From contig NZ_CP107947.1 in NCBI RefSeq assembly GCF_036059255.1, positions 4,898,001-4,962,000 on the forward strand: a DNA stretch of 64,000 nucleotides, given 5' to 3'. The DNA is from Micromonospora sp. NBC_00389. GTDB lineage: Bacteria; Actinomycetota; Actinomycetes; Mycobacteriales; Micromonosporaceae. The position numbers and the translations under genes are program-made. The notes beneath the pieces were generated by a model that did not search any database, was not told the origin of the DNA, and worked only from the letters and a program-made list of their open reading frames with translations. Positions within the stretch are counted from its first letter, which is position 1, and the number at the start of each line of letters is the position of its first letter. Positions 1-64,000 of the stretch are shown in pieces.

Positions 1-155
1 AGGTCACCGATCCGGCCGCCAGCGCCCGGCTCGGCGAGCTGTGCGGCCGCGCCGCACGCGTGGAGCTCTTCGAGGGTCACGCCCGCTCCGGCGACGTCCG
101 GGCCGCGAAGTACGCCGGCGCGCAGCTGCCCTGGGCGCCCACGCCCGTCGGCTGA
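1..155 (+). CDS. C-terminal end of a histidinol-dehydrogenase-like protein (partial)
   Basis: Only the last 50 codons are present; the frame enters at base 3 and stops with TGA at 153-155. The visible tail contains ELFEGHARSGDVRAAKY, which resembles the C-terminal end of HisD-type dehydrogenases, where a conserved E..EGHAR.AD/R pattern closes the substrate site. Paralogues of HisD often oxidise other alcohols in catabolic clusters, which would fit the neighbourhood. It lies 41 bases upstream of the amidohydrolase and is probably co-transcribed with it. The family call rests on a short tail only. Confidence 0.4.
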   Translation, partial: VTDPAASARLGELCGRAARVELFEGHARSGDVRAAKYAGAQLPWAPTPVG

Positions 156-196
156 GTCCGCTTTCGCCCCACGTCCCAACGAACAGAAGGTCATCC

Positions 197-1207
197 ATGC
201 CCAGCGGATCCCACCGAACCGTCGACATCCACGCCCACGTCATCCTCCCCGACTGCCAGCCGCTCGTGGAGGGGCTGATGGCGCCGGAGATGGAGCCGTT
301 CAGCTACTACGGCGGCGACGAGACCAACGCCTACCAGCTCGAGCACGTCCGCGAGATCATGCCGCAGGCAACCGACCCGCAGACACGGATCGCCGACATG
401 GACCGGATGGGCATCGACGTCCAGGCCATCTCGGTGGCCCCGGCCGGCTACTTCTACTGGGCCGACCCGGAGCTTGCCCGTGAGCTCGCCCGGATGCAGA
501 ACGAGAACCTCGCCAAGATCGTCGGCGACCACCCCGATCGGTTCGTCGGGTTGGCCACCGTACCGATGCAGGACGTGCGATCGGCGGTCGAGGAACTCGA
601 GCGGTGCGTCACGGAGTACGACTTCCGGGGCGTCGAGATCAACACCAACGTCATGGGAATGGATCTCGACGACCGCCGGTTCCGGCCGTTCTTCGCCAAG
701 GCGGAGGAGCTCGACGTCGTCGTGATGCTGCACCCCAACGGGTTCACGGGCGGCGAACGGTTCCGGAAGTACTACCTGACCAACGTCATCGGCAACCCGC
801 TCGACACCACCCTCGCGCTGACCCGAATCATCCATGGCGGGGTCCTCGAGGAACACCCCAACCTCAAGCTGGTCGCCGTGCACGGCGGCGGCTACCTGCC
901 GTTCTACTCCTCCCGAATGGACCACGCCTACGACTTGCGGCCCGAAGGCCGGCACCACATCTCACGACCGCCGAGCACCTACCTCAAGCAGATCTACGTC
1001 GACTGCCTGGTGTTCGACGCGCCGCACCTGGAGTTCCTGGTCGAGCAGATGGGCGCCGATCACGTCGTCATCGGCACCGACTATCCGTTCGACATGGGCC
1101 ACTACGACCCGCTCGGCCAGATCGACGGGACCCGCGGGCTCAGCGACGACGACCGGGAGGCCATCCGCGGTCGGACGGCAGCGCGGTTGCTGAAGCTCAC
1201 CGACTGA
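197..1207 (+). CDS. Amidohydrolase family 2 protein (ACMSD-like decarboxylase/hydrolase)
   Basis: 336 residues. The ATG at 197 follows GAAGG at 186-190, and the fold begins at once with the metal-binding HxH in VDIHAHV (residues 12 and 14). Later metal/catalytic positions are visible in the HGGGYLPFY segment and in GTDYPFD near residue 293. This is the amidohydrolase-2 pattern shared by aminocarboxymuconate-semialdehyde decarboxylase, gamma-resorcylate decarboxylase and related metal enzymes acting on ring-cleavage or aromatic-acid substrates. The exact substrate cannot be read from the sequence. It shares the catabolic neighbourhood with PucR- and GntR-type regulators. An upstream in-frame extension to base 41 has no ribosome site. 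Confidence 0.85.
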   Translation: MPSGSHRTVDIHAHVILPDCQPLVEGLMAPEMEPFSYYGGDETNAYQLEHVREIMPQATDPQTRIADMDRMGIDVQAISVAPAGYFYWADPELARELARMQNENLAKIVGDHPDRFVGLATVPMQDVRSAVEELERCVTEYDFRGVEINTNVMGMDLDDRRFRPFFAKAEELDVVVMLHPNGFTGGERFRKYYLTNVIGNPLDTTLALTRIIHGGVLEEHPNLKLVAVHGGGYLPFYSSRMDHAYDLRPEGRHHISRPPSTYLKQIYVDCLVFDAPHLEFLVEQMGADHVVIGTDYPFDMGHYDPLGQIDGTRGLSDDDREAIRGRTAARLLKLTD

Positions 1208-1230
1208 TCCGCCGACCGGGGCGCGCGCCG

Positions 1231-1641
1231 TCAGACCAACCCGGCGGCCGCGATCCCGGCCAGCACGCACGCCTCGTCCACGTCCGAGACGTCGCCACTC
1301 GCGCCGACGGCTCCCAGCAGGGAGCCGTCGGCGTCGCGTACCAGAACACCTCCCGCCGCGGGCGCCAGCCGACCGCCGGTCACTGCGGCAAGCGAGGCGA
1401 AGAACGTCGGCTGCCGCTCCGCCCGCTGGGCGATCTCCCGCGACGACATGCCCATACCGAGCGCGCCGAAGGCCTTGGCGGTCGCGATCTCGACGCGCAG
1501 GATGCCCGCGCCGTCCTCGCGCTTCACCACGACCACATGGCCGCCCGGGTCGAGCACCGCCACCGCGAGCGGCGCCGCCCCGGCCGCGCGGGCGTGTCGC
1601 AGCGTCCCGGCGGCAACCGCCTCCGCCTGCGCCAAGGTCAT
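1231..1641 (-). CDS. GlcG/HbpS-family heme-binding-like protein
   Basis: 136 residues with the GlcG/HbpS (DUF336) layout: an N-terminal helix (LAQAEAVAAGTLRHA), the LAVAVLDPGGHVVVVKRED strand pair, the ATAKAFGALGM helix and a glycine-rich GGRLAPAAGGVLVRD segment. Family members bind heme or accompany glycolate and other 2-hydroxyacid oxidation genes; many are small accessory proteins in catabolic operons. The ATG at 1641 lies five bases after the stop of the upstream dehydrogenase gene, so the two are almost certainly one transcript read leftward. No signal peptide is seen, so a cytoplasmic place is likely. A role in the pathway is inferred from linkage only. Confidence 0.75.
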   Translation of the reverse strand: MTLAQAEAVAAGTLRHARAAGAAPLAVAVLDPGGHVVVVKREDGAGILRVEIATAKAFGALGMGMSSREIAQRAERQPTFFASLAAVTGGRLAPAAGGVLVRDADGSLLGAVGASGDVSDVDEACVLAGIAAAGLV

Positions 1642-1646
1642 CCCGC

Positions 1647-2537
1647 TCAACCCCGCACCTCCGCCTCGACGACCTCCAGCAGCGCGGCCGCGTCGGCATC
1701 GGCCCACCCGGCGTCCACCGCCTTCGTGTACAGCGGCAGTGTCGCGTCGAGCACCGGCGTGGCGACGCCGACCGACGCGGCCAGCTCCTGCACCAATGAA
1801 ACGTCCTTGACGAACATCGACACCCGCGCGGTCGCCGGCCGGTAGGCACGCTCGACCATGAGCGACCCGCGCTTGTCGAAGATGACCGACCCGCCCGCCC
1901 CCTCGCGGACTGTCTCGTAGAGGACGGCCGGGTCGAGGCCCGCGGCCACGCCGAGCGCGAACGCCTCCGCCGTCGACGCGTTGTGGATCGACACCAGCAG
2001 GTTGGCGACCAGCTTCATCGTGATGCCGTGGCCGAAGGGCCCGACGAACCGTACTGACCGCGCGAACGCTGCCATCACCGGACGGGCTTTCTCGAACGCC
2101 GCCTCGTCGCCGCTGCCGAGCACCACCAGGTCGCGGTCGCGGGCCTGCGCGCCGGTACCGCTGAGCGGGCAGTCGAGCAGCGTTACGCCGACCGCGGCGA
2201 GCAACTCGCGGCACTCCTGCTTCACGGCCAGCGACAGCGTCGACGTCTCGACGACGACGAGGTCGGCCGGCTCTGCGGCGGCGAGGCCCCGGCACACCTC
2301 CAGCGCCGCTGCGGCGGACGGAAGCGAGGTGACCACGACCGCCGACTCGCGCGCGAGGGCGGCGAGGTCGCGGGCCGGGCGGCCGCCGCGGGCGACCAGT
2401 TCGTCGACCGCGGGCCGGGCCAGGTCGGTGCCGGTCACGTCGAAGCCGGCGGTCAGCAGGTGGCCGGACATCGCCGACCCCATGATCCCGAGGCCGACCA
2501 CGCCGACCGTCGTCACGTCCGTCTGGGCTGTCGTCAT
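1647..2537 (-). CDS. 3-hydroxyisobutyrate dehydrogenase-like NAD(P)-dependent oxidoreductase
   Basis: 296 residues. The N-terminal Rossmann motif VGVVGLGIMGSAM gives the NAD(P) site; the substrate-binding segment DCPLSGTGAQARD and the conserved lysine in KLVANLLVSIHNASTAEAF are those of the beta-hydroxyacid dehydrogenase family (3-hydroxyisobutyrate, tartronate semialdehyde reductase, 6-phosphogluconate-like). It would interconvert a 3-hydroxyacid and the corresponding semialdehyde. Upstream partner of the GlcG-like gene. The cluster has a second, divergent member of the same family at 8454-9347, so the pathway may use two such steps or two stereoisomers. Confidence 0.85.
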   Translation of the reverse strand: MTTAQTDVTTVGVVGLGIMGSAMSGHLLTAGFDVTGTDLARPAVDELVARGGRPARDLAALARESAVVVTSLPSAAAALEVCRGLAAAEPADLVVVETSTLSLAVKQECRELLAAVGVTLLDCPLSGTGAQARDRDLVVLGSGDEAAFEKARPVMAAFARSVRFVGPFGHGITMKLVANLLVSIHNASTAEAFALGVAAGLDPAVLYETVREGAGGSVIFDKRGSLMVERAYRPATARVSMFVKDVSLVQELAASVGVATPVLDATLPLYTKAVDAGWADADAAALLEVVEAEVRG

Positions 2538-2628
2538 CCGGCCACCCTAGGGCGAGCCGGTGTGAACAGGGGTGTCAGCAAACGTCAGTGCCGGGCCGCC
2601 GGACTGCTGGGCGACAGGTGTCCCAGGC

Positions 2629-3885
2629 TCAGGGGCGGCGCAGCACAAGGTCGCAGGCGATGCGGACCTCGGGGCGGTCGAGCCGGAGCCCCGAAATCGC
2701 GGCTATCCGGTCGAGCCGGTGCCGGACGGTGGTGACGTGCACGCCGAGCTCGCGGGCCGTCGCCGAGGCGCTGCCGCACGCTGCGAGGAACGCGCGCAGA
2801 GTGCGCTCCAGCTCGCCGCCTTCTGGCCCGGTGCCGCGGTCGGCCGCGCGCAGCCGATCGATCCCCGACAGCCGGACACCCGCCGGCAGCGCGGCAACCA
2901 CGTCCGCGACGAGCACCTCGGCATCGACGTCCGCGTACGCGACGAACGACCCGTCGTCGCCTGCCACGACTGTCGCGGCGGTCGCCTCGGCGCGCAGCCG
3001 CGGCAGGACGGCGAGGCCGGCGCCGACCGAGCTCGCCGCGACCCGCATGGTGCGCAGCGGGCCGTCGCCAGCGAGCCTCAACACCTCCTGGCCGAGCCGC
3101 GCGGCCATCTTCTCGGACTCTTCGGCCCGCAGGGCCACCAGGGCGAGCCCGCCGTCGCCGCGGGGGGTCACCACCCAGCGGCGGTGGAACGAGTCAAGAC
3201 AGAGACGCAGGTGCTCCAGCAGGCGCGTTCTCCCGGCCTCCCCGTCCTCCGTCCGTGCCCGCGCCTGTGCCGGACCGGCGACGGACAGGACCACGAAGCG
3301 GCCGTCCCGGTCGAAGCCGAGCCGGTCGGCGGCGGCAGGTGCCCCGGGCAGTCCGTCGAGCAGCGCGGAGGCGAGCCGCGACCGGTGCGCCTCCTCGGCG
3401 TCGAGCCGCTCAAGGTGCCGCAGCAGGGCGGGCGTCTCCTCGTCGACGGCGTGGCGGAAGACGCGGGCCGCCCCATCGCCGAGCGGCCGCTCGCCCTCCG
3501 CGACCCAGGCGAACCCCAGCAGGCGGTCTCCGGCCCGGAACGCCGTGATCAGCCGGCGGTGCGCCTTCCACGGGCCGTCGGACAGGTCGACGACGTCCGC
3601 GGTGCCGCGGAGCCGGTCGAGGCTTCCGGTCCGGGTCAGATGCTCGAGCCACACACCCGGGATCCTGCGGCCGAGGATCGCCTCGGCGCGGCCACGGTCC
3701 ATCGGGCCGACGAAAGCGGAGTAGCCGAGCACTCGGAACGACGGGTCCTCCAGGATGACCGGGCCGCCCACCACCTCGGCGATCCGGTCCGCGATGTCGA
3801 ACGGCGACGCGGTGGCCCCGGGCCGGGGCGGTGTCCTGGCTGCCGAACCGGGACGCCGGACCGCTTCACCGATCGGTGCGTTCAT
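2629..3885 (-). CDS. PucR/CdaR-family transcriptional regulator
   Basis: 418 residues. The C-terminal 55-60 residues carry the PucR-type helix-turn-helix: a TLRAFLAACGSASATARELGVH helix pair followed by VTTVRHRLDRIAAISG, the recognition segment typical of PucR and CdaR. The N-terminal portion (VILEDPSFRVLGYSAF...) resembles a GAF/PAS-like sensor. PucR proteins are usually activators of purine, glycolate/glycerate or aromatic-compound catabolism, responding to a pathway intermediate. The gene faces the cyclase-SDR operon across 111 bases, so that operon is the obvious target. Start at the ATG at 3885. Confidence 0.85.
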   Translation of the reverse strand: MNAPIGEAVRRPGSAARTPPRPGATASPFDIADRIAEVVGGPVILEDPSFRVLGYSAFVGPMDRGRAEAILGRRIPGVWLEHLTRTGSLDRLRGTADVVDLSDGPWKAHRRLITAFRAGDRLLGFAWVAEGERPLGDGAARVFRHAVDEETPALLRHLERLDAEEAHRSRLASALLDGLPGAPAAADRLGFDRDGRFVVLSVAGPAQARARTEDGEAGRTRLLEHLRLCLDSFHRRWVVTPRGDGGLALVALRAEESEKMAARLGQEVLRLAGDGPLRTMRVAASSVGAGLAVLPRLRAEATAATVVAGDDGSFVAYADVDAEVLVADVVAALPAGVRLSGIDRLRAADRGTGPEGGELERTLRAFLAACGSASATARELGVHVTTVRHRLDRIAAISGLRLDRPEVRIACDLVLRRP

Positions 3886-3996
3886 GACCGTAAACCTACT
3901 CCGATTGAAGCGTCCGTGCCGCGCGCGGCCGCCCTAGAGTTCCGACACCCAGCCACCCCGGTCAGCGGGGCCGGCCCGACGGAAGGGAGTGTCGAC

Positions 3997-4692
3997 GTGC
4001 AGCTCGTCGACCTGTCACAGGACATCTACCAGGGCATGCAGGTCTATCCCGGCCACCTCAAGACCGTGGTGTTCGACCACGCGTTGCACGAAGAGACGGC
4101 GCTGCGCTTCGTGGGCGGCTTCTCGTTCCAGACCAAGGGCATCATCTTCAACGACAACGGCCCGACCCACGTCGACTCGTTCTCCCACCTCGACCCCGAC
4201 CCGTCGGCCCAGACCATCGACCAGATGTCGCTCGACCTGTTCTACGGGCCGGCGGTCTGCCTCGACGTCTCGCACGTCGGCGCCGGCCAGGACATCACCG
4301 CCGAGCATCTCGACGCGGCGCAGGACGCCGTCGACGTGACCGTCGAGCGCGGCGACATCCTGCTGCTGCACACCGGGACGCACGGCCGGTACGCCGGGCA
4401 GCCGCAGTACCTCACCGAATTCCCCGGCCTCGGGGAGACCGGCAGCGAATGGATCGTCGAGCACGGGGTGAAGACGTTCGGCGTGGACAGCCCGACACCC
4501 GACAACCCGACCAGCAAGTCCTACCCGTGCCACATGATGTGCCGCCGCCACCACATCACCCACTACGAGAACCTCACCAACCTCGACCAGCTGATCGGCA
4601 AGCGGTTCACGTTCATCGGCTTCCCGCTCAAGGTGCTCGGCGCCCACGGCGGCCCGACCCGCGCGGTCGCCCTGCTCGATGGTCCAGCGTGA
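3997..4692 (+). CDS. Cyclase-family metal-dependent hydrolase (kynurenine formamidase/isatin hydrolase fold)
   Basis: 231 residues starting at GTG 3997, placed by a strong GGAAGGGAG ribosome site at 3981-3989 seven bases upstream. The protein opens with LVDLSQDIYQGMQVYPG, the hallmark of the cyclase/kynurenine formamidase/isatin hydrolase family. The usual HxGTHxDxPxH metal motif appears as NDNGPTHVDSFSHLD: the THVD and final H are kept, but the first H and G are altered. Members hydrolyse amide or lactam bonds with Mn or Zn. Its stop overlaps the GTG of the next gene (GTGA at 4689-4692), so the two are translationally coupled. The altered metal motif may mean a changed substrate. Confidence 0.8.
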   Translation: MQLVDLSQDIYQGMQVYPGHLKTVVFDHALHEETALRFVGGFSFQTKGIIFNDNGPTHVDSFSHLDPDPSAQTIDQMSLDLFYGPAVCLDVSHVGAGQDITAEHLDAAQDAVDVTVERGDILLLHTGTHGRYAGQPQYLTEFPGLGETGSEWIVEHGVKTFGVDSPTPDNPTSKSYPCHMMCRRHHITHYENLTNLDQLIGKRFTFIGFPLKVLGAHGGPTRAVALLDGPA

Positions 4693-5489
4693 CCACCGTC
4701 GACGGGCCCGCCTTCCCGGGCGACCGGGTGGCGGGCCGTACCGCCGTCGTGACCGGTGCCGGCAGCGGGCTTGGCCGTGCGATCACGCTCGCTCTCGCGG
4801 CCCGCGGCGCCCGCGTGGTCGCGGTCGGGCGTAACCGGGAGCGGCTCGATGCCGTGGCGGCCGAGGCCAAGGCGATGTCCGGGAGCATCCGGGTCACGGC
4901 GGCCGACGTGTCCGACCCGGCGAGCGTTGCCGCGCTCGCCGAGGAGGTGGCCGACGAGACGGTGGGGATCCTGGTCAACAACGCCGGCGTCCCTGGCCCC
5001 GTCGCGCCGCTGGTCGACATCAAGCCCGACGAGTGGGACGACGTCTTCGCGATCAACGTCCGCGGCATCTACCTGATGTGCCGGGCGTTCCTCCCGGCGA
5101 TGGTCGAGCGGGGCGTCGGCGACGTGATCAACCTCGCGTCGGTGAGCGGCAAGCGCCCGCTGACCCGCCGCACGCCGTACACCGCCTCCAAAATGGCGGT
5201 GATCGGGCTGACCGCGACGCTCGCGTACGAAGTGGGCCCGGCGGGCGTCTCGGTGAACTGCCTGTCGCCGGGTCCGGTCCAGGGGCCGCGGATGACCCGC
5301 AACTTCAACCTGGAGGCCGAGCGCACCGGGACGACGTACGAGGAGGCCGAGGAGGCGTTCGTGTCGCGGGCAGCGCTGCACCGGATGCTCACCGAGGACG
5401 AGGTGGCCGCGGCCGTCGTCGCGATGCTGCACATGCCCGGCCTCTGCGCGGCCGACATCGACCTGTCCGCGGGGATGGTGGCGCGCTAA
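4689..5489 (+). CDS. Short-chain dehydrogenase/reductase (SDR)
   Basis: 266 residues starting at GTG 4689 in a GTGA overlap with the cyclase gene. Classical SDR motifs: the cofactor site VTGAGSGLGRA, the structural NNAG, and the catalytic YTASKMAV (Tyr-x3-Lys) preceded by a serine in LASVSG. It should oxidise or reduce a hydroxyl/keto group with NAD(P). A long C-terminal helical extension (EERTGTTYEEAEEAFVSRAALHRM-like region) is typical of SDRs in degradation pathways. It ends convergently with the GntR gene, overlapping it by four bases. Confidence 0.88.
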   Translation: MTTVDGPAFPGDRVAGRTAVVTGAGSGLGRAITLALAARGARVVAVGRNRERLDAVAAEAKAMSGSIRVTAADVSDPASVAALAEEVADETVGILVNNAGVPGPVAPLVDIKPDEWDDVFAINVRGIYLMCRAFLPAMVERGVGDVINLASVSGKRPLTRRTPYTASKMAVIGLTATLAYEVGPAGVSVNCLSPGPVQGPRMTRNFNLEAERTGTTYEEAEEAFVSRAALHRMLTEDEVAAAVVAMLHMPGLCAADIDLSAGMVAR

Positions 5490-6172
5490 GCCCCGTCCCG
5501 CTCCTGGGTGAGCAGGTAGTCGAGCACGACGGCGTGTGACGACGCGAGGTGGGCGCGGGTGAGCTCGGCGGCAGCCCGCGCTTCCTGCGCCTTCACCGCG
5601 TCGAGGATCTGCCGGTGCTCCTCCTGCAGGTGCCCGGCCTGGCCGACCACGTCGAGGTGGAAATAGATGTAGCGGTCGGCGAGCCGCCGCAGCTGCTCGA
5701 CCATCGCGATCATGCGCGGCCGTCCGGCCAGCGTGTAGACCTCCGCGTGGAAAGCCGCGTTGGTCTCCACCCAGGTGCCCGGCCCGATGGCCGGGTCATC
5801 CATCACCGCGAGCAGATGGGTCATCCGCGTGATGCCGGCCCGGCCCACCCGCGGGACGGCGAGCCGGGTGGCGACGGGTTCGACCGCCTCACGCAGCTCG
5901 TAGAGTTCCTGCAGGTCGTCGATAGACAGCGGGGTCACCACCGCGGTCGCGCCGCGTAGCTCGACGAGCCCTTCGCTGGCGAGCTGCTGGAGGGCGTCGC
6001 GGACCGGGATACGGCTGACGCCGTACTCCTCGGCCAGGCCTGCCTGCGACAGCGCGGTCCCCGGCAGGAGCTGCCCGCTGGACACACGCTCGCGCAGGCT
6101 ACCCGCCACTCGCGCGGCGGCCGACTCGGTGGACACCCGAGCAGTCTGCCGTACGCCGGTTGAACCCGTCAT
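5486..6172 (-). CDS. GntR-family regulator, FadR subfamily (FCD domain)
   Basis: 228 residues. An N-terminal winged helix-turn-helix (about residues 20-85: LRERVSSGQLLPGTALSQ then YGVSRIPVRDALQQLASEGLVE) is followed by an all-helical FCD ligand-binding domain with the metal/acid-binding pattern ELREAVEPVATRLAV, AFHAEVYTLAG and HRQILDAVKAQEARAA. FCD regulators normally repress catabolic genes and release DNA on binding an organic acid. It is the last gene of a leftward operon with the aldehyde dehydrogenase and hydratase-like genes. The two GTATAC palindromes at 8440-8465 match the FadR-subfamily operator consensus and are its likely target. Confidence 0.9.
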   Translation of the reverse strand: MTGSTGVRQTARVSTESAAARVAGSLRERVSSGQLLPGTALSQAGLAEEYGVSRIPVRDALQQLASEGLVELRGATAVVTPLSIDDLQELYELREAVEPVATRLAVPRVGRAGITRMTHLLAVMDDPAIGPGTWVETNAAFHAEVYTLAGRPRMIAMVEQLRRLADRYIYFHLDVVGQAGHLQEEHRQILDAVKAQEARAAAELTRAHLASSHAVVLDYLLTQERDGA

Positions 6173-6181
6173 GCCGCCACG

Positions 6182-6889
6182 TCAGCCCTCGCCACGGCGT
6201 AGCGACCCGACCACGAGCCGGTCGATGCTCACGTCGAGAGCGCGCTCGTCGCCAACATCGCCGAACACCCGGAGCATGTCCTTGATGTCGCCGTGCACCC
6301 GCGGGCTGCGGGCGCGCAGCTGCGCAACCATGTCGTCGACCCGCTTGGTCAGGGCGTCACGCGTGTCGACCACCTCGTTGAGCAGGCCGAGCGCCGCCGC
6401 CTGTTCGGCGGCCAGTGGCTCTCCCGTCGCGGTGAGCCAGAACGCCTTCCGGCGGCCGACCACGCGAGGCAGCCAGGCGAGGACCAGGGCCGGCGCGAGG
6501 CCGATGCCGACTTCGGGGAACCGGAAGGCCGCGTCCCGCACCGCGACCGACACGTCGAAGGCCGCCACCAGGCCGACACCGAACCCGGCCGCGTCGCCCT
6601 GCACCTCGGCGACGGTCACCAGCCTCGTCCGCTGCGCCGAGCGGGTGAGCCCGGCGAGCGCCTCGGCCTCCGCCCGCACCTCGGCCGGAGTCGAGCCGCC
6701 ACGGTCGCGGCCAAGGCAGAACACGTCACCGGTTGCCCGCAGGCGCAGCACGTGAGCGCCCTCCGGCGGGTCGTCGAGCACGGCCGCCAGCTGTCCGCAT
6801 AGCTCGATGCTGAACAGGTTCTCCGGGGGCCGGGACAGCTCGGCCAGGATCACGCCGTTCTCGACCGGGTGGATGGTCAGGTCGCTCAT
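6182..6889 (-). CDS. Enoyl-CoA hydratase/isomerase family protein
   Basis: 235 residues, crotonase fold. Visible family features are RPPENLFSIELCGQL near the N-terminus, the oxyanion-hole segment VFCLGRDRGG, the second one AEVQGDAAGFGVGLVAAFDVSVA, and FRFPEVGIGLAPAL. The canonical catalytic glutamates are only partly conserved, so it could be a hydratase, isomerase or ring/CoA hydrolase. The start ATG (6889-6887) overlaps the stop of the aldehyde dehydrogenase gene (ATGA), which implies translational coupling. CoA thioesters are therefore probably intermediates in this pathway. Confidence 0.82.
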   Translation of the reverse strand: MSDLTIHPVENGVILAELSRPPENLFSIELCGQLAAVLDDPPEGAHVLRLRATGDVFCLGRDRGGSTPAEVRAEAEALAGLTRSAQRTRLVTVAEVQGDAAGFGVGLVAAFDVSVAVRDAAFRFPEVGIGLAPALVLAWLPRVVGRRKAFWLTATGEPLAAEQAAALGLLNEVVDTRDALTKRVDDMVAQLRARSPRVHGDIKDMLRVFGDVGDERALDVSIDRLVVGSLRRGEG

Positions 6890-8424
6890 CAGTTCAGCCT
6901 TCCGGTCGCTTTGCCGCCGTACCAGTCAACGTCGTCGGGCGCCGTCCGGACGGTCACCGCACGCACCTGCGTGAAGTCGTGGAACGACTCCCAGCCGCCC
7001 TCGCGGCCGATTCCGCTCTCCTTGAGACCACCCCACGGGGAGGACGGGTCCAGGCGGTGGTGGTCGTTGATCCAGACCATCCCGGCCTCGAGCCGGGATG
7101 CCACGCGGTGGGCGCGGGCGATGTCACGGGTCCATATCGCGGAGCCGAGGGCGTACGGCGAGTCGTTGGCGATCGCGACGGCCTCCTCCTCCTCGTCGAA
7201 GGGGATCACCACGACGACGGGCCCGAAGATCTCCTCGCGGGCCACGGTCATGTCGTTGGTGACATTGGCCAGCACGGTCGGCTGCACGAAGAAGCCGTCC
7301 TCCAGCCCGGGCACGGTCGCGGCGGCGCCACCCGTGACGACGCGGGCGCCGGACCGCACGCCCTCGGCGATGCGGCCGAGGATCCGGTCCCTGGCTCGGG
7401 CGGAGATCACCGGGCCGAGCTGTGTGGACTCGTCGCTGGGGTTGCCGATGCGAATTCCCTCGGCGACCGCGGTCAGCGCGTCGAGGAACCCGTCGTGAAT
7501 GCTGCGGTGCACCAGCAGCCGGCTACCCGCGATGCAGGTCTGGCCGGCCCCGATGAAGCCGCCGAACGCGGCGCCGCGCGCGGCCACGTCGACGGGGGTG
7601 TCACCGAAGATGATGACCGGCGACTTGCCGCCGAGCTCGAGTGTGGTCTTGGCGAAGCGCCTCGCCGCCGCGAGCGCGATCGACCGGCCAGGCTCGGTGC
7701 CGCCGGTGAACACCACCTTCTTCACCAACGGGTGCTCGGTGAGAGCGGCGCCCACGACCGGGCCGAGGCCGTTGACGACGTTGAGTACGCCGTCGGGAAT
7801 GCCGGCCTCGTGGGCGATGTCGGCCAGCAACATCGCGGTCAGGGGGGTCTGCTCGGACGGCTTCAGCACCACCGAGTTGCCGGTCGCCAGCGCGGGCGCG
7901 AGAGCCTTCGACGCGATCATCATCGGGTGGTTGAACGACGCCAGGATCGTGACCACGCCGAGGGGCAGCCGGCTGGTGTACGAGTGGTAGGGCCCGGGCA
8001 TCGGGACCACCGCGTCGCGGTCCGCGAGCAGCAGCGAGGCGTTGTAGCGGTACCACTCCGGCAGCCGGGTGATCTGCGCCTTCGTCTCGGTCAGTGGCCG
8101 GCCGTTGTTGGCGGTCTCCAGCTGGTAGAGGTCGCTCATCCGCGCCGCGATCCCGTCAGCGAACCGGTGCAGGATCCGCGACCGCTGGTGGATTGGCATC
8201 CGGCTCCACACGCCGGAGTCGAAGGCCGCTTGCGCGACCCGGACGGCCTCCTCGACGTCGGCCTGGTCGGCACTGTCGGCGACCGCGAGCACGCCGCCCG
8301 TCGCGGGATTGACGACATCGAGCCGAGGGCCCCGCCCCTCGACAACCCGGCCGCCGATGCGTAGCCCGGTCGCCAATGGTCCAGAGGGGAGCGCCACCGT
8401 CGGCCGGATGTGGGCCGTGGTCAC
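6889..8424 (-). CDS. Aldehyde dehydrogenase
   Basis: 511 residues, the normal family length. Signatures: the substrate/cofactor Glu in TLELGGKSP (about residue 263), the catalytic Cys in GAGQTCIAG (about 297), and the C-terminal PWGGLKESGIGREGG loop. It should oxidise an aldehyde to the acid with NAD(P). The start is GTG at 8424 with no clear ribosome site, only 29 bases from the divergent oxidoreductase start, so the messenger may be leaderless or nearly so. First gene of the leftward operon ending in the GntR gene. The operator-like GTATAC pair lies directly in front of it. Confidence 0.93.
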   Translation of the reverse strand: MTTAHIRPTVALPSGPLATGLRIGGRVVEGRGPRLDVVNPATGGVLAVADSADQADVEEAVRVAQAAFDSGVWSRMPIHQRSRILHRFADGIAARMSDLYQLETANNGRPLTETKAQITRLPEWYRYNASLLLADRDAVVPMPGPYHSYTSRLPLGVVTILASFNHPMMIASKALAPALATGNSVVLKPSEQTPLTAMLLADIAHEAGIPDGVLNVVNGLGPVVGAALTEHPLVKKVVFTGGTEPGRSIALAAARRFAKTTLELGGKSPVIIFGDTPVDVAARGAAFGGFIGAGQTCIAGSRLLVHRSIHDGFLDALTAVAEGIRIGNPSDESTQLGPVISARARDRILGRIAEGVRSGARVVTGGAAATVPGLEDGFFVQPTVLANVTNDMTVAREEIFGPVVVVIPFDEEEEAVAIANDSPYALGSAIWTRDIARAHRVASRLEAGMVWINDHHRLDPSSPWGGLKESGIGREGGWESFHDFTQVRAVTVRTAPDDVDWYGGKATGRLN

Positions 8425-8439
8425 GGCGCCATTCGCTTG

Positions 8440-8465
8440 GTATACATCATGGCGTGAAGGTATAC
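8440..8465. promoter_or_regulatory. Tandem GTATAC palindromes, candidate GntR/FadR-type operator
   Basis: GTATAC occurs at 8440-8445 and again at 8460-8465. Each half is a perfect palindrome and fits the FadR-subfamily core GTM-KAC (GTA-TAC). The centres are 20 bp apart, close to two helical turns, so two dimers would sit on the same DNA face. The sites lie between the divergent aldehyde dehydrogenase (GTG 8424) and oxidoreductase (GTG 8454) genes, the second one within the first codons of the latter. The GntR/FCD protein encoded at 5486-6172 is the natural candidate binder; that assignment is inference. Confidence 0.6.
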
Positions 8466-9347
8466 ACGAGTTCCGGTCAGGTCAACGGTCCCCGCGTCTC
8501 CGTGCTCGGCACCGGGGTGATGGGCGCCAGGATGGCGCGCAACCTCGCCGCGGCCGGGCTGCCGCTCAACGTCTGGAACCGCACGCCCGAGCGGGCGGCC
8601 CCGCTGGCCAAGGCCGGCGCCCGCGTGGCCCCGACGGTCGCCGACGCTGTCCGCGACGCCGACGTCGTGCTGACGATGCTGTGGGACGCCGACACCGTCG
8701 AGGAGGTGCTCCGCGACGCCGACGGAGCGTTCGCGCAGGGCGCGGTGCTGCTGCAGACCAGCACCGTCGGCGTCGACGGCGCCGCGCGCCTGGCCGACGT
8801 GGCGGCCGAGCTCGGGTTGCGGTACGTCGACGCGCCGGTCCTCGGCACCAAACATCCCGCCGAGCAGGGAACCCTCGTCGTGCTGGCGTCCGGGCCCGCC
8901 GACACGCGGGCCGTGCTCACCCCAGTGCTCGACGCCATCGGCTCCCGGACCGTCTGGCTCGGCGAGGCCGGCACGGCCTCGCGGCTCAAGCTCGCGGCCA
9001 ACGCGTTCGTGCTCAACGTGACGGCGGCCATCGCCGAGTCGATGGCGGTGGCGGGCGCGCTCGGCCTCGCCCCGACAGCGTTCCTGGACGCGATCCACGG
9101 CGGCCCGATGGAGTCGCCGTTCGTCGCGGCCAAGGGCACCCTGATGGCGGCAGGCGACTACCCGCTCTCCTTCGCAGTCGACAGCGGGATCAAGGACGCC
9201 CGATTCATCCTCGCCGCGGCCGGCGACACCGCGCCCCTCACCGCCGTCACGCTCGAGCTGCTCGCGACCGCCTCCGCGGCAGGCCACGGCGGCGACGACA
9301 TCGCGGCGCTCGCCCACGCCGTACCCCAGCCGCGGGGGGCGCGGTGA
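8454..9347 (+). CDS. Beta-hydroxyacid dehydrogenase (3-hydroxyisobutyrate dehydrogenase-like)
   Basis: 297 residues from GTG 8454; no earlier in-frame start clears the promoter palindromes. NAD(P) motif VSVLGTGVMGARM, substrate segment DAPVLGTKHPAEQG and catalytic lysine in LKLAANAFVLN identify the 3-hydroxyisobutyrate dehydrogenase/tartronate-semialdehyde reductase superfamily. No good ribosome site is present and one GTATAC overlaps codons 3-4, so translation may be leaderless and repressor binding would block initiation. The stop overlaps the GTG of the next SDR gene (GTGA). It is a paralogue of the enzyme at 1647-2537. Confidence 0.85.
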   Translation: MKVYTSSGQVNGPRVSVLGTGVMGARMARNLAAAGLPLNVWNRTPERAAPLAKAGARVAPTVADAVRDADVVLTMLWDADTVEEVLRDADGAFAQGAVLLQTSTVGVDGAARLADVAAELGLRYVDAPVLGTKHPAEQGTLVVLASGPADTRAVLTPVLDAIGSRTVWLGEAGTASRLKLAANAFVLNVTAAIAESMAVAGALGLAPTAFLDAIHGGPMESPFVAAKGTLMAAGDYPLSFAVDSGIKDARFILAAAGDTAPLTAVTLELLATASAAGHGGDDIAALAHAVPQPRGAR

Positions 9348-10090
9348 GCCGCCCGGTTGCCGTCGTCACGGGCGGAACGCGTGGCATCGGGGCTGCCACG
9401 GCCGAACTCCTCGCCGACCGCGGCCACGACCTGGTGCTTGGCTACCGGTCGCGCGACGCCGAGGCGGCCGAGCTGGCCGAACAGCTGGGCGAGCGGGGCG
9501 TCGAGGTGCGCACCGTACGCTGCGACGTCGCGGACGAGGCCGACGTCGAGCGACTGTTCGCCGTCGCCGACGCGCTGGGTCCGCTGGCCGCGCTGGTCAA
9601 CAACGCCGGAGTCCTCGAACAGCAACGGTCGATGGTCGAAATCAACATGGCTCGCTGGCGCCGGGTCTTCTCCGTCAACGTCTTCGGCGCGGCCGCGTGC
9701 TGCCGTGCCGCGGTCCGCCGTATGTCCACCCAGACCGGCGGCAAGGGTGGCGCGATCGTCAACCTGTCGTCGCGCGCCGCGCAGCTCGGCTCGCCCCTGG
9801 AGTACGTCGACTACGCCGCCAGCAAGGCCGCCGTCGACACGATGACCCGGGGACTCGCGCTGGAGGTGGCCCGCCACGGGGTGCGGGTGAACGCCGTGCG
9901 CCCCGGCATCATCGACACCGAGATTCACGCGAGTGGTGGGGATCCGGGGCGCGTGCCGCGGCTCGGCCCCGCGCAGCCGATGGGACGGCCGGGCACGGCC
10001 GTCGAGGTCGCAGAGGCCGTCGTGTGGCTGCTCTCAACATCGGCGTCGTACATCACCGGCACCGTGCTCGACGTTTCGGGCGGCCGCTGA
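9344..10090 (+). CDS. Short-chain dehydrogenase/reductase (SDR), FabG-like
   Basis: 248 residues from GTG 9344, overlapping the previous stop. It carries the GGTRGIG cofactor site, NNAG, the catalytic Ser in NLSSRAA, and YAASKAAV (Tyr-x3-Lys), and ends with the typical YITGTVLDVSGGR. Closest in general style to 3-oxoacyl reductase-like SDRs. It is co-transcribed with the hydroxyacid dehydrogenase and likely performs an adjacent redox step. The substrate cannot be inferred. Confidence 0.88.
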   Translation: MSRPVAVVTGGTRGIGAATAELLADRGHDLVLGYRSRDAEAAELAEQLGERGVEVRTVRCDVADEADVERLFAVADALGPLAALVNNAGVLEQQRSMVEINMARWRRVFSVNVFGAAACCRAAVRRMSTQTGGKGGAIVNLSSRAAQLGSPLEYVDYAASKAAVDTMTRGLALEVARHGVRVNAVRPGIIDTEIHASGGDPGRVPRLGPAQPMGRPGTAVEVAEAVVWLLSTSASYITGTVLDVSGGR

Positions 10091-10334
10091 ACCGACGACG
10101 CCTGCCGGCTCCCTCGGTGCGCGGGCTGATCACCGAAGCCGGCCGCCTGCACGTCATCGACAGCCGCATGACAGCGGTGGTGGAGCGCTGGCCACCGCAC
10201 CCGGCACTGACGACTTGCGTCATTCACCGCCTGCGGATTCACAGGCCGCGCCACTGCCCAGACACGGATCGCGAACGAGACTGCCGATACGCGGAACAGA
10301 CCGCGGGGCGACACACAGGAAGCGAGAGCACGCC

Positions 10335-11438
10335 GTGAGACTGGGTTACTTCTCGATGCCGCTGCACCCACTCGGCCGGACGTGGGCCGAAACCCTCCGG
10401 GAGGACCGCGAGGCGGTCATCCTGGCGGACTCGCTGGGCTTCCACGACGCGTTCATCGGAGAGCACCTCACCGACCAGCACGAGAACATCACCAACAGTC
10501 TGCTGTTCCTGGCAACGCTGATCTCCGACACGCAGCACATTCGGCTGGCGACCGGCACCACGAACCTGTCACAGCAGCACCCGGTGCTGGTAGCGGCGAA
10601 CTCAGCGATGTTCGACCACCTCAGCAACGGCCGGTTCATCCTCGGCATCAGCCCGGGCGCGCTGACGTCCGACGCGGAGGCGCTCGGCATCCTGCACGAG
10701 GACCGCAACCGGATCTTCGCCGAGGCTATCGACGTGATCACGAAGATCTGGGAGCTGGACCCGCCGTACTCAATCGATCTGCCCGACAACCGGTTCAAGG
10801 TCACCACCGAGACCACCATCGACCTCGACTTCGGCGTCGGCATCATGCCGAAGCCGCTCCAACAGCCCCGGCCCGAGATCGTCGGCACCGTCGTGGCGCC
10901 GTTCTCCAAAGGCGTCATCGCGATGGGCCAACGGGACTTCCACCCGCTGTCGTCCAACTTCCTGCTCCCGCAATGGGTGGCCACGCATTGGCCCAACTAT
11001 GTTCAGGGCAAGCAAGCCGCCGGCGAGGTGGCAGACCCGGCCGACTGGCGCGTGGCTCGTACGGTGTTCGTCGCCGACGACCCTAGCGTGGCGCAGGCTT
11101 ACGGCCGCGACAACGAGGACAGCCCGTACCGGTTCTACTACTCGCAGATGCTGAAGAAGATGCGGAAACTCGGCCGCCTCGAGCTGTTCAAGACGCACCG
11201 GGACCAGCCGGACGAGGAGATCACGCTCGACTACGTTCTCGACAAGCTGGTCATCGCGGGCACGCCGGAGTCGGTTACCGAGCAGATCCTCGCCTTCCGC
11301 CAGGAGATCGGCGAGTTCGGCGAACTCGTGTACGCCGGACTGGACTGGGTCGACCCGAGGCTGGCCCGCCGCTCGATGGAGTTGATGGCGCAGAAGGTCA
11401 TGCCCGACGTCAACTCGGCCCTGGGTTCCGCGGCGTGA
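10335..11438 (+). CDS. Luciferase-like (LLM) flavin-dependent monooxygenase
   Basis: 367 residues from GTG 10335, with AGGA upstream at about 10318 rather far away. The protein begins LGYFSMPLHP and shows the TIM-barrel LLM pattern: DREAVILADSLGFHDAFIGEHL, then LATGTTNLSQQHPVLVAANSAMFDHLSNGRFILGISPG. LLM enzymes oxygenate with FMNH2 or use F420. The FMN route would need a separate reductase; one is encoded at 14736 in a fusion. It is followed with four-base overlaps by a CMD-like and a lactonase-like gene, so a Baeyer-Villiger or hydroxylation step feeding a lactone opening is plausible (inference). Confidence 0.88.
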   Translation: MRLGYFSMPLHPLGRTWAETLREDREAVILADSLGFHDAFIGEHLTDQHENITNSLLFLATLISDTQHIRLATGTTNLSQQHPVLVAANSAMFDHLSNGRFILGISPGALTSDAEALGILHEDRNRIFAEAIDVITKIWELDPPYSIDLPDNRFKVTTETTIDLDFGVGIMPKPLQQPRPEIVGTVVAPFSKGVIAMGQRDFHPLSSNFLLPQWVATHWPNYVQGKQAAGEVADPADWRVARTVFVADDPSVAQAYGRDNEDSPYRFYYSQMLKKMRKLGRLELFKTHRDQPDEEITLDYVLDKLVIAGTPESVTEQILAFRQEIGEFGELVYAGLDWVDPRLARRSMELMAQKVMPDVNSALGSAA

Positions 11439-11998
11439 GCGACCGCCTGCCACTGCCCTCCGACGCCGAGCTCACCCACGAGCAGCGCGCGGCCGCCGCA
11501 CGGATCGCCGCCGGTCCGCGCGGCGCGATCTTCGGGCCGTTCGTGCCACTGCTGCGCAGCCCCGAACTGATGACCCGGCTCCAACTGGTCGGCGAGTACC
11601 TGCGGTTCGACAGCGCACTCGACGACGACCTGGTGGAGCTGGTGATCCTCTACGTCGCGCGGGCTTGGGACCAGGAGTTCGAGTTCGGCTACCACCAGCC
11701 GCTGGCGTTGCAGGCCGGCCTCCCCGAGGACGTCGTTGACGCCGTCGCGCGAGGCGTGCGGCCGGCGGGTGGCCGGCCGGAGGTCGGTTATGTGTACGAC
11801 CTGCTCGACGAACTGCACACCACGCGCCAGGTCTCCGACGCGACGTACGCCTCCGCTGTCGAGGCACTGGGCGAGGCGCGGGTCGTCGAGGTGGTCGGCA
11901 CAGCCGGCTATTACACCACTCTGGCAATGACGATGAACACCGCCCGGACACCCCCGCCCGACCGGGCGCCACGACTTCCGGCCCGGGAGCGCGCATGA
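11435..11998 (+). CDS. Carboxymuconolactone decarboxylase-family protein
   Basis: 187 residues, GTG start at 11435 overlapping the monooxygenase stop (GTGA). The CMD/AhpD helical core is visible in FGPFVPLLRSPELMTRLQLVGEYLRF and LVELVILYVARAWDQEFEFGYHQPLALQAGL. There is no CxxC pair, so it belongs to the decarboxylase-like rather than the alkylhydroperoxidase branch; the conserved EFxxH surface histidine is present. Such proteins either decarboxylate lactones or act as accessory proteins in aromatic catabolism. Confidence 0.8.
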   Translation: MSDRLPLPSDAELTHEQRAAAARIAAGPRGAIFGPFVPLLRSPELMTRLQLVGEYLRFDSALDDDLVELVILYVARAWDQEFEFGYHQPLALQAGLPEDVVDAVARGVRPAGGRPEVGYVYDLLDELHTTRQVSDATYASAVEALGEARVVEVVGTAGYYTTLAMTMNTARTPPPDRAPRLPARERA

Positions 11999-12717
11999 AG
12001 GCCCCACTGGTCCTACTGCACCCGCTGGGTGCCGACCACCGGTTCTGGAACCCAGTGGTCGAAGCGCTGCCCGACGACGTGGGCGACGTCGTTGTGCCCG
12101 ACCTGCTGGGTCACGGGTCCGCCCCGCTGCCGCCGCAGGGCGCGACAATTGATGACTTCGCCGATGCGATCGAGGCTGACATCGCCAGGCATAGCCAGAT
12201 CCATCTCGTAGGGGTGTCGCTCGGCGGCCTGGTCGCCCAGGTGCTCGCCGCTCGACGGCCCGACCTTGTGAAGCGACTCGTCGTCGCCGACGCCGTCGCG
12301 GTCTACCCCGACGCCATGCGAGCGATGTGGCGCAACCGGGCGGCCACGGTGCGGCGTGAGGGCCTCGAGGCCGTCGTCGAGCCGATGGAGGCACTGTGGT
12401 TCTCCGAGGCGTTCCGCCGGGACGCGACCGATGCGGTCGAGCGCGTGCGCCGGATCCTGCTGGCCAGCGACCCGGAGGGGTACGCCCGCACGTGTGAGGC
12501 GTTGGCGATCGCGGACACCACCGCCTTGGTGGGGTCGGTTACGGCGCCCGTGCTCGTGGCGTGCGGCAAGGACGACGCGCCGCCGTTCCGGCAAGCGACC
12601 CAATGGTTCGCCGCGACGCTTCCAGCGGTGACGGTGGCGTGGCTTCCGGGCGGGCACGCCACGGCATACGAGCACCCGAAGCCTTTTGCGGACGTGGTGG
12701 CGGGCTTTCTCTCCTGA
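11995..12717 (+). CDS. Alpha/beta hydrolase, 3-oxoadipate enol-lactonase-like
   Basis: 240 residues; the ATG at 11995 overlaps the preceding stop (ATGA). Catalytic triad candidates: the nucleophile Ser in GVSLGG (around residue 74), the acid in ACGKDDAPPF, and His in PGGHATAYEHP. The oxyanion segment LLHPLGADHRFW is of the enol-lactonase (PcaD) type. It probably hydrolyses a lactone or ester made by the upstream steps. It is the third gene of the monooxygenase-CMD-hydrolase operon. A short inverted repeat (CCTCGC 12741-12746 with GCGAGG 12758-12763) follows. Confidence 0.85.
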   Translation: MKAPLVLLHPLGADHRFWNPVVEALPDDVGDVVVPDLLGHGSAPLPPQGATIDDFADAIEADIARHSQIHLVGVSLGGLVAQVLAARRPDLVKRLVVADAVAVYPDAMRAMWRNRAATVRREGLEAVVEPMEALWFSEAFRRDATDAVERVRRILLASDPEGYARTCEALAIADTTALVGSVTAPVLVACGKDDAPPFRQATQWFAATLPAVTVAWLPGGHATAYEHPKPFADVVAGFLS

Positions 12718-12916
12718 CCGTCGGTGCGGATAAGCCGTCGCCTCGCGTTCGGGCTGGGCGAGGGGAACGTAGGAGCAGCCGTACCAGCCGGACGGCGACC
12801 TCAGGCAGGGTTCGCCGCCGCTGAAAGGAGTGGCCGAGCAGCGCGGTCTTGTGCAGCCGGTTTCGCACCGTGCGCTCGTCGCAGTCGTAGCTGCTCTGCC
12901 GCCGTTACGTAACTGC

Positions 12917-13345
12917 TTACTCCACCCCTGCCCACTCGTCGTCCAGACCGTAGAGCTGGCCGAGGGGGAGGGAGATAACGCTGTTGGCGTATCCGGAACT
13001 GGCGAGGATTTGGTCGACTTTGTTGACGATCCACCGCTCGCCTGCCTTGCCGTCGGCGTCGAGCTGAGTCAGGTGGGTGAAGGCTTCCATCGCGGCGGCG
13101 ACATCTGTTCCTGACACGGCAACACCACATTCTGCAAGCGCGGCCGGGAGCAGGGCCCGGACCTCGTGCGGGTCGTCGCCGTGAAGCCCGGCGAGCTCGA
13201 CGAGGGCTGACCCGTCGTATCCCCCTGCGAGCCAGAACGCGGCCCACCGAGGGATCCATTCGGTGGGCAACATGCCCAACGTCAGCCACGCGACAGGAGT
13301 TGGTGCGGGAACCTCGCTGCCGGAGTGTCCGGGCCAATCGTGCAT
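12917..13345 (-). CDS. Hypothetical protein, 142 residues
   Basis: ATG start at 13345. The sequence is acidic and soluble, with no signal peptide or membrane segment. A tryptophan-rich part (PTPVAWLTLGMLPTEWIPRW) is followed by a helical part (LVELAGLHGDDPHEVRALLP, then AALAECGVAVSG). Codon usage is like its neighbours and the composition is protein-like, so I regard it as real. It is not obviously part of the catabolic cluster and faces away from the hydrolase operon. No family is recognised. Confidence 0.6.
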   Translation of the reverse strand: MHDWPGHSGSEVPAPTPVAWLTLGMLPTEWIPRWAAFWLAGGYDGSALVELAGLHGDDPHEVRALLPAALAECGVAVSGTDVAAAMEAFTHLTQLDADGKAGERWIVNKVDQILASSGYANSVISLPLGQLYGLDDEWAGVE

Positions 13346-13459
13346 TCGGTCATCGTGTCGACTCGATGGTGATCGCGCGAGACGTTTCGTCGCTGGAGTG
13401 GTTAGGCGCGGACCGCTAGGGAAGCCGGCTGCTGTCGAACCACGATGCGCCTGGGGTCG

Positions 13460-14473
13460 TCACGACGAACCACCCACCCGTTCAACGAGCCCGCTGTGCG
13501 CCGAGCGGGTGATCGCCTCGAACGCGTCGACGTTGTACAGCATCTCCTCGTACAACACCGGGTACGGCTTCTCGCCCGCGGCGGCACGGGCGAATGCTTC
13601 GATGTTCTCGCGGACGCTCGGGTGCGGCGGAAAGAACACCGTCTTCGGCTCCGCTCCCCGGTGCACGGTGGTGACATCCCAGCCGCGCGGGAGCTCGGGG
13701 TGGTTGCGATCACGGATCTCCACCCACGCCTTGGACCCGAGCACCGTCACCCGGCCGACGAACGGGGTGGTGAGGATGGCCGTGATCATCGCAGTTCGGC
13801 CGTTCTCGAAGCCCATGGTGATCGTGAGAGTGTCACCATTTTCGAACGTCGTCGCGTGGATGCCGAGGCGGGCCCACACCTCCACCGGTCGACCGAACAC
13901 CGCGATAGCCAGGTCGACCATGTGGATGCCGGTGGCCGACAGCGGGCCGACCGGCGCGTCGGCGGTGGACAGCCGCCAGTTGTCGCCCGGCAGGTCCAGG
14001 AACTTGTCCTGGCTGAAGTTGCCCTCGAACACCAGCGGGGTACCTACCTCGCCGCTGCGGCACATCTCGCGCAGTTGCTGGACGGCCGGCTCGAAGCGGC
14101 GCTCGTGGCCGATGCCGAGCTGCACGCCCGCCGCCTGCACCGCCGCGATGGCGGCACGGGCCTCGCGGCCGTTGGTGGTCAGCGGCTTCTCGCAGAACAC
14201 GTGCTTGTCAGCCCTGGCCGCGACCACAATCTGTTCCGCGTGCAAGCGGTGCGGCGTGCAAAGGATCACCGCATCGACGGCCGCGTCCGCGAGGGCTTCG
14301 TCCAGCGACGTCGCCACGCGGATGCCGTGCTCGGCTCCGCGCTCACGGGCGGATTTGGCGACGTCCACGCCCAGTACGACTCGAACGTGCTCGCTGTTGG
14401 CCAGGTCGGTGACGATCTTCTGGCCCCACCATCCGAGGCCCACGACGGCTGCGTTGATCACCCTAGAAGTCAA
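13460..14473 (-). CDS. Gfo/Idh/MocA-family oxidoreductase
   Basis: 337 residues if read from TTG 14473, or 333 from GTG 14461 (protein then starting VINAAVVGLGWWG); the GTG is perhaps the better start. Rossmann motif VVGLGWWGQKI, the family motif CEKPLTTN (Glu-Lys-Pro), and the substrate-site GIGHERRFEP and GIHMVDLAIAVFG segments are clear. The family oxidises or reduces sugars, inositols and other cyclic alcohols with NAD(P). It is divergent from the flavin reductase-GntR fusion across about 260 bases, so it may share that regulator. Confidence 0.88.
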   Translation of the reverse strand: MTSRVINAAVVGLGWWGQKIVTDLANSEHVRVVLGVDVAKSARERGAEHGIRVATSLDEALADAAVDAVILCTPHRLHAEQIVVAARADKHVFCEKPLTTNGREARAAIAAVQAAGVQLGIGHERRFEPAVQQLREMCRSGEVGTPLVFEGNFSQDKFLDLPGDNWRLSTADAPVGPLSATGIHMVDLAIAVFGRPVEVWARLGIHATTFENGDTLTITMGFENGRTAMITAILTTPFVGRVTVLGSKAWVEIRDRNHPELPRGWDVTTVHRGAEPKTVFFPPHPSVRENIEAFARAAAGEKPYPVLYEEMLYNVDAFEAITRSAHSGLVERVGGSS

Positions 14474-14620
14474 GCCTCGGGACCGGGGAAAGCGGAGTGT
14501 CCCCCGACGTGAAATTCACCCGCCGCGATGGCGGAATCCGTCAGTCCCACCGGATACCTCGCCGGGTAGGACGCGGAGCAGCAGCCTTCTTACGGCCCCC
14601 GGCACCCCGGCACCCGCAAT

Positions 14621-14637
14621 CTCACGGCTTGCGTGAG
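14621..14637. promoter_or_regulatory. Inverted repeat CTCACG-5-CGTGAG, candidate operator
   Basis: Perfect six-base arms at 14621-14626 and 14632-14637 around a five-base spacer, 99 bases before the ATG of the flavin reductase-GntR fusion and about 150 bases before the divergent oxidoreductase. Size and place suit a dimeric winged-helix regulator, and the fusion itself contains one. The match is to symmetry only, not to a known consensus. Confidence 0.4.
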
Positions 14638-14735
14638 TGCCCGCCATCCGCCCGCTTTGTTCAATGAGCAGCACCGGGAAGAAGGACGTGACACCGTCCG
14701 CAGCCAGTCCCGGCAGCGACGACGGAGGTAGGGGA

Positions 14736-15884
14736 ATGAAGCCCGCCAGCACCAGCACGGATCCGTCGGTGGATGCGGCCAACTTCCGGCACGTCGTCGG
14801 TCACCTCGCCAGCGGGGTCACCGTCGTCACGACCGAGGCGGACGGCAAGCGTCACGGCATGACCGCGAGTTCCGTGACGTCGCTGTCGCTCGACCCGCCG
14901 ATGATGCTCGCCTGCATCAACAATGCCGTCCCAACCGCACAGGCGGTGTCGATGTCCAGGCGGTACGTCGTCAACGTGCTCGGCGAGGACCAGGGCGAGC
15001 TCGCCAAGCAGTTCGCCATCGCGAGCAGTGACAAGTTTCGCGGTGTCGCCCTCCACATTGGGGCGCTCGGGCTGCCGCTGCTCAGCGACGCCCTCGCGCA
15101 CATCGAGTGCGAGGTCGTCGAGTCGGTCGCCGGCGGTACCCACACGATCTTTCTGGGGCGGGTGGTGTCCGCGACCGCCGGCCAGGGGCAGCCGCTGACG
15201 TACTTCCGCGGCGGGTTCGGCCGGTTCGAGTTCGCTCGCGACGATGAGGTCTACGGACGCGCGCGCGAGCTCGTGCTGAGCCGGGTGTACCCCGCCGACC
15301 ACGCGTTGCCGCTCGAGGAACTGGCGACGCAACTCGACGTCGACCAGGCAGCTGCGTTCTACGCGCTGACCCGGCTGTCGTCGGATGGGCTGGTCCGCCG
15401 TGACCCGGACCGCGGCTACGTGATCGCGCCGCTCGACGTGCGCACCTCCGACGAGACCTTCGACGCCCGGCTCGCGATCGAACTCGGCGTCATCACGCTA
15501 TCGATGCATCGGGTGACCGATGACGAGGTGGCCGAGCTGCGTCGCCGTTTCGACACGATGGCCGCGTTGCTCGTCGGCGAGCGGTTCGTGGACTTTCACG
15601 GCTATCTCGACGCCAACTACGCGTTTCACGAGCACCTCGTGTCCCTCGCCCGCAATCCGCTGCTCACGTCGACGTTCGGTCGGCTCAGCATCAAGAGCGT
15701 GATGACCCGCTCATTCGGGTCGACGCCCGAAACGTCACAGAAGTTCGTGAAGGTTCAAGGGCGCCTGATGGAAGCGTTCGAGCGGCGCGACGCACGCGCC
15801 GCAAGGCAGGCCGCCGTCGACTACTGCGAGCTCGCAAAGAAGCGGGTCCGCGAGATCCTGGTGTACACCGGCGGACGGCTCTAG
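14736..15884 (+). CDS. Fusion: flavin reductase domain plus GntR/FCD regulator
   Basis: 382 residues. ATG 14736 is fixed by GGAGG at 14724-14728. Residues about 10-165 are an HpaC-type flavin reductase (FRHVVGHLASGVTVVTT, MTASSVTSLSLDPPMMLACIN, and the family-typical close PLTYFRGGFGRFEF). Residues about 170-235 form a winged helix (RARELVLSRVYPADHALPLE, YALTRLSSDGLVRRDPDRGY) and about 240-370 an FCD domain (DARLAIELGVITLSM, NYAFHEHLVSLARNPLL, RLMEAFERRDARAARQA). The winged helix keeps the GntR layout but has a less basic recognition helix (LDVDQAAAFYALTRLS). The enzyme half could supply FMNH2 to the LLM monooxygenase; the other half could make transcription respond to flavin or substrate state (inference). 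Confidence 0.88.
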   Translation: MKPASTSTDPSVDAANFRHVVGHLASGVTVVTTEADGKRHGMTASSVTSLSLDPPMMLACINNAVPTAQAVSMSRRYVVNVLGEDQGELAKQFAIASSDKFRGVALHIGALGLPLLSDALAHIECEVVESVAGGTHTIFLGRVVSATAGQGQPLTYFRGGFGRFEFARDDEVYGRARELVLSRVYPADHALPLEELATQLDVDQAAAFYALTRLSSDGLVRRDPDRGYVIAPLDVRTSDETFDARLAIELGVITLSMHRVTDDEVAELRRRFDTMAALLVGERFVDFHGYLDANYAFHEHLVSLARNPLLTSTFGRLSIKSVMTRSFGSTPETSQKFVKVQGRLMEAFERRDARAARQAAVDYCELAKKRVREILVYTGGRL

Positions 15885-16114
15885 ATGCGCCTGCTTACAG
15901 TCGGCCGATCGGGGATCCGCCGAGCGCGCTGTGCCGTTCGGCTCAGTCCCGCGTGAGCTTCCTCGATCGCCGCAAGGGTGGCCTGCAGGTGCTGGACGGT
16001 CAGGCGCACGGCGGCCTGTTCGTCCCGCCGCTGGTAGATGTTCAGGAGCTCCTTGTGCTCCGCGTTCGCCTCGGCAACCTGGCATGGCCGCGCGGTGAGC
16101 GAGAGTGGGACATA
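15881..16114 (-). pseudogene. Remnant of a GntR/FCD regulator (C-terminal part)
   Basis: Read leftward, the stretch ending at 15881 encodes EANAEHKELLNIYQRRDEQA, then AVRLTVQHLQATLAAIEEAH, the last two helices of an FCD domain (the E/A-H-x-E/K-LL..Y..RD...A pattern). Upstream (16115-16447) the same frame is open but has no FCD or HTH character, so the rest of the gene is gone. It lies tail to tail with the fusion protein gene and overlaps its stop by four bases. Probably a former cluster regulator. Confidence 0.6.
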
Positions 16115-16658
16115 GGCTTCTGTGGACGTCTGAGCTGGCGGGATGCGGCCGGAGCAGGTCCTGCGAGGGTTCGGGACGGGGCTATCGACGACGGTTGGCC
16201 CGGTTCGCTGGCCGGCAGGAGCCTCATCATGCAGGCCTGCCTGTGGGCTACCAACACCTTGGCTACGTGGCTGAGCTGCGCATCGGTCCAAGTCGCTCAT
16301 ACTCGTGATCAGCAGGTGGAGGACGGGCTGACGTTCTGTCCGCGCGTGGGTCAGGCCAGCGGCGACGGAACATTTGGAGCATAACGGTTGCAAGTGCAGG
16401 GCCCGGATGTCCGCCCATCGTGGTGACCCTTCCTGATTTTCGGTCAAGGACCTGAACAGTCCTTAACGAAAGGCCGAGGTGAGGTCCGATCACGGTTTAC
16501 CAAGTCAGGCGCGAGGGGTAGCCTCCTGGAAAACTCTCAGTCCATAAGTCGACGAGCGACATGCCACGAGACAGGCCTCCGGTATAACTCATTCCGATTA
16601 ATCGTGTTGGTCCACGCTCAGAGGCCTCTGTCGAGGCCGCCCGATTCGGAGGTGTTTG
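16115..16658. other. Intergenic stretch without a recognisable gene
   Basis: Base composition falls below the flanks, and open frames here do not look like proteins. An AGAGGCCTCT palindrome near 16618-16629 and AT-richer DNA around 16580-16605 might hold the promoter of the small gene at 16659. Nothing else is supported. Confidence 0.4.
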
Positions 16659-16913
16659 ATGAGGTCGGACGAAGGTGTCCCAATCCGATGGATCACTTGG
16701 CCAGCTGGCGTAATCGCCGCGTTCGCCTGGGGGGCTGGTCGCCTTACGTCGATCGCGTTTCTTGACCTCATCTTCGTCGCCGCGGTCGCTTGGTTAGGCG
16801 GTTGGTTGTTGAGCGACTTTGCATGCCGCTACCTCACCCGTCGTGGGGAGCTTGCACCGCGGGAGGGTGAAGTCGAGTGGGCGGTCGACGAGCCAAGACC
16901 GCACCCACGGTGA
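16659..16913 (+). CDS. Small membrane protein, hypothetical
   Basis: 84 residues. ATG 16659 is supported by GGAGG at 16648-16652, six bases upstream, which favours it over the adjacent TTG. Two hydrophobic segments can be seen (WPAGVIAAFAWGAG and LDLIFVAAVAWLGGWLLSDFA), followed by a charged tail rich in Arg, Glu and Pro. Two membrane spans with a cytoplasmic tail is the likely form. No family is recognised. It sits in an accessory region between a regulator remnant and mobile-element genes. Confidence 0.6.
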   Translation: MRSDEGVPIRWITWPAGVIAAFAWGAGRLTSIAFLDLIFVAAVAWLGGWLLSDFACRYLTRRGELAPREGEVEWAVDEPRPHPR

Positions 16914-17518
16914 CGGAGCCGCCACCTCCTTCCCCGGTTGTTCGTGCCGACCGACGGGTGGGTAGGAGAAAGGAAGGGTCCTGGTCCGGCGAACGATGGA
17001 CCGGCGAGATCATCGGGTACACGCCGGGCACAACCGACGCCAACAAGGGCTGTAGCCAGATGGTGCCGCTGGACCGCGGCCTGATCATGAAGTCCTCGGC
17101 GTCGGGCACGGGCGGCAGTTGCGCGACGGACAGGAATGTGCAGGTAGGAAGCCCGTTGCCGGAATAGCCGGTAACGGGCTTCGCTGCATTTGCGGCGTAC
17201 ATTGAGCCATTTTCATCGTAGGTGGCGGCGTCTTCGGCGGGCTTGAGGACGAGGATGGCTTGCAGCTCGTTGTTCGATCGCTTTGGATGTCGATGTCGTT
17301 CTCGTCTTTCGAAATAAGCGCGGAGACAGTATGACGCGCCAACAACAGGAACCAGCGGTCGTAGGGATGACCGAGGTGTGGTTCCTCGTGGGAAACTCTG
17401 GCTGGCCGATCCAGGCAGACGCGCTGCGCCGCCACGATGCCAGGACCAGAACTGCATACATCAACAGCGATCAAATCTGCCGGGCGGACGGAACCGGCGT
17501 CGGCGCGAATTATCGAGG
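16914..17518. other. Gene-poor stretch with a strong hairpin
   Basis: No open frame here is convincing: a 96-codon frame (16877-17167) overlaps the membrane-protein gene and ends inside a hairpin, and frames on the other strand (up to 17474) overlap it and each other. The composition looks like decayed DNA. The only clear element is the inverted repeat at 17149-17181. Confidence 0.4.
17149..17181. terminator. Hairpin, 14-bp arms, likely bidirectional terminator
   Basis: Arms AAGCCCGTTGCCGG (17149-17162) and CCGGTAACGGGCTT (17168-17181) pair at 13 of 14 positions around AATAG; the remaining pair is G-T in RNA on one strand. There is no T-run, as is common in actinomycete terminators. It lies between the rightward small membrane-protein gene and the leftward gene ending at 17519, so it could serve both. 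Confidence 0.6.
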
Positions 17519-18514
17519 CTAAGCCCGTCCAACTGTCCGGTCAGTTTGGTCGTGGTCAGGACGTCCGCTGCCTGGACTGGACCGTTGCGCTTTAATGGGT
17601 GACAGCTCTCCAGGATCGCCGCCATCGGGCCGGGGCTCGTCGCGCCACCGTTCGATGGTCTGCACCATCCAGAACACGGCAAAGAACGCGGCGACGACGA
17701 TCTCGAGCAGGAACAGACTGATCCAGTCGACAAGCCACAGCAAGATGCCTATACCGGCGGCCCCTAGCAGGATCCGCGCGAACCATGCGTAGAAATCCTT
17801 GGAGCGGGCTAGCGCGCCGGGAATGGCGTTTAAAGTCTCCTGCCGCCCCTGGTCGCGTCGAAGTGCGTTGGCCACCGCCACGACGATGATGCACGCGAGC
17901 AGCCCGACGGCGGCGATGTAGTGGGCGTTATCAATAAACCATGCCTTGGACGCCGCGAAGGCACCGGCACAGCCCCCGTACACCACCAACGTCGCGACGA
18001 ATGCCCACCGAGGGAACTTTGCCCCAGGCGTCCTCCGGTCTTTCAACGAGTAGAAGAGTATGGCGGCGAGGAGAGCCAGCGCGCCCACAAACAGCAGAGC
18101 AACCGTGCTGTTCTCGACGTTCGCATTGGTGGCCTCGGCCAACGTCCGGACAGTGGGGCAGTCCAGCTTTTCGAGCGCCGGACTGTCCGCCTGCTCGCAG
18201 GCACGAACCGCCGTCCTATAGTCCGCGCCGCGCGACGTGGGAACGATCGCGACCACGGCCGCAAACATGCCGCCGAGGTTGAGGAATACGTCTTCGACCT
18301 CGTTGGTCCCTTTCAGAGCGATCATGCAGGTTCCGAGGGCGATGAGGGCGCCGACGAAGATCGCCTGCGCAGGGGTGTAGTAGTAGGCACTAACGGATGC
18401 GAGGAAAGCACCCGCTTGCAGGCTGTGGTACACGACAGCTGCTCCTAGGCCTAGCAGCAAAGCGACCATCGCCGTTCGCAGGTAGCGGTAAGATTTCACC
18501 TCGATGTTGGACAT
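17519..18514 (-). CDS. Multi-pass membrane protein, hypothetical
   Basis: 331 residues from ATG 18514. About seven hydrophobic segments: AMVALLLGLGAAVVYHSL, AQAIFVGALIALGTCMIAL, LGGMFAAVVAIVP, VALLFVGALALLAAILF, WAFVATLVVYGGCAGAFA, YIAAVGLLACIIVVAVANAL, then GAAGIGILLWLVDWISLFLL with a further span. An extracytoplasmic loop of about 55 residues holds two Cys (ACEQADSPALEKLDCPTVRT). The C-terminal tail is polar and disordered. No family is recognised. GC content is lower than in the flanking catabolic genes, in keeping with acquired DNA. Confidence 0.7.
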   Translation of the reverse strand: MSNIEVKSYRYLRTAMVALLLGLGAAVVYHSLQAGAFLASVSAYYYTPAQAIFVGALIALGTCMIALKGTNEVEDVFLNLGGMFAAVVAIVPTSRGADYRTAVRACEQADSPALEKLDCPTVRTLAEATNANVENSTVALLFVGALALLAAILFYSLKDRRTPGAKFPRWAFVATLVVYGGCAGAFAASKAWFIDNAHYIAAVGLLACIIVVAVANALRRDQGRQETLNAIPGALARSKDFYAWFARILLGAAGIGILLWLVDWISLFLLEIVVAAFFAVFWMVQTIERWRDEPRPDGGDPGELSPIKAQRSSPGSGRPDHDQTDRTVGRA

Positions 18515-18786
18515 TTCGCTGCTCCTCGACCGCAGTGAGCGTGCCCTTGTGTACGCATCGTGTACCGAGAAAAGTGCGCCTGGCGGGCACCGGCGTCCAG
18601 CGTGGTGTCGTCAAGCCGACAGCCAACGAAATGCGATTGGATACAAGCGGGATCGGGGGACTGCCTCGTGAACGGTGTTTCCGGCGATCTTGGTTAGTAG
18701 GTTTCAGCGGCTGGGAAGCGGTCGCTGAAGGTGATGTCACTACGGCCTGGGAGTATTCGTTGATCAGGCCGTTGAGGATCTTTCCG
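18515..18786. other. Intergenic, no gene seen
   Basis: Contains the upstream region of the leftward membrane-protein gene. Around 18721-18786 the leftward strand can be read as ILNGLINEYSQAV, similar to the tail of some integrase-core transposases, but the match is too short to call. Confidence 0.3.
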
Positions 18787-20469
18787 TCAGGGCCGACCGG
18801 CCTCGGCCGACTGGGTTTTCGACCGACGCCGAACGGTCTCCGAGCTCGGTCGCGGGTCCCCGTCGTCCCGCCGACGCGGTCGCGGTCGCGACGCTGATCG
18901 TTGCTCGGTGGCCTTCTCCACCGCGTCGGGGGCCGCGACGGGTGGTGTGGTGCGGCTCGCCGCGGTGTTTACCAGATCCGGCAGGTCCCGCCCGGCCACC
19001 AGGGGTAGCTCTCGCGTGACTTGCGCGGTCGGCGCCGCCTCGCCCGCCAGGTCGGCGACTCGGGCGGCACCTGCCTGTCCCGTCGCGGTTCGCGGCATCG
19101 GTGCCGCGCGGCGGGTCGTTGCCCGCGGCGCGGTGTCGGCCGGCTCCGCGACGGAGCCTGGCGCGTCCGTGGTCGACGGCGATTCCGCCCGGCTGGTGGC
19201 CGACCGGCCTGCTGTGTTGCGCGGCGTTCGGCGCGATGGGGCTGCCGGTAGGAGCGGGGCGAGTTCCGCGTGCAGCGCCGCCCAGTCGGAAGCGGGGGGC
19301 GGGTCGGGCTGATCCGTGGTCGAGGTGAGCTGGCCCGTGTCTTCGGACCGCTCCGACTGCCGGTCGGTACGGTCCGGCGTCACCGCCCGGGACCGCTCCG
19401 ATCCCGGGCGCTCGTCACCGTCTCCTCCCGCCTGCTGAACGGCGTCCCCGGCCGACTCTGGCCGCGCTGAGCCGCCGGAGGCCACGTCCGCCGCAGGGGC
19501 TACGGGGGCCGCGTCCATGAGCGGCTCGGGGGCGTGGGCGAGCAGCCGCGCGGCCGAGGCTAGTGCGGCGGGGTCGGGGTGGCCGGCCCGACGCCACCGT
19601 CGGCGGCGGCCGCCAGCCGGCAGGTTCCCGGCCAGCACGCGCGCAGGTGCCAGATCGGCGGCGATCAGCGCGGTGAGCCCGTCGTAGTCCGCCTGCTCGG
19701 CCAGCCGCTGGGCGATCTCGTCGAGGTCGTACACGGCCAGGGCGATGTCCGCGGTGGTGGCGTCCAGTGCTCGGCTGATCTTGCGGCGCAACACCTTTCT
19801 GAGCGCCGTCTGCCGCCGCTCGGCGCGAATCTGCGCGCGGGCCGCGTCGAGCGAACCGTACAGCCCGAGGCCGGGATCGGCCTTGGCCAACGAGCGGGCG
19901 CGGCGGGTCAGCCACGGGTGCCGCAACCAGTGCCCGGCCGGTTCGTACCCCGGCGTCGTGGGTGGCAGCTGCTGCCTGGCGCGCAGCCGGTCCCGCCGCT
20001 GATTCTCGCTGCTCATCAGCCACACGAGATAACCGAGTAGCGACATGCCCGCGTAGAAACCGCCTTCGAGGTGGTTACTGTGAGCCAGCCAGTTGAAGGC
20101 GACAGCGGCGGCGGCGATGCCGGCCGACAACACCCGGGACAGCATCGCCCCTTCGCCTAGTCGACGGCGTACGTCAGCGTTCGCCAGCACCACGACGCCG
20201 CCCAGCTCCAACGCCCCAACCGCGGGAAGGGCGACGTACCACGGCATGCCGAGCCCTTCCATCGCCCCGGACACCTGGCCACCGAGCGCGATCAGCAGCA
20301 CGACAACGTAGAACCCGGTGCGCAGCACGGCAACGTGCCGCATCGCCTTGGCTAGCTCCGCGTCCCACACCTCTGGCGGCCCGGCGCCTGACGCCCCGTC
20401 CCTGGCGCCTGGGGCCCCGCCAATTGAGTTTCCGCCGATCATCCGAGTCTGGTCCGGTTCCTGGAACAC
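18787..20469 (-). CDS. DUF2637-like membrane protein of actinomycete mobile elements
   Basis: 560 residues. The N-terminal 155 residues contain four hydrophobic segments (RTGFYVVVLLIALGGQV, WYVALPAVGALELGGVVVLA, VLSAGIAAAAVAFNWLA, YAGMSLLGYLVWLMS), the layout of DUF2637 proteins found beside transfer genes of actinomycete integrative elements and plasmids. A helical, Arg-rich middle (about residues 160-290) and a long Ser/Pro/Thr/Ala-rich disordered C-terminus follow. Such proteins are thought to help mycelial spread or conjugation (established for SpdB-type proteins, inferred here). No replication, integrase or FtsK-like transfer gene is present nearby, so this looks like a stranded piece. 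Confidence 0.55.
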   Translation of the reverse strand: MFQEPDQTRMIGGNSIGGAPGARDGASGAGPPEVWDAELAKAMRHVAVLRTGFYVVVLLIALGGQVSGAMEGLGMPWYVALPAVGALELGGVVVLANADVRRRLGEGAMLSRVLSAGIAAAAVAFNWLAHSNHLEGGFYAGMSLLGYLVWLMSSENQRRDRLRARQQLPPTTPGYEPAGHWLRHPWLTRRARSLAKADPGLGLYGSLDAARAQIRAERRQTALRKVLRRKISRALDATTADIALAVYDLDEIAQRLAEQADYDGLTALIAADLAPARVLAGNLPAGGRRRRWRRAGHPDPAALASAARLLAHAPEPLMDAAPVAPAADVASGGSARPESAGDAVQQAGGDGDERPGSERSRAVTPDRTDRQSERSEDTGQLTSTTDQPDPPPASDWAALHAELAPLLPAAPSRRTPRNTAGRSATSRAESPSTTDAPGSVAEPADTAPRATTRRAAPMPRTATGQAGAARVADLAGEAAPTAQVTRELPLVAGRDLPDLVNTAASRTTPPVAAPDAVEKATEQRSASRPRPRRRDDGDPRPSSETVRRRSKTQSAEAGRP

Positions 20470-20635
20470 GCCGAGCAGGTTCCTCTCTCACGCCGGCCCC
20501 GGCCTGACCGGCGCCGCGGCCGCCCGACCCGGCGGTGCCGCCACCGAGTCGTGCCAGAGCCGCGCTCCAGCTGCCGGCCGTCGTCCGCCGCATGCTACAA
20601 GGTTGCGGGCCGAATTGGAGTTCTCAGATACCACT

Positions 20636-20971
20636 CTGAGTGCGTCGGGTCGCCCCTCCCGTGCCTTGGCGGTTCAGCCGCGCACTCTGGAGGTCCTCGC
20701 CAGTCTCGGGGTGACCGATGAGATGGTGGCCGTGGGGAACCGCGCGGTGCGACTGCGTCTGCACGCACGGGGGCGGGCACGTACCGTGCCGCTGTTTGAC
20801 TTGGGTTTGTCCGGCACCGCGTATCCGTATCTGTTGTTCCTGTCGCAGGCGGAGACCGAGCGCATCCTGGGGGAGCACCTCGCGGCGGTGGGGCTTGACA
20901 TCGAACGGGGTGTCGAGCTGGTGGGTCTGGACCGTGCCGCCGACGGCGCGGTGGCGATGCTGCGGCACGGG
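20636..20971 (+). pseudogene. Fragment of an FAD-dependent aromatic monooxygenase
   Basis: The frame reads SRALAVQPRTLEVLASLGV, then LFLSQAETERILGEHLAAVG and LDIERGVELVGLDRAADGAV, the standard second quarter of PHBH-type FAD monooxygenases (the R-x-hydrophobic-x-PRTLE and SQ..TE.IL segments). The N-terminal GxGxxG cofactor site is absent, and the frame loses homology near 20971, where the IS30-type remnant begins. About 110 residues of a normally 400-550-residue protein remain. Confidence 0.7.
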
Positions 20972-20996
20972 CGGCACTCGCCCGGGCCGCTTGTGC

Positions 20997-21250
20997 CGCA
21001 GAAACGACGACCACTGCGCCATCGACGGCTGATACCGCTGTCCGTAGCGGTCGAACCGGCCCACCTCCCGCGAAACGGTCGACGCCGCCCGTCCCAACCT
21101 GCGCGTGATCGACCGCAACGACTCACCCGCAGCCCGACCCAACCCGATCTGTTCCCGCTCCAGCGGGCTCAACCTTGAGCCACAACCACCCCAACGAAAA
21201 TCACAGAAGAGTGTTGCAACCACTGGTTGAGCCCGCCGGTGGAACGACAA
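20997..21250 (-). pseudogene. IS30-family transposase N-terminal fragment
   Basis: Leftward reading gives RLSPLEREQIGLGRAAGESL, then RSITRRLGRAASTVSREVGR and YQPSMAQ, the IS30-type helix-turn-helix (LGR..STVSRE is diagnostic). The DDE catalytic domain is missing; the frame runs directly into the monooxygenase fragment at about 20997. Insertion followed by deletion is the simplest history. Confidence 0.7.
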
Positions 21251-21278
21251 CTATCCAAGATCACTGTCCGGAGCGGAG

Positions 21279-23987
21279 TCAGCGGTGGATCGGGGCCTGC
21301 TTCGCCAGCGCCGCGCCATTCGCCTCGAAAGCGGCCAGAACCGAGGTGGCCGTTCCGTCGGACACCGGGACCAGTACCTTCACCGCTCGGCCGGGCCGCA
21401 GCTCGACGGTGCGGCTGCCTAGCGCCCGGTCACCGTCCCAGCCGTAGAGGTACGCCGTACCCTTCCGGTCCGCCTTGACGGTCACCTCGACGCCACCGGC
21501 TACCGGGCGCTGCCCGGTCAGGGTGAGCGTCCGCTCGGGCAGCCGGGCCACGGCGGCCGGGGCCACCCCGTCCACGGCAGACTGGGCGATCGTCTGCGGG
21601 CTGTGAACGCTACGCGCGGAGGTGTCCGGGAAGACCGGGGCGCTCGGCGCCCGGTCCGCCGGGGTGTAGCCGGGCAGGGTCACCAGCCCGTACCGGTACG
21701 GGTCGGCCCGGACGCCGGTGAAGGTCGACCAGCCGAGCCGGGACTGGGACGACAGGTCCTGGGTGTCCGAGTCGTAGACCAGCACGTTGAAGCCCATCCG
21801 TGTCGGGTCCACCGCGTCCGGCAGCACTGCGAAGGGGATGCTCGTCTCGATGGTGTAGCCGGTGTAGGGCGAGCTGACCCGGCTGACCACGGTCATCCCC
21901 GGAGCGGTCTCGGCGCCCGGCCCCTGCCGGTTGTCGGCGTCGCGCTGCCAGCACGGCGGGTTGCCGTTGGCCGGGTCGTCGGTGACCGGGAAGATGCCCG
22001 CCTTGAACACCGTGGAGGTGTCCGAGGAGTTTCCCTTCGGGTCGACGATGATCTCCACGCTGTCGGTGCGCCGCTGCCGCTTGCAGTCCTGCGGTACCAC
22101 CTTCCTGCCGAGCACGTCGTCAGTGACCGTGACGATCACCTTGAGCGCGTCCTCGGTGTACGCGATCCGGCCCTTCGCCGAGGCGTCCTGCGGCGTGCTG
22201 GCCTCACCCTCCCAAATCCGGGAGAGGTCCAGCTCCGGGCCGGGGTACTCGCCCGCGCTGGCCACCCCGTCGACCGCGTGGTCGCCGCCGGCGTGCGGCA
22301 CCTCGCTGGCCGGCACGATCTCCAGCGCACCGGTCTCCACCGTGCTGCCGACGGTGCTGGTGGTGGTGATGGTGACGCCGTAGTCGCCGTTCTCGCCGCC
22401 TTCGTTGGCGGTGGGCAGCGAGGCGTCGGTGTTGGTCACGGTGAAGGTGACCGCGCCGGTGGCGCCGGCCGCCAGGTCGGCGTAACTCTTGGTGGTCTCG
22501 TCGGCGGTGAACCCGGCGGGCAGGTCGAGGGTGACCGTGCCGCGCTGTGCGGTCTCACCGACGTTTCGCAGGTCCACCCGGACCTCGCGGCCCTGACCCG
22601 AGCCGATGGTGAGCACCGGCTTGATCAGCGTGTCGAGCTGGCCGTAGCCGCCCTCGGCGGCCCACTCGCGGAACAGGCCCACCTCGGGCAGCGGCTCCAG
22701 GGTGCCCCTGACATCGGCGACCACCCGGAGCGCCTCGTCGGTGGTCCCGGTGCCCTGGCCCTTGGTGGTCAGGGTGGCGGTGAGCAGCTTCTGCGCGCCG
22801 GTGTCGGCGCCCTTCGGCACGGTGACCGTGAAGGTCGCCGTCCGCTCTTGGCCCGCCGGGACCACGGTGCCGAGGCCCTTGCCGGCGGAGACCTGCCAGC
22901 CGTCCGGGGCGCGCAGCGCGACCCGGGGCACGTCCAGCTTCCGGTCGCCGCCGCGTACGTGTGCGGTGACCTCGACGCTCTCGCCGGGGGCGACGTCGAA
23001 CCGGTCGGTGGTCAGGTACAGCTCGGTGCCCTTGGGCAGGCCACCCTTGACCGGCGGCAGCACCGGCCCGCGCAGGATCGCCGCGGGTGAGGTGTCCGAC
23101 GGGTCGTAGGGCACCCGGCTGTCTACCAGGGTGTAGAAGTCGCAGCGCCGTGCGGCGGGGTCGGTCGGGGCGGCGGCGGTGCCGGCCCAGCCCTGGGTGA
23201 CGTACTCCCGGCGGGCGTCGACCTCGATCTCCGCCCAGCTCTTACCGCTACTGCTCGGGGTGCCCTCCCATACGCCGAAGACCTGGTCGGTCGGCACGGT
23301 CGGGGTGAAGCTGGCCGCGCACTGCGGGCCGGCCGAGGAGCTGCCGGTGCCGCCGGTACGCAGGAACTTCGCTGCCCGGAACGGCTTCAGCCCCTCCTTG
23401 CGCAGCTGGTCGGGGAAGGCATTCGGGTCGGCCGCGGCCTGGAACGCCTCGGCGGCGAACCGGGCCGCCTGCTGGTGGTTGCCGTGGTTGCCCGGGGTCG
23501 GCGACGGGTTCATCGTCATGATGATCTCGGGCCGGGTCTGTCGGATCACCCGGACGATCTGGCCGAGGGTCTCGTCGTGCCCCCAGATCTGCTCCGACAG
23601 CGGAGCGGACGCGGTGTACCAGAAGTCGACCCGGTCCAGGTTGTACAGGTTCGCCACGCCGGCCTTGCCGATCGCGGAGCGCTCCTCGCGCTCCCGGATG
23701 ATGCCCAGCGGCGGCCCCTCCTCCAGGCCGACGGCGTTGCCGCCGCCCTCGCCGCGGGTGATGGTGACGACGCCGGCCCGGGCGCCATACTGCTCCTTCC
23801 ACTGGCCGAGGGTGGCCAGGCTGCCCGCCTCGTCGTCGGGGTGGGCGCTGACGAAGAGCACGTCCAGGTCGACCGCGCCGGTGGGCCGCTTCGGGGCGGC
23901 GTCGGCGGGCGCGGCGAACGCGGTGGTGGGGGTCGCCGTCAGGGCCAGGGCCAGGGCGGCGGGTAGCAGGAATCCCTTTGCTCGCAT
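21279..23987 (-). CDS. Secreted PIG-L (LmbE) family deacetylase with NEW3-like and CBM9-like domains
   Basis: 902 residues. ATG 23987 is preceded by GGAAGGA and opens a Sec signal peptide (MRAKGFLLPAALALALTATP). The catalytic domain (about residues 35-300) has the zinc motif SAHPDDEAGS and NHGNHQQAARFA near the metal site. Two immunoglobulin-like NEW3-type regions follow (VTAHVRGGDRKL..., VEVRVDLRNVGETA-like), then a CBM9-like carbohydrate-binding domain (AGEYPGPELDLSRIWEGEAS... to about residue 820). It likely removes N-acetyl or similar groups from extracellular sugars or glycans. It diverges from the ROK regulator across 415 bases containing a palindrome. Confidence 0.88.
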   Translation of the reverse strand: MRAKGFLLPAALALALTATPTTAFAAPADAAPKRPTGAVDLDVLFVSAHPDDEAGSLATLGQWKEQYGARAGVVTITRGEGGGNAVGLEEGPPLGIIREREERSAIGKAGVANLYNLDRVDFWYTASAPLSEQIWGHDETLGQIVRVIRQTRPEIIMTMNPSPTPGNHGNHQQAARFAAEAFQAAADPNAFPDQLRKEGLKPFRAAKFLRTGGTGSSSAGPQCAASFTPTVPTDQVFGVWEGTPSSSGKSWAEIEVDARREYVTQGWAGTAAAPTDPAARRCDFYTLVDSRVPYDPSDTSPAAILRGPVLPPVKGGLPKGTELYLTTDRFDVAPGESVEVTAHVRGGDRKLDVPRVALRAPDGWQVSAGKGLGTVVPAGQERTATFTVTVPKGADTGAQKLLTATLTTKGQGTGTTDEALRVVADVRGTLEPLPEVGLFREWAAEGGYGQLDTLIKPVLTIGSGQGREVRVDLRNVGETAQRGTVTLDLPAGFTADETTKSYADLAAGATGAVTFTVTNTDASLPTANEGGENGDYGVTITTTSTVGSTVETGALEIVPASEVPHAGGDHAVDGVASAGEYPGPELDLSRIWEGEASTPQDASAKGRIAYTEDALKVIVTVTDDVLGRKVVPQDCKRQRRTDSVEIIVDPKGNSSDTSTVFKAGIFPVTDDPANGNPPCWQRDADNRQGPGAETAPGMTVVSRVSSPYTGYTIETSIPFAVLPDAVDPTRMGFNVLVYDSDTQDLSSQSRLGWSTFTGVRADPYRYGLVTLPGYTPADRAPSAPVFPDTSARSVHSPQTIAQSAVDGVAPAAVARLPERTLTLTGQRPVAGGVEVTVKADRKGTAYLYGWDGDRALGSRTVELRPGRAVKVLVPVSDGTATSVLAAFEANGAALAKQAPIHR

Positions 23988-24217
23988 GCAGATCCTTCCG
24001 GACCACGGATCCGACCAGCGTCGACCGGCGGCGGACGCACAGCCGCGTCGGCGCCGGGCAGGGTGGTCGGATGGCTGGTGGGGAGCGGACGGTGCTGGAC
24101 GCCGACGGCGTCGGATCACCGGGGTGCACAGCGGCACGGCTGGTCCGTACACACTGGAAGGCCTTCGCCGGGTGACGCTAAAGATCGGCGGTACGGACCG
24201 TCAATACCTTGGAGAAG

Positions 24218-24241
24218 GTTTTCTTCGTTTGCGAAAGAAAC
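24218..24241. promoter_or_regulatory. Imperfect 24-bp palindrome, candidate ROK operator
   Basis: The half-sites GTTTTCTTCG and CGAAAGAAAC flank TTTG. Eight of twelve symmetric positions pair, including the outer GTTT/AAAC and inner TTCG/CGAA. It is AT-rich for this genome and TTTC/GAAA-type symmetry resembles operators of NagC/XylR-type ROK repressors. It lies between the ROK gene and the deacetylase, so it could control both. Confidence 0.5.
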
Positions 24242-24367
24242 TAAGCCGGTCCGCTCTGGCCCGCCCCCGGCGGCCATCCGCCGGGGGTGCTCTCCCGTCC
24301 ATCCCGCTCGCGGAGGTCGTCTACGCAGCTCAGCGCAGCATTCGGATACCCGAGACGCATTCGTTAC

Positions 24368-24396
24368 TTGACTCATTACTTTGTTCGCCGTAGGAA
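24368..24396 (+). promoter_or_regulatory. Possible sigma-70-type promoter of the ROK gene
   Basis: TTGACT (24368-24373) and TAGGAA (24391-24396) are 17 bases apart. Transcription would begin close to the GTG at 24403, giving a leaderless or very short leader messenger. The same DNA carries GGAAGGAA, which could act instead as a ribosome site if the promoter lies further up. Confidence 0.35.
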
Positions 24397-24402
24397 GGAA
24401 GT

Positions 24403-25566
24403 GTGACTGACGTGGTGACACCCCCAACGAGCCCGGTGAGCCGGGAGCGGTCGAAGGAGATCAAGCGGTTGTCCGTGATCTCCACCGCCCGTCAGGTCCG
24501 GTTGCTCTCGCGCGCCGAGCTGACCGAACTCACCGGCCTCAGCCCCGCCACGCTCACCCCGCTGGTCCGCGAGCTGATCGCCGAGGGCTACCTGATCGAG
24601 CGGGGGCCGGGCGCCTCCCGCGCCGGCCGGCCCCGGGCCATGCTGGAGTTCAACCCGCGCGCCGAGCTGGTCGCGGCGGTCTCCCTGGAGCCGTCCCGGA
24701 TCAGTTGCGAGATCGCCGACAGCGACGGCAACGTGGTGGCCCACCGCGGCGTCCGGCTCACCGGCGACATCGTCGACACCATCTGCCGGTTCATCCCGGA
24801 ACTTACCGGTGACGCCCTGCCCGCCCTGCGCGGCGTGGCCATCGCGGCGCCCGGCGTCAGCTCCGGCGGTGCCGTCCGGCTCGCCCCGTCGGTGGGCGTG
24901 GTCGAGGGGCTGCCGATAGGGGAGTCGGTGCAGCGGCGGCTCGGCGTGCCGGTGGTCGTCGACAACGACGTCAACCTGATGGCGGCCGGCGAGCACGCCG
25001 CCGGTGCCGGCAGCGACGTCGCCGACCTGCTGCTGCTGCACGTGGCCGACGGGATCGGTGCCGGGCTGGTGCTCGACGGGCAGGTCCGGCGCGGTGCCGG
25101 CGGGGCCGCCGGCGAGGTCGGTTTCCTGCCGCTGGACCCGGCCGACCGGGGGCACGACGGGATCGGCCCGTTCGAGGCCCGCTGGTCGGAAAGCGCGATC
25201 GCCGAGCGGGTGGTCGCGCTGCGCCCGGGCCGGCGTCCCGAGTCACCCGTCCGTGCCCTGGTCGAGCTGGCCGGCACCGACCCGGCCGCCGCCGCGTACC
25301 TGGACGAGGTGCTGCACGCCTGGTCCCGCCTGATCGTCTCGTGCGCCTGCGTCATCGACCCGGGCCGGGTGCTGCTCAGCGGGGCCGCCGCCCAGCTCGA
25401 CGACGCGGCCGTCGCCCGGGTCCAGGAATACGTCACCGCCGCCGCGCCGGCGACCACCGAAGTACGCCGGGCGGTGCTCGGCGACCGGTCCGTGCTGCAC
25501 GGGGCGGTGAGCTACGCCCTCTCGGCCGCCGCGTCCGGCCTGCCCAACCTGCTGCCCACACCCTGA
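24403..25566 (+). CDS. ROK-family transcriptional repressor
   Basis: 387 residues from GTG 24403. A winged helix (about residues 18-75: LSVISTARQVRLLSRAELTE, LTGLSPATLTPLVRELIAEG) is joined to a ROK sugar-kinase-like domain (VAIAAPGV, VVVDNDVNLMAAGEHAAGAG, VADGIGAGLVLDGQVRRGAGGAAGEVGF). The cysteine/zinc motif normal in ROK repressors is missing after GEVGF, so ligand binding may differ. Such regulators usually repress sugar-uptake and catabolic genes. Position at the head of the importer operon and divergent from the deacetylase suggests it controls both. Confidence 0.9.
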   Translation: MTDVVTPPTSPVSRERSKEIKRLSVISTARQVRLLSRAELTELTGLSPATLTPLVRELIAEGYLIERGPGASRAGRPRAMLEFNPRAELVAAVSLEPSRISCEIADSDGNVVAHRGVRLTGDIVDTICRFIPELTGDALPALRGVAIAAPGVSSGGAVRLAPSVGVVEGLPIGESVQRRLGVPVVVDNDVNLMAAGEHAAGAGSDVADLLLLHVADGIGAGLVLDGQVRRGAGGAAGEVGFLPLDPADRGHDGIGPFEARWSESAIAERVVALRPGRRPESPVRALVELAGTDPAAAAYLDEVLHAWSRLIVSCACVIDPGRVLLSGAAAQLDDAAVARVQEYVTAAAPATTEVRRAVLGDRSVLHGAVSYALSAAASGLPNLLPTP

Positions 25567-25602
25567 TCCCCCTGCAGTTCCCTTCCCCCTCGGAGGTACC
25601 CC

Positions 25603-26652
25603 ATGAGACGTCGCCTGTTCCTTGCCGGAGCGCTCGCCACCGTGCTGGCCGCCGGCACCGCCTGCGGCGGCGGAGGCGGAGACGGCGCGGCTGACGGCGC
25701 CGGCGCCGAGAAGCTGACCATCTACACCGCCCGCGACAAGAAGGTCTCCACCTTCGTCGTCGACCAGTTCACCGCGAAGTACCCCGAGTACAAGGGCAAG
25801 GTCGAGATCCTCAACCTCGGCGCCCAGGAGATCCTGGAGCGGGTTCGCGCCGAGAAGGCCAACCCGCAGGCCGACGTCTGGTGGGGAGGCACCCAGCAAG
25901 GGCTCACCGCCGGCGCGACCGAGGACCTGCTGACTGCCTGGCAGCCGACGTTCGCTGCCAAGATGGACGCGCAGTACAAGGACTCCGAGGGCCGTTGGTT
26001 CGGTGAGATCCTGCTGCCCGAGGTCATCATGTACAACAACAAGGCGCTCACCCCGGAGCAGGCCCCGAAGGACTGGGACGACCTGCTCAAGCCGGAGTGG
26101 AAGGACAAGATCCTCATCCGGGATGTCGCCGCGTCCGGCACGATGCGGTCGATCTACGCCTCGATGATCGTGCGGCAGTCCGCCGACGGCAGCAACCCGC
26201 AGCCCGGCTACGACTGGCTCAAGAAGCTCGACGCCAACACGGGCGCCTACGCCGCCAACCCGGCCGACCTCTACCTGAAGCTGTCCCGCCAGCAGGGCCT
26301 GCTCAGCGCCTGGAACCTCCAGGACATCCTGCTCCAGGCCAACCAGTCGAACATGCCGTTCGGCTTCGTGATGCCGACCTCCGGCGCTCCCGTGCTGGTC
26401 GACGGGCTGGCCGCGGTCAAGGGCGGCAACACCACCGGAGCGCAGAAGTTCGTGGAGTTCCTCTTCGACGACAAGCTCCGCGCCGACCTGGCCAAGGACT
26501 ACTACCAGATCCCGGCTGTGGACATCGCCCAGAAGCCACAGTGGCTGGCCGAGCTCAACCTCAAGCCACTCGACGTCGACTGGGACGTGATCGGCAAGAA
26601 CGAGACCGAGTGGATCAACCACTGGAACAGCCAGATCAAGAACAAGGGCTGA
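25603..26652 (+). CDS. ABC transporter substrate-binding lipoprotein, ferric/AEP type
   Basis: 349 residues from ATG 25603. The signal peptide ends in a lipobox-like AAGTAC, with a Gly-rich linker after the cysteine. The mature protein starts KLTIYTARDKKVSTFVVDQF, typical of binding proteins of the ferric/2-aminoethylphosphonate class (family 1/6 solute-binding), with NADVWW-like QADVWWGGTQQGL and PFGFVMPTSGAPV segments. It would capture an anionic or chelated ligand outside the membrane. It is separated from the ATPase gene by a strong hairpin, which fits the usual excess of binding protein over transporter. Confidence 0.88.
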   Translation: MRRRLFLAGALATVLAAGTACGGGGGDGAADGAGAEKLTIYTARDKKVSTFVVDQFTAKYPEYKGKVEILNLGAQEILERVRAEKANPQADVWWGGTQQGLTAGATEDLLTAWQPTFAAKMDAQYKDSEGRWFGEILLPEVIMYNNKALTPEQAPKDWDDLLKPEWKDKILIRDVAASGTMRSIYASMIVRQSADGSNPQPGYDWLKKLDANTGAYAANPADLYLKLSRQQGLLSAWNLQDILLQANQSNMPFGFVMPTSGAPVLVDGLAAVKGGNTTGAQKFVEFLFDDKLRADLAKDYYQIPAVDIAQKPQWLAELNLKPLDVDWDVIGKNETEWINHWNSQIKNKG

Positions 26653-26658
26653 CCGGAC

Positions 26659-26693
26659 GGGCGCCGGACCGGGTTTACCCGGGGCCGGCGCCC
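26659..26693 (+). terminator. Intercistronic hairpin after the binding-protein gene
   Basis: Outer arms GGGCGCCGG (26659-26667) and CCGGCGCCC (26685-26693) are perfect, and an inner stem CCGGG-TTTA-CCCGG (26669-26682) stacks on them. No T-run follows and the next gene starts 88 bases later, so this is probably a partial terminator or 3'-stabilising structure that sets a high ratio of binding protein to transporter. Confidence 0.65.
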
Positions 26694-26780
26694 GCCGCCA
26701 CCCGGCCCGCACCGCCCACTGGGCCCGGCCCCCACCACCTGCGACCGGCCAGCCCCGGTACCAGACAGAGGAGAGACATC

Positions 26781-27854
26781 ATGATCGATGTCACGTTGGA
26801 GTCGGTGAGCAAGCGCTTCGCGCGCGCCGGCGACACGGCCGCCGTCGACGGCGTCGACATCACCATCGCCGCCGGACAGTTCTTCACCCTGCTCGGCCCG
26901 AGCGGTTGCGGTAAGACCACCACGCTGCGCATGGTGGCGGGCTTCTACTTCCCGACCTCCGGCCGAATCCGGTTCGGACAGGAGGACGTCACCCGCCGCC
27001 CGCCGAACAAGCGGGACACCGGCATGGTCTTCCAGAACTACGCGCTCTTCCCGCACCTGAGCGTCGCGCAGAACGTCGCGTACGGGCTGAAGATCCGCAA
27101 GGTCGGCAGGGCCGAGTCGAAGCGGCGGATCGAGGAGGCGCTCGGCCAGGTGGACCTCGCCGGTTACGGCGGCCGGCGCATCGACGAACTCTCCGGCGGC
27201 CAGCAGCAGCGGGTCGCGCTGGCCCGCGCGCTGGTCATCCGGCCGCGTACCCTGCTGCTCGACGAGCCACTGTCCAACCTCGACGCCAAGCTGCGCGAGG
27301 AGACCCGGACCGAGATCCGCCGGATCCAGAAGGAGACCGGCACCACCGCCCTGTACGTCACACACGACCAGGCCGAGGCGATGGCAATGTCGGACCGGAT
27401 CGCGGTGATGCAGTCCGGCCGGGTGCAGCAGATCGGCTCGCCGCAGGAGATCTACCACCGGCCGGCGACCACATTCGTCGCCCGGTTCATCGGGCGCAGC
27501 AACGTGCTTACCCTGCCGGTGCTCGGCGCCGGCCCGGAGACCGTCACGGTGGGGCTGCCCGACGGCAACGAGGTCACCGTCGCCGCCCCGGCCGACCACG
27601 GCCTGCGCGCGGGGGAGACCGGCCTGGTCTCGATCCGCCCGGAGCACATCGGGCTCACCTCGACCACCGCACCGGACGCTCTGCCCGGCCGGATCACCGA
27701 CCTGGAGTTCACCGGCATGGCCACCAACCTGGTGATCGACGTGGCCGGCGAACCGGTCCAGGTCGCTGCTGTGGACGTACCGGCCGGGATCGCGGTCGGC
27801 GACCAGGTCGGACTGCGGCTGCCACGGGAGCGGATGTGGGTGGTGCGGCCGTGA
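26781..27854 (+). CDS. ABC transporter ATP-binding protein (FbpC/PotA-like)
   Basis: 357 residues; ATG 26781 is supported by GAGGAGAG a few bases upstream. Walker A LLGPSGCGKTTT, Q-loop MVFQNYALFPH, signature LSGGQQQRVALARAL, Walker B LLLDEPLSNLDA and the switch His in YVTHDQ are intact. A C-terminal TOBE/MOP regulatory region (about residues 240-355) is of the polyamine/iron importer type. Its stop overlaps the GTG of the permease gene. Confidence 0.93.
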   Translation: MIDVTLESVSKRFARAGDTAAVDGVDITIAAGQFFTLLGPSGCGKTTTLRMVAGFYFPTSGRIRFGQEDVTRRPPNKRDTGMVFQNYALFPHLSVAQNVAYGLKIRKVGRAESKRRIEEALGQVDLAGYGGRRIDELSGGQQQRVALARALVIRPRTLLLDEPLSNLDAKLREETRTEIRRIQKETGTTALYVTHDQAEAMAMSDRIAVMQSGRVQQIGSPQEIYHRPATTFVARFIGRSNVLTLPVLGAGPETVTVGLPDGNEVTVAAPADHGLRAGETGLVSIRPEHIGLTSTTAPDALPGRITDLEFTGMATNLVIDVAGEPVQVAAVDVPAGIAVGDQVGLRLPRERMWVVRP

Positions 27855-29647
27855 CGACCATCCCGGCCACGCCGAGCCCGGCGACCGTCCCGCCGATCAC
27901 CGAGGACCGCACGCCCTCCGACGACGGCCGTCGGCCGCGGTTCACCGACCGCTTCGCCGGGGGTACCAACTCCCGCTGGTTCCCATACCTGCTCGTCTTC
28001 CCGCTCGCCCTGATCCTCTTCGGGTACGTAGTCCAGCCGATGTTCGCCACCTTCGTGGAGAGCTTCGGCGAGGACGGCACGGCGAACTACACAAGCTTCC
28101 TCACCGGCGCCGGGGTGGCCCGGTCGTCGCTGGTCACCTCCCTGATCATCTCGGCGGCCAGCGTGCTGCTCTGCGGGATCGTCGGGGTGTCGATGGCCTT
28201 CCTGCTCAAGCGCTTCTCGTTTCCCGGCCGCCGGCTGATCGAGGCGATCATCCTGGTGCCGGCGGCGCTGCCACCGCTGATCGGGGCGATCTCGTTCCAG
28301 CTCCTCTACAGCGAGACCGGCATCCTGCCGCGCGGCCTCCAGCAGCTCTTCGGCACCGAGAACCCGGTGCTGCCGTTCAGCGGCATCGCCGGGGTGCTGG
28401 TGGTGCACACCTTCACCATGTACCCCTTCTTCTACCTGTCCGCCTCGGCAGCCCTCGCGGGGATGGACCCATCGGTGGAGGAGGCCGCCTACAACCTCGG
28501 CGCCGGCCGGGTCCGGGTCTGGCGTACCGTGCTGCTGCCGATGCTCACCCCGGCGCTGGTCTCCGCCTCGCTGCTGGTCTTCATGACCTCGCTGGCCTCG
28601 TACACCGCCCCGCTGCTGTTCGGGGTGGACCAGACCATGACCATGCAGATCTACATCAACCGCACCAACAACGACCTGCCGATGGCGTCCACCTACGCCT
28701 CCGTGCTCGCGGTGGTCTCGGTACTCTTCCTGCTCGGCATGCGCTGGTACGAGGGGCGGCGCAGCTACCGCTCCCAGTCCAAGGGCGTCGCCGCGCACCG
28801 CCGGGAGATCACCAACCCTTTCGGCAAGTGGCTGGCCCTGGCCGCCTCGCTGCTGGCCACCGCGCTGCTGCTCGCCCCGGTGGCGACCATCGCCCTGGTC
28901 GCGTTCTCCCAGGACGGCTCCTGGACCACCGAGGTAATCCCGGCCGCGTACACCTGGCAGAACTTCGTCACGATCTTCTCTGACCCAGACGCGTTCCAAC
29001 CGATCCTCAACTCGCTGCAGATGAGCCTGCTCGCCACCGTCGGCTGCGTGGTGATCGGCGTGCTCATCGCTTACGCGGTGCGTCGGCTCAACTTCCGCGG
29101 CCGGGGCCTGCTGGACGTAGCGGTCATGCTGGCCTGGGCGCTGCCCGGCACGGTGGTCGCGATCAACCTGATCTCGGCGTTCAGCACCGGAAACGCGTTC
29201 AGCTTCGGGCAGGTGCTGATCGGCACCTTCTGGATCATGCCGCTGGCGTACTTCGTGCGATTCCTGCCGCTGGTCTTCCGGTCCAGCTCGGCGACGCTGG
29301 CCCAGATCGACCCTTCGCTGGAGGAGGCCGCCCGCAACCTCGGCGCCTCCTGGTGGCGAGCGTTCGGCACGGTGACCCTGCGGCTGATGCTGCCGGGCGT
29401 GATCGCCGGCGCACTGCTCGCCTTCGTGCACGGCGTCGGTGAGTTCGTCGCCTCGGTGCTGATCTACACCTCGGAGACCGCGCCGATCTCGGTGGAGATC
29501 AACAACCGGATGTACTCGTTCGAGGTCGGCACCGCCGCCGCATACGGCATGCTCCAGGTGGTGTTGATCTTCGTGGTGATGGTGGTCTCCGGCCGGCTGC
29601 AGAGCGGTCGCCGAGCCACCCGCGAGGCGGCACAGTGGACCACGTGA
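27851..29647 (+). CDS. ABC transporter permease, two fused permease domains (FbpB-like)
   Basis: 598 residues from GTG 27851, in a GTGA overlap with the ATPase gene. Two binding-protein-dependent permease domains lie in tandem: each has the EAA-type loop that contacts the ATPase (EEAAYNLGAGRVRVWRTVLLP and EEAARNLGASWWRAFGTVTL). About twelve membrane spans can be traced, beginning with WFPYLLVFPLALILFGYVV. The single-chain form is typical of ferric and aminoethylphosphonate importers. Confidence 0.92.
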   Translation: MTTIPATPSPATVPPITEDRTPSDDGRRPRFTDRFAGGTNSRWFPYLLVFPLALILFGYVVQPMFATFVESFGEDGTANYTSFLTGAGVARSSLVTSLIISAASVLLCGIVGVSMAFLLKRFSFPGRRLIEAIILVPAALPPLIGAISFQLLYSETGILPRGLQQLFGTENPVLPFSGIAGVLVVHTFTMYPFFYLSASAALAGMDPSVEEAAYNLGAGRVRVWRTVLLPMLTPALVSASLLVFMTSLASYTAPLLFGVDQTMTMQIYINRTNNDLPMASTYASVLAVVSVLFLLGMRWYEGRRSYRSQSKGVAAHRREITNPFGKWLALAASLLATALLLAPVATIALVAFSQDGSWTTEVIPAAYTWQNFVTIFSDPDAFQPILNSLQMSLLATVGCVVIGVLIAYAVRRLNFRGRGLLDVAVMLAWALPGTVVAINLISAFSTGNAFSFGQVLIGTFWIMPLAYFVRFLPLVFRSSSATLAQIDPSLEEAARNLGASWWRAFGTVTLRLMLPGVIAGALLAFVHGVGEFVASVLIYTSETAPISVEINNRMYSFEVGTAAAYGMLQVVLIFVVMVVSGRLQSGRRATREAAQWTT

Positions 29648-30504
29648 CATCCTGGCCGGCACCCGGGGGGCTCGTCCCGGCCTCCCGGATACCCGGCGGC
29701 GAGCTGGCGGCGGTCGCCGCGGCGGCGGACTTCGCGGTCCTGCCGGTCGGCGCCGTCGAGTGGCACGGCCCGCACCTGCCGCTGGGCACCGACCTGATCC
29801 TGGCCGAGGGCTTCGCCGCCGAGAGCGCCGTGCCCGGCGACACCGGCCCGCGCGGGGTGCTCTTCCCCGCCGTGCCATACGCGGCCTGCCCGGGACAGAC
29901 CCGGCCGTGGCCCGGCACGGTGGCGATCCGACCCGAGATCGCGGTCGGCTACCTCGCCGACGTGATCGAGGGGATCGTCGCGGCCGGCTTCCCCCGGCTG
30001 CTGATCGTCAACGGCCACGACGCCAACATGTCCACCGTCCGGGCCGCCATGGAGTGGGTCTCCGGCCGTCGGCAGGCCAGCCTGCTGCTGGTCAACTGGT
30101 TCCAGCTGGTCACCCCGGCGGAGACCGCCGAGATCTACGGCCCGCTGGTCTCCCGTGGGCACGGCGGGGCGTACGAGACCTCGGGCGTGCTCGGCTTCGA
30201 CCCCGACGCGGTACGCCTCGACGCTGCGACCGACCTGCCGCCGAAGCCGAAGCTGCCGGTGACCCAGCCATACGTCCTGGTCGAGTCCCGGCCGGACCCC
30301 TGGCAGGGCTGGTCCGGGCACGTCTCGTTGGCCAGCGAGGCCGCCGGCCGGCAGATCCGCGAACTGGCCGGAGCCCGACTGCGCGAGGTCGTGACCGCCT
30401 GGGTGGCCGCCGAGCTGCCCGCCCCGCCCACCGCCGACCCGCTGCCGTCCGATTCGCCGCCGTTCTCGGCGCCGGCCAGACCACTGCCAGAGGAGAGCGC
30501 ATGA
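29644..30504 (+). CDS. Creatininase-family amidohydrolase
   Basis: 286 residues from GTG 29644 (GTGA overlap with the permease stop; an alternative GTG lies at 29635). Metal-binding features of creatininase: AVEWHGPHLPLGTD (Glu, His, Asp), VNGHDANM and, toward the C-terminus, GHGGAYETSGVLGF with a Glu. Members hydrolyse cyclic amides or formamides (creatinine, mycofactocin precursor, FAPy). In this operon it probably opens a ring or removes an N-acyl group from the imported compound. The stop overlaps the ATG of the next gene. Confidence 0.85.
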   Translation: MTSWPAPGGLVPASRIPGGELAAVAAAADFAVLPVGAVEWHGPHLPLGTDLILAEGFAAESAVPGDTGPRGVLFPAVPYAACPGQTRPWPGTVAIRPEIAVGYLADVIEGIVAAGFPRLLIVNGHDANMSTVRAAMEWVSGRRQASLLLVNWFQLVTPAETAEIYGPLVSRGHGGAYETSGVLGFDPDAVRLDAATDLPPKPKLPVTQPYVLVESRPDPWQGWSGHVSLASEAAGRQIRELAGARLREVVTAWVAAELPAPPTADPLPSDSPPFSAPARPLPEESA

Positions 30505-31454
30505 CCGTGGACCGTGGACTGGACATCGTCGACTTCCACCTGCACTTCCGGATCGGTGCCGACGAGACGGTCAAGGGTTGCGAGCACGCCGCCGGCATGC
30601 ACCCCGGCGGCGAGCACGAGGCAGCTGTCCGGGCCGCCGGCTCTGCTCCGTACGCCCGGCAGTGGCGCCGCGCCTGGAGCTTCCCCGACCCGGAACCGCC
30701 CGCCCAGCGCTGGCAGGACGAGGCTGACCGGTGGGCCCAGGAGCTGCGCGAGGTCAACATCCGCCGGGCGGTCTTCGTCACCGGCGGCGGCAACGACACC
30801 GTGGCCGACGTGGTGGACCGGCATCCGGACCTGCTGCTCGGCTTCGCCCACCACGACCCGTATGGCCCGGACGCCGCCGGTGAGCTGGAGCGCGCGGTGG
30901 TCGAGCGCGGCCTGCGCGGGCTGAAGCTCTTCGCCCCGTTGTTGCGCGGCCCGCTGGACGACGAGGCCCTCGATCCGCTCTGGGGCACCGCCCAGCGACT
31001 CGGCGTGCCGGTGCTGATCCACATCGGGCACTACGGCAGCGCCGGCGGCCTCACCGTCGGCCGGTACGGAAGCCCGGACGAGCTGGCCCGGATGGCCCGC
31101 CGCTTCCCTGAGCTGGCGGTCGTGGTGCCGCACTTCGGGGTACAGCACGTACAGGAGCTGTTCTTTGCCGCCTGGGGCTGTCCGAACATCCACATCGACA
31201 CCTCAGGCTCCAATCAGTGGGTGCGCTGGATGCCGTACAAGCTCACGCTGGAGGACCTCTTCCGCCGCTGCTACGAGACCATCGGCCCGGAGCGGATCGT
31301 GTTCGGCAGCGACTCGTCCTGGTTCCCGCGCGGCTACGTCACCCGGTACCTCGACGACCAGCTCCGGGTCTGCCACGAGCTGGGCCTACCCGACGACCAC
31401 CTCCGCGCGATCTTCGCCGGTAACGCCGAACGGCTGCTCGGCCTCAGCGACTGA
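30501..31454 (+). CDS. Amidohydrolase family 2 protein
   Basis: 317 residues; ATG 30501 overlaps the creatininase stop (ATGA) and has AGAGGAGA upstream. Metal-binding DFHLHF near residue 12, His in LIHIGHYG, His in VVVPHFGVQH and Asp in VFGSDSSWFPRG give the amidohydrolase pattern. It is a second, sequence-distinct member of the superfamily in the window. It probably carries out the next hydrolysis or decarboxylation. Confidence 0.85.
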   Translation: MTVDRGLDIVDFHLHFRIGADETVKGCEHAAGMHPGGEHEAAVRAAGSAPYARQWRRAWSFPDPEPPAQRWQDEADRWAQELREVNIRRAVFVTGGGNDTVADVVDRHPDLLLGFAHHDPYGPDAAGELERAVVERGLRGLKLFAPLLRGPLDDEALDPLWGTAQRLGVPVLIHIGHYGSAGGLTVGRYGSPDELARMARRFPELAVVVPHFGVQHVQELFFAAWGCPNIHIDTSGSNQWVRWMPYKLTLEDLFRRCYETIGPERIVFGSDSSWFPRGYVTRYLDDQLRVCHELGLPDDHLRAIFAGNAERLLGLSD

Positions 31455-31519
31455 CCGGCTGACCCCTCCGGGGGCGGCGAACCGGCCGCGTCCGGCCTGG
31501 AAGGAAGTAAGGAACCGCC

Positions 31520-32977
31520 ATGAGCACACCCGCGCTGACCACATACCAGCGGCACCACCTGCGGCCCACCTACGACCACCACGTCGGGTACCTGTACCCG
31601 GCGATGGTCCGGGCCAGCCAGGCCCACGTGGTGATGCTGACCGAGCAGGGGCTGATCCCGGCCGAGCGGGGCGCCCGGCTGCTGCGCGGGCTGGCCGAGC
31701 TGCGCGCGGACACCACACCGGCGCCAGCATTCGACGGCAGCTTCGAGGACACCTACTACCTGCTCGAGAAGCGGCTCGCCGAGGCGTGCGGTGTCCCCAC
31801 CTCCGAGCTGGACGTGCAGATGGCCCGCAGCCGCAACGACCTCGACGCCGGGGTGTTCCGGATGCTGCTGCGCGACCAGCTCCTCGGCGTGCTGGACCGG
31901 GTGCTGGCCGCCGGGCGGACCGCGCTGGAGCGGGCCGACCGGTACGCCGACGTGGTCATCACCGGCTACACCCACCGCCGGCCGGCCCAGCCCACCACCA
32001 TCGGCCACGCCCTCGCCGGCTACGCCGAGGCTCTCGCGGGCGAGGCGGTCGCCTACGCCGACCTGATCGACCAGCTCAACACCTCGCCGCTGGGCTCCTG
32101 CGCCTTCGCCGGCACCGACCTGGACATCGCCCCGGCCCGGGTGGCGGAACTGCTCGGCTTCGCCGGCCTGGTCACCAACTCGTACGAGGCGGTCGCCGGC
32201 GCGGACCACCTGGTCCGGGTGGGCACACTCAACGCCCAGGCGCTGGCCACCGGCGCCCGGCTGGCCCGGACCCTGATGGACTGGCTCACCTGGCGCTGGG
32301 TCGCCACCCCCGGCGACTTCACCCAGGGCAGCAGCATCATGCCGCAGAAGCGCAACCCGGTGGTGCTGGAGCACCTGGTGTCGATGGCCGGCGCCACCGC
32401 CGCTGACGCCGCCTCCGTGCTCAACAACGTCGGCGCGGCCTGGTGGGAGGACTCCAACAACGCCACCACCGACGTGCAGGTGCGGCTCTGGGACAGCAAC
32501 GACCGCACGGACCGGTTCTTCGCCCTGCTCGGCGGCTTCCTGGCCGAGCTGGAGCCGCTGGAGCCGCCGACCCGGGAGGAGATCGTCGCCTCCGGGGCCA
32601 CCACGACCGCCGCCGCCGACGCGCTTACCCGGCACGGGGTGCCGTTCCGGGCCGCGCACTCGGTGGTCGGACGGCTGGTCCGGGGCGGTGCGCCGGACGG
32701 CTGGACCGTCGACTCGGTGCGGGCCGCGGCTGACGGGATCACCGCCCGGCTCGACGACGCGGCCGTCGCCGACCTGATCGCCGCCGCAGTCCAGCCGGAG
32801 CTCGTCCTCGACCGGGTCCAGGTCGACGGCCCCGGCGCGGCCGCCGTCCGCGCCCAGGTGGGCGTGGTACGTGGCACTTTCGACACGGTCGCCGGCCGGC
32901 TCTCGGCGGTCCGGGACCGGCTCGCCCGGGCGGACGCGGCGCTGGACGCGGTCGCCGCCGAGCAGGCGGCCCGGTGA
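31520..32977 (+). CDS. Argininosuccinate-lyase-family (ArgH-like) lyase
   Basis: 485 residues from ATG 31520, preceded by GGAAGGAAG. Superfamily signature GSSIMPQKRNP with the catalytic serine loop is intact, as are SRNDLDAGVFR and TGYTHRRPAQPTT (normally THLQ/RAQP). Family enzymes eliminate fumarate from N-substituted aspartates; members outside arginine synthesis include EDDS lyase. No other arginine gene is nearby, and it sits in an importer-hydrolase operon, so a catabolic C-N lyase is more likely than true argininosuccinate lyase. Confidence 0.82.
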   Translation: MSTPALTTYQRHHLRPTYDHHVGYLYPAMVRASQAHVVMLTEQGLIPAERGARLLRGLAELRADTTPAPAFDGSFEDTYYLLEKRLAEACGVPTSELDVQMARSRNDLDAGVFRMLLRDQLLGVLDRVLAAGRTALERADRYADVVITGYTHRRPAQPTTIGHALAGYAEALAGEAVAYADLIDQLNTSPLGSCAFAGTDLDIAPARVAELLGFAGLVTNSYEAVAGADHLVRVGTLNAQALATGARLARTLMDWLTWRWVATPGDFTQGSSIMPQKRNPVVLEHLVSMAGATAADAASVLNNVGAAWWEDSNNATTDVQVRLWDSNDRTDRFFALLGGFLAELEPLEPPTREEIVASGATTTAAADALTRHGVPFRAAHSVVGRLVRGGAPDGWTVDSVRAAADGITARLDDAAVADLIAAAVQPELVLDRVQVDGPGAAAVRAQVGVVRGTFDTVAGRLSAVRDRLARADAALDAVAAEQAAR

Positions 32978-33083
32978 CCGCGCGGTGGTCGGAGGATCCG
33001 CGGCCGCTGACCGCCGGTTGCCCGGTGAGCGCGCGACGGCCCGGCGCGACGCCCCCGAGCCCCAGTGCCGAATGGCGGGACCG

Positions 33084-34013
33084 ATGAACGTCCGGCTCGC
33101 CGGCCAGGCCGCTCAGCCTGTCGCACCGACCGGCACCGGCCCGCTGCTGCTCGGCATCGACTTCGGCGGCACCAAAATGGCGGTCGGGGTGGCCGACCGC
33201 CAGGGCCGGCTGCTGGCCCGGGAGCGGGTGCTCACGTACGCCGAGCAGGGTGCCCCGCAGGCCCTGGACCGTGCGCTGGAGCTGGCCGCGAAGCTGGTGG
33301 CGCAGGTCGGCGGCCCGCTGACGGCGGCCGGCATCGCCTCGCCCGGGGTGGTCCGGCCGGACGGCATCGACCTGGCGCCGAACGTGCCCGGCTGGGACCG
33401 GCTGCGGCTGGCCGAGGCGGTCCGGGAGCGGCTTGACGTGCCGGCGGTGGCCGTCGACAACGACCTGAACGCCGCCGCCCTGGCCGAGCTGCGGCTCGGC
33501 GCGCTGCGCGACGCCGACCCCGGCCTGGTGGTCGGACTCGGCACCGGCGTGGCGGCGGCGGTCACGGTACGCGGGGAGGTGCTGTCCGGTCACCACGGCG
33601 CGGCCGGCGAGATCGGGTACGCCGTCGCCGGTGCCGCCCGGCCCGGCGTCATGCTGGAGGCGACCTTCTCCGGTCGGGCGTTGGATCAGCTCGCCGAGGA
33701 GCTGCTCCTGCCCGGTGGGGCGACCGGGCTCGCCGTCCGGGCCGGACAGCCCGGCGGGATCCGGGACGCGTTGCTGGCCCGGGTCGACGAGCTGGCCCGC
33801 CACCTGGTCACCTGCTGCCTGCTGGTGGATCCGCAGCGGGTGGTGCTGGTCGGTGGGGTGACCGGCAGCGACCTGATCCGGGGAATGCTGGTCGAGCGGA
33901 TGGCCGAGGTCCTGCCGTACCCGCCGGAGGTCGTCCGCTCCGGGTTCCCCGACGACGCCGCCCTGCTCGGCGCGGTAATCCTGGCCCGCGAGGCGGTGTC
34001 TGCCCCGCACTGA
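33084..34013 (+). CDS. ROK-family sugar kinase-like protein
   Basis: 309 residues. I take ATG 33084, which has GGCGGGA upstream; ATG 33072 is possible. ATP motif LLGIDFGGTKMAVGVAD and catalytic Asp in VAVDNDLNAAALAELRLG are intact. The usual GH...CxCGxxGCxE zinc motif is replaced by GEIGYAVAGAARPGVMLEA, with no cysteines and Tyr in place of His. Activity may therefore be altered or the protein may be a sensor. It closes the operon begun by the ROK repressor. Confidence 0.82.
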   Translation: MNVRLAGQAAQPVAPTGTGPLLLGIDFGGTKMAVGVADRQGRLLARERVLTYAEQGAPQALDRALELAAKLVAQVGGPLTAAGIASPGVVRPDGIDLAPNVPGWDRLRLAEAVRERLDVPAVAVDNDLNAAALAELRLGALRDADPGLVVGLGTGVAAAVTVRGEVLSGHHGAAGEIGYAVAGAARPGVMLEATFSGRALDQLAEELLLPGGATGLAVRAGQPGGIRDALLARVDELARHLVTCCLLVDPQRVVLVGGVTGSDLIRGMLVERMAEVLPYPPEVVRSGFPDDAALLGAVILAREAVSAPH

Positions 34014-35125
34014 CCCACCGCCGGGCCAATTTCGTCGCCTGGACGCGGTACGCCAGCTGGCGGCACGAGGACGTTAGTCGTGTCGACCAGCCGGCGCCGG
34101 GCAAGGCGGCGATGACGGGGCGTTGCCACTGTCGTTCGCGGGGACCACCCTGCGGTACTTCGGGATGCTGTCCGCGTCGAGAGGAGGACCGGGGTCAGGT
34201 TCGCCGCCAGAACCTGTCCCCAGAGGTAGCGTCCAACTCGCCAGGAGAGCGAACTCACCGAACATGCCAGCATGAGCGCGAGCTTGGCTGGGTCGATCAC
34301 AGCGGTGATCTCGGTGATGCGGCCGTCGGCGACGGTGAAGGCGAGCAGGGACAGCGGGGTGCCGTCCTCGTTCCAGGAGATGACGCCGGGGTGGCCGTTG
34401 ACGGTCGCCGCATGTCCTCGTGCTGCACTGCCGGCCACTCGGGCGCGGGTGGCGACTTCGGTGGCTCCGAGCGTGACGAACTGACCGTTCGGGGTGTGGA
34501 CGGTGAACTTCACTTCGGGGTGGAGAACTTCCAGCAGACGCTCGAACTGGCCCTCGCCGGCCGCGGCCAAGAACGCCCCGACCACTTCGCGGTGCCGCTG
34601 TCGGTCGCTTGCCGGCTGCCGGGCGGCCTGCACCTTCCGGCGGGCGCGGCTGGTGAGCATCTTGGTCGCGTCGGCGGACTTGCCGAGGATGGTGCCGATC
34701 TCCCCGTGGGGGACGGCGAACACGTCGTGCAGCACGAACGCCAGGCGCTCGTCGGGGCGCAGCGAGTCCATGACCGTCAACAGCGCCAGGCCCACCGAGT
34801 CGCCCAGCGCCACAAGCTCTTCCGGAGTCGGACCATCGTCGAGCGTCACGGTGAGTTCGGGCAGCTGGTCGTCGAGTGGGACTGTCGGGCGCGTGCGGCC
34901 CGAGCGTAGGAGATCGAGGCTGATGCGGCCGACCACGGTGGTCAGCCAGCCGCCGAGATTGTCGATGGTGTCGGTGTCCTGGCGGGACAGACGCAGCCAC
35001 GCCTCCTGGACCGCGTCGTCCGCGTCGGCGTGCGAGCCGAGCACGCGGTAGGCGACGGCTGTGAGCCGGTCGCGGTGCACCTCGAAGGCCTCGGCGATCG
35101 GATCGGCTGGATGGGCGCCGGACAT
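33686..35125 (-). CDS. SigJ-type ECF sigma factor with run-on C-terminus
   Basis: The frame from ATG 35125 stays open for 479 residues. Residues 10-80 are sigma region 2 (VYRVLGSHADADDAVQEAWL), about 110-165 region 4 (PDERLAFVLHDVFAVPHGEI, GTILGKSADATKMLTSRARR), and about 175-285 a SnoaL-like domain, the standard SigJ plan of roughly 290 residues. After residue 287 (base 34265) family resemblance stops and the frame runs on as a low-complexity Ser/Thr/Arg tail into the antisense strand of the ROK gene. The normal stop appears lost by a small deletion or frameshift. It faces the AhpD-like gene, its usual target. Confidence 0.75.
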   Translation of the reverse strand: MSGAHPADPIAEAFEVHRDRLTAVAYRVLGSHADADDAVQEAWLRLSRQDTDTIDNLGGWLTTVVGRISLDLLRSGRTRPTVPLDDQLPELTVTLDDGPTPEELVALGDSVGLALLTVMDSLRPDERLAFVLHDVFAVPHGEIGTILGKSADATKMLTSRARRKVQAARQPASDRQRHREVVGAFLAAAGEGQFERLLEVLHPEVKFTVHTPNGQFVTLGATEVATRARVAGSAARGHAATVNGHPGVISWNEDGTPLSLLAFTVADGRITEITAVIDPAKLALMLACSVSSLSWRVGRYLWGQVLAANLTPVLLSTRTASRSTAGWSPRTTVATPRHRRLARRRLVDTTNVLVPPAGVPRPGDEIGPAVGQCGADTASRARITAPSRAASSGNPERTTSGGYGRTSAIRSTSIPRIRSLPVTPPTSTTRCGSTSRQQVTRWRASSSTRASNASRIPPGCPARTASPVAPPGRSSSSAS

Positions 35126-35212
35126 GGTGTTACCTCCCTGGAAGCTGCTCCGTCATAGGGGTGACGGGCACCAGCCCCGCAAGGTAACCCCGACCAAGGA
35201 GAGCACCCTGCC

Positions 35213-35671
35213 ATGCAGAGCCGACTGAAGAACAAGAACACCAACAACCCCGACGTGTGGAAGGCGGTCGGGCACCTGCAGAAGGCGATCGCCGCTGGGG
35301 GCGTCGACCCGAAGCTGCTCGCGCTGGTCCATCTGCGCGCCAGCCAGATCAACAGCTGCTCGGCGTGCGTCTACGCCAGTGTCGCCGGGGGGAAGAAGGC
35401 CGGTGACACCGACGAGCGGCTGCACAACGTAGCGGCGTGGCGTGAGGCGCCGTTTTACACCGATGCGGAGCGCGCGGCACTGGCGCTGGCCGAGGCCGCC
35501 ACCCGGCTGCAGGACGGCGCGGAGGGAGTCACCGACGAGATCTGGGAAGGGGTCAACGCCCATTTCACTGAGGAGCAGATCGGCGCGATCAACCTGGAGA
35601 TCGCACTGACCAACTTCTTCAACCGGATCAACCGCACCATCAAGGAACCGGCCGGCCAGACCTGGGGCTGA
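35213..35671 (+). CDS. AhpD/carboxymuconolactone decarboxylase-family protein
   Basis: 152 residues from ATG 35213, with AAGGAGAGCA upstream. AhpD core: LLALVHLRASQINSCSACVY contains the CxxC pair expected of peroxidase-active members, but the following His (CxxCxxxH) is replaced by Ser. It is divergent from the SigJ-type gene across 87 bases, a frequent actinobacterial arrangement in which the sigma factor drives the CMD gene in response to oxidants (inferred from family). A strong hairpin follows. Confidence 0.85.
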   Translation: MQSRLKNKNTNNPDVWKAVGHLQKAIAAGGVDPKLLALVHLRASQINSCSACVYASVAGGKKAGDTDERLHNVAAWREAPFYTDAERAALALAEAATRLQDGAEGVTDEIWEGVNAHFTEEQIGAINLEIALTNFFNRINRTIKEPAGQTWG

Positions 35672-35684
35672 GCCTCGGCGACCG

Positions 35685-35721
35685 GGCCCGTCGAAGGACT
35701 CCGGCGATCCCTCGACGGGCC
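35685..35721 (+). terminator. Terminator hairpin after the AhpD-like gene
   Basis: GGCCCGTCGAAGG (35685-35697) and CCCTCGACGGGCC (35709-35721) pair at 12 of 13 positions around an 11-base loop, 13 bases after the AhpD stop. No T-run. Confidence 0.7.
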
Positions 35722-35800
35722 TGATTCGTGGGGGAGCGTCGAACTTCTCCAGGAGTGGAACCTCGCCACGTCCTCCGCCGTCCATCCGGAAGACGTCGAC

Positions 35801-36768
35801 GTGCCTGACGTTACCCCTCATGCGGGCTTCGCCTGCCCCGACCTGACCACGTTCTGCCGGCTCGACGAGCTCGGCCTTGAAGCTGTTGGGCAGCCGAGGG
35901 CAAGCGGGTGCTGATCGACGACGTCGGCCGGTTCGACAACGTGTTAGTCATCGGTGTCGATGAGCATGTGTGGCGCCACACCCGTCGCGGCGACAAGTAC
36001 GTCACCGTGATCATCGACCTGACCGGCATCCGTGAGGGCACCGGCCCGGCCCGGCTGCTCGACATGGTCGAGGGCCGCTCCAAGCAGGCGTTCAAGACCT
36101 GGCTCGCCGAGCGCCCCGAAGCGTGGCGCGACGCGGTGGAGGTGGTCGCGATGGACGGATTCACTGGCTTCAAGACCGCCACCGCTGAGGAGCTGCCCGA
36201 CGCCGTGGCGGTGATGGATCCCTTCCACGTCGTCCGCCTGGCCGGCGACGCCCTCGACCGGTGCCGTCGCCGGGTCCAGCAGGCCATCCACGGACATCGC
36301 GGCCGCAAGAGCGACCCGCTCTACTCCGCGCGCCGGACCCTGCACACCGGCGCGGACCTGCTCACCGACAAGCAGAAGGACCGACTGGCCGCCCTGTTCG
36401 CCGACGACGCCCATGTCGAGGTCGAGGCCACCTGGGGCATCTACCAGCGAATGATCGCCGCCTACCGCGAGGAGGACCGGCGTCGTGGCCGCGAGCTGAT
36501 GACCAACCTGATCGAGTCGATCAGCCACGGCGTTCCGAAGGCACTCAGCGAGGTCATCACGCTGGGACGCACGCTGAAGAAGCGCGCCGTCGACGTCCTG
36601 GCCTACTTCGACCGGCCCGGCACATCCAACGGGCCGACCGAGGCCATCAACGGCCGGCTCGAGCACCTCCGCGGATCTGCGCTCGGGTTCCGCAGCCTGA
36701 CCAACTACGTCGCCAGGTCACTGCTCGAGACCGGCGGCTTCAGACCGGCCCTACACCCTCGATCGTGA
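35801..36768 (+). pseudogene. ISL3-family transposase, internally deleted
   Basis: A first piece, readable from GTG 35801, gives FACPDLTTFCRLDELGLEAV typical of the ISL3 N-terminus, then hits a stop near 35910. The remainder resumes in another frame near 35892 (EGKRVLIDDVGRFDNVLVIG) and continues to the stop at 36768 with the DDE domain: VIGVDEHVWRH, AMDGFTGFK, a conserved DPFHVVRLAG segment and NGPTEAINGRLEHLRG. About 100-130 residues, including the zinc-finger/HTH region, are missing at the junction. A candidate right end is GATCGTGAAGAGCC at 36761-36774; no matching left end was found. Confidence 0.8.
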
Positions 36769-36778
36769 AGAGCCACGA

Positions 36779-36811
36779 AAGCGCCCGTCCCCAACGCGGG
36801 GACGGGCGCTT
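36779..36811 (-). terminator. Perfect 14-bp terminator hairpin
   Basis: AAGCGCCCGTCCCC (36779-36792) and GGGGACGGGCGCTT (36798-36811) pair perfectly around AACGC. It lies 19 bases beyond the stop of the leftward M14 peptidase gene, which it most likely ends, and just outside the right end of the ISL3 element. Confidence 0.8.
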
Positions 36812-36829
36812 CGTCTTACAGGTCCGGCG

Positions 36830-39643
36830 TCAGCCCACCACGGACCGCAGCGGCACCTGGGCGTCGTGCAGGGCGCGTACCAGATCACCCAGGAACGGGT
36901 GTTCGTCGGCCTGGCGTCCCTCCGGGTTCGGGATCACCAGGTAGGCCGAGCCGCCCGCCTCGGACGACTGCGCGTCCGTGGTGAAACGCTCGACGATCGC
37001 GCGGGTGCGCGGCAGGTCCGTGGCCGCCACCTCGATGGTGGTCGGTCGCCACCCGCCGCCCAGCTCCGGCGTCACCGGTGCGGCTGCGGCGCTGGCGCGT
37101 GCGGCGTCGACCCCGGGCGAGCGCTGGGCGTCCGGCGCGGTGGTCGCGCCCGCGCCCGCCGGGTAGAGCAGCGCGTTGGCCACCAGGTGCAGACCATTCT
37201 CGTTGTACGCCCGGAAGAGCGGGTTGAACGCGAACAGCACCGCCCGACCCGCTCCGGTGGGCTCGTCGACCAGTGCGGCCGTCCCCTTCAGGGTGTCGCC
37301 GCCGACGGTGTAGCCGTTGGCCCAGAAGGTGTCACCCGTCGGGTAGCGGAGCACGTTGGTCCCGGTTGTGGTCGGGTTGAGGATCGGGTCGCTGTTGTTG
37401 AACTCGAAGTCCTCCGCCGGGCGGCCCAGCGCCACGGGGCTGTCGTGGTCGACGTCGACCCGCAGGTGTGAGCCGAGCACCTGGTAGCCGGCCGGTTTGG
37501 GCTTCTCGGTGGTGGAGGTGAGCCCGGCGGCCCGGGCCACCCGGGTGCCCTCGTTGCGCAGGCCGATGTAGGTGTGGCCCTGGGCGATCCAGTCGCGCAG
37601 GTTGGCCTGCCCGGTGGCGGTCAGACCGCCGGTGGGGCTGCTGCCGTCCGGCACCAGCAGCACGGTACGTCCGGTGAACGCCTCGGTGTTGTCGTTGATG
37701 TCGGCCGTGGTCACCGGCTTCAGGTCGAGCCCCCACCGCTTGCCGAGCACGTACCGGGCCTCGCCGTGCGAGCCGGACGTGGTGGAGATGCCGGTGCCCT
37801 GGAACAGCCCCACGTCCGGCAGGGCGAGTCGGGTGCCGGTGGCCCGCCCGCCCGGGGTGAGGGTCACCCCGAGTGATTCGGCCAGCTCGTCGACGTCGCG
37901 GCTCAGCTTGTTCGCCGGTAGGGCGACAGCGCTGGTGTTCAGGTCACGCACGAGCGGCACACCGCGGCCGAGCAGGGTGAAGGTGAGCTCCGCGGCAGCC
38001 GCCGAGTCCAGCGGGTACGTGTACGAGCCCCACGGCCACGCCGGCGCGGTCCGGCCTCCGGAGATTTTCCGGACCAGTTGGGCCTTCGGCTTGACGTTGT
38101 CGCCGGTGTAGATCGTGGACACGCCCATGAGCAGCGGGTTGCTCCAGGACGAGACGTCGTAGAAGTAGGGGAAGGGGGTGTACGGGTCCTCGCCCATGAT
38201 CGACTGGATCCAGTGCTTCTGCGGCTGGTCCATCGGGATCCAGTACGCGCCCTTCGGCACGGTCACGTTGCTGGCCGACCGGCCGCCGAAGATCCGGGCG
38301 GTCGGCACTCGGGTCGGCTTCTGCACCTCGTAGACCTCGACGTCCATCCGGCGCAGCCGCTCGACGAGCTGGCGTACGTCGGCGAGCTGCCGGTCGGGCA
38401 GCAGGAAGTACGAGCGGATCTTGATGTCGGGCACCGGGAACTGCACCTCGTTGGTGGGCTCGACCACCTCGTTTGGCTCCAGCGTGCCCGCCCTGCCCTG
38501 GGCGAGAGCGTCGGTCCAGATGTCGAAGTAGTCGGTCAGCACCTCGTGCTTGTTTGCGGCGGCCCAACCGAGCGTCGCCCACTGGGTGTTGAACTGCTGC
38601 TGGACCCGGTCGGCCACCGCCGACGCGCTGCCCTTCTCGTACGTCATGCCGGCCGCACCGAACCCGGTGGTCGGCACGGTGTCGCCGTAGCCCATGAAGA
38701 ACATGTCGTAGGTCGAGTAGTTGAAGTAGCACTCGGTGGCGTCGTCGTCGGCGCAGGCGCCGTTGTAGCCGAAGCCGGCCTTGTTGGCCTCGCCGATCCG
38801 GTTGATCCAGTCCACCGCCTCGCCGGCGATCTCGTGGTGGATCGGGTCGGCGTTGGGCGGGAAGAAGTACTGGCGGCCACTCATCTCGTGGGCGTCGATG
38901 AAGACCTGCGGCGGGTACCGGCGCAGGAGTTCGAGCTTGCCGTCGGTCTCCTGCTGGGTGCGGGCGAACCAGTCCCGGTTCATGTCGAAGCCGAACTCGT
39001 TCTGCCGCCGGGTGGCATCCCGGCCGTCCGGGTTCTGGGTCGGCACGATGATGGTGACCAGGTTGTCGTTGCGCTGGGCGACCGCGCAGGACAGGCCGGC
39101 GGCCAGCTCGTACAGCGTCTTGAGCGCGGCGTCGGTGCCGCTCTTCTCGCCGCCGTGCACGTTCGCGGTGACCCAGACGATGGCCGGGCTGTCCTTCGCC
39201 GTCCGGGCGGCCGTCCTCGCGCTGGTCCGGCGCGGGTCCCGCAGGTCGCGGACGTCGTCGGCGATCCTTCGCAGCTCCGACGGCCGCACGTTGCGCTCGT
39301 TGGACACCACCGCGTACGGCAGCGGCTGCCCGAGCACGCTGGTGGCCATCACACCGGTGACGACCCGGTCGGAGGCGCCGTCCACGGCCCCGAGGTATCC
39401 GCGCACCTCGTCGTTGGTGACGACCCGCTCCTGGCCGACCCCGAGCGGGAAACCGAGCACGGCCTCCGGAGTGGGCACCGTGCTCAGCCGGGCGGTCGGG
39501 TCGTTGCTGCAGGGGGAGGGCCGCGCGGCGCTCGCGGCCGTGCCGCTGAGCAGGGGAGTCATGCCGAGTAGGAGCGTGATCGCGGCGGCACTCGCCAGCC
39601 GCCTCGGGGGAACCGTCCAGAACGGACTTCTCGATCGGGCCAT
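36830..39643 (-). CDS. Secreted M14-family zinc carboxypeptidase
   Basis: 937 residues from ATG 39643 (MARSRSPFW...), with GGGAAG upstream. A signal peptide (ASAAAITLLLGMTPLLSGTA, ASAA cleavage region) precedes the M14 domain: the zinc ligands in NVHGGEKSGTDAAL (His, Glu) and DAHEMSG (His), and the substrate Arg region NPDGRDATRRQNEFGFDMNRD. A long C-terminal part (about 400-930), with a glutamine-amidotransferase-like segment (TGLRNEGT-type), is typical of the large actinobacterial M14 exoproteins. Secreted peptide scavenging is the likely role. Confidence 0.88.
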   Translation of the reverse strand: MARSRSPFWTVPPRRLASAAAITLLLGMTPLLSGTAASAARPSPCSNDPTARLSTVPTPEAVLGFPLGVGQERVVTNDEVRGYLGAVDGASDRVVTGVMATSVLGQPLPYAVVSNERNVRPSELRRIADDVRDLRDPRRTSARTAARTAKDSPAIVWVTANVHGGEKSGTDAALKTLYELAAGLSCAVAQRNDNLVTIIVPTQNPDGRDATRRQNEFGFDMNRDWFARTQQETDGKLELLRRYPPQVFIDAHEMSGRQYFFPPNADPIHHEIAGEAVDWINRIGEANKAGFGYNGACADDDATECYFNYSTYDMFFMGYGDTVPTTGFGAAGMTYEKGSASAVADRVQQQFNTQWATLGWAAANKHEVLTDYFDIWTDALAQGRAGTLEPNEVVEPTNEVQFPVPDIKIRSYFLLPDRQLADVRQLVERLRRMDVEVYEVQKPTRVPTARIFGGRSASNVTVPKGAYWIPMDQPQKHWIQSIMGEDPYTPFPYFYDVSSWSNPLLMGVSTIYTGDNVKPKAQLVRKISGGRTAPAWPWGSYTYPLDSAAAAELTFTLLGRGVPLVRDLNTSAVALPANKLSRDVDELAESLGVTLTPGGRATGTRLALPDVGLFQGTGISTTSGSHGEARYVLGKRWGLDLKPVTTADINDNTEAFTGRTVLLVPDGSSPTGGLTATGQANLRDWIAQGHTYIGLRNEGTRVARAAGLTSTTEKPKPAGYQVLGSHLRVDVDHDSPVALGRPAEDFEFNNSDPILNPTTTGTNVLRYPTGDTFWANGYTVGGDTLKGTAALVDEPTGAGRAVLFAFNPLFRAYNENGLHLVANALLYPAGAGATTAPDAQRSPGVDAARASAAAAPVTPELGGGWRPTTIEVAATDLPRTRAIVERFTTDAQSSEAGGSAYLVIPNPEGRQADEHPFLGDLVRALHDAQVPLRSVVG

Positions 39644-39818
39644 GTCTCGTGCTTCCCTTCTCGGGAAATGCCTCACAGTGGCCGGAGCCTATGAACCGTC
39701 GATACCCCGGTCAAGGCCTGATCGACTTCGGTGACTGCGTGGGATGCCGACACGGGCGACGGCTGGCAGGATGACGGGGGAACCCGCACTCGTTGTCCTC
39801 GCCCGGAAGGAGGAGACA

Positions 39819-40214
39819 ATGCCGGCGTTTCTGGAGACGATCACGCTCTCGGTCCATCCGGATCTTCCGTCCGCCGACTCTCGGCGTTCTCTCGCGTCCT
39901 GGTTGCGGTCCGAGGCTCGACTTCGCGAAAAGGTGACGGCGCCGCGCGCCGCCGGTGCCACGACGCCGTCCGACGAGAGGTCGGCGGAGGGCACGGACGC
40001 GCTGCTGGTGGCCGTCGACAGCGGCGGAGTCGTCATGGTGCTGGTCCAGGCCATCGCCGGCTGGTTGACCCACCGCCGCGACGACGTGACGGTGAAGCTC
40101 ACCGGCCCGGACGGATGGTCGGCCGAGCTGGATGTGCGCCGGGCTCGTGACATGGACGAGGTGACCGCGCTGATCGAGGCCGCGGTACGCGCGGTGGCAC
40201 CCGCCCAGGGGTAG
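39819..40214 (+). CDS. EACC1-type effector-associated small protein
   Basis: 131 residues; ATG 39819 is fixed by GGAAGGAGGAGA. The shape fits the effector-associated constant component EACC1: a strand start (FLETITLSVHP), RRSLASWLRSEARLREKVTA, a glycine-rich hydrophobic helix (VMVLVQAIAGWLTHRRDD) and the close VTVKLTGPDGWSAELDVRRA. EACC1 genes are described (comparative genomics of bacterial conflict systems) as lying next to caspase-like or other effector and NTPase genes. Here the neighbours are an M14 peptidase and a chitinase, so it is an orphan or uses a distant partner. Confidence 0.7.
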   Translation: MPAFLETITLSVHPDLPSADSRRSLASWLRSEARLREKVTAPRAAGATTPSDERSAEGTDALLVAVDSGGVVMVLVQAIAGWLTHRRDDVTVKLTGPDGWSAELDVRRARDMDEVTALIEAAVRAVAPAQG

Positions 40215-40296
40215 GCCGTCGCACGGACCACCGGCCCGCCGCCGGCCGAGGAATCGGTCGGCGACAGGCCGGGGGACTGCCGCAAGCGGGGTACGG

Positions 40297-41640
40297 CTAC
40301 CAGGTCGTCAGCCCGAGGCCGATCGTCTTGGTCAACGTGGCGTTGTCGTCGTCGCCGTCCAAGGACCAGATCATGGCGCCACCCAGTCCGGCCCGCCGGA
40401 TGTACAGCGTCTTCTGCAGCACGACCGCCGGGTCGTCGTACGTCCAGAGCGTCGTACCGTCGAACAACCAGGCGTGCCCGGCGCGGAGGTCGCGGTGCAC
40501 GGTGAAGCCGTTGCCGGCCAGGGTCTTGAGCTTCTTGTAGTCCTCGTACCCGGCCTCGAAGGTGGCCGGCGCGGGGCCCGTGGCGGGCTGGAACAGACCA
40601 TTGCCGCCCCCGGTGATGCCGGTCCAGCCCCGACCGTAGTACGGGATGCCCAGGACCAGCTTGTCGCGCGGCGCGCCACGGGTGATCCAGCCGTCGATCG
40701 CCACCTCGACAGAGAAGTCCGGGTTGTCCGGCGCGCCCGCCGGCACGCGCAGCGCCGACTGCTGGTTGGCCACCGCGTCCCAGCCGCCGTGGAAGTCGTA
40801 CCCCTGCACCGTGGCGAAGTCCAGGTACTTGAAGATCTTGCGACCCTCGTACCCGGCGTCCATGGTCGCCGGGTTGGCCGGCAGGAACGCGGTCAGCGGG
40901 TGGTGCGCGCGGGTCTTGCGGCCGTACGCGTCGAGTTGCCGGCGGAACTCGGCGAGCAGCTTGGTGAAGTTCTCCCGGTCCTCCGGGCGGATGACGTTGC
41001 CCGGTTCACCGGCCCAGTTCGGCCATTCCCAGTCGAGGTCGATGCCGTCGAAGACGCCGGCGGCGGCACCCGGGCCACCCGCGCTCCCGTCCCCACCCGG
41101 CAGGTTGCCCTTCAGGTAGAGATCGATGCAGGAGGTGACGAACGCCTTGCGGGAGGCGTCGGTACGGGCGGCGTTCGAGAAGTACGTCGACCAGCTCCAG
41201 CCACCCAGCGAGATCAGCACCTTCAGGCCGGGGTGCTTGGCCTTCAGCTTGGCCAACTGGCCGAAGTTGCCGTTGAGCGCCTGACCCGGGCCGTCGGCGA
41301 CTCCGTCGACGCTCTCCTCCGCCGGAACGGGACGCTGGTAGTCGGCCCAGGCGTCGCCCTCGCCCGGCCCACCGTCCACAAAGCAGCGTCCGTCTTCGCT
41401 GACGTTGCCGAAGGCGTAGTTGACGTGGGTGAGGCGGCTGGCCGCCCCGGAGGTGTCGAGCTTCTTGACCGGGAACGCCCGGCCGTAGATGCCCCACTGG
41501 GTGAAGTAGCCGACCCGGTGGTAACCGGCCCGGTGGTCAGGCTTGTCGCCCGCGCTCGCGGCGGTCGGCGGGGCGGCGGTGACCAGCATGGTCGCCAGGG
41601 CAACGATGGCGGTGAGGCGGCGGTGACGGAATTGTCGCAT
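40297..41640 (-). CDS. Secreted GH18 chitinase
   Basis: 447 residues from ATG 41640, preceded by GTGGGAGTG. Signal peptide (RLTAIVALATMLVTAAPPTA). GH18 barrel starts at HRVGYFTQWGIYGR; SLGGWSWSTYF is the SxGG motif and DGIDLDWEWPN the catalytic DxxDxDxE, with Glu as acid/base. YDFHGGWD and the C-terminal MIWSLDGDD complete the family pattern. No separate chitin-binding domain is seen. The enzyme would cleave chitin outside the cell. Its upstream region contains no clear DasR palindrome. Confidence 0.93.
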   Translation of the reverse strand: MRQFRHRRLTAIVALATMLVTAAPPTAASAGDKPDHRAGYHRVGYFTQWGIYGRAFPVKKLDTSGAASRLTHVNYAFGNVSEDGRCFVDGGPGEGDAWADYQRPVPAEESVDGVADGPGQALNGNFGQLAKLKAKHPGLKVLISLGGWSWSTYFSNAARTDASRKAFVTSCIDLYLKGNLPGGDGSAGGPGAAAGVFDGIDLDWEWPNWAGEPGNVIRPEDRENFTKLLAEFRRQLDAYGRKTRAHHPLTAFLPANPATMDAGYEGRKIFKYLDFATVQGYDFHGGWDAVANQQSALRVPAGAPDNPDFSVEVAIDGWITRGAPRDKLVLGIPYYGRGWTGITGGGNGLFQPATGPAPATFEAGYEDYKKLKTLAGNGFTVHRDLRAGHAWLFDGTTLWTYDDPAVVLQKTLYIRRAGLGGAMIWSLDGDDDNATLTKTIGLGLTTW

Positions 41641-41783
41641 CGGCACTCCCACGAGGAATGGAGCGGAATTAGTAAAGACACTTATCTGATCGATGAAGTT
41701 AAGCCGACCACGGTCTGAGGTCAAGAGCCACCAGCCGCACGGGGGATTGTGGGGGCGTTACCCGGTGGTAACGATGTCGTGTC

Positions 41784-42668
41784 ATGGACTCAGCCTTGAC
41801 CCTGATCGGACTGCCCATCGCCCTCGGCATCATCATGCTCGGCCTGGGTCTCGGGCTGACCACTGAGGACTTCCGTCGGGTGGCTCAGCATCCCAGGGCC
41901 GCCGTCATCGCGTTGGTGTGCCAGGTGCTGGTGCTACCTGCGCTCTGCTTCGGGCTGGTCGTCGCCTTCGACCTGGCGCCGGAGCTGGCCGTCGGGATGA
42001 TGCTGCTGGCCGCTTCGCCCGGTGGCACGACGGCCAATCTCTACAGCCACCTGTTCGGTGGGCACGTGGCCCTGAACATCACCCTCACCGCCATCAACTC
42101 GATAATCGCGGTGTTCACCCTGCCGATCCTGGTCAACCTGTCGGCGGCGTACTTCCTGCCCGACGGCAGGAGCATCGGCCTGCAGTTCGACAAGGTGCTG
42201 CAGGTGTTCGCCATCGTGCTCGTCCCGGTGGCGATCGGCATGCTGATCCGGGCTCGGGTACCCCGCGTCGCCGAGCGCCTGAACCGCCCGGTCCGGATTC
42301 TGTCCGTCGTCGTGCTCGTCGCGGTGATCACCGGCGCTGTGCTCGGCGAGCGCGAGAACATCGCCGACTACTTCGTCTCGGTCGGCCTCGCCGTGCTCGC
42401 GTTCAACCTGCTGAGCCTCGCCATCGGGTACGGGGTGCCGCGGCTGGCCGGGGTCGATCGAAGCGCCGCGACGGCGGCCGGGTTCGAGATCGGCATCCAC
42501 AACAGCACCCTGGCCATCACGATCGCGCTCAGCCCGGCGCTGCTCGACAGCACCCAGATGGCGATCCCCGGGGCCGTCTACGGCATCGTCATGTTCTTCA
42601 CCGCGGCGGCCTTCGGCTACCTGGTGACCCGAGTCGGCGCCCCGTCCGCCACCACCGTGCAGCCCTGA
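41784..42668 (+). CDS. Bile acid:sodium symporter (BASS) family transporter
   Basis: 294 residues from ATG 41784. Nine or ten hydrophobic segments, starting LIGLPIALGIIMLGLGLGLT. Family signatures ASPGGTTANLYSHLFGG and GFEIGIHNSTLAITIAL are clear; these line the sodium and substrate sites. BASS members import bile acids, pyruvate, pantoate or other organic anions. It has no close partners; a convergent terminator separates it from the oxidoreductase gene. Confidence 0.9.
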   Translation: MDSALTLIGLPIALGIIMLGLGLGLTTEDFRRVAQHPRAAVIALVCQVLVLPALCFGLVVAFDLAPELAVGMMLLAASPGGTTANLYSHLFGGHVALNITLTAINSIIAVFTLPILVNLSAAYFLPDGRSIGLQFDKVLQVFAIVLVPVAIGMLIRARVPRVAERLNRPVRILSVVVLVAVITGAVLGERENIADYFVSVGLAVLAFNLLSLAIGYGVPRLAGVDRSAATAAGFEIGIHNSTLAITIALSPALLDSTQMAIPGAVYGIVMFFTAAAFGYLVTRVGAPSATTVQP

Positions 42669-42681
42669 CCGTGGGGTCGCT

Positions 42682-42711
42682 GGCCCGGCCGCCGGTGCCG
42701 CCGGCCGGGCC
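42682..42711. terminator. Bidirectional terminator hairpin
   Basis: GGCCCGGCCG (42682-42691) and CGGCCGGGCC (42702-42711) are perfect inverted arms around a ten-base loop, between the rightward symporter stop (42668) and the leftward oxidoreductase stop (42719). Confidence 0.7.
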
Positions 42712-42718
42712 GCGTTGG

Positions 42719-43138
42719 TCAGCCGATCTGGTTGTTGTCCTTGAGCGCGCCCCAGCCGTGCCAGCGGTCGATCTCGATCAGGGCGCTGACCCGAGCGCGC
42801 TCCCGCCGTGGGTACGCATTTCCCGTGTAGTGCTGGGACAACCGGTCGATGTCCGCGAGGCCCTCGTCCGACCGCAGTTCGGCGACGTGCCCGATGATGC
42901 TGACGTGGGTGTACCAGCCGGCCTCGTCCAGCACGGTGAGTGAGACCCGAGGATCCTTCCGGACGTGGCCCAGGCGGCGACGGCCCTCGTCCATGTTCAC
43001 CAGGATCCGGCCGTCCTCCCACAGGTACCAGGTGGCGGCGGACACCGGCTGACCCTCCGCCTGAAGAGTGGTCATGACGGCCGGGTTCGGCTTCTGGAGC
43101 ATGGCAATCGCGGGCTCGGGCAGCGGTGGCTTGGACAT
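42719..43138 (-). CDS. PPOX-class F420/flavin-dependent oxidoreductase
   Basis: 139 residues from ATG 43138, with GAGGAGA eight bases upstream. Split-barrel flavin fold: AIAMLQKPNPAVMTTLQAEG, QPVSAATWYLWEDGRILVNM, EGRRRLGHVRKDPRVSLTVLD, then GHVAELRSDEG. These features are of the pyridoxamine-phosphate-oxidase-like enzymes of actinobacteria, many of which use F420. Single gene, leftward. Confidence 0.88.
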   Translation of the reverse strand: MSKPPLPEPAIAMLQKPNPAVMTTLQAEGQPVSAATWYLWEDGRILVNMDEGRRRLGHVRKDPRVSLTVLDEAGWYTHVSIIGHVAELRSDEGLADIDRLSQHYTGNAYPRRERARVSALIEIDRWHGWGALKDNNQIG

Positions 43139-43489
43139 GAAGTCTCCTCGTCGCGTCGGCGTTTTCCCCTGCACGTTACGCACCCGCCGGTCCCGATCGC
43201 GTTCGGATGGTTAGGTACATCGCGCGGAGTACCTCGTGGAGCGGATGTGCACCCCGGCTGGTGATTCGAACGGTCCCTGCCATGACCGGGAAACGTGCTT
43301 CGCTGCTCGCCAGTCGCCGCCTCTGGGCCGGTATGGCCGTCGTCCTCGTTGGCATCGTCTTCAACCCCGGGTGGTTCTTCGTCCCCCACACGTGTGGCTC
43401 GACGACCCCGGGTTCGTGCCGATGCCCGAGGTCTGCTGAGTTGTCGTGCCTCTGAGGGCCGCCATGGGGACATACGGCATGCTGATCGG
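43139..43489. other. Intergenic stretch with one possible small ORF
   Basis: An ATG at 43282 opens 57 codons to 43455 (MTGKRASLLASRRLWAGM, then a hydrophobic AVVLVGIVFNPGWFFV), which could be a tiny one-span membrane protein. There is no ribosome site. The rest is promoter space for the oxidoreductase and for the gene at 43490. Confidence 0.3.
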
Positions 43490-44023
43490 GTGGAGTTCTG
43501 GAACGCACTCTCCCAGCCGCAGGCCGCGCTCGTCGCCGGCTTGATCGGGGCATGCGGGGCGTTGCTTGCTGGCCTCCTCGCGACCACGCTCACGCAGCTC
43601 TTGACCTTTCGAGGACAGGACAAACGGCGATGGGAGGAGGCCCGCCGATCGGCCTACGCGCGGGTCTACCGCGCAGTGATGGCTGCTTGGGATGCCTATG
43701 ACGATGCCGGCGAGGAGCTTGAAGACGGGGAGACCGTCGGCGAGGCCCGTGCCGAGATTCGGGATGCCTACACGGAGGCAGCGCTACTGGTACGCCGGCA
43801 GAAGACCGACCGTGCACTCAATGATGTGTACGACGCGTCCTCGTATCTCTGGGCACGACGTGGGCGCGGTTGGCAGCAGGTCGAACGACACCTGCACGAT
43901 GCGCAAAACCGCTTCCTGCAGGCGGTGCGGAAGGAGCTAAGGATGCCTGCTCTGAAGTGCGAGTCCTACGAGGATTACAAGGCGGCGTTCCACGGCAACG
44001 GCCGCTACAGCCCGCCGCGACCT
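43490..44023 (+). pseudogene. One-span membrane/coiled-coil protein interrupted by an IS
   Basis: GTG 43490 opens EFWNALSQPQAALVAGLIGA and a membrane span (GACGALLAGLLATTLTQLLTF), then RGQDKRRWEEARRSAYARVY and a helical, probably coiled-coil body. At 44023 the frame meets the TA target duplication of the IS at 44025-44749. It happens to stay open through the IS in antisense to 44752, giving a 420-codon chimera. With the IS and one TA copy removed, the frame would run 38 more codons to a TAG at 44865-44867. No family recognised. Confidence 0.55.
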
Positions 44024-44024
44024 A

Positions 44025-44040
44025 AAGGACGTCTCGTAAC
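44025..44040 (+). repeat. Left terminal inverted repeat of the IS
   Basis: Sixteen bases, AAGGACGTCTCGTAAC, directly after the TA duplication; pairs at 15 of 16 positions with the right end. Confidence 0.8.
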
Positions 44041-44074
44041 TCACCGAAGGTGTTGCCCCGCCCGGGCTGGCGGT

Positions 44075-44718
44075 TCAGCCGGCGAGGATGATGTTGTGGA
44101 GATGGGCGATGCCGGAAGCAGCGTCGGTCAATGTGTGGGCGGCGCGGCGGTAGTCGCGGAGGATCTTGAAGCACTTCATCCTGGCCAGGGCGTGTTCCAC
44201 CTGTGCTCGGACGGTGCGGTGTTGCTTGTTCAGGTCGGCCTTCCACTCGGGCAGCTCGCTGCCGTCGGCTGGCTTGCGGTACGGGATGATCACCTCTGGG
44301 TTGCCGCGGTAGGCGCCGTCGGCCATGACCGGCCGTCCGGCCAGCTTCTGGTCGATGCCGCTGGTCCGGTAGACGATGGTGTCGTTGCGGTTGCCGGGTT
44401 GCGGGTCGCCGAGGGCCACGACGAGGCGGGTGTGGGCGTCGATGGCGACCTGCAGGTTCGTCGAGTAGCGGTAGGGCCGATCTGGCGCATCGTCAGGTTC
44501 GTGCGCCAGTACGCGGCGACCAGCAGCACCCGATCCGGCAGGTCGAGAGCCCACTGCCGGCCTGGCCGGCCGTCAGCGATCGCGACACCGCCACGCTCGG
44601 CGACCAAGTGGACCAGCCGGCGGAACTGGGCGGGCTGCAGTCCAGTGAACGGAAAGATCCACTCCGGGTGCCTCGCGGTGATCACCTGCACCCAGACATC
44701 CTCGATGATCGTCCTCAA
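44075..44718 (-). pseudogene. IS5-family DDE transposase, internal deletion with frameshift
   Basis: Read leftward, the first part (44718 to about 44470) begins MRTIIEDVWVQVITARHPEW, contains a DRVLLVAAYWRTNLTMRQIG helix-turn-helix, and ends abruptly. The second part, in another frame to 44075, resumes at YRYSTNLQVAIDAHTRLVVA and includes the second DDE acid (VMADGAYRGNPEVIIPYRKP) and the final Glu helix (HRTVRAQVEHALARMKCFKI). The stretch that should carry VDGT, the first catalytic Asp, is missing (about 70 residues). A programmed frameshift alone cannot explain the loss. Confidence 0.8.
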
Positions 44719-44733
44719 CAGACAGACGCCGGG

Positions 44734-44749
44734 GTTACGAGACGTCCCT
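44734..44749 (-). repeat. Right terminal inverted repeat of the IS
   Basis: GTTACGAGACGTCCCT, inverse of the left end with one mismatch, followed by the second TA copy. Confidence 0.8.
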
Positions 44750-44834
44750 TAGTGAAGCGGTCAGCGTTCTGCAGCCGACGGTAGCCCTGCCTCGATCGCC
44801 CGTGTCCGCGCGGTGCTCTGCTGCTGTAAGGAGG

Positions 44835-45368
44835 CTATTTCTCGGGCGAAGCGTTGCCCGGTACTAGGTCCTCTCTTGCCGCCGCTCTGAACCCCAAAAT
44901 CGTTTCTGTCCAACGCTCGTCGCCATAAGCGGCTCCGGCAATCACCTCATCAACGAACGTCAGCACCGATGAAGCGTGATGCCGAACCGGTTGCGCGCTG
45001 ATTAGCTGAATCATCGAGAACGCATCGAACAGGTCATTCCTTAATTCCCCAAGATTAGCGCCGATGACATCCGCAGGCTCTGTATTGCGTGCCCGAATTA
45101 GCATTCCTTGGCGAGCCTTACCTGCGGCAACTGCAAACGCCCCGTATGCTTCTCGTCGCTCACGATGCCAACGAAGCTGATCTTCTCGGTGCTCCGTGTC
45201 CCTGCGGAGCCGGATCTCGTGTTCGCGGGCCGCGGCAGTCTCGTCGCGCTGATACGCCAATGTCTTGCTCGTGTTACGCATGGCAAAGATTAGCCCACCT
45301 AGACCGACAGCCGTCGATCCTAATGCGGAAATAATGCCTGCGATGAAGGTGGCGGTTGGCTGGTCCAT
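44835..45368 (-). CDS. One-span membrane protein with coiled-coil, hypothetical
   Basis: 177 residues from ATG 45368. An N-terminal span (FIAGIISALGSTAVGLGGLIFA) is followed by a highly charged helix (RDETAAAREHEIRLRRDTEH, REDQLRWHRERREAYGAFAV) and a helical C-terminal half. The plan (short N-terminus, one span, RR-x-A-Y helix, helical tail) is the same as that of the interrupted protein at 43490. GC content is clearly below the genome average, suggesting recent gain. Function unknown. Confidence 0.65.
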   Translation of the reverse strand: MDQPTATFIAGIISALGSTAVGLGGLIFAMRNTSKTLAYQRDETAAAREHEIRLRRDTEHREDQLRWHRERREAYGAFAVAAGKARQGMLIRARNTEPADVIGANLGELRNDLFDAFSMIQLISAQPVRHHASSVLTFVDEVIAGAAYGDERWTETILGFRAAAREDLVPGNASPEK

Positions 45369-45433
45369 GCTGGCGCATCATCCTCGCGGTATGGACTGCA
45401 GCAACCACCTTATCGGGTAATTGACTCAGAATC

Positions 45434-45940
45434 TCAGAGCGCCACTGGCCATTGCACGTAGCCTCGTCCGACGTATGCCTCCGCCGAGATCAACCAGTCC
45501 ATGTCCCGATCTGCCACCCGGGCCATGCCACGTTCGGCCCCTTGCGATCCACCCAAGTAGTGTTCTTGGCCGTTAGTGGGCCAGAACAGCGACAGTCTGC
45601 TGTTGCAGGTCGAGCAGACTAGACCACGAATACACCGACCGCAGGACCCCCTACCCGCGCAGCATTCGTGATCATGGTCGATCGCGAGGTAAGGGCTGTC
45701 AACACGGGACCGCTCGCTAGGGCACAGGGCGCAGTGGAGGTTTTGGCGGCGTAGCAGCCAGTCGTACTGCTCCTCTGTGATGCCGTGACGCTGGCGTAGG
45801 TACCTGTCCCTCACGGTACGAGCCGGTGTCGGAAAGACCTGCTTGGCCTGGCGTCGTAGGGGCGGCACTGACCAGGCTAGCCATTCGTCGTCGCTTGCCT
45901 CATGAAGGAGACGCTGGTACTGCTCGACGAGGTCGTCCAT
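45434..45940 (-). CDS. Recombination endonuclease VII-like (HNH-type) protein
   Basis: 168 residues. The C-terminal half shows the endonuclease VII metal/nuclease pattern: RQNLHCALCPSERS (CxxC), LAIDHDHECCAGRGSCGRC (catalytic DHDH with Cys ligands), IRGLVCSTCNSRLSLF (second CxxC and Asn). The start ATG is at 45940. Phage endonuclease VII resolves branched DNA; chromosomal relatives occur in mobile elements and defence genes. The neighbourhood (IS remnant, low-GC genes) suggests a phage or element origin. Confidence 0.8.
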   Translation of the reverse strand: MDDLVEQYQRLLHEASDDEWLAWSVPPLRRQAKQVFPTPARTVRDRYLRQRHGITEEQYDWLLRRQNLHCALCPSERSRVDSPYLAIDHDHECCAGRGSCGRCIRGLVCSTCNSRLSLFWPTNGQEHYLGGSQGAERGMARVADRDMDWLISAEAYVGRGYVQWPVAL

Positions 45941-46032
45941 CTGGGCATGATAGAGCTATCGCCCAAGCGGCCCGGCCAGCACGGGGTGCAACCTACCGGT
46001 CGGGTACGTTCCCCCTAGTAGAGCGGTAGCTG

Positions 46033-46206
46033 TCAGTTCGTCGCCTCTGGAGCGGGCGGCTGGTACTGGTAGACCTCGGTGTCGTCAAGCCTGTCGGCCA
46101 GGACGTAGACGCACTCAACCGCGGGCTCCGCGGGGTCGTTCGGACCGACGTAAGAGCCGGTCTGAGGCAGCCTCACCACGGTCGGCTCACAGCGTCGTGC
46201 CGGCAA
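46033..46206 (-). CDS. Possible small protein, 57 residues
   Basis: Only the C-terminal part of a leftward frame looks protein-like: TVVRLPQTGSYVGPNDPAEP, then AVECVYVLADRLDDTEVYQY. A TTG at 46206 is the only plausible start and has no ribosome site. No family recognised. Confidence 0.3.
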   Translation of the reverse strand: MPARRCEPTVVRLPQTGSYVGPNDPAEPAVECVYVLADRLDDTEVYQYQPPAPEATN

Positions 46207-46225
46207 CGCGCCGTCGTTGGCGGAA

Positions 46226-46540
46226 ATGCCCGCTGCTAGTGGCCTCGATCTGGAGCTTCGCGCCGACCTTGCCGACGCCTTCGGCGAGAAGGAACCGGCG
46301 ACACCTATTCCGACGTCCGCCCCGGTGGCCCGACGGAAGCCGATCCGCCAAGCCGCAGCCGACATCGCATCGTCGCCGGTGCGGACGGTAGCCGTCGCCT
46401 GCCGTCAGCACACCGCCGTGACGCTGGCCGTCACCGCACGCGGCCTCGTCCGGCGGCGGGCGACCGGTAGTCAGATCATCGAGGAAACTGCCGACTGGCA
46501 GTTTCCTGATGCGGTCGCGCCGTGGGTGCATGTCGGTTGA
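46226..46540 (+). CDS. Small protein, hypothetical
   Basis: 104 residues from ATG 46226 (TTG 46217 is an alternative). SGLDLELRADLADAFGEKEP and RKPIRQAAADIASSPVRTVA have protein-like composition, and DWQFPDAVAPWVHVG ends it 15 bases before the next gene. It appears to form a rightward set with the genes at 46556 and 46996. No family recognised. Confidence 0.45.
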   Translation: MPAASGLDLELRADLADAFGEKEPATPIPTSAPVARRKPIRQAAADIASSPVRTVAVACRQHTAVTLAVTARGLVRRRATGSQIIEETADWQFPDAVAPWVHVG

Positions 46541-46555
46541 CGTCCGGCACCCGAG

Positions 46556-47005
46556 GTGATCGTCACCGCCGACCTCGAAGGCTGGACGGTGGCGATCGCG
46601 GCCGTCGGGCACCACACGTCACTCGGCGTCCGCCACCGCGGTGACCAGCCCACCTGGTATCAGGTGACCGAGGACAGCGAGCTTGACCTCCTGCGTGGCG
46701 CGCTCGGCGTCGAGCTGCTCGGGGAGCACACGTTGGTGTCACTCGCCGCACACACGTCGGTACGGGACCTGCGCGGGCCAACCCTCCTGGGCGCCACCCC
46801 GCTTGCTCGGCGTGCCAGCCGGCAGGTCACCCGACTGCCCTTCGGTCAGCCCCGCCGGGCCACGATGTCCCCGGCCGCCGCCGTCGCGGCCGTCATGCCC
46901 GACACCACACCCACAGCCCCCGCCGCCGGTGCACAGATACCGGCCGCGTTGCTGACCGAACTACGTCAGCAGGCAATGAGCCGCCGGTCAGCGAAGTGGA
47001 CCTGA
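46556..47005 (+). CDS. Hypothetical protein, 149 residues
   Basis: GTG start at 46556 without a strong ribosome site. The N-terminal 75 residues form alternating strands (VIVTADLEGWTVAIAAVGHH, LGVRHRGDQPTWYQVTEDSE), then a helix and an Ala/Pro-rich tail. Its end overlaps the zinc-ribbon gene by ten bases, so the two are coupled. No family recognised. Confidence 0.5.
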   Translation: MIVTADLEGWTVAIAAVGHHTSLGVRHRGDQPTWYQVTEDSELDLLRGALGVELLGEHTLVSLAAHTSVRDLRGPTLLGATPLARRASRQVTRLPFGQPRRATMSPAAAVAAVMPDTTPTAPAAGAQIPAALLTELRQQAMSRRSAKWT

Positions 47006-47523
47006 CCGTGGGCCTGAACGTGGAGGAGGAGTGGCGCCTCGCCAACGGCGACACCATGGCCGTCGCGTATCAGCTCGTGGCCGGGGAGACCGTCGGGTAT
47101 CTCCGCGACGCCGTGACCGGCGAGCCGCTGCACCAGGCGAGTGTCTGTCGGCTGCACCACCTGGTGTGGCAGGTGGAGGTGTGCGCCACCTGCCTCACCG
47201 CCACCTGCCCCGCCTGCCCCGACCCCGTCAAGCCGTGTGTCCTGTGCGGTGGTCGGCTCTGCGGCCGGTGCGTGGCCTCGACCGACGGCCGCTGCCCCGC
47301 CTGCATTCAGCTGCGCAAGGTGAAGTTGCTGGATCGTGGCCGATTTGGAGTGTCGCTGCGGGGTGCGGCATGGCACGGGGTGGGGCCGCATGCCCAGGTG
47401 ACCCTGCGGCGGGACAAGGGCCGATGGTCGTTGGAGCGGTGGGACAACGCTGGCCGGATCACGGCGCCTCTCGACGGCGACCGTCTGCTCATCATCCGCC
47501 AGATGATCGGCGACGCCGAGTGA
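46996..47523 (+). CDS. Zinc-ribbon protein, hypothetical
   Basis: 175 residues from GTG 46996. After a strand-rich N-terminus (EEEWRLANGDTMAVAYQLVA), residues about 50-105 contain five CxxC-like pairs: VCATCLTATCPACPDP, PCVLCGGRLCGRC and GRCPAC, plus a His pair, enough for two zinc sites. The C-terminal part is again beta-rich (GPHAQVTLRRDKGRWSLERW). The middle resembles a B-box/RING-like treble-cleft ribbon used for binding. Third gene of the small rightward set. Confidence 0.6.
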   Translation: MDLTVGLNVEEEWRLANGDTMAVAYQLVAGETVGYLRDAVTGEPLHQASVCRLHHLVWQVEVCATCLTATCPACPDPVKPCVLCGGRLCGRCVASTDGRCPACIQLRKVKLLDRGRFGVSLRGAAWHGVGPHAQVTLRRDKGRWSLERWDNAGRITAPLDGDRLLIIRQMIGDAE

Positions 47524-47563
47524 GATGGCGGGCGCGAGGTCGCGCTGGGCGTGCGGCCTCGGT

Positions 47564-47962
47564 TCACGGGCTGGGCGTGGTCGAGGGGGTCGCCGCGCCG
47601 ATCAGTCCGCCGAAGAAGACCATCATCGTGAGCATGATCATGGGGGCGACGAAGACGTACCCGAGGACCAGGCCGGCGACCGCCATGCCGCGCCCGGACT
47701 TCATGTTGTTGCGGGTGTCGTGCAGGCCGACGTGGCCGAGGACGACGGCGAGCAGGCACGGCACCCCGAACAGGCACCACCCGCCGATCACGCCGAGGAT
47801 CCCCAACACCAGCGACGCGACGGCCAGGCCGGAGGTGGGTGGGGCGTGCACGACGATGTGCGCCGGCGGATAAGCGATCGGCAGGTACGGGCCGGGGCTG
47901 GCCGGCGGGGCCGATGCCGGCAACGCCGCCCGGTTCGGGTCATAGCCGGGGTGGTAACTCAT
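47564..47962 (-). CDS. DUF4190-type membrane protein
   Basis: 132 residues; ATG 47962 is favoured over GTG 47968 by GGAG five bases upstream. A Pro/Ala-rich cytoplasmic N-terminus precedes two spans: GLAVASLVLGILGVIGGWCL, with the DUF4190-typical LGHVGLHDTR loop, and GMAVAGLVLGYVFVAPMIML. Small envelope protein of unknown role common in actinobacteria. Confidence 0.78.
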   Translation of the reverse strand: MSYHPGYDPNRAALPASAPPASPGPYLPIAYPPAHIVVHAPPTSGLAVASLVLGILGVIGGWCLFGVPCLLAVVLGHVGLHDTRNNMKSGRGMAVAGLVLGYVFVAPMIMLTMMVFFGGLIGAATPSTTPSP

Positions 47963-47992
47963 GGTCACTCCTGTACGGGTCGGTAGGTCCGG

Positions 47993-48382
47993 TCATCGCT
48001 GGTCGAGTCGGGCGAGCAGTGCGTTCACCTCGGTGTGCAGCCGGCGCAGCTCCGCGGCCGTCGGCGCCAGCTCGTAGCAGTGGTGGTGCGCGGCGGTCGA
48101 GAGCGTGGCCCACGCGTACGCCACCCGCCGGGCGACCTCCGCGCCCGGCCCGAGCCGGCCGCGCAGCATCAGCTGCTTGGCTCGGCCCTGCCGGCAGGCC
48201 GCGACGCTCGGCTTGACCCGCCGCCAGTAGGCGTCGATGCCGCCTTCCAGGGCGAGCCGGATCAGGCAGGCGCAGGCCCGAGGCCACCAGCCGCCGGGAA
48301 CGGCGACGACCCCCAGCAGGCCGGAGCCGCGCAGCAACTGGTCGGCCGCCGCCAGGCAGCGCTGCGGCGTCGGCGCGGTCAC
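47993..48382 (-). CDS. Small helical protein coupled to the zinc-hook ATPase (HEPN-like?)
   Basis: 129 residues from GTG 48382, overlapping the ATPase stop (GTGA), so translation is coupled. All-helical: PTPQRCLAAADQLLRGSGLL, PRACACLIRLALEGGIDAYW, then ARRVAYAWATLSTAAHHHCY and TAAELRRLHTEVNALLARLD. The Arg-rich helix followed about eight residues later by HHH recalls HEPN RNase-type cores, although the exact RnxxxH motif is not present. It could be the toxic or signalling partner of the ATPase. The HEPN assignment is tentative. Confidence 0.65.
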   Translation of the reverse strand: MTAPTPQRCLAAADQLLRGSGLLGVVAVPGGWWPRACACLIRLALEGGIDAYWRRVKPSVAACRQGRAKQLMLRGRLGPGAEVARRVAYAWATLSTAAHHHCYELAPTAAELRRLHTEVNALLARLDQR

Positions 48383-50832
48383 CGCAGCGCCCCCGCCAGG
48401 AAGCGGGCGTCCGCGACCAGGCCCGGCAGGTCCGCCAGGTACGCGCCGTGCACGCCCTCCCGGCACGCCTCGTACGCGTCCACCGCCCGTCGTCCGTGCC
48501 GACGGCCCAGCTGGTTGCGCACGTCACCGCCCCGATCGGCGTCGTCGAACAGCGCCAACGCGACGATGGTGGCCAGCCGACGCGACGCGGCCTCGATGGC
48601 CTTCTCGATGTCGTCGTGCGGGACACCCCGGGCGACCCGTACCCGCCAGACCACCCGGTGGCAGGCCGCCTCCAGCCCCGCGCGGCACAGCTCCGCCACC
48701 ACCGGACCGCGCACCTCGGCGGGGATGTCCTCGTTGCGCGACAGCGCGTACGCGTCGTCCAGGTAGCGGCTCACCGGATCCGAGCCGGGCCGCAGCGTCA
48801 CGACCGACTTCTCCGCCCGGTGCACCTCGACGATGCGGGCGTCGCCGAGGCCGAGCCGGGTGACCGCGTCGTGCAGGCGGGTGTCGTGGGTGAAGACCAC
48901 CACCTGCCGCTGCTCGGCCAGCTCGGCGAGCACCCGCGCGAGACCGTCCACCTTCGACGGGTCCATGCTCTGCACCGGGTCGTCGACCACGATGAACCGG
49001 AACGGGCTCTCCGGGGCGCAGCTGCGCGGCAGGAAGGTGGCCAGCCCGAGCGCCTGCATCTCACCCTGGCTCATCACACCCAGCGCGGTGCCGTTGTCGG
49101 CGCCGTCGACGCTGACCGGGAAGACCACCCGCCGCCGGGTGTTCGCGCCTTCGAGCGTCATCGCTCCCAGCTCGACGTTGCTCTCCTGCCGCAGCTGAGC
49201 CCAGATCCGCTGGGAGTGCCCGGCGAACGGCGCGACCCGCTCGTTGCGGATCTCCGTACCGGCGTCCTTCAGCCAGCCGCGCGCGGCCTTCAACCGGGCC
49301 AGGGTCGCCTCCCGCGCCGGCAACCCGCCGGCCGCGGCCACCCACTCGCGCACCTCGGCCGCGGCCGCCCGCCAGCCGGTGTCGCGCTGCCGCAGAAACC
49401 CCTCCGCGTACGAACGGGCCGCGTCCGCCGCGGCCACCACCGCCGGGTACCGCGCGGCCAGGTGGTCGGCCAGGTCGGCCGGCTTCCCGGGTACGCGCCG
49501 CAGCGCCGCCACGGCATCGCGCAGCGCCCCGACCGGCGGCTCCGACCCGGGATCGTCGGGCACCGCGAGGTCATCGATCAGGTGGTGCGTCTGTCGCAGC
49601 AGAGTCGTGAGCCGGGTCGCCGCCGTCTGGGCGGCGACACTGCGCTGCCGGAGGTCGGTCAGGGCCTCCGCGGCGGCGGCACGCCATCCACCATCGAGTG
49701 TGCCGGTAGCGCAGACCGGGCACGACCCCTCGCCCTGGTCCTCGTGATGTTCCAGGGCGAGGCGGAGCAGCTCGGCGCTGCGCAGCGCGGCCCGGGACCG
49801 GCCGCCGTCGTACCGCAGGGCCTCGACCGCCGCCTCCCGCAGCTGACCCGCCAGCCGGACCACCTCGTCGAGCGGCGGCGGAGCGAGAGCGGCGAGTTCC
49901 CGGCAAAGCAGCACCTCCCCGTCGGTGGTCGGCTCGTCGGGCTCGTCGAGGATCGCCGTCACCGCCGTGAGGTCGACCGCGCCCCGTCCGTGCAGAAGCG
50001 CGACCGTCCGCCGGGCCCGGTCGTCGGTGATCCCGGACAGCGCGTCGGCCAGGGCGGCGCGCTGTGCGCGTACCTCCTTGATGGTGGTGTCGTGCGGCCG
50101 GGCGGCGCGCAGCAGACGCTGGTCGGCGTCGGTGAGCGCGTCCAGGCCGAGGATCGCGAAGAGCGCGTCGAAGAGCTGGCTCTGCGTGCCGGCGGCGAGC
50201 TTGCCCAGCTCGGCGGCGGTGAGGAACGGCCGGTACAGCTCCAGCGGGCGGGCCAGACCCAACTCGGTGAGGCCGGTGTGCCGGCCCCGGGCGCTGGTGA
50301 CGGTCACCTCGGCGTCGGCCAGCTCGGCTCCGACCGGCCAGGCGCGGTGCACCCGGGTCGGCGTGGCCACGCCGTCGACCCGCAGCTCCACGCCGACCCA
50401 GCACGGATCCGGGTTGTGCAGGTTTCGCCACCCCGTACGCCAGACGCTCGTCTTGTCGGCCCACCGGGCGCTGTCGCCGGTGAGGGCGAGTTCGACGGCC
50501 TCGGCGAAGCTGGACTTGCCGGAGCCGTTGCGGCCGACGACCAGGGTGAGGCCCGGACCGGGGTCGATCTGGACGGTCCGTTCCGGGCCGATGCCGCGGA
50601 AGCCCGCGACGGTCACCGACTTCAGCCAGATCCGGTCCGCTGGACCGTCGCCGGTGGGGGAGCGGGGGTCGAGCCGGGTGGGAGTGCCGGCGAGGGCGGC
50701 GGTCAGGTCTTCCTCGCTGGTCAGCGCGGCGAGGACGAGCTCGGCGGTCTCGGTCGGTACGTCGTCAGCGGCGGCGAGTCGGTCGAAGATCAGCTCGATC
50801 AGCGGTGCGGTCGGCTGGGGAGGCTGGGTCAT
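48379..50832 (-). CDS. SMC/Rad50-like ATPase with zinc-hook CxxC
   Basis: 817 residues; ATG 50832 follows TGGAG seven bases upstream. Walker A GRNGSGKSS at 100-108 after a typical LKSVTVAGFRGIG strand, a short coiled-coil-like middle with CPVC at 371-374 (zinc-hook position), signature VMSQGEMQAL at 586-595, Walker B FIVVDDPVQSMDP at 613-625 and switch THD at 648-650. A C-terminal helical domain (about 690-817) is not part of the ABC core. The coiled coils are much shorter than in SMC/Rad50, as in phage-defence ATPases of the RloC/PtuA/Lamassu type. Coupled to the 129-residue gene. Confidence 0.88.
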   Translation of the reverse strand: MTQPPQPTAPLIELIFDRLAAADDVPTETAELVLAALTSEEDLTAALAGTPTRLDPRSPTGDGPADRIWLKSVTVAGFRGIGPERTVQIDPGPGLTLVVGRNGSGKSSFAEAVELALTGDSARWADKTSVWRTGWRNLHNPDPCWVGVELRVDGVATPTRVHRAWPVGAELADAEVTVTSARGRHTGLTELGLARPLELYRPFLTAAELGKLAAGTQSQLFDALFAILGLDALTDADQRLLRAARPHDTTIKEVRAQRAALADALSGITDDRARRTVALLHGRGAVDLTAVTAILDEPDEPTTDGEVLLCRELAALAPPPLDEVVRLAGQLREAAVEALRYDGGRSRAALRSAELLRLALEHHEDQGEGSCPVCATGTLDGGWRAAAAEALTDLRQRSVAAQTAATRLTTLLRQTHHLIDDLAVPDDPGSEPPVGALRDAVAALRRVPGKPADLADHLAARYPAVVAAADAARSYAEGFLRQRDTGWRAAAAEVREWVAAAGGLPAREATLARLKAARGWLKDAGTEIRNERVAPFAGHSQRIWAQLRQESNVELGAMTLEGANTRRRVVFPVSVDGADNGTALGVMSQGEMQALGLATFLPRSCAPESPFRFIVVDDPVQSMDPSKVDGLARVLAELAEQRQVVVFTHDTRLHDAVTRLGLGDARIVEVHRAEKSVVTLRPGSDPVSRYLDDAYALSRNEDIPAEVRGPVVAELCRAGLEAACHRVVWRVRVARGVPHDDIEKAIEAASRRLATIVALALFDDADRGGDVRNQLGRRHGRRAVDAYEACREGVHGAYLADLPGLVADARFLAGALR

Positions 50833-50924
50833 GGTCGTCTCCAGGCGTGTGGTGTCCGCGGGTCGACGACTCGTCGGCCCGCCCGGGTGAGCGGTGGAAG
50901 TGGGGGTGGTGACGGTCGCGCGGG

Positions 50925-51743
50925 TCAGACCGTGGCGTTCGCGTGCCAGTCGCGCAGGAACGCGTCGACCAGGGCGTACGCCCGGGGGCGCAGGTCGAAG
51001 GACTCCTCCCGCCGGCGGCGGGCCATGTGGCACAGTCCGTCGGCAGCCTCGTTGAGCGGGTGGCCGCTGTGACCCTTGACGTGCGCGAAGGTCAGGCCGG
51101 GGCGGTGGGCCACCTGCTCGGCGAGCCGGACCAGGGTCGGCTGGTCGGACCAGCGGCGCTCCCGCAGGCTGTAGCCGGCGGGCATCGCATCGGTCTCGCC
51201 GGCCTGCCAGCGGTGCAGGTATCGCAGAGCGGTCAGGCTGTCCAGCAGCACGGTCATGCCGGTCGGCACCTCGTCATACCCGGTCAGCAGGTAGTCGACC
51301 GCGCGCAGTTCGTCGACGAGCACCCGGGAGGCGCCGGTCGGGTCGAGCCTGCCGGTACCCCGACCAAGCAGGCCGTAATGGCCGTCGCTGACCACGTACC
51401 CGATGCCACCGGCGCGGCCCTTCCAGCTGGCGTCGGTCGCAGCCACCAGCGGCGCGGACGCCCCCGCCCAGCGGATCACCCGGCCGCGCCCGCGCTGCGG
51501 GTCCGGGCGCGGCGGAGCGTGCTCGGTGTGCTCGCCAGCGAGCCGCTCGGCGGTATCGAGCAGTTCGCTGGCGGAGGTCAGCTCGTCGTAGTGGGCGGCA
51601 GTGAGGGCGAGGCGGACGGCGTCACCGATCCGCTGGCAGTCGTCGCAGCGGGTGGAGCGGGCGTAGGGACGGAGGGTGACTGCCCGGCCGTGCAATGGTG
51701 GGGGGAGTTCGGCCAGGGCACGGAGGAATTCATCGGGCCGCAC
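50925..51743 (-). CDS. RNase H-family protein with N-terminal extension
   Basis: 272 residues from ATG 51743. RNase H fold with catalytic acids in VAATDASWKGRAGGIGYV (Asp), DELRAVDYLL (Glu), VLLDSLTALRYL (Asp) and HVKGHSGHPLNEAADGL (His, Asp). A 100-residue N-terminal extension carries a CDDC pair (STRCDDCQRIGDA). It would cut RNA in RNA/DNA hybrids. It sits 92 bases upstream of the ATPase gene on the same strand, so it may belong to the same module. Confidence 0.85.
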   Translation of the reverse strand: MRPDEFLRALAELPPPLHGRAVTLRPYARSTRCDDCQRIGDAVRLALTAAHYDELTSASELLDTAERLAGEHTEHAPPRPDPQRGRGRVIRWAGASAPLVAATDASWKGRAGGIGYVVSDGHYGLLGRGTGRLDPTGASRVLVDELRAVDYLLTGYDEVPTGMTVLLDSLTALRYLHRWQAGETDAMPAGYSLRERRWSDQPTLVRLAEQVAHRPGLTFAHVKGHSGHPLNEAADGLCHMARRRREESFDLRPRAYALVDAFLRDWHANATV

Positions 51744-51770
51744 GACGCCTCCTGACGTCTCAGGGGAGTT

Positions 51771-52514
51771 TCAGAGGACCTTGATGGAGTCAACCTGGAG
51801 CAGCGGAACGGTGGTCTCGCCGCCGATCTGGGTGTCGTAGCTGAAGGAGCCGAGCACCGTGACGTTGGCGCGGAAGACGTCGTCCTCGACGAGGTTGTCG
51901 AGGTCCGACTCGGATCCGTTGAAGATGGTGTTGGTCTCGTAGTCGTACTCCTCAGCCATTCGGCGGTGAGCGACGTTCGCCCGGAAGCTGTCGACGCCAG
52001 TGGCCGCGTCGAACTGGGTGACCCGCCCGTAGACGACGTAGGTCTTCCCCAGGTAACCGTCCGGGTCCTTCGCGATCAGCTTCCACTGCCGCTCAGTGAG
52101 CGTCTTGTACGACGGCGGCTTCGGCTTGGGCGGCGGGACCGTCTTCGTCGGGCTGGGGCTGGCGCTGGTAGGGGCCGCGCTGGTCGGGGCGGCAGTGGTG
52201 GGAGCGGCTGTCGTCGGCGACACGTTGGTGGGACTGATCGCAGGCGAGCTGCTGGCACCGGCGGTCGCCTCCGGTTCGTCGCCGGCGACCATGCCGATGA
52301 CAGCGCCGCCGCAGCAGAGGGCGATGGCCAGGGCGATGCCACCGACAGCCCACGCCCGCACGTGGGACCGCTTCTCGCTGGTGACCGGGCCGAGCTCGCC
52401 GACGAGCAGGATGTCGGCAGTCGTGGCGGACGGCGGACCGACGACCGGCGGCATCGGAGGCTGCGGCAGTTCGGTCGGTTGGTCGGGCCGATTCGGGGTG
52501 GTCGGGTCCGTCAT
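51771..52514 (-). CDS. Membrane-anchored protein with Thr/Ala/Pro linker, hypothetical
   Basis: 247 residues. A Pro-rich cytoplasmic part, one span (AWAVGGIALAIALCCGGAVI), a long Ala/Pro/Ser/Thr linker typical of wall-spanning segments (about residues 80-130), and an extracytoplasmic domain beginning YKTLTERQWKLIAKDPDGYL and including KTYVVYGRVTQFD, an OB-like beta region. Probably an envelope sensor or binding protein. No closer family. Confidence 0.65.
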   Translation of the reverse strand: MTDPTTPNRPDQPTELPQPPMPPVVGPPSATTADILLVGELGPVTSEKRSHVRAWAVGGIALAIALCCGGAVIGMVAGDEPEATAGASSSPAISPTNVSPTTAAPTTAAPTSAAPTSASPSPTKTVPPPKPKPPSYKTLTERQWKLIAKDPDGYLGKTYVVYGRVTQFDAATGVDSFRANVAHRRMAEEYDYETNTIFNGSESDLDNLVEDDVFRANVTVLGSFSYDTQIGGETTVPLLQVDSIKVL

Positions 52515-52597
52515 GACAGGGCTCCTCGTGTGAACAGTTGGGCTGTGAACAGCCGGGGCGGATCGTTCAGACCCGCCCCGGTGCTACGGGGGAGTGG

Positions 52598-53122
52598 TCA
52601 GCCGAGCGAGACGTCGACGCCGCCGGAGAAGGGCGAGTCGTGCAGCTCGAGCTTGGCGATCTTGACGTTCTTCGGGATGTCGAAGACGACGACGCCGCTG
52701 ACCTGGTTGCCGGGGTTGACGTCGTTGAGGAACGTCTCGGCGTTCTTGTTGGCGTAGATGGCGGCGCCGCCGTCGGCGGAGTACTCGGTGCCGTCGGCCG
52801 CGTACGCCTTCTGGCTGCTGCCGTCGAACATCTGCGCTTCCTTGCCGATGTTCTTCACGTTGACCGTGACCAGGCAGAACTGGCCCTGCGCCTTCTGGCC
52901 GAGCAGGTCGCTGCCGACCTTGGCGACGCCGCACTTGGCGGACTTCACCGTGAACTCGAACTTGCCGTCGCGGGCCGCCTCGCCCACCTTCGCGGTCTTC
53001 GCCGGGGCGTCTTCGCCCGTGCCGCTGCCGCCGGAGCTCGTGGACTTGTCGGCTGCACCGGAGCCGCAGCCCAGGGCGATGAGACCGGTGGCGATCAGAG
53101 CGAGAGTGGTGGTCTTGCGCAT
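52598..53122 (-). CDS. DUF4352-type lipoprotein
   Basis: 174 residues. Lipobox IALGC at the end of a signal peptide (RKTTTLALIATGLIALGC), a Ser/Gly linker, and a DUF4352 beta-sandwich (FEFTVKSAKCGVAKVG, GQFCLVTVNVKNIGKEAQMF, SGVVVFDIPKNVKIAKLELH). Cell-surface protein of unknown ligand; the two core Cys may form a disulfide. Confidence 0.82.
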   Translation of the reverse strand: MRKTTTLALIATGLIALGCGSGAADKSTSSGGSGTGEDAPAKTAKVGEAARDGKFEFTVKSAKCGVAKVGSDLLGQKAQGQFCLVTVNVKNIGKEAQMFDGSSQKAYAADGTEYSADGGAAIYANKNAETFLNDVNPGNQVSGVVVFDIPKNVKIAKLELHDSPFSGGVDVSLG

Positions 53123-53206
53123 CGTTGTCCTCCTGTTGTGAACGTTGCGGCGTCAATAAGAACATCGTCCGCGAACGGTGTCAACAGACGATCTCGTGCT
53201 TGACAG

Positions 53207-55129
53207 ATGTGCGAGACTTTCGACGTGCAGGAGAACCCGACCATCACGGCAGCGGAGACCGCCCGGCTCGCCGGCGTCGGTCGCGCTGCGGTCAGCAACT
53301 GGCGCAAAAGGCACCCCGACTTCCCCGCCCCGGTGGGCGGGACGACGGCGAGCCCCGAGTTCGACCTGATCCAGGTCGAGCAATGGCTACGCACCCAGGG
53401 CAAGCTCCCCGAGCTCGCCACCGCCGACCGGCTCTGGCGACACCTCGCCGCGGCTAGCGACTCCCCAGCCGCCGGGCTCGCGGCCGTCGGTGCGCTGCTG
53501 CTGGCCCGTCAGCGCGGCTCCCGAAGCGGTCACCCCGACGCACAGCTCGCGCCGCTGCTGCCCGACGTCGACGCCCTCGCCGACGAACTGAGCCCGCAGG
53601 GCGCGTTCGACGAGCTGTGGCAGCGGTTCTCCGCACCCGGACCCGGCCGCCCATTCGCCACCCCCGACGACCTCGCCGACCTGATGATCGGGCTCGCCAG
53701 CGTCGGCGGCGGCTCAGTGCTCGACCCGGCCGCCGGCTCCGGTGCCATCCTGCGAGCCGCCGTCCGCGCCGGCGGCACCTCGGTGTACGGGCAGGAACTC
53801 GACGAGGACCTGGCCCGGCTCGCCGGCCTGTGGCTGGCCCTGCACGACGTACCCGGAGAGGTCTGCCCCGGTGACTCACTGCGCGCCGACGCCTTCGCCG
53901 GCCGCGCCGTCGACGCCGTCGTCTGCCACCCACCGTTCGGCGCCACCAACTGGGGCGACGAGGAACTCGGGCACGACCCACGCTGGATCGTCGGCACCAC
54001 ACCCCGTACCGAACCGGAGCTGGCCTGGGCGCAGCACGCCCTGGCCCACCTGCGGGTCGGCGGACACGCCGTACTGCTGATGCCGCCCACGGTGGCCAGC
54101 CGGCGCGCCGGCAAGCGGATCCGCAGCGAGCTGCTGCGCCGAGGCCACCTGCGCGCCGTCATCGCGCTCCCGCCGGGTGTGGCGGCGCCGCACGGCGTAC
54201 CGCTGCACCTGTGGGTGCTGCGGCGGGCTGCGGCCGACGCGCCGCCACCGGCGCGGGCGCTTCTGATCGACGCCGCCGGAGGCGACCTGACCGACACCGT
54301 GCCACGCGTGCTGGCCGCGTGGCGGGCGTTCGCCGCTGCTGCGGACGCCGACGTCGAGGAAGTCGGCTTCGCCCGCGCGGTCCCGGTCATCGAACTTCTC
54401 GATGAGGAGGTCGACCTCACCCCCGCGCGCCGGCAACCGGCCGTCGCGGGCGAGGCTTCGGGAGAGCATCTGGTACGCACTAGAGAGCGGCTGGCCGCCA
54501 TCGTCGGCGAGCTGCCGGCGCTGCTGCCGCAGGTCACACCCGCGCCCGACGGGTCGGACGGCCTCTTCCTCACGGTGGGGGAGCTGGCGAAGACCGGGGC
54601 GCTCCAACTGATCGGCCCGGTCCGCGCCGGCACGTCCACACCCACACCCGACGGGCCGCCGGTGCTCACCGTGCCGGACGTGCTCGCCGGGGTGGAGGCG
54701 TCCGGGCGGGTCGACGACCGGTTCGGGCAGGAGATCCTTCTCGCCGTGGGGGACGTGGTGGTGCCGATGATCGCGCGGCAGCTCATCCCGCGGGTGGTCA
54801 CCGCCGACGGCGCGCTGTTGGGGCGCAACCTCTACCTGCTGCGACCCAACCCGGCGGCACTGGATCCGTGGTTCCTGGCTGGGCAGCTGCGGACGTCGGC
54901 CAACGAGAAGCAGGCGTCGAGTCTGTCGGGGACGATGCGGTTCGACATTCGACGGGCGCAGGTGCGGCGGCTATCGCTCGACGAGCAACGGGCGCACGGG
55001 GACGCGTTCCGGCGCCTCGACGCCTTCGAGTCAGCGATCCGGCAGGCCGCCTCGCTGGGAGCGGAGCTGGCTCAACTCACCGCCGACGGCCTGGCGCGTG
55101 GGTCGATCCGGCCGGACGACCCGCGGTGA
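53207..55129 (+). CDS. Stand-alone N6-adenine DNA methylase-like protein
   Basis: 640 residues from ATG 53207 (GTG 53225 is possible). Residues about 12-62 are an HTH of the AlpA/MerR type (TAAETARLAGVGRAAVSNWR). The methylase domain follows: SAM motif DPAAGSG at 173-179 and motif IV, which reads HPPF at 241-244 where N/D/S-PP-Y/F is expected. The C-terminal 200 residues resemble a target-recognition/HsdS-like half (LLAVGDVVVPMIARQLIPRV, SGTMRFDIRRAQVRRL). Similar single-gene proteins are common in actinomycetes without a nuclease partner. The His in motif IV may impair methyl transfer. Confidence 0.82.
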   Translation: MCETFDVQENPTITAAETARLAGVGRAAVSNWRKRHPDFPAPVGGTTASPEFDLIQVEQWLRTQGKLPELATADRLWRHLAAASDSPAAGLAAVGALLLARQRGSRSGHPDAQLAPLLPDVDALADELSPQGAFDELWQRFSAPGPGRPFATPDDLADLMIGLASVGGGSVLDPAAGSGAILRAAVRAGGTSVYGQELDEDLARLAGLWLALHDVPGEVCPGDSLRADAFAGRAVDAVVCHPPFGATNWGDEELGHDPRWIVGTTPRTEPELAWAQHALAHLRVGGHAVLLMPPTVASRRAGKRIRSELLRRGHLRAVIALPPGVAAPHGVPLHLWVLRRAAADAPPPARALLIDAAGGDLTDTVPRVLAAWRAFAAAADADVEEVGFARAVPVIELLDEEVDLTPARRQPAVAGEASGEHLVRTRERLAAIVGELPALLPQVTPAPDGSDGLFLTVGELAKTGALQLIGPVRAGTSTPTPDGPPVLTVPDVLAGVEASGRVDDRFGQEILLAVGDVVVPMIARQLIPRVVTADGALLGRNLYLLRPNPAALDPWFLAGQLRTSANEKQASSLSGTMRFDIRRAQVRRLSLDEQRAHGDAFRRLDAFESAIRQAASLGAELAQLTADGLARGSIRPDDPR

Positions 55130-55131
55130 GG

Positions 55132-55533
55132 TCAGACCTCGACGATGGGCCAGTCGTCGCCGAGCACCTTCCGCACCTGATCGGCCCGAGACGTGATGAG
55201 GCCGGCAGCGTTGCTGATCGCGACGAAGGCTGCGTGGCCGGCTCCGAGGCGGCCGGCCTGCCGAGCCATGCCCCCGATCACGGGACAGTCGTCGGCCCGG
55301 TCGACGTGCAGGGCCGGTGTGATGACGCGTACGGCTGGGTTGCGACGCAGCATCGACAGGTACTCGTGCTCGGTGTGGTCGAGCAGGCTGTACGCCTCGA
55401 GCAGGCAGACCAGCGGCACGGCAACCGTCGCATCGGCGTCGGCCGCCTCCACCATCGCCTCACCGACGGCGTCGACACCCTGGGCGTAGGCCATCAGGGC
55501 GCCGGTGTCGAGCACGTAGACCGGTGTGCTCAC
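55132..55533 (-). CDS. PIN-domain toxin (VapC-like)
   Basis: 133 residues from GTG 55533, overlapping the antitoxin stop (GTGA). PIN features: first acid in VYVLDTGALMAYAQG, second in CLLEAYSLLDH, and GHAAFVAISNAAGLITSRAD, where the third acid position is less clear (His-Ala in place of Asp). VapC proteins cleave tRNA or rRNA loops. The downstream methylase gene ends only two bases from it, tail to tail. Confidence 0.8.
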   Translation of the reverse strand: MSTPVYVLDTGALMAYAQGVDAVGEAMVEAADADATVAVPLVCLLEAYSLLDHTEHEYLSMLRRNPAVRVITPALHVDRADDCPVIGGMARQAGRLGAGHAAFVAISNAAGLITSRADQVRKVLGDDWPIVEV

Positions 55534-55841
55534 GCCGCACTCGGCCGGTCGAAGTCGGCGCGGACCTCGTCGACCGGGCGCTCCAGCAGCTCCGCCACAC
55601 GGGCTATCGCCGCTTCGCGCATCTCCGCGGTTACCTGGCGGGCCGCCAGCCGCTGCATCGCGCCCTCCGGGTCGTACGGGAACTCGCCGTGCCCGGCTGC
55701 CCGCAGAGCAGTCCGCATGTCGTCGGATATCCGACGGCGGCGCAGCGCTTCGGTGACATACGCGGAAACCTGGCGGGCCGGGAGCGCATCCAGCTGCTCG
55801 GCCACGTCATCAGGGACCGAGATCGTCACACGCCGACTCAT
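55530..55841 (-). CDS. Ribbon-helix-helix antitoxin (VapB/CopG-like)
   Basis: 103 residues from ATG 55841. N-terminal RHH: RRVTISVPDDVAEQLDAL then VSAYVTEALRRR; the C-terminal part (AARQVTAEMREAAIARVAEL) should wrap the PIN toxin. Antitoxin-first order with a four-base overlap is standard for such pairs; the RHH dimer would repress their promoter in the 140 bases before hsdM. Confidence 0.8.
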   Translation of the reverse strand: MSRRVTISVPDDVAEQLDALPARQVSAYVTEALRRRRISDDMRTALRAAGHGEFPYDPEGAMQRLAARQVTAEMREAAIARVAELLERPVDEVRADFDRPSAA

Positions 55842-55981
55842 ACTCCTGAGCCTAGCGAAGTATGAATCCTCCGTCAGCGACGACCCGCTGACACACGGTT
55901 GATCATCTCCACCAAGTGGGGGACCCCGGCGACGCGGGCCAGCAGCAATACTCCTGACTTAAGGCAATCGAAAGGAACCTG

Positions 55982-57943
55982 GTGAGTACCAAGCACCAAG
56001 AGCTCGCGAACTTCATCTGGTCGGTCGCCGACCTGCTCCGCGGCGACTACAAGCAGTCCGAGTACGGCCGGGTGGTCCTTCCCCTGACCGTGCTGCGTCG
56101 GCTCGACTGCGTGTTGGAGCCAACGAAGGATGCGGTGCTCGCCCGGCACAAACAGCTCAAGGACATGGGCGTGCAGAACATGGACCCGGTGCTGCGCAAG
56201 ACCGCCGGGCTGTCGTTCTACAACACCAGCGAGATGTCCTTCCGCAAGCTGCTCGGCGACCAGGACCACGTAGCGCTGAACCTGCGTGCCTACATCGGTG
56301 GCTTCTCCCCGGGTGCGGTCGACGTGCTGGAGAAGTACGGCTTCGACACCCAGATCAGCCGCCTCGCCGAGGCCGGACTGCTTTACCAGGTGATCGCCAA
56401 GTTCGCCGACATCGACCTGCACCCGGACGTGGTCTCCAACCACCAGATGGGCTACGTCTTCGAGGAGCTGATCCGTCGCTTCTCCGAAATCAGCAACGAG
56501 ACCGCCGGTGAGCACTTCACCCCGCGCGAGGTCATCAAGCTGATGGTCAACCTCCTGCTCGCCCCCGACGAGGACGACCTGGTCACCCCGGGCATCGTCC
56601 GCAAGGTCTACGACCCGGCCTGCGGCACCGGCGGCATGCTCAGCGAGGCCCAGGACCACATCCAGGAGCACAACCCACACGCCACCGTCGAGGTGTACGG
56701 GCAGGAACTCAACGGCGAGACATACGCGATCTGCCGCTCCGACATGATGCTCAAGGGTGGCGACCCCACGAAGATCGCCTACGGCAACTCCTTCAGCCAG
56801 GACGGCCACGAGAGCGAGCGCTTCGACTACATGCTCGCCAACCCGCCGTTCGGGGTGGAGTGGAAGAAGGTCGAGAACTACATCAAGGCCGAGCACGCCC
56901 GCGGCCACGCCGGCCGGTTCGGCGCCGGTCTGCCGCGGATCAACGACGGCTCGCTGCTCTTCCTCCAGCACATGATCTCAAAGATGAAGCGCCCCGAGGA
57001 CGGTGGCAGCCGGCTGGCGATCGTCTTCAACGGCTCGCCGCTCTTCACCGGAGCCGCCGGGTCGGGGGAGTCGGAGATCCGCCGCTGGATCCTAGAAAAC
57101 GACCTCCTAGAGGGCATCGTCGCCCTGCCTGACCAGCTCTTCTACAACACCGGCATCTCCACGTACTTCTGGATCCTTACCAACCGCAAGGACCCAGCCC
57201 GCCGCCGCAAGGTCGTGCTGCTCGACGGCCGCGACTACTGGACCAAGATGCGCAAGAGCCTCGGCGACAAGCGCAAGATGCTCACCGACGAGCACATCGC
57301 CGAGCTGACCCGGGCGTACGTCGACGCGTTGTCCATCGCGGACGATCCGGAGCACCCGCAGCACGCCAAGGTGAAGGTCTTCAAGACCACTGATTTTGGT
57401 TACCAGCGGATCACCGTCGAGCGGCCGCTGCGATTGCGCTTCGAGGTCACCGAGGAGACCGTGGCGCTTCTCGCAGAGGCACGGGCGGTGCTCAAATACG
57501 CCGAGCGGGATTCGCTGCTGGCCGGGGCGAAGTCGCTGATCGGTACGAGGTCTGCGACGCGGGCCGAGTTCGCGATGAAGCTGAACGGACTGGGGAAGCT
57601 GCCGGCTGCGGTGGAGAAGGCGGTGTGGGAGGCGTTCTCGGTCAGCGACCCGGAGGGGGAGGTGCAGACCGACCGCAAGGGCAAGCCGCTGCCGGACGCC
57701 GATCTGCGCGACAACGAGAATGTGCCGCTGAACGATGACATCCACGACTACCTCAAGCGCGACGTGCTGCCGAACGTCCCCGACGCCTGGATCGACGAGA
57801 CCAAGACCAAGATCGGCTATGAGATCCCCTTCACTCGCCACTTCTACGCCTACCAGTCGCCGCGTCCTCTGGCCGAGATCGACGCCGAGATCAAGGCGCT
57901 GGAAGCGGAGATTCAGGCCCTGCTCGGCGAGGTGACCTCTTGA
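55982..57943 (+). CDS. hsdM: Type I restriction-modification system, modification subunit
   Basis: 653 residues from GTG 55982, with AAAGGAA upstream. HsdM N-terminal helical domain (LANFIWSVADLLRGDYKQSE), then the methylase domain with motif I DPACGTGGML (about 211-220) and motif IV NPPFGVEWKK (about 289-298), both intact, unlike the methylase at 53207. A C-terminal coiled region ends the protein (EIDAEIKALEAEIQALLGEV). It methylates adenine as HsdM2S and forms part of the restriction complex. Its stop overlaps the TTG of hsdS. Confidence 0.95.
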   Translation: MSTKHQELANFIWSVADLLRGDYKQSEYGRVVLPLTVLRRLDCVLEPTKDAVLARHKQLKDMGVQNMDPVLRKTAGLSFYNTSEMSFRKLLGDQDHVALNLRAYIGGFSPGAVDVLEKYGFDTQISRLAEAGLLYQVIAKFADIDLHPDVVSNHQMGYVFEELIRRFSEISNETAGEHFTPREVIKLMVNLLLAPDEDDLVTPGIVRKVYDPACGTGGMLSEAQDHIQEHNPHATVEVYGQELNGETYAICRSDMMLKGGDPTKIAYGNSFSQDGHESERFDYMLANPPFGVEWKKVENYIKAEHARGHAGRFGAGLPRINDGSLLFLQHMISKMKRPEDGGSRLAIVFNGSPLFTGAAGSGESEIRRWILENDLLEGIVALPDQLFYNTGISTYFWILTNRKDPARRRKVVLLDGRDYWTKMRKSLGDKRKMLTDEHIAELTRAYVDALSIADDPEHPQHAKVKVFKTTDFGYQRITVERPLRLRFEVTEETVALLAEARAVLKYAERDSLLAGAKSLIGTRSATRAEFAMKLNGLGKLPAAVEKAVWEAFSVSDPEGEVQTDRKGKPLPDADLRDNENVPLNDDIHDYLKRDVLPNVPDAWIDETKTKIGYEIPFTRHFYAYQSPRPLAEIDAEIKALEAEIQALLGEVTS

Positions 57944-59166
57944 CGGTTCCTGTCAGCTGGCCTCGCCAGCGCCTCGGGCGCGTCGCGCGTACCATCGGAG
58001 GATCTGGCTTCCCTCCTGAGTATCAGGGCTCATCTGAGGGTGACCTTCCCTTCGCTAAGGTGTCCGACCTTCGCTTTCCCGGAAATGAATCTGGCGTTTC
58101 GACAGCTGCGAACTACGTATCGCGTGCCCAAGCTCGTCAGCTTGCTGCGCGCATCATTCCTCCGGGATCCGTGGTTTTTCCGAAGGTGGGTGCGGCACTC
58201 CTGGGCAATGCGAGAGCCCAGACCCTTCATGAGTGCCTTATCGACAACAACATGATGGCTGTGGTGCCACACGCCGGCGATCCTCGCTATTGGCTTTATC
58301 TACTTTCCACCATCGATCTCGGTGAGCTCTCTCTTGGTGGACCTCTCCCTTACGTGAGCGAAGCCCAAGTTCGTGATATTCGAGTCTCAGTCCCGCCGCT
58401 CGACGAACAGCGGCGGATTGCCGACTTCCTCGACGCTGCCACAGCTCGACTGGATACACTCGCCGCTTTGCATAAAAGAACCCGCCACGCGATTGCTGGA
58501 CGAGCCCGAGCCTATGTTGATGACGTGGCCGCGCGGGTGACATCAACTGTTCGCTTCAAGTATGTCGTGCGGTACCGTGAGGGCCCCGGGATCATGGCTG
58601 CCGACTTCCGCGAATCTGGCGTTCCTCTCGTCCGAGTAGCGGGCCTCAAGGGCCGTTCGGCCTCACTGGCTGGCTGCAACTACCTTGACGAATCTAAGGT
58701 GTTGACAAGCTGGCGGAAGTTCCGTATCCGTATGGGCGATTACCTGCTGAGCGCCAGCGCGTCGACAGGTCAGGTATCCGTCGTTGACGATCCCGACCTT
58801 GTCGGAGCCGTCCCTTATACGGGGATTATCATACTGAGGCCAGCAAGGCCCGACGTGGACATGGGATTTGTCGAGGCAATGCTTGCTTCCAGCATGTTCC
58901 TATCGCAGATCGATCAACTGAAGGCTGGTATGGCAATACAGCACTTCGGCCCCACGCATCTATCGTCAGTTGACCTACCCTGGCTCGACAGAGCCGAGCG
59001 GACGAAAATTGGGCACAACTACCAACGCCTCCTTAACGAAGCCAGCTCCCTGTGCGGTCGACTTGACCGCGCATTGAACCTGCTCGAGGAGCGGCGGCAG
59101 GCGCTGATTATGGCGGCCGTTACCGGTCAGATTGAGGTGGCCACGGCGCGGGGAGTGGACGTATGA
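57940..59166 (+). CDS. hsdS: Type I restriction-modification system, specificity subunit
   Basis: 408 residues from TTG 57940 in a TTGA overlap with hsdM. Two target-recognition regions with conserved linkers: the central VPPLDEQRRIADFLDAATAR-type helix and the terminal RQALIMAAVTGQIEVATARG. The first and second variable regions (about 58000-58380 and 58560-58960) have a visibly lower GC content than hsdM and hsdR, the usual sign of exchange of recognition domains. DNA target cannot be deduced. Confidence 0.92.
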   Translation: MTVPVSWPRQRLGRVARTIGGSGFPPEYQGSSEGDLPFAKVSDLRFPGNESGVSTAANYVSRAQARQLAARIIPPGSVVFPKVGAALLGNARAQTLHECLIDNNMMAVVPHAGDPRYWLYLLSTIDLGELSLGGPLPYVSEAQVRDIRVSVPPLDEQRRIADFLDAATARLDTLAALHKRTRHAIAGRARAYVDDVAARVTSTVRFKYVVRYREGPGIMAADFRESGVPLVRVAGLKGRSASLAGCNYLDESKVLTSWRKFRIRMGDYLLSASASTGQVSVVDDPDLVGAVPYTGIIILRPARPDVDMGFVEAMLASSMFLSQIDQLKAGMAIQHFGPTHLSSVDLPWLDRAERTKIGHNYQRLLNEASSLCGRLDRALNLLEERRQALIMAAVTGQIEVATARGVDV

Positions 59167-62100
59167 GTCCAGCTCATCAGGAGCAGTCGTTTGAGGCGGG
59201 CATCGAGGCGGAGTTGCTCGGCTCAGGGTGGTTGGCCAGCGCTGCCACCAACTACGACCGGCAGTTTGGGCTAGATACCGCTGAGCTGTTCGCGTTCGTC
59301 GGGGCGACTCAGCCTGACGAGTGGGCGAAGCTGCTGGCCTACCACGGGAACAACCCAAATGAGGCGCAGCGGCATTTCGCTCAGTACCTTGCCAAGCAGA
59401 TCGACGAGCGCGGCCCCCTCGACGTCCTCCGCCGAGGCCTCAAGGACAAGGGCGTCCTCATCCGCCTCGCCTACTTCAAGCCCGCTCATGCCATCACCGA
59501 CGATGCGCTTAAGCTCTACCGCGCCAACCGCCTCACCGTCACCCGCCAGCTCGCCTACTCGACGAGCAACAGCAACACCCTCGACCTGGTCCTCTTCGTC
59601 AACGGCATCCCTCTCGCCACGGCCGAGCTGAAGAACCCGCTCACCGGGCAGACCGTCGAGGACGCTAAGAAGCAATACCGGGAGACCCGCGACCCGAAGG
59701 AATTGCTCTTCGCACGGCGTACCCTCGTGCACTTCGCCGTGGATCCCGACCTGGTATTCGTCACGACGAAGCTGGCCAGCGACAAGACCCCGTTTCTGCC
59801 CTTCAACACCGGCTCCGACGGGCCGGGCGTGTCCGGCGGCGCTGGCAACCCGCCCGCCGGCGAGAGCGGCTACCGCAGCTCCTACCTGTGGCAGCAGATC
59901 TGGCACCCGGACACCTGGATGGACCTGCTCCGGCGGTTCCTGCACACCGACAAGGAATCGAAGGCGCTGATCTTCCCGCGCTACCACCAGTGGCACGCGG
60001 TCACCCAGCTCACCGACCACGCCGCCCGCAATGGCTCTGGCCACAACTACATGGTGATGCACTCGGCCGGGTCGGGCAAGTCGAACACCATCGCCTGGCT
60101 GGCACACCGGCTCTCCAGCCTGCACACCGCACCGGCGCTCGACGAGGAGGCCCGGGCCAAGGGGCTGCGCCCCAACGAGCCGGTCTTCGACAAGGTCATC
60201 ATCATCACCGACCGGGTGGTGCTGGATCGGCAGTTGCAGGACACCGTCTTCCAGTTCGAGCACGTGCCGGGCGTGGTGCAGCGGATTGACAAGGATTCGG
60301 CCCAGCTTGCCGCCGCCCTCCAGGGCGAGACGGCCAAGGTCGTCATCACGACCATGCAGAAGTTTCCCTACATTCTCAATCAGGTGCAGGGGCTGCGCGG
60401 TAAGCGGTTTGCCGTCATCGTTGACGAGGCGCACTCGTCGCAGTCCGGTGACTCGGCCGCCGCGCTGAAGAAGGTGCTGCTCAAGCTCGGTAGCGACGAC
60501 GTGGACGAGTCGGGCGACCTGCTCACCGCGTCAGCGCTGGCCCGCGGCCGGCACGAGACGCTGTCGTACTTCGCGTTCACCGCCACGCCGAAGCCGAAGA
60601 CCCTGGAGCTGTTCGGCACGCCGCACCCGGTCACCGGCAACCCGCAGCCGTTCCACACGTACTCGATGCGGCAGGCCATCGACGAGGGCTTCATTCTCGA
60701 TGTGCTGCGCAATTACCTGACCTACAAGTCTTACTGGAAGCTGGCCAACGCCAACCCCGACGATCCCGAGGTCGACCCGAAGAAGGCCGGCGCCCAGCTC
60801 GCCCGCTTCGCCAGCCTGCATCCCACCATGCAGGCGCAGAAGGCCGAAATCATCGTCGAGCACTTCCGCAAGCACACCGCGCCGCGCCTGGGCAATCGCG
60901 CCAAGGCCATGGTGGTCACCGGATCCCGCGAGGCCGCGGTCCGCCTGCACACCGCCATCAAGAAGTACGTCGAGATGCAGGGCTACGTCGGGTGCGACTC
61001 CCTGGTCGCCTTCTCCGGCGACCTGGAGGTCGACGGCGTCGAGCACACCGAAGCGCGGAGCAACGGCTTCAGCGAGGGCGAGTTGCCCGAGCGGTTCGCC
61101 TACACCGCCGCCGACGACAAGCATGCTGGCACGCCCAAGGCCAAGCAGCCGACCGAATATCGGATCCTGGTCGTCGCCGAGAAGTACCAGACCGGCTTCG
61201 ACCAGCCGCTGCTAACCACGATGTACGTCGACAAGCTTCTCAAGAACGTCGCCGCCGTGCAGACCCTGTCCCGGCTCAACCGCACCCACCCGCTCAAGGC
61301 CCAGGGTGACGTCTTCGTCCTCGACTTCGTCAACGAGGCCGGCGACATCGCCGAGCATTTCAAGCCGTACTTCGAGACCGCCGCCACCACCCCCACCGAC
61401 CCCAACGTTCTCTACACCGCGCAGAACGCGGTGACGGGCTACCCGGTGCTGGTGGACTCGGAGATGCAGGCGTACGCCGACGCCCTGCTCGCCGCCGAGC
61501 AGAAGGCAACCAGCGACACCGCGCTTCAGCGGGCGCACGCCGCTCTCTACCGCTTCACGGAGCCGGCCGTCCAGCGCTTCAACGCCCTGGCCGCCGACGA
61601 CCCGGAGGCAGCGGACACCTTCCGGTCCGCGCTGCGCGACTACACCCGGATGTACGCGTTCCTCAGCCAGGTCGTGCCGTACCACGACGAGGATCTGGAA
61701 CGGCTCTACCTGTACGGACGGGCGTTGCTCAACCGGTTGCCCCGGCGGCAGGACCCGTCCGTCGACATCGGTGAGGTGCAGTTGACCCACCTGCGGGTCA
61801 GCAAGACCGGCGAGCACGACGCGTCGCTGTCGCCCGAGGGCGAGCAGATGCTGCCCGGCTTCCTCGGCGGGGGAGCGGGTCAGCAGCACGACCTGGAGAA
61901 GGTCGTGTTGTCGGAGCTGATTGACGTCTTCAACGACAGGTTCGGCATCGGGCTGGGCGAGGCCGACAAGGTCTGGGTCGAGCAGCAGATCGTCGCGCTG
62001 GCCGAGGACGGCACCCTCGAAGCCGCCGCGATGGTCAACGACGAGAGCAACTTCGGCGTGGTCTGCGACAAGCGGATCGAGGACGTGATCCTGTCCCGGC

Positions 62101-62222
62101 ACGACGACAACGGCAAGCTGATGCAGCGCTACCTCGACGACGATGCGTTGCGCTCGCAGCTCAACCAGTTCGCGCGTCGCCAGGCGTACCAAATGATCCG
62201 CCGCCGTAAGGGCATCGCCTAG
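59163..62222 (+). CDS. hsdR: Type I restriction endonuclease, motor/nuclease subunit
   Basis: 1019 residues from ATG 59163, overlapping the hsdS stop. PD-(D/E)xK nuclease: Asp141 and Glu155-x-Lys157 (TLDLVLF..., TAELKNP). SF2 translocase: Walker A HSAGSGKSN near 299-307, DEAH box VDEAHSSQSG, motif III FTATPKP and motif VI VQTLSRLNRTHP. All key residues are present, so the system looks functional. Confidence 0.95.
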   Translation: MSPAHQEQSFEAGIEAELLGSGWLASAATNYDRQFGLDTAELFAFVGATQPDEWAKLLAYHGNNPNEAQRHFAQYLAKQIDERGPLDVLRRGLKDKGVLIRLAYFKPAHAITDDALKLYRANRLTVTRQLAYSTSNSNTLDLVLFVNGIPLATAELKNPLTGQTVEDAKKQYRETRDPKELLFARRTLVHFAVDPDLVFVTTKLASDKTPFLPFNTGSDGPGVSGGAGNPPAGESGYRSSYLWQQIWHPDTWMDLLRRFLHTDKESKALIFPRYHQWHAVTQLTDHAARNGSGHNYMVMHSAGSGKSNTIAWLAHRLSSLHTAPALDEEARAKGLRPNEPVFDKVIIITDRVVLDRQLQDTVFQFEHVPGVVQRIDKDSAQLAAALQGETAKVVITTMQKFPYILNQVQGLRGKRFAVIVDEAHSSQSGDSAAALKKVLLKLGSDDVDESGDLLTASALARGRHETLSYFAFTATPKPKTLELFGTPHPVTGNPQPFHTYSMRQAIDEGFILDVLRNYLTYKSYWKLANANPDDPEVDPKKAGAQLARFASLHPTMQAQKAEIIVEHFRKHTAPRLGNRAKAMVVTGSREAAVRLHTAIKKYVEMQGYVGCDSLVAFSGDLEVDGVEHTEARSNGFSEGELPERFAYTAADDKHAGTPKAKQPTEYRILVVAEKYQTGFDQPLLTTMYVDKLLKNVAAVQTLSRLNRTHPLKAQGDVFVLDFVNEAGDIAEHFKPYFETAATTPTDPNVLYTAQNAVTGYPVLVDSEMQAYADALLAAEQKATSDTALQRAHAALYRFTEPAVQRFNALAADDPEAADTFRSALRDYTRMYAFLSQVVPYHDEDLERLYLYGRALLNRLPRRQDPSVDIGEVQLTHLRVSKTGEHDASLSPEGEQMLPGFLGGGAGQQHDLEKVVLSELIDVFNDRFGIGLGEADKVWVEQQIVALAEDGTLEAAAMVNDESNFGVVCDKRIEDVILSRHDDNGKLMQRYLDDDALRSQLNQFARRQAYQMIRRRKGIA

Positions 62223-62309
62223 CGGCAAAGCCGGCCGGGCGGCATCTAGATCGCTCCCGGTCGCACCGTCCAGGAAGCTACTTTCGCCTTCAACGCGGTA
62301 GGGAATGAG

Positions 62310-63179
62310 ATGCAGGTCTGGATCGCTAGGGACTCCACCACAACGGCCATCGCCCTCCGCCCTGTGGGGATCAATAGAAATCCCAATCGGCATAAGTTGC
62401 CGAGCATCACCGTCGTCACTCCTGGACCGCCTTTGACGGAGAAATCTGCGAGCCGCAGAGCCAAGTTTCAGCTCGTACTAGTGGCATTGGGCGCCCTCTA
62501 CCTGTGCGGCACCGGTGCAGGTGCGTATTGGTGGTTGATCCTCATGGCTGCGGTCGTGCTCGCTATGGCGATCTTCTCCGCCTCCGTCAAGGCTGAGCAG
62601 TTGGGCACGGTGATCACCCCCGATCGCCATCGCCATCCCGATGCGCACCGGGTGCTCATGAGCCAGCAGGAGCGAAGCGAATTTGACGCTCTGTTGAGGC
62701 TGGCGGAACGGGTAGCCAAGACACTTCCCGCACTTCAAGGCCTCGTGGACTCGAACGAAGCAGGTAGGTTGCTGGCGCAGGGCTTGTGGCATGGCGCGAA
62801 GAATCTAGCGCGCAAGCAGGAGATCCGAGAGGTGCGCGACGATCTGAAGCGGCATGCCGTGGCGCGGTCCGACGAGGTGAGCCGCTCCCGGTTGGATCTC
62901 CTGCATCAGCAGCAGCGGGCTGGCGCTCTCTGGAACGAGGTCAACGCAGAACTCGAGAAGCTCACCTCCCAGCTGACCGCCGCCGCGGCGGCTGGAGAGA
63001 CCTTCATCCGCGATCGCGACTTGGATGACACCCTGGACCGCACTGAGAAGGCGCTCGCAAAGTTGTCGATCGACGACCCGGCAGTGCCGTCAGCTGCGAC
63101 CGAGCATCTGGCGGAGGAGACGACCGCGGTCGTGCAGGCCTACCGGGAGCTTAACGACCTGTACGGCGGCAAGCGCTAG
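62310..63179 (+). CDS. Membrane/coiled-coil protein, hypothetical
   Basis: 289 residues from ATG 62310; no good ribosome site, and the N-terminal 45 residues may be an over-extension. Two hydrophobic stretches (FQLVLVALGALYLCGTGAGA, WWLILMAAVVLAMAIFSASV) are followed by about 180 residues of charged helix (SQQERSEFDALLRLAERVAK, RSRLDLLHQQQRAGALWNEV, ELEKLTSQLTAAAAAGETFI). It follows hsdR by 87 bases on the same strand. Role unknown; similar in plan to the proteins at 43490 and 44835. Confidence 0.65.
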   Translation: MQVWIARDSTTTAIALRPVGINRNPNRHKLPSITVVTPGPPLTEKSASRRAKFQLVLVALGALYLCGTGAGAYWWLILMAAVVLAMAIFSASVKAEQLGTVITPDRHRHPDAHRVLMSQQERSEFDALLRLAERVAKTLPALQGLVDSNEAGRLLAQGLWHGAKNLARKQEIREVRDDLKRHAVARSDEVSRSRLDLLHQQQRAGALWNEVNAELEKLTSQLTAAAAAGETFIRDRDLDDTLDRTEKALAKLSIDDPAVPSAATEHLAEETTAVVQAYRELNDLYGGKR

Positions 63180-63223
63180 CAGCATTCGTAGATAGCGGCG
63201 ACTCACAGCGGGGGGAGGGCTTC

Positions 63224-64000
63224 ATGCGGGCGCAGGAGCGTGTCGCCGACCGGTACGAGCTGACTTACCCGGTCGGCCGCGGGGGCATGGGGGAGGTGTG
63301 GGCGGGCTTCGACGAGAAGCTGGACCGGCCAGTCGCCATCAAGTTCCTCCGCCAGCTCGCCATCCCCGAGGGCGAGCGTGAGAACGCCGTCGAACGCTTC
63401 ATGCGAGAGGCTCGGGTCACCGCCCGCCTCGACCATCCTGGCGTGCCGAGCGTGCACGATGTCGGCTACCACGGCGACGACATCTACATCGTCATGCAAC
63501 TCGTGCCTGGCCTCGTACTGGCCGACCTGGTCGCCGAGCGGGGCTGGCTCTCCGTACCGTGGGCCGCCGCAATCGGCGCCCAGATCTGCTCGGTGCTAGC
63601 CGCCGCACACGCCGCCTCGCTTGTACACCGCGACCTCAAGCCACAAAACCTCATGGTCACCCCGTCCGGGTCGGTCAAGGTCCTCGACTTCGGGGTGGCC
63701 GCGCTGCTCGGCCCGGACGTACCCCGCCTCACCGCCACCAGCCACACCCTTGGCACCCCCACCTACATGGCTCCGGAACAGGCCCTCAACAGCGCGGTCG
63801 GCCCTCGGGCCGACCTCTACGCCCTGGGGTGCGTCCTGTTCGAGCTTTTGACCGGGACCCCGCCGTACCGCGCGGACACCGCGCTCGGCCTGCTGCACCG
63901 GCACATGAACGACCCGATTCCGTCGGTAACCGAACATCGGGCTGGGGTGCCAGACGGTTTGGTGGAACTCGTCGCGCGGTTGCTCGCGAAGGACCCGCAG
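63224..64000 (+). CDS. Serine/threonine protein kinase (partial, N-terminal 259 residues)
   Basis: ATG 63224 with GGGGGAGG a few bases upstream. Hanks-type kinase: glycine loop VGRGGMGEVWAG, ATP Lys in VAIKFL, catalytic HRDLKPQN, DFG in VLDFGVA, and APE as MAPEQ. The gene runs off the window. PknB-type kinases in actinomycetes often carry C-terminal membrane and sensor domains, which cannot be seen here. Confidence 0.93.
   Translation, partial: MRAQERVADRYELTYPVGRGGMGEVWAGFDEKLDRPVAIKFLRQLAIPEGERENAVERFMREARVTARLDHPGVPSVHDVGYHGDDIYIVMQLVPGLVLADLVAERGWLSVPWAAAIGAQICSVLAAAHAASLVHRDLKPQNLMVTPSGSVKVLDFGVAALLGPDVPRLTATSHTLGTPTYMAPEQALNSAVGPRADLYALGCVLFELLTGTPPYRADTALGLLHRHMNDPIPSVTEHRAGVPDGLVELVARLLAKDPQ

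What the first reader, a model, noticed from the sequence alone, without database searches (positions are those of the whole stretch)
47993..50832. Candidate undescribed two-gene system: zinc-hook ATPase plus coupled small helical protein
An 817-residue SMC/Rad50-type ATPase with a CPVC hook and very short coils is coupled by GTGA to a 129-residue all-helical protein with an Arg-rich helix and HHH, HEPN-like. ATPase sensors with a small RNase/nuclease partner are a common plan of phage-defence systems (PtuAB, RloC-like, Lamassu). The pair lies 2.4 kb from a methylase and 5 kb from a TA pair and Type I system. I do not know this exact pair as a described system.
Basis: partly seen in the sequence, partly recalled or inferred. 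Interest (0 to 1): 0.7.

Follow-up and report, generated by a model that had tools for sequence, protein, structure and literature searches.

The report
Zinc-hook ATPase with paired HEPN domains
Two coupled genes in a Micromonospora restriction island encode a Rad50-like ATPase and a small partner, each apparently carrying an atypical HEPN domain (a fold often used by RNA-cutting toxins), which makes them a likely undescribed relative of known anti-phage suicide systems.

Summary
The pair is real. An 817-residue zinc-hook ABC ATPase overlaps by four bases a 129-residue all-helical gene. The small protein's predicted structure matches HEPN domains. New here: the ATPase's C-terminus (685-817) also looks HEPN-like. 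The two go together: 57 of 57 fetched ATPases with that domain have the small gene downstream; 0 of 14 without it do. Both domains share R-x3-E on helix 2 and a near-invariant His at the end of helix 3. The canonical Rx4-6H motif is in 18 of 37 small proteins and 13 of 37 ATPase tails, but not in the window's. The pair is patchy (14 of 37 genus genomes), occurs on Streptomyces plasmids, and lies within 10 kb of an N6-methylase in 19 of 39 loci (0.36 expected). Other loci have GmrSD, McrBC or Wadjet-like neighbours; some have none recognised. Best reading: an RloC/PrrC-like backup defence module whose ATPase senses DNA or failed restriction and activates a HEPN-HEPN effector. The small protein's fold and co-inheritance are well supported; defence is inferred from context; RNase activity is unproven. 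No description was found in the held literature, but a key ABC-ATPase survey was not held. New variant of a known kind.

The parts
48379..50832 (-). Zinc-hook ABC (Rad50/RloC-like) ATPase, 817 aa
   Evidence: family profile matches Rad50 structures, best 3qf7 E=2.6e-12
50512..50535 (-). Walker A GRNGSGKS (residues 100-107)
   Evidence: in 237 of 241 proteins of the set
49711..49722 (-). CPVC zinc-hook motif (residues 371-374)
   Evidence: CPVC in 237 of 241, CPIC/CPPC in 2, no CPxC in 2
49060..49074 (-). ABC signature MSQGE (residues 587-591)
   Evidence: 238 of 241
48958..48996 (-). Walker B FIVVDDPVQSMDP (residues 613-625), Asp in place of the usual catalytic Glu
   Evidence: DDPVQSMD in 230 of 241
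48382..48780 (-). C-terminal HEPN-like domain of the ATPase (residues 685-817), with R717, E721 and H795
   Evidence: AlphaFold2 pLDDT 96.8; VIA-align rows 1-18 HEPN-type or nucleotidyltransferase-associated chains; Foldseek not significant; residue conservation
47993..48382 (-). Small HEPN-like partner, 129 aa, with R42, E46, H99, H101, Y103
48074..48088 (-). H99-H100-H101-C-Y103, the stretch at the position of the canonical HEPN motif
53207..55129 (+). Divergent HTH + N6-methylase-like protein, 640 aa; motif IV reads HPPF, so possibly not catalytic (HTH judged by eye)
   Evidence: PF02384; motif; related divergent genes in other loci
55982..57943 (+). Type I restriction HsdM (motif IV NPPF)
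57940..59166 (+). Type I restriction HsdS
59163..62222 (+). Type I restriction HsdR
50925..51743 (-). RNase H-like protein upstream of the ATPase; optional cargo (its cluster has members in 13 loci, window included; L021 and L047 are one locus)
   Evidence: PF00075 E=6.7e-7

Best explanation
A two-gene defence module of the PrrC/RloC kind. A zinc-hook ABC ATPase dimer acts as sensor of foreign or damaged DNA, or of restriction that is being bypassed or inhibited. Its C-terminal HEPN-like domain binds the separately encoded HEPN-like subunit, as HEPN domains often pair (recalled). ATP-driven rearrangement exposes a composite HEPN-HEPN site that cuts (or blocks) RNA, probably host tRNA or mRNA, and stops phage growth. 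It serves as a backup to the restriction systems it often sits beside. Supported by computation: the small protein's HEPN fold, the probable HEPN fold of the ATPase tail, their co-occurrence, the conserved residues, the accessory distribution and the restriction linkage. Inferred: physical pairing, the sensor role, RNA cleavage, the abortive outcome.
Confidence: 0.55

Rival explanations
1. The HEPN-like domains are non-catalytic. The ATPase-HEPN pair is an accessory DNA-handling or RNA-binding complex that helps or regulates the neighbouring restriction enzymes rather than a killing effector.
For: Rx4-6H absent from both window proteins and from 19 of 37 small proteins and 24 of 37 ATPase tails. 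[quoted passage not shown] The pair lies beside several kinds of restriction system.
Against: Two His of the small protein (37 and 36 of 37), one His of the ATPase (37 of 37) and an R-x3-E in each are near-invariant, more than the fold alone should need. The same paper describes a family that lost the Arg but may use other basic residues. Some pairs have no restriction neighbour that I recognised.
Confidence: 0.25
2. A chromosomal DNA-repair (SbcC/Rad50-like) pair without an anti-phage role.
For: ATPase profile matches Rad50; some copies sit among genes not tied to defence; the HEPN-less homologue has the same flanks in 12 of 12 fetched loci of family f31; UniRef names some homologues 'Nuclease SbcCD subunit C'.
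Against: Patchy (14 of 37 in the genus), plasmid-borne copies, restriction linkage, a diverged second pair in the same genome (46% identity).
Confidence: 0.12
3. A toxin-antitoxin pair: the HEPN protein is the toxin, and the ATPase with its HEPN-like tail is the antitoxin.
For: H-x-Y at the end of helix 3 of the small protein, as in HepT (the HepT motif is recalled); coupled genes; a HEPN gene paired with a ParA-like ATPase gene has been proposed as TA (PMC3710099, passage).
Against: An 817-aa zinc-hook ATPase is far larger than usual antitoxins, and its conserved ATPase motifs suggest an active sensor (general knowledge).
Confidence: 0.08

Closest known systems
RloC (zinc-hook ABC ATPase with C-terminal HEPN anticodon nuclease)
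   Same: Rad50-like head with zinc hook and a C-terminal HEPN-type domain; likely activated through the ATPase
   Different: A second, separately encoded HEPN-like subunit; Rx4-6H absent in the window proteins; [quoted passage not shown]
PrrC with its type I restriction system (PrrI)
   Same: ABC-HEPN effector beside a type I R-M system as second line of defence (PMC3710099 passage)
   Different: PrrC is one polypeptide kept inactive by the R-M system; here two HEPN-like domains, a zinc hook and an extra HTH-methylase-like protein
Lamassu (LmuB with LmuA/LmuC)
   Same: Rad50-like ATPase, often with a zinc hook, and a small partner; PADLOC LmuB matches
   Different: The matches shown are short head-domain stretches; none of 10 proteins scanned with PADLOC matched an Lmu effector; Walker B ends DD, not the E-to-Q change described in PMC10586767 (passages)
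MADS (mad1-mad8)
   Same: Best PADLOC match of the ATPase is mad3 (74 bits); the HTH-methylase-like protein matches mad2 and weakly mad1, and a kinase neighbour in L048 matches mad6
   Different: The mad3 match is local; the methylase-like protein and the kinase match MTase_I and PD-T4-6 models better
HepT/MntA (HEPN-MNT) toxin-antitoxin HEPN
   Same: Fold; H-x-Y at the end of helix 3 (HepT motif recalled)
   Different: Partner is a zinc-hook ABC ATPase, not a nucleotidyltransferase

Membership tests
HEPN superfamily (small protein) | Four-helix HEPN fold | tested here: met
HEPN superfamily (small protein) | Rx4-6H at the end of helix 3 | tested here: not met
   Absent from the window protein (T96); present, ending at H99 or H101, in 18 of 37 non-redundant relatives. 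PMC3710099 treats the motif as the most conserved feature, not a universal one
HEPN superfamily (ATPase residues 685-817) | HEPN fold | tested here: inconclusive
RloC | ABC head with zinc hook | tested here: met
   Motifs; Rad50 match
RloC | C-terminal HEPN nuclease with Rx4-6H on the same chain | tested here: not met
   HEPN-like tail present, but no Rx4-6H ending at H795 in the window; 13 of 37 relatives have one
RloC | Anticodon nuclease activity on tRNA | not testable with these tools
   Needs biochemistry
Lamassu | Adjacent LmuA effector (and usually LmuC) with LmuB | tested here: inconclusive
   10 proteins, most of them neighbours from related loci, scanned with PADLOC: no Lmu match in the lists shown (at most 25 rows each); many neighbours were not scanned
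Lamassu | Walker B Glu-to-Gln change in LmuB | tested here: not met
   D617 and D618 in 37 of 37; described as general, not absolute, for LmuB
MADS | Full mad1-mad8 set | tested here: inconclusive
   Only partial, second-best matches for some components; the search did not show the primary paper
HEPN_SAV_6107 (PF18726) | Match above the Pfam cut-off | tested here: not met
   Genome-wide search finds one member elsewhere in the genome, not this gene; no PF18726 match among 32 family members at E<=1
Type I restriction-modification (neighbour) | HsdM, HsdS and HsdR together | tested here: met
   Window 55982-62222

The most novel reading that the evidence does not exclude
A widespread actinobacterial 'guard' module with a split, two-HEPN effector: a zinc-hook ATPase whose HEPN-like tail and a separate HEPN subunit build one composite RNase site, in which an Arg on helix 2 (R-x3-E) can stand in for the canonical one, controlled by a divergently encoded HTH protein derived from a methylase that has mostly lost its catalytic Asn and now reports on the state of the neighbouring restriction system.
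Probability: 0.25. Interest if true: 0.8.

Novelty: new variant of a known kind. Interest (0 to 1): 0.62.

Why it matters
If it works as proposed, it links the PrrC/RloC suicide strategy to a two-subunit HEPN effector found across many actinobacteria, antibiotic producers among them, and explains proteins now labelled only 'AAA family ATPase', 'Nuclease SbcCD subunit C' or 'hypothetical protein'. It would show HEPN sites that work, in many members, without the canonical Arg, and make testable whether degenerate methylases next to restriction systems serve as sensors. The HEPN-less homologue in another family, sitting in an SMC operon, offers a natural comparison of the ATPase with and without its presumed effector.

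Tried and rejected
Sequence libraries for the small protein: Pfam, PADLOC, NCBIfam and PHROGs gave nothing; Pfam on 32 family members gave only weak scattered matches (best E 0.0089, one member). The UniRef label 'SAV-6107-like HEPN' on two homologues could not be confirmed with PF18726, so I do not use it as evidence.

HMM-HMM comparison of the ATPase tail with the small family: not significant, although its 37 aligned columns put the two R-x3-E stretches in register.

Distances between loci for ATPase head, ATPase tail and small protein correlate (Spearman 0.72 head-tail, 0.70 head-small, 0.66 tail-small, 38 sequences). No control gene was run, so I give this no weight.

Filing as Lamassu, MADS or RloC: rejected or left open for the reasons in the membership test.

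Phage and virus origin: no match in the phage collection at E<=1e-20; 8 loci in viral contigs matched weakly (best segments 23-45% identity) and were not followed. A phylum sample (246 genomes, 12 with a match) was not opened for neighbourhoods.

Literature: eight searches showed no description of the pair in their listings; only held open-access papers are covered, and the ABC-ATPase classification of Krishnan et al. 2020 was not held, so it may list this family.

Full report
Observation. The two reading frames exist as described, on the minus strand of what is by its relatives a Micromonospora chromosome (nearest named records are Micromonospora; window at G000:C1:4898001-4962000). The ATPase (817 aa) has Walker A GRNGSGKS, a CPVC hook, signature MSQGE and Walker B FIVVDDP, and the small protein (129 aa) starts at the ATPase's stop codon. 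The motifs are nearly unchanged in a set of 241 proteins, the query and the best 120 of each of two searches (237 GRNGSGKS, 237 CPVC, 238 MSQGE, 230 DDPVQSMD); the set is biased to closer relatives.

Distribution. In 61 genomes (own plus 60 relatives) the ATPase has a clear match (E below 1e-20 and at least 40% identity) in 14 of 37 same-genus genomes, own included; G003 has a 29% relative and G020 only short pieces. Most weaker matches there are short head-domain stretches in other large ATPase-like frames. The small protein matches in 18 of the same 61 genomes at E<=1e-3; its matches below 1e-5 lie next to an ATPase or near a contig end. The own genome has a second pair at 2.65 Mb, 46% identical in the ATPase. 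In a class-wide sample 50 of 296 genomes match at E<=1e-30, 16 of them from family f31, mostly HEPN-less (below), and in a phylum sample 12 of 246. Three plasmid records carry the ATPase. On Streptomyces pM92 (the same record length as the contig of locus L111) and on a conjugative Streptomyces plasmid it stands with annotated Hsd genes, a large 'hypothetical protein' in the place of the HTH-methylase-like gene (not scanned), and a large AAA-type or helicase gene downstream; on the second the ATPase is annotated in two parts. The third, a 2.7-Mb Nocardia record, has only a resistance-gene prediction in that stretch.

They occur together. Among the ATPases of at least 600 aa in my fetched loci, 57 of 57 with the C-terminal domain have the small gene within about 1 kb downstream, and 0 of 14 without it do. 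The small-protein model was built partly from 29 of these loci's own region, but 28 of the 57 loci (L091-L118) were not used for it and all 28 have the gene. Six shorter ATPase pieces (L032, L034, L044, L045) were dropped; L021 and L047 are the same locus; 37 loci remain after removing near-duplicates. The 14 are twelve loci of one family (f31; 12 fetched of 16 f31 genomes with a match), one contig-edge copy (L028) whose frame ends right after the ATPase head, and one distant homologue (L046). Because the f31 loci are one lineage, this is strong as co-inheritance but counts few independent losses.

Conserved residues. [quoted passage not shown] In 37 non-redundant loci the small protein keeps R42 (37), E46 (36, one D), H99 (37), H101 (36) and Y103 (32, F in 3). 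The ATPase keeps R717 (36, one K), E721 (35, two D) and H795 (37). Both thus show R-x3-E on helix 2 and His at the end of helix 3. A true Rx4-6H ending at these His is present in 18 of 37 small proteins and 13 of 37 ATPase tails, and in neither window protein. So catalysis is plausible in part of the family, and elsewhere would need a substitute Arg, as that paper suggests for another family; it is not shown.

Context. In the window the pair stands opposite an HTH-methylase-like gene and a complete type I system, with an RNase H-like gene and other cargo between. N6_Mtase genes lie within 10 kb in 19 of 39 loci in 36 genomes (36 of the 51 then known to carry the tailed ATPase), against 0.36 expected from their number per genome. 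The Poisson-binomial P of 4e-30 treats loci as independent, which they are not. The hits fall in 6 of 9 families (f1 10 of 12, f7 1 of 1, f8 1 of 9, f31 1 of 1, f32 4 of 6, f33 2 of 4; none in f3, f34, f41); that in f8 (G261) is a weak match in a long frame. Other loci lie beside GmrSD (L041, L096), McrBC (L103), RloB with an AAA_21 protein (L094), DUF2397/SMC genes (L116) and a helicase of the PDC-S37/Hhe kind (L037). Several lie among genes I could not tie to defence by eye (L091, L092, L095, L107).

Mechanism. PrrC and RloC show the plan: an ABC head senses trouble with DNA or restriction and releases a C-terminal HEPN RNase (PMC3710099, passages). I propose the same here, with the HEPN site shared between ATPase tail and small subunit. 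Shown by computation: folds (small protein well, ATPase tail fairly), co-inheritance, conserved residues, accessory spread. Inferred: contact, sensing, RNA cutting, cell arrest. Rivals are a non-catalytic accessory (0.25), DNA repair (0.12) and toxin-antitoxin (0.08).

Novelty. No model in the four libraries matches the small protein, and eight literature searches listed no description. Of the papers I opened I read passages only (PMC3710099, PMC12839542, PMC10586767). The likeliest place for an earlier mention, Krishnan et al. 2020, was not held. I therefore call it a new variant of a known kind, not a new kind.

Noticed in passing
window 53207-55129 and homologues in the fetched loci: The HTH + N6-methylase-like protein opposite the pair lacks the Asn of methylase motif IV in 15 of 18 HTH-type copies of its cluster with a readable motif (HPPF 9 including the window, EPPF 5, APPY 1; NPPY/NPPF in 3), while 19 HsdM-type rows keep NPPF. 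Left out of the 18: L050 (no motif found), L026 (NPPY, no HTH detected) and the related cluster c22 (8 rows, no NPP motif). It may be a pseudo-methylase acting as regulator or sensor.
   Followed up: partly
L119-L130 (12 fetched loci of family f31): A homologue of the ATPase without the HEPN-like tail and without the small gene sits in a conserved operon DUF2397 - DUF2398 - SMC-like (SbcC_Walker_B) - ATPase, beside genes that look like rpmG-hadA-hadB (recalled names). DUF2398, SMC and ATPase clusters in 12 of 12, the DUF2397 cluster in 11 (not L122); Pfam run on L120 only.
   Followed up: partly
L028:2-1903: A Micromonospora inaquosa copy, at a contig start, ends right after the ATPase head and lacks both the HEPN-like tail and the small gene, as if one deletion removed both.
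   Followed up: no
L031, L033, L034, L035: A four-gene operon (about 264, 360, 488 and 435 aa; of the L033 proteins only the last, helicase-like one has a Pfam match) stands divergent to the pair in four loci, including the window genome's own second pair; possibly an undescribed system.
   Followed up: partly
window 55132-55805 (-): PIN-like toxin (133 aa) and a 91-aa partner, a VapBC-like pair by eye, between the HTH-methylase-like gene and HsdM.
   Followed up: no
window 45434-45940 (-): Endonuclease VII-like protein (PF02945, E 2.3e-12) on the other side of the pair.
   Followed up: no
window 63224-64000 (+): Protein kinase gene cut by the window end, after HsdR; members of its cluster recur in related islands (such as L048, L049, L052).
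   Followed up: partly
L029:4601-6361, L139, L140: DUF6119 proteins recur between the methylase-like gene and the ATPase, also on two Streptomyces plasmids.
   Followed up: no
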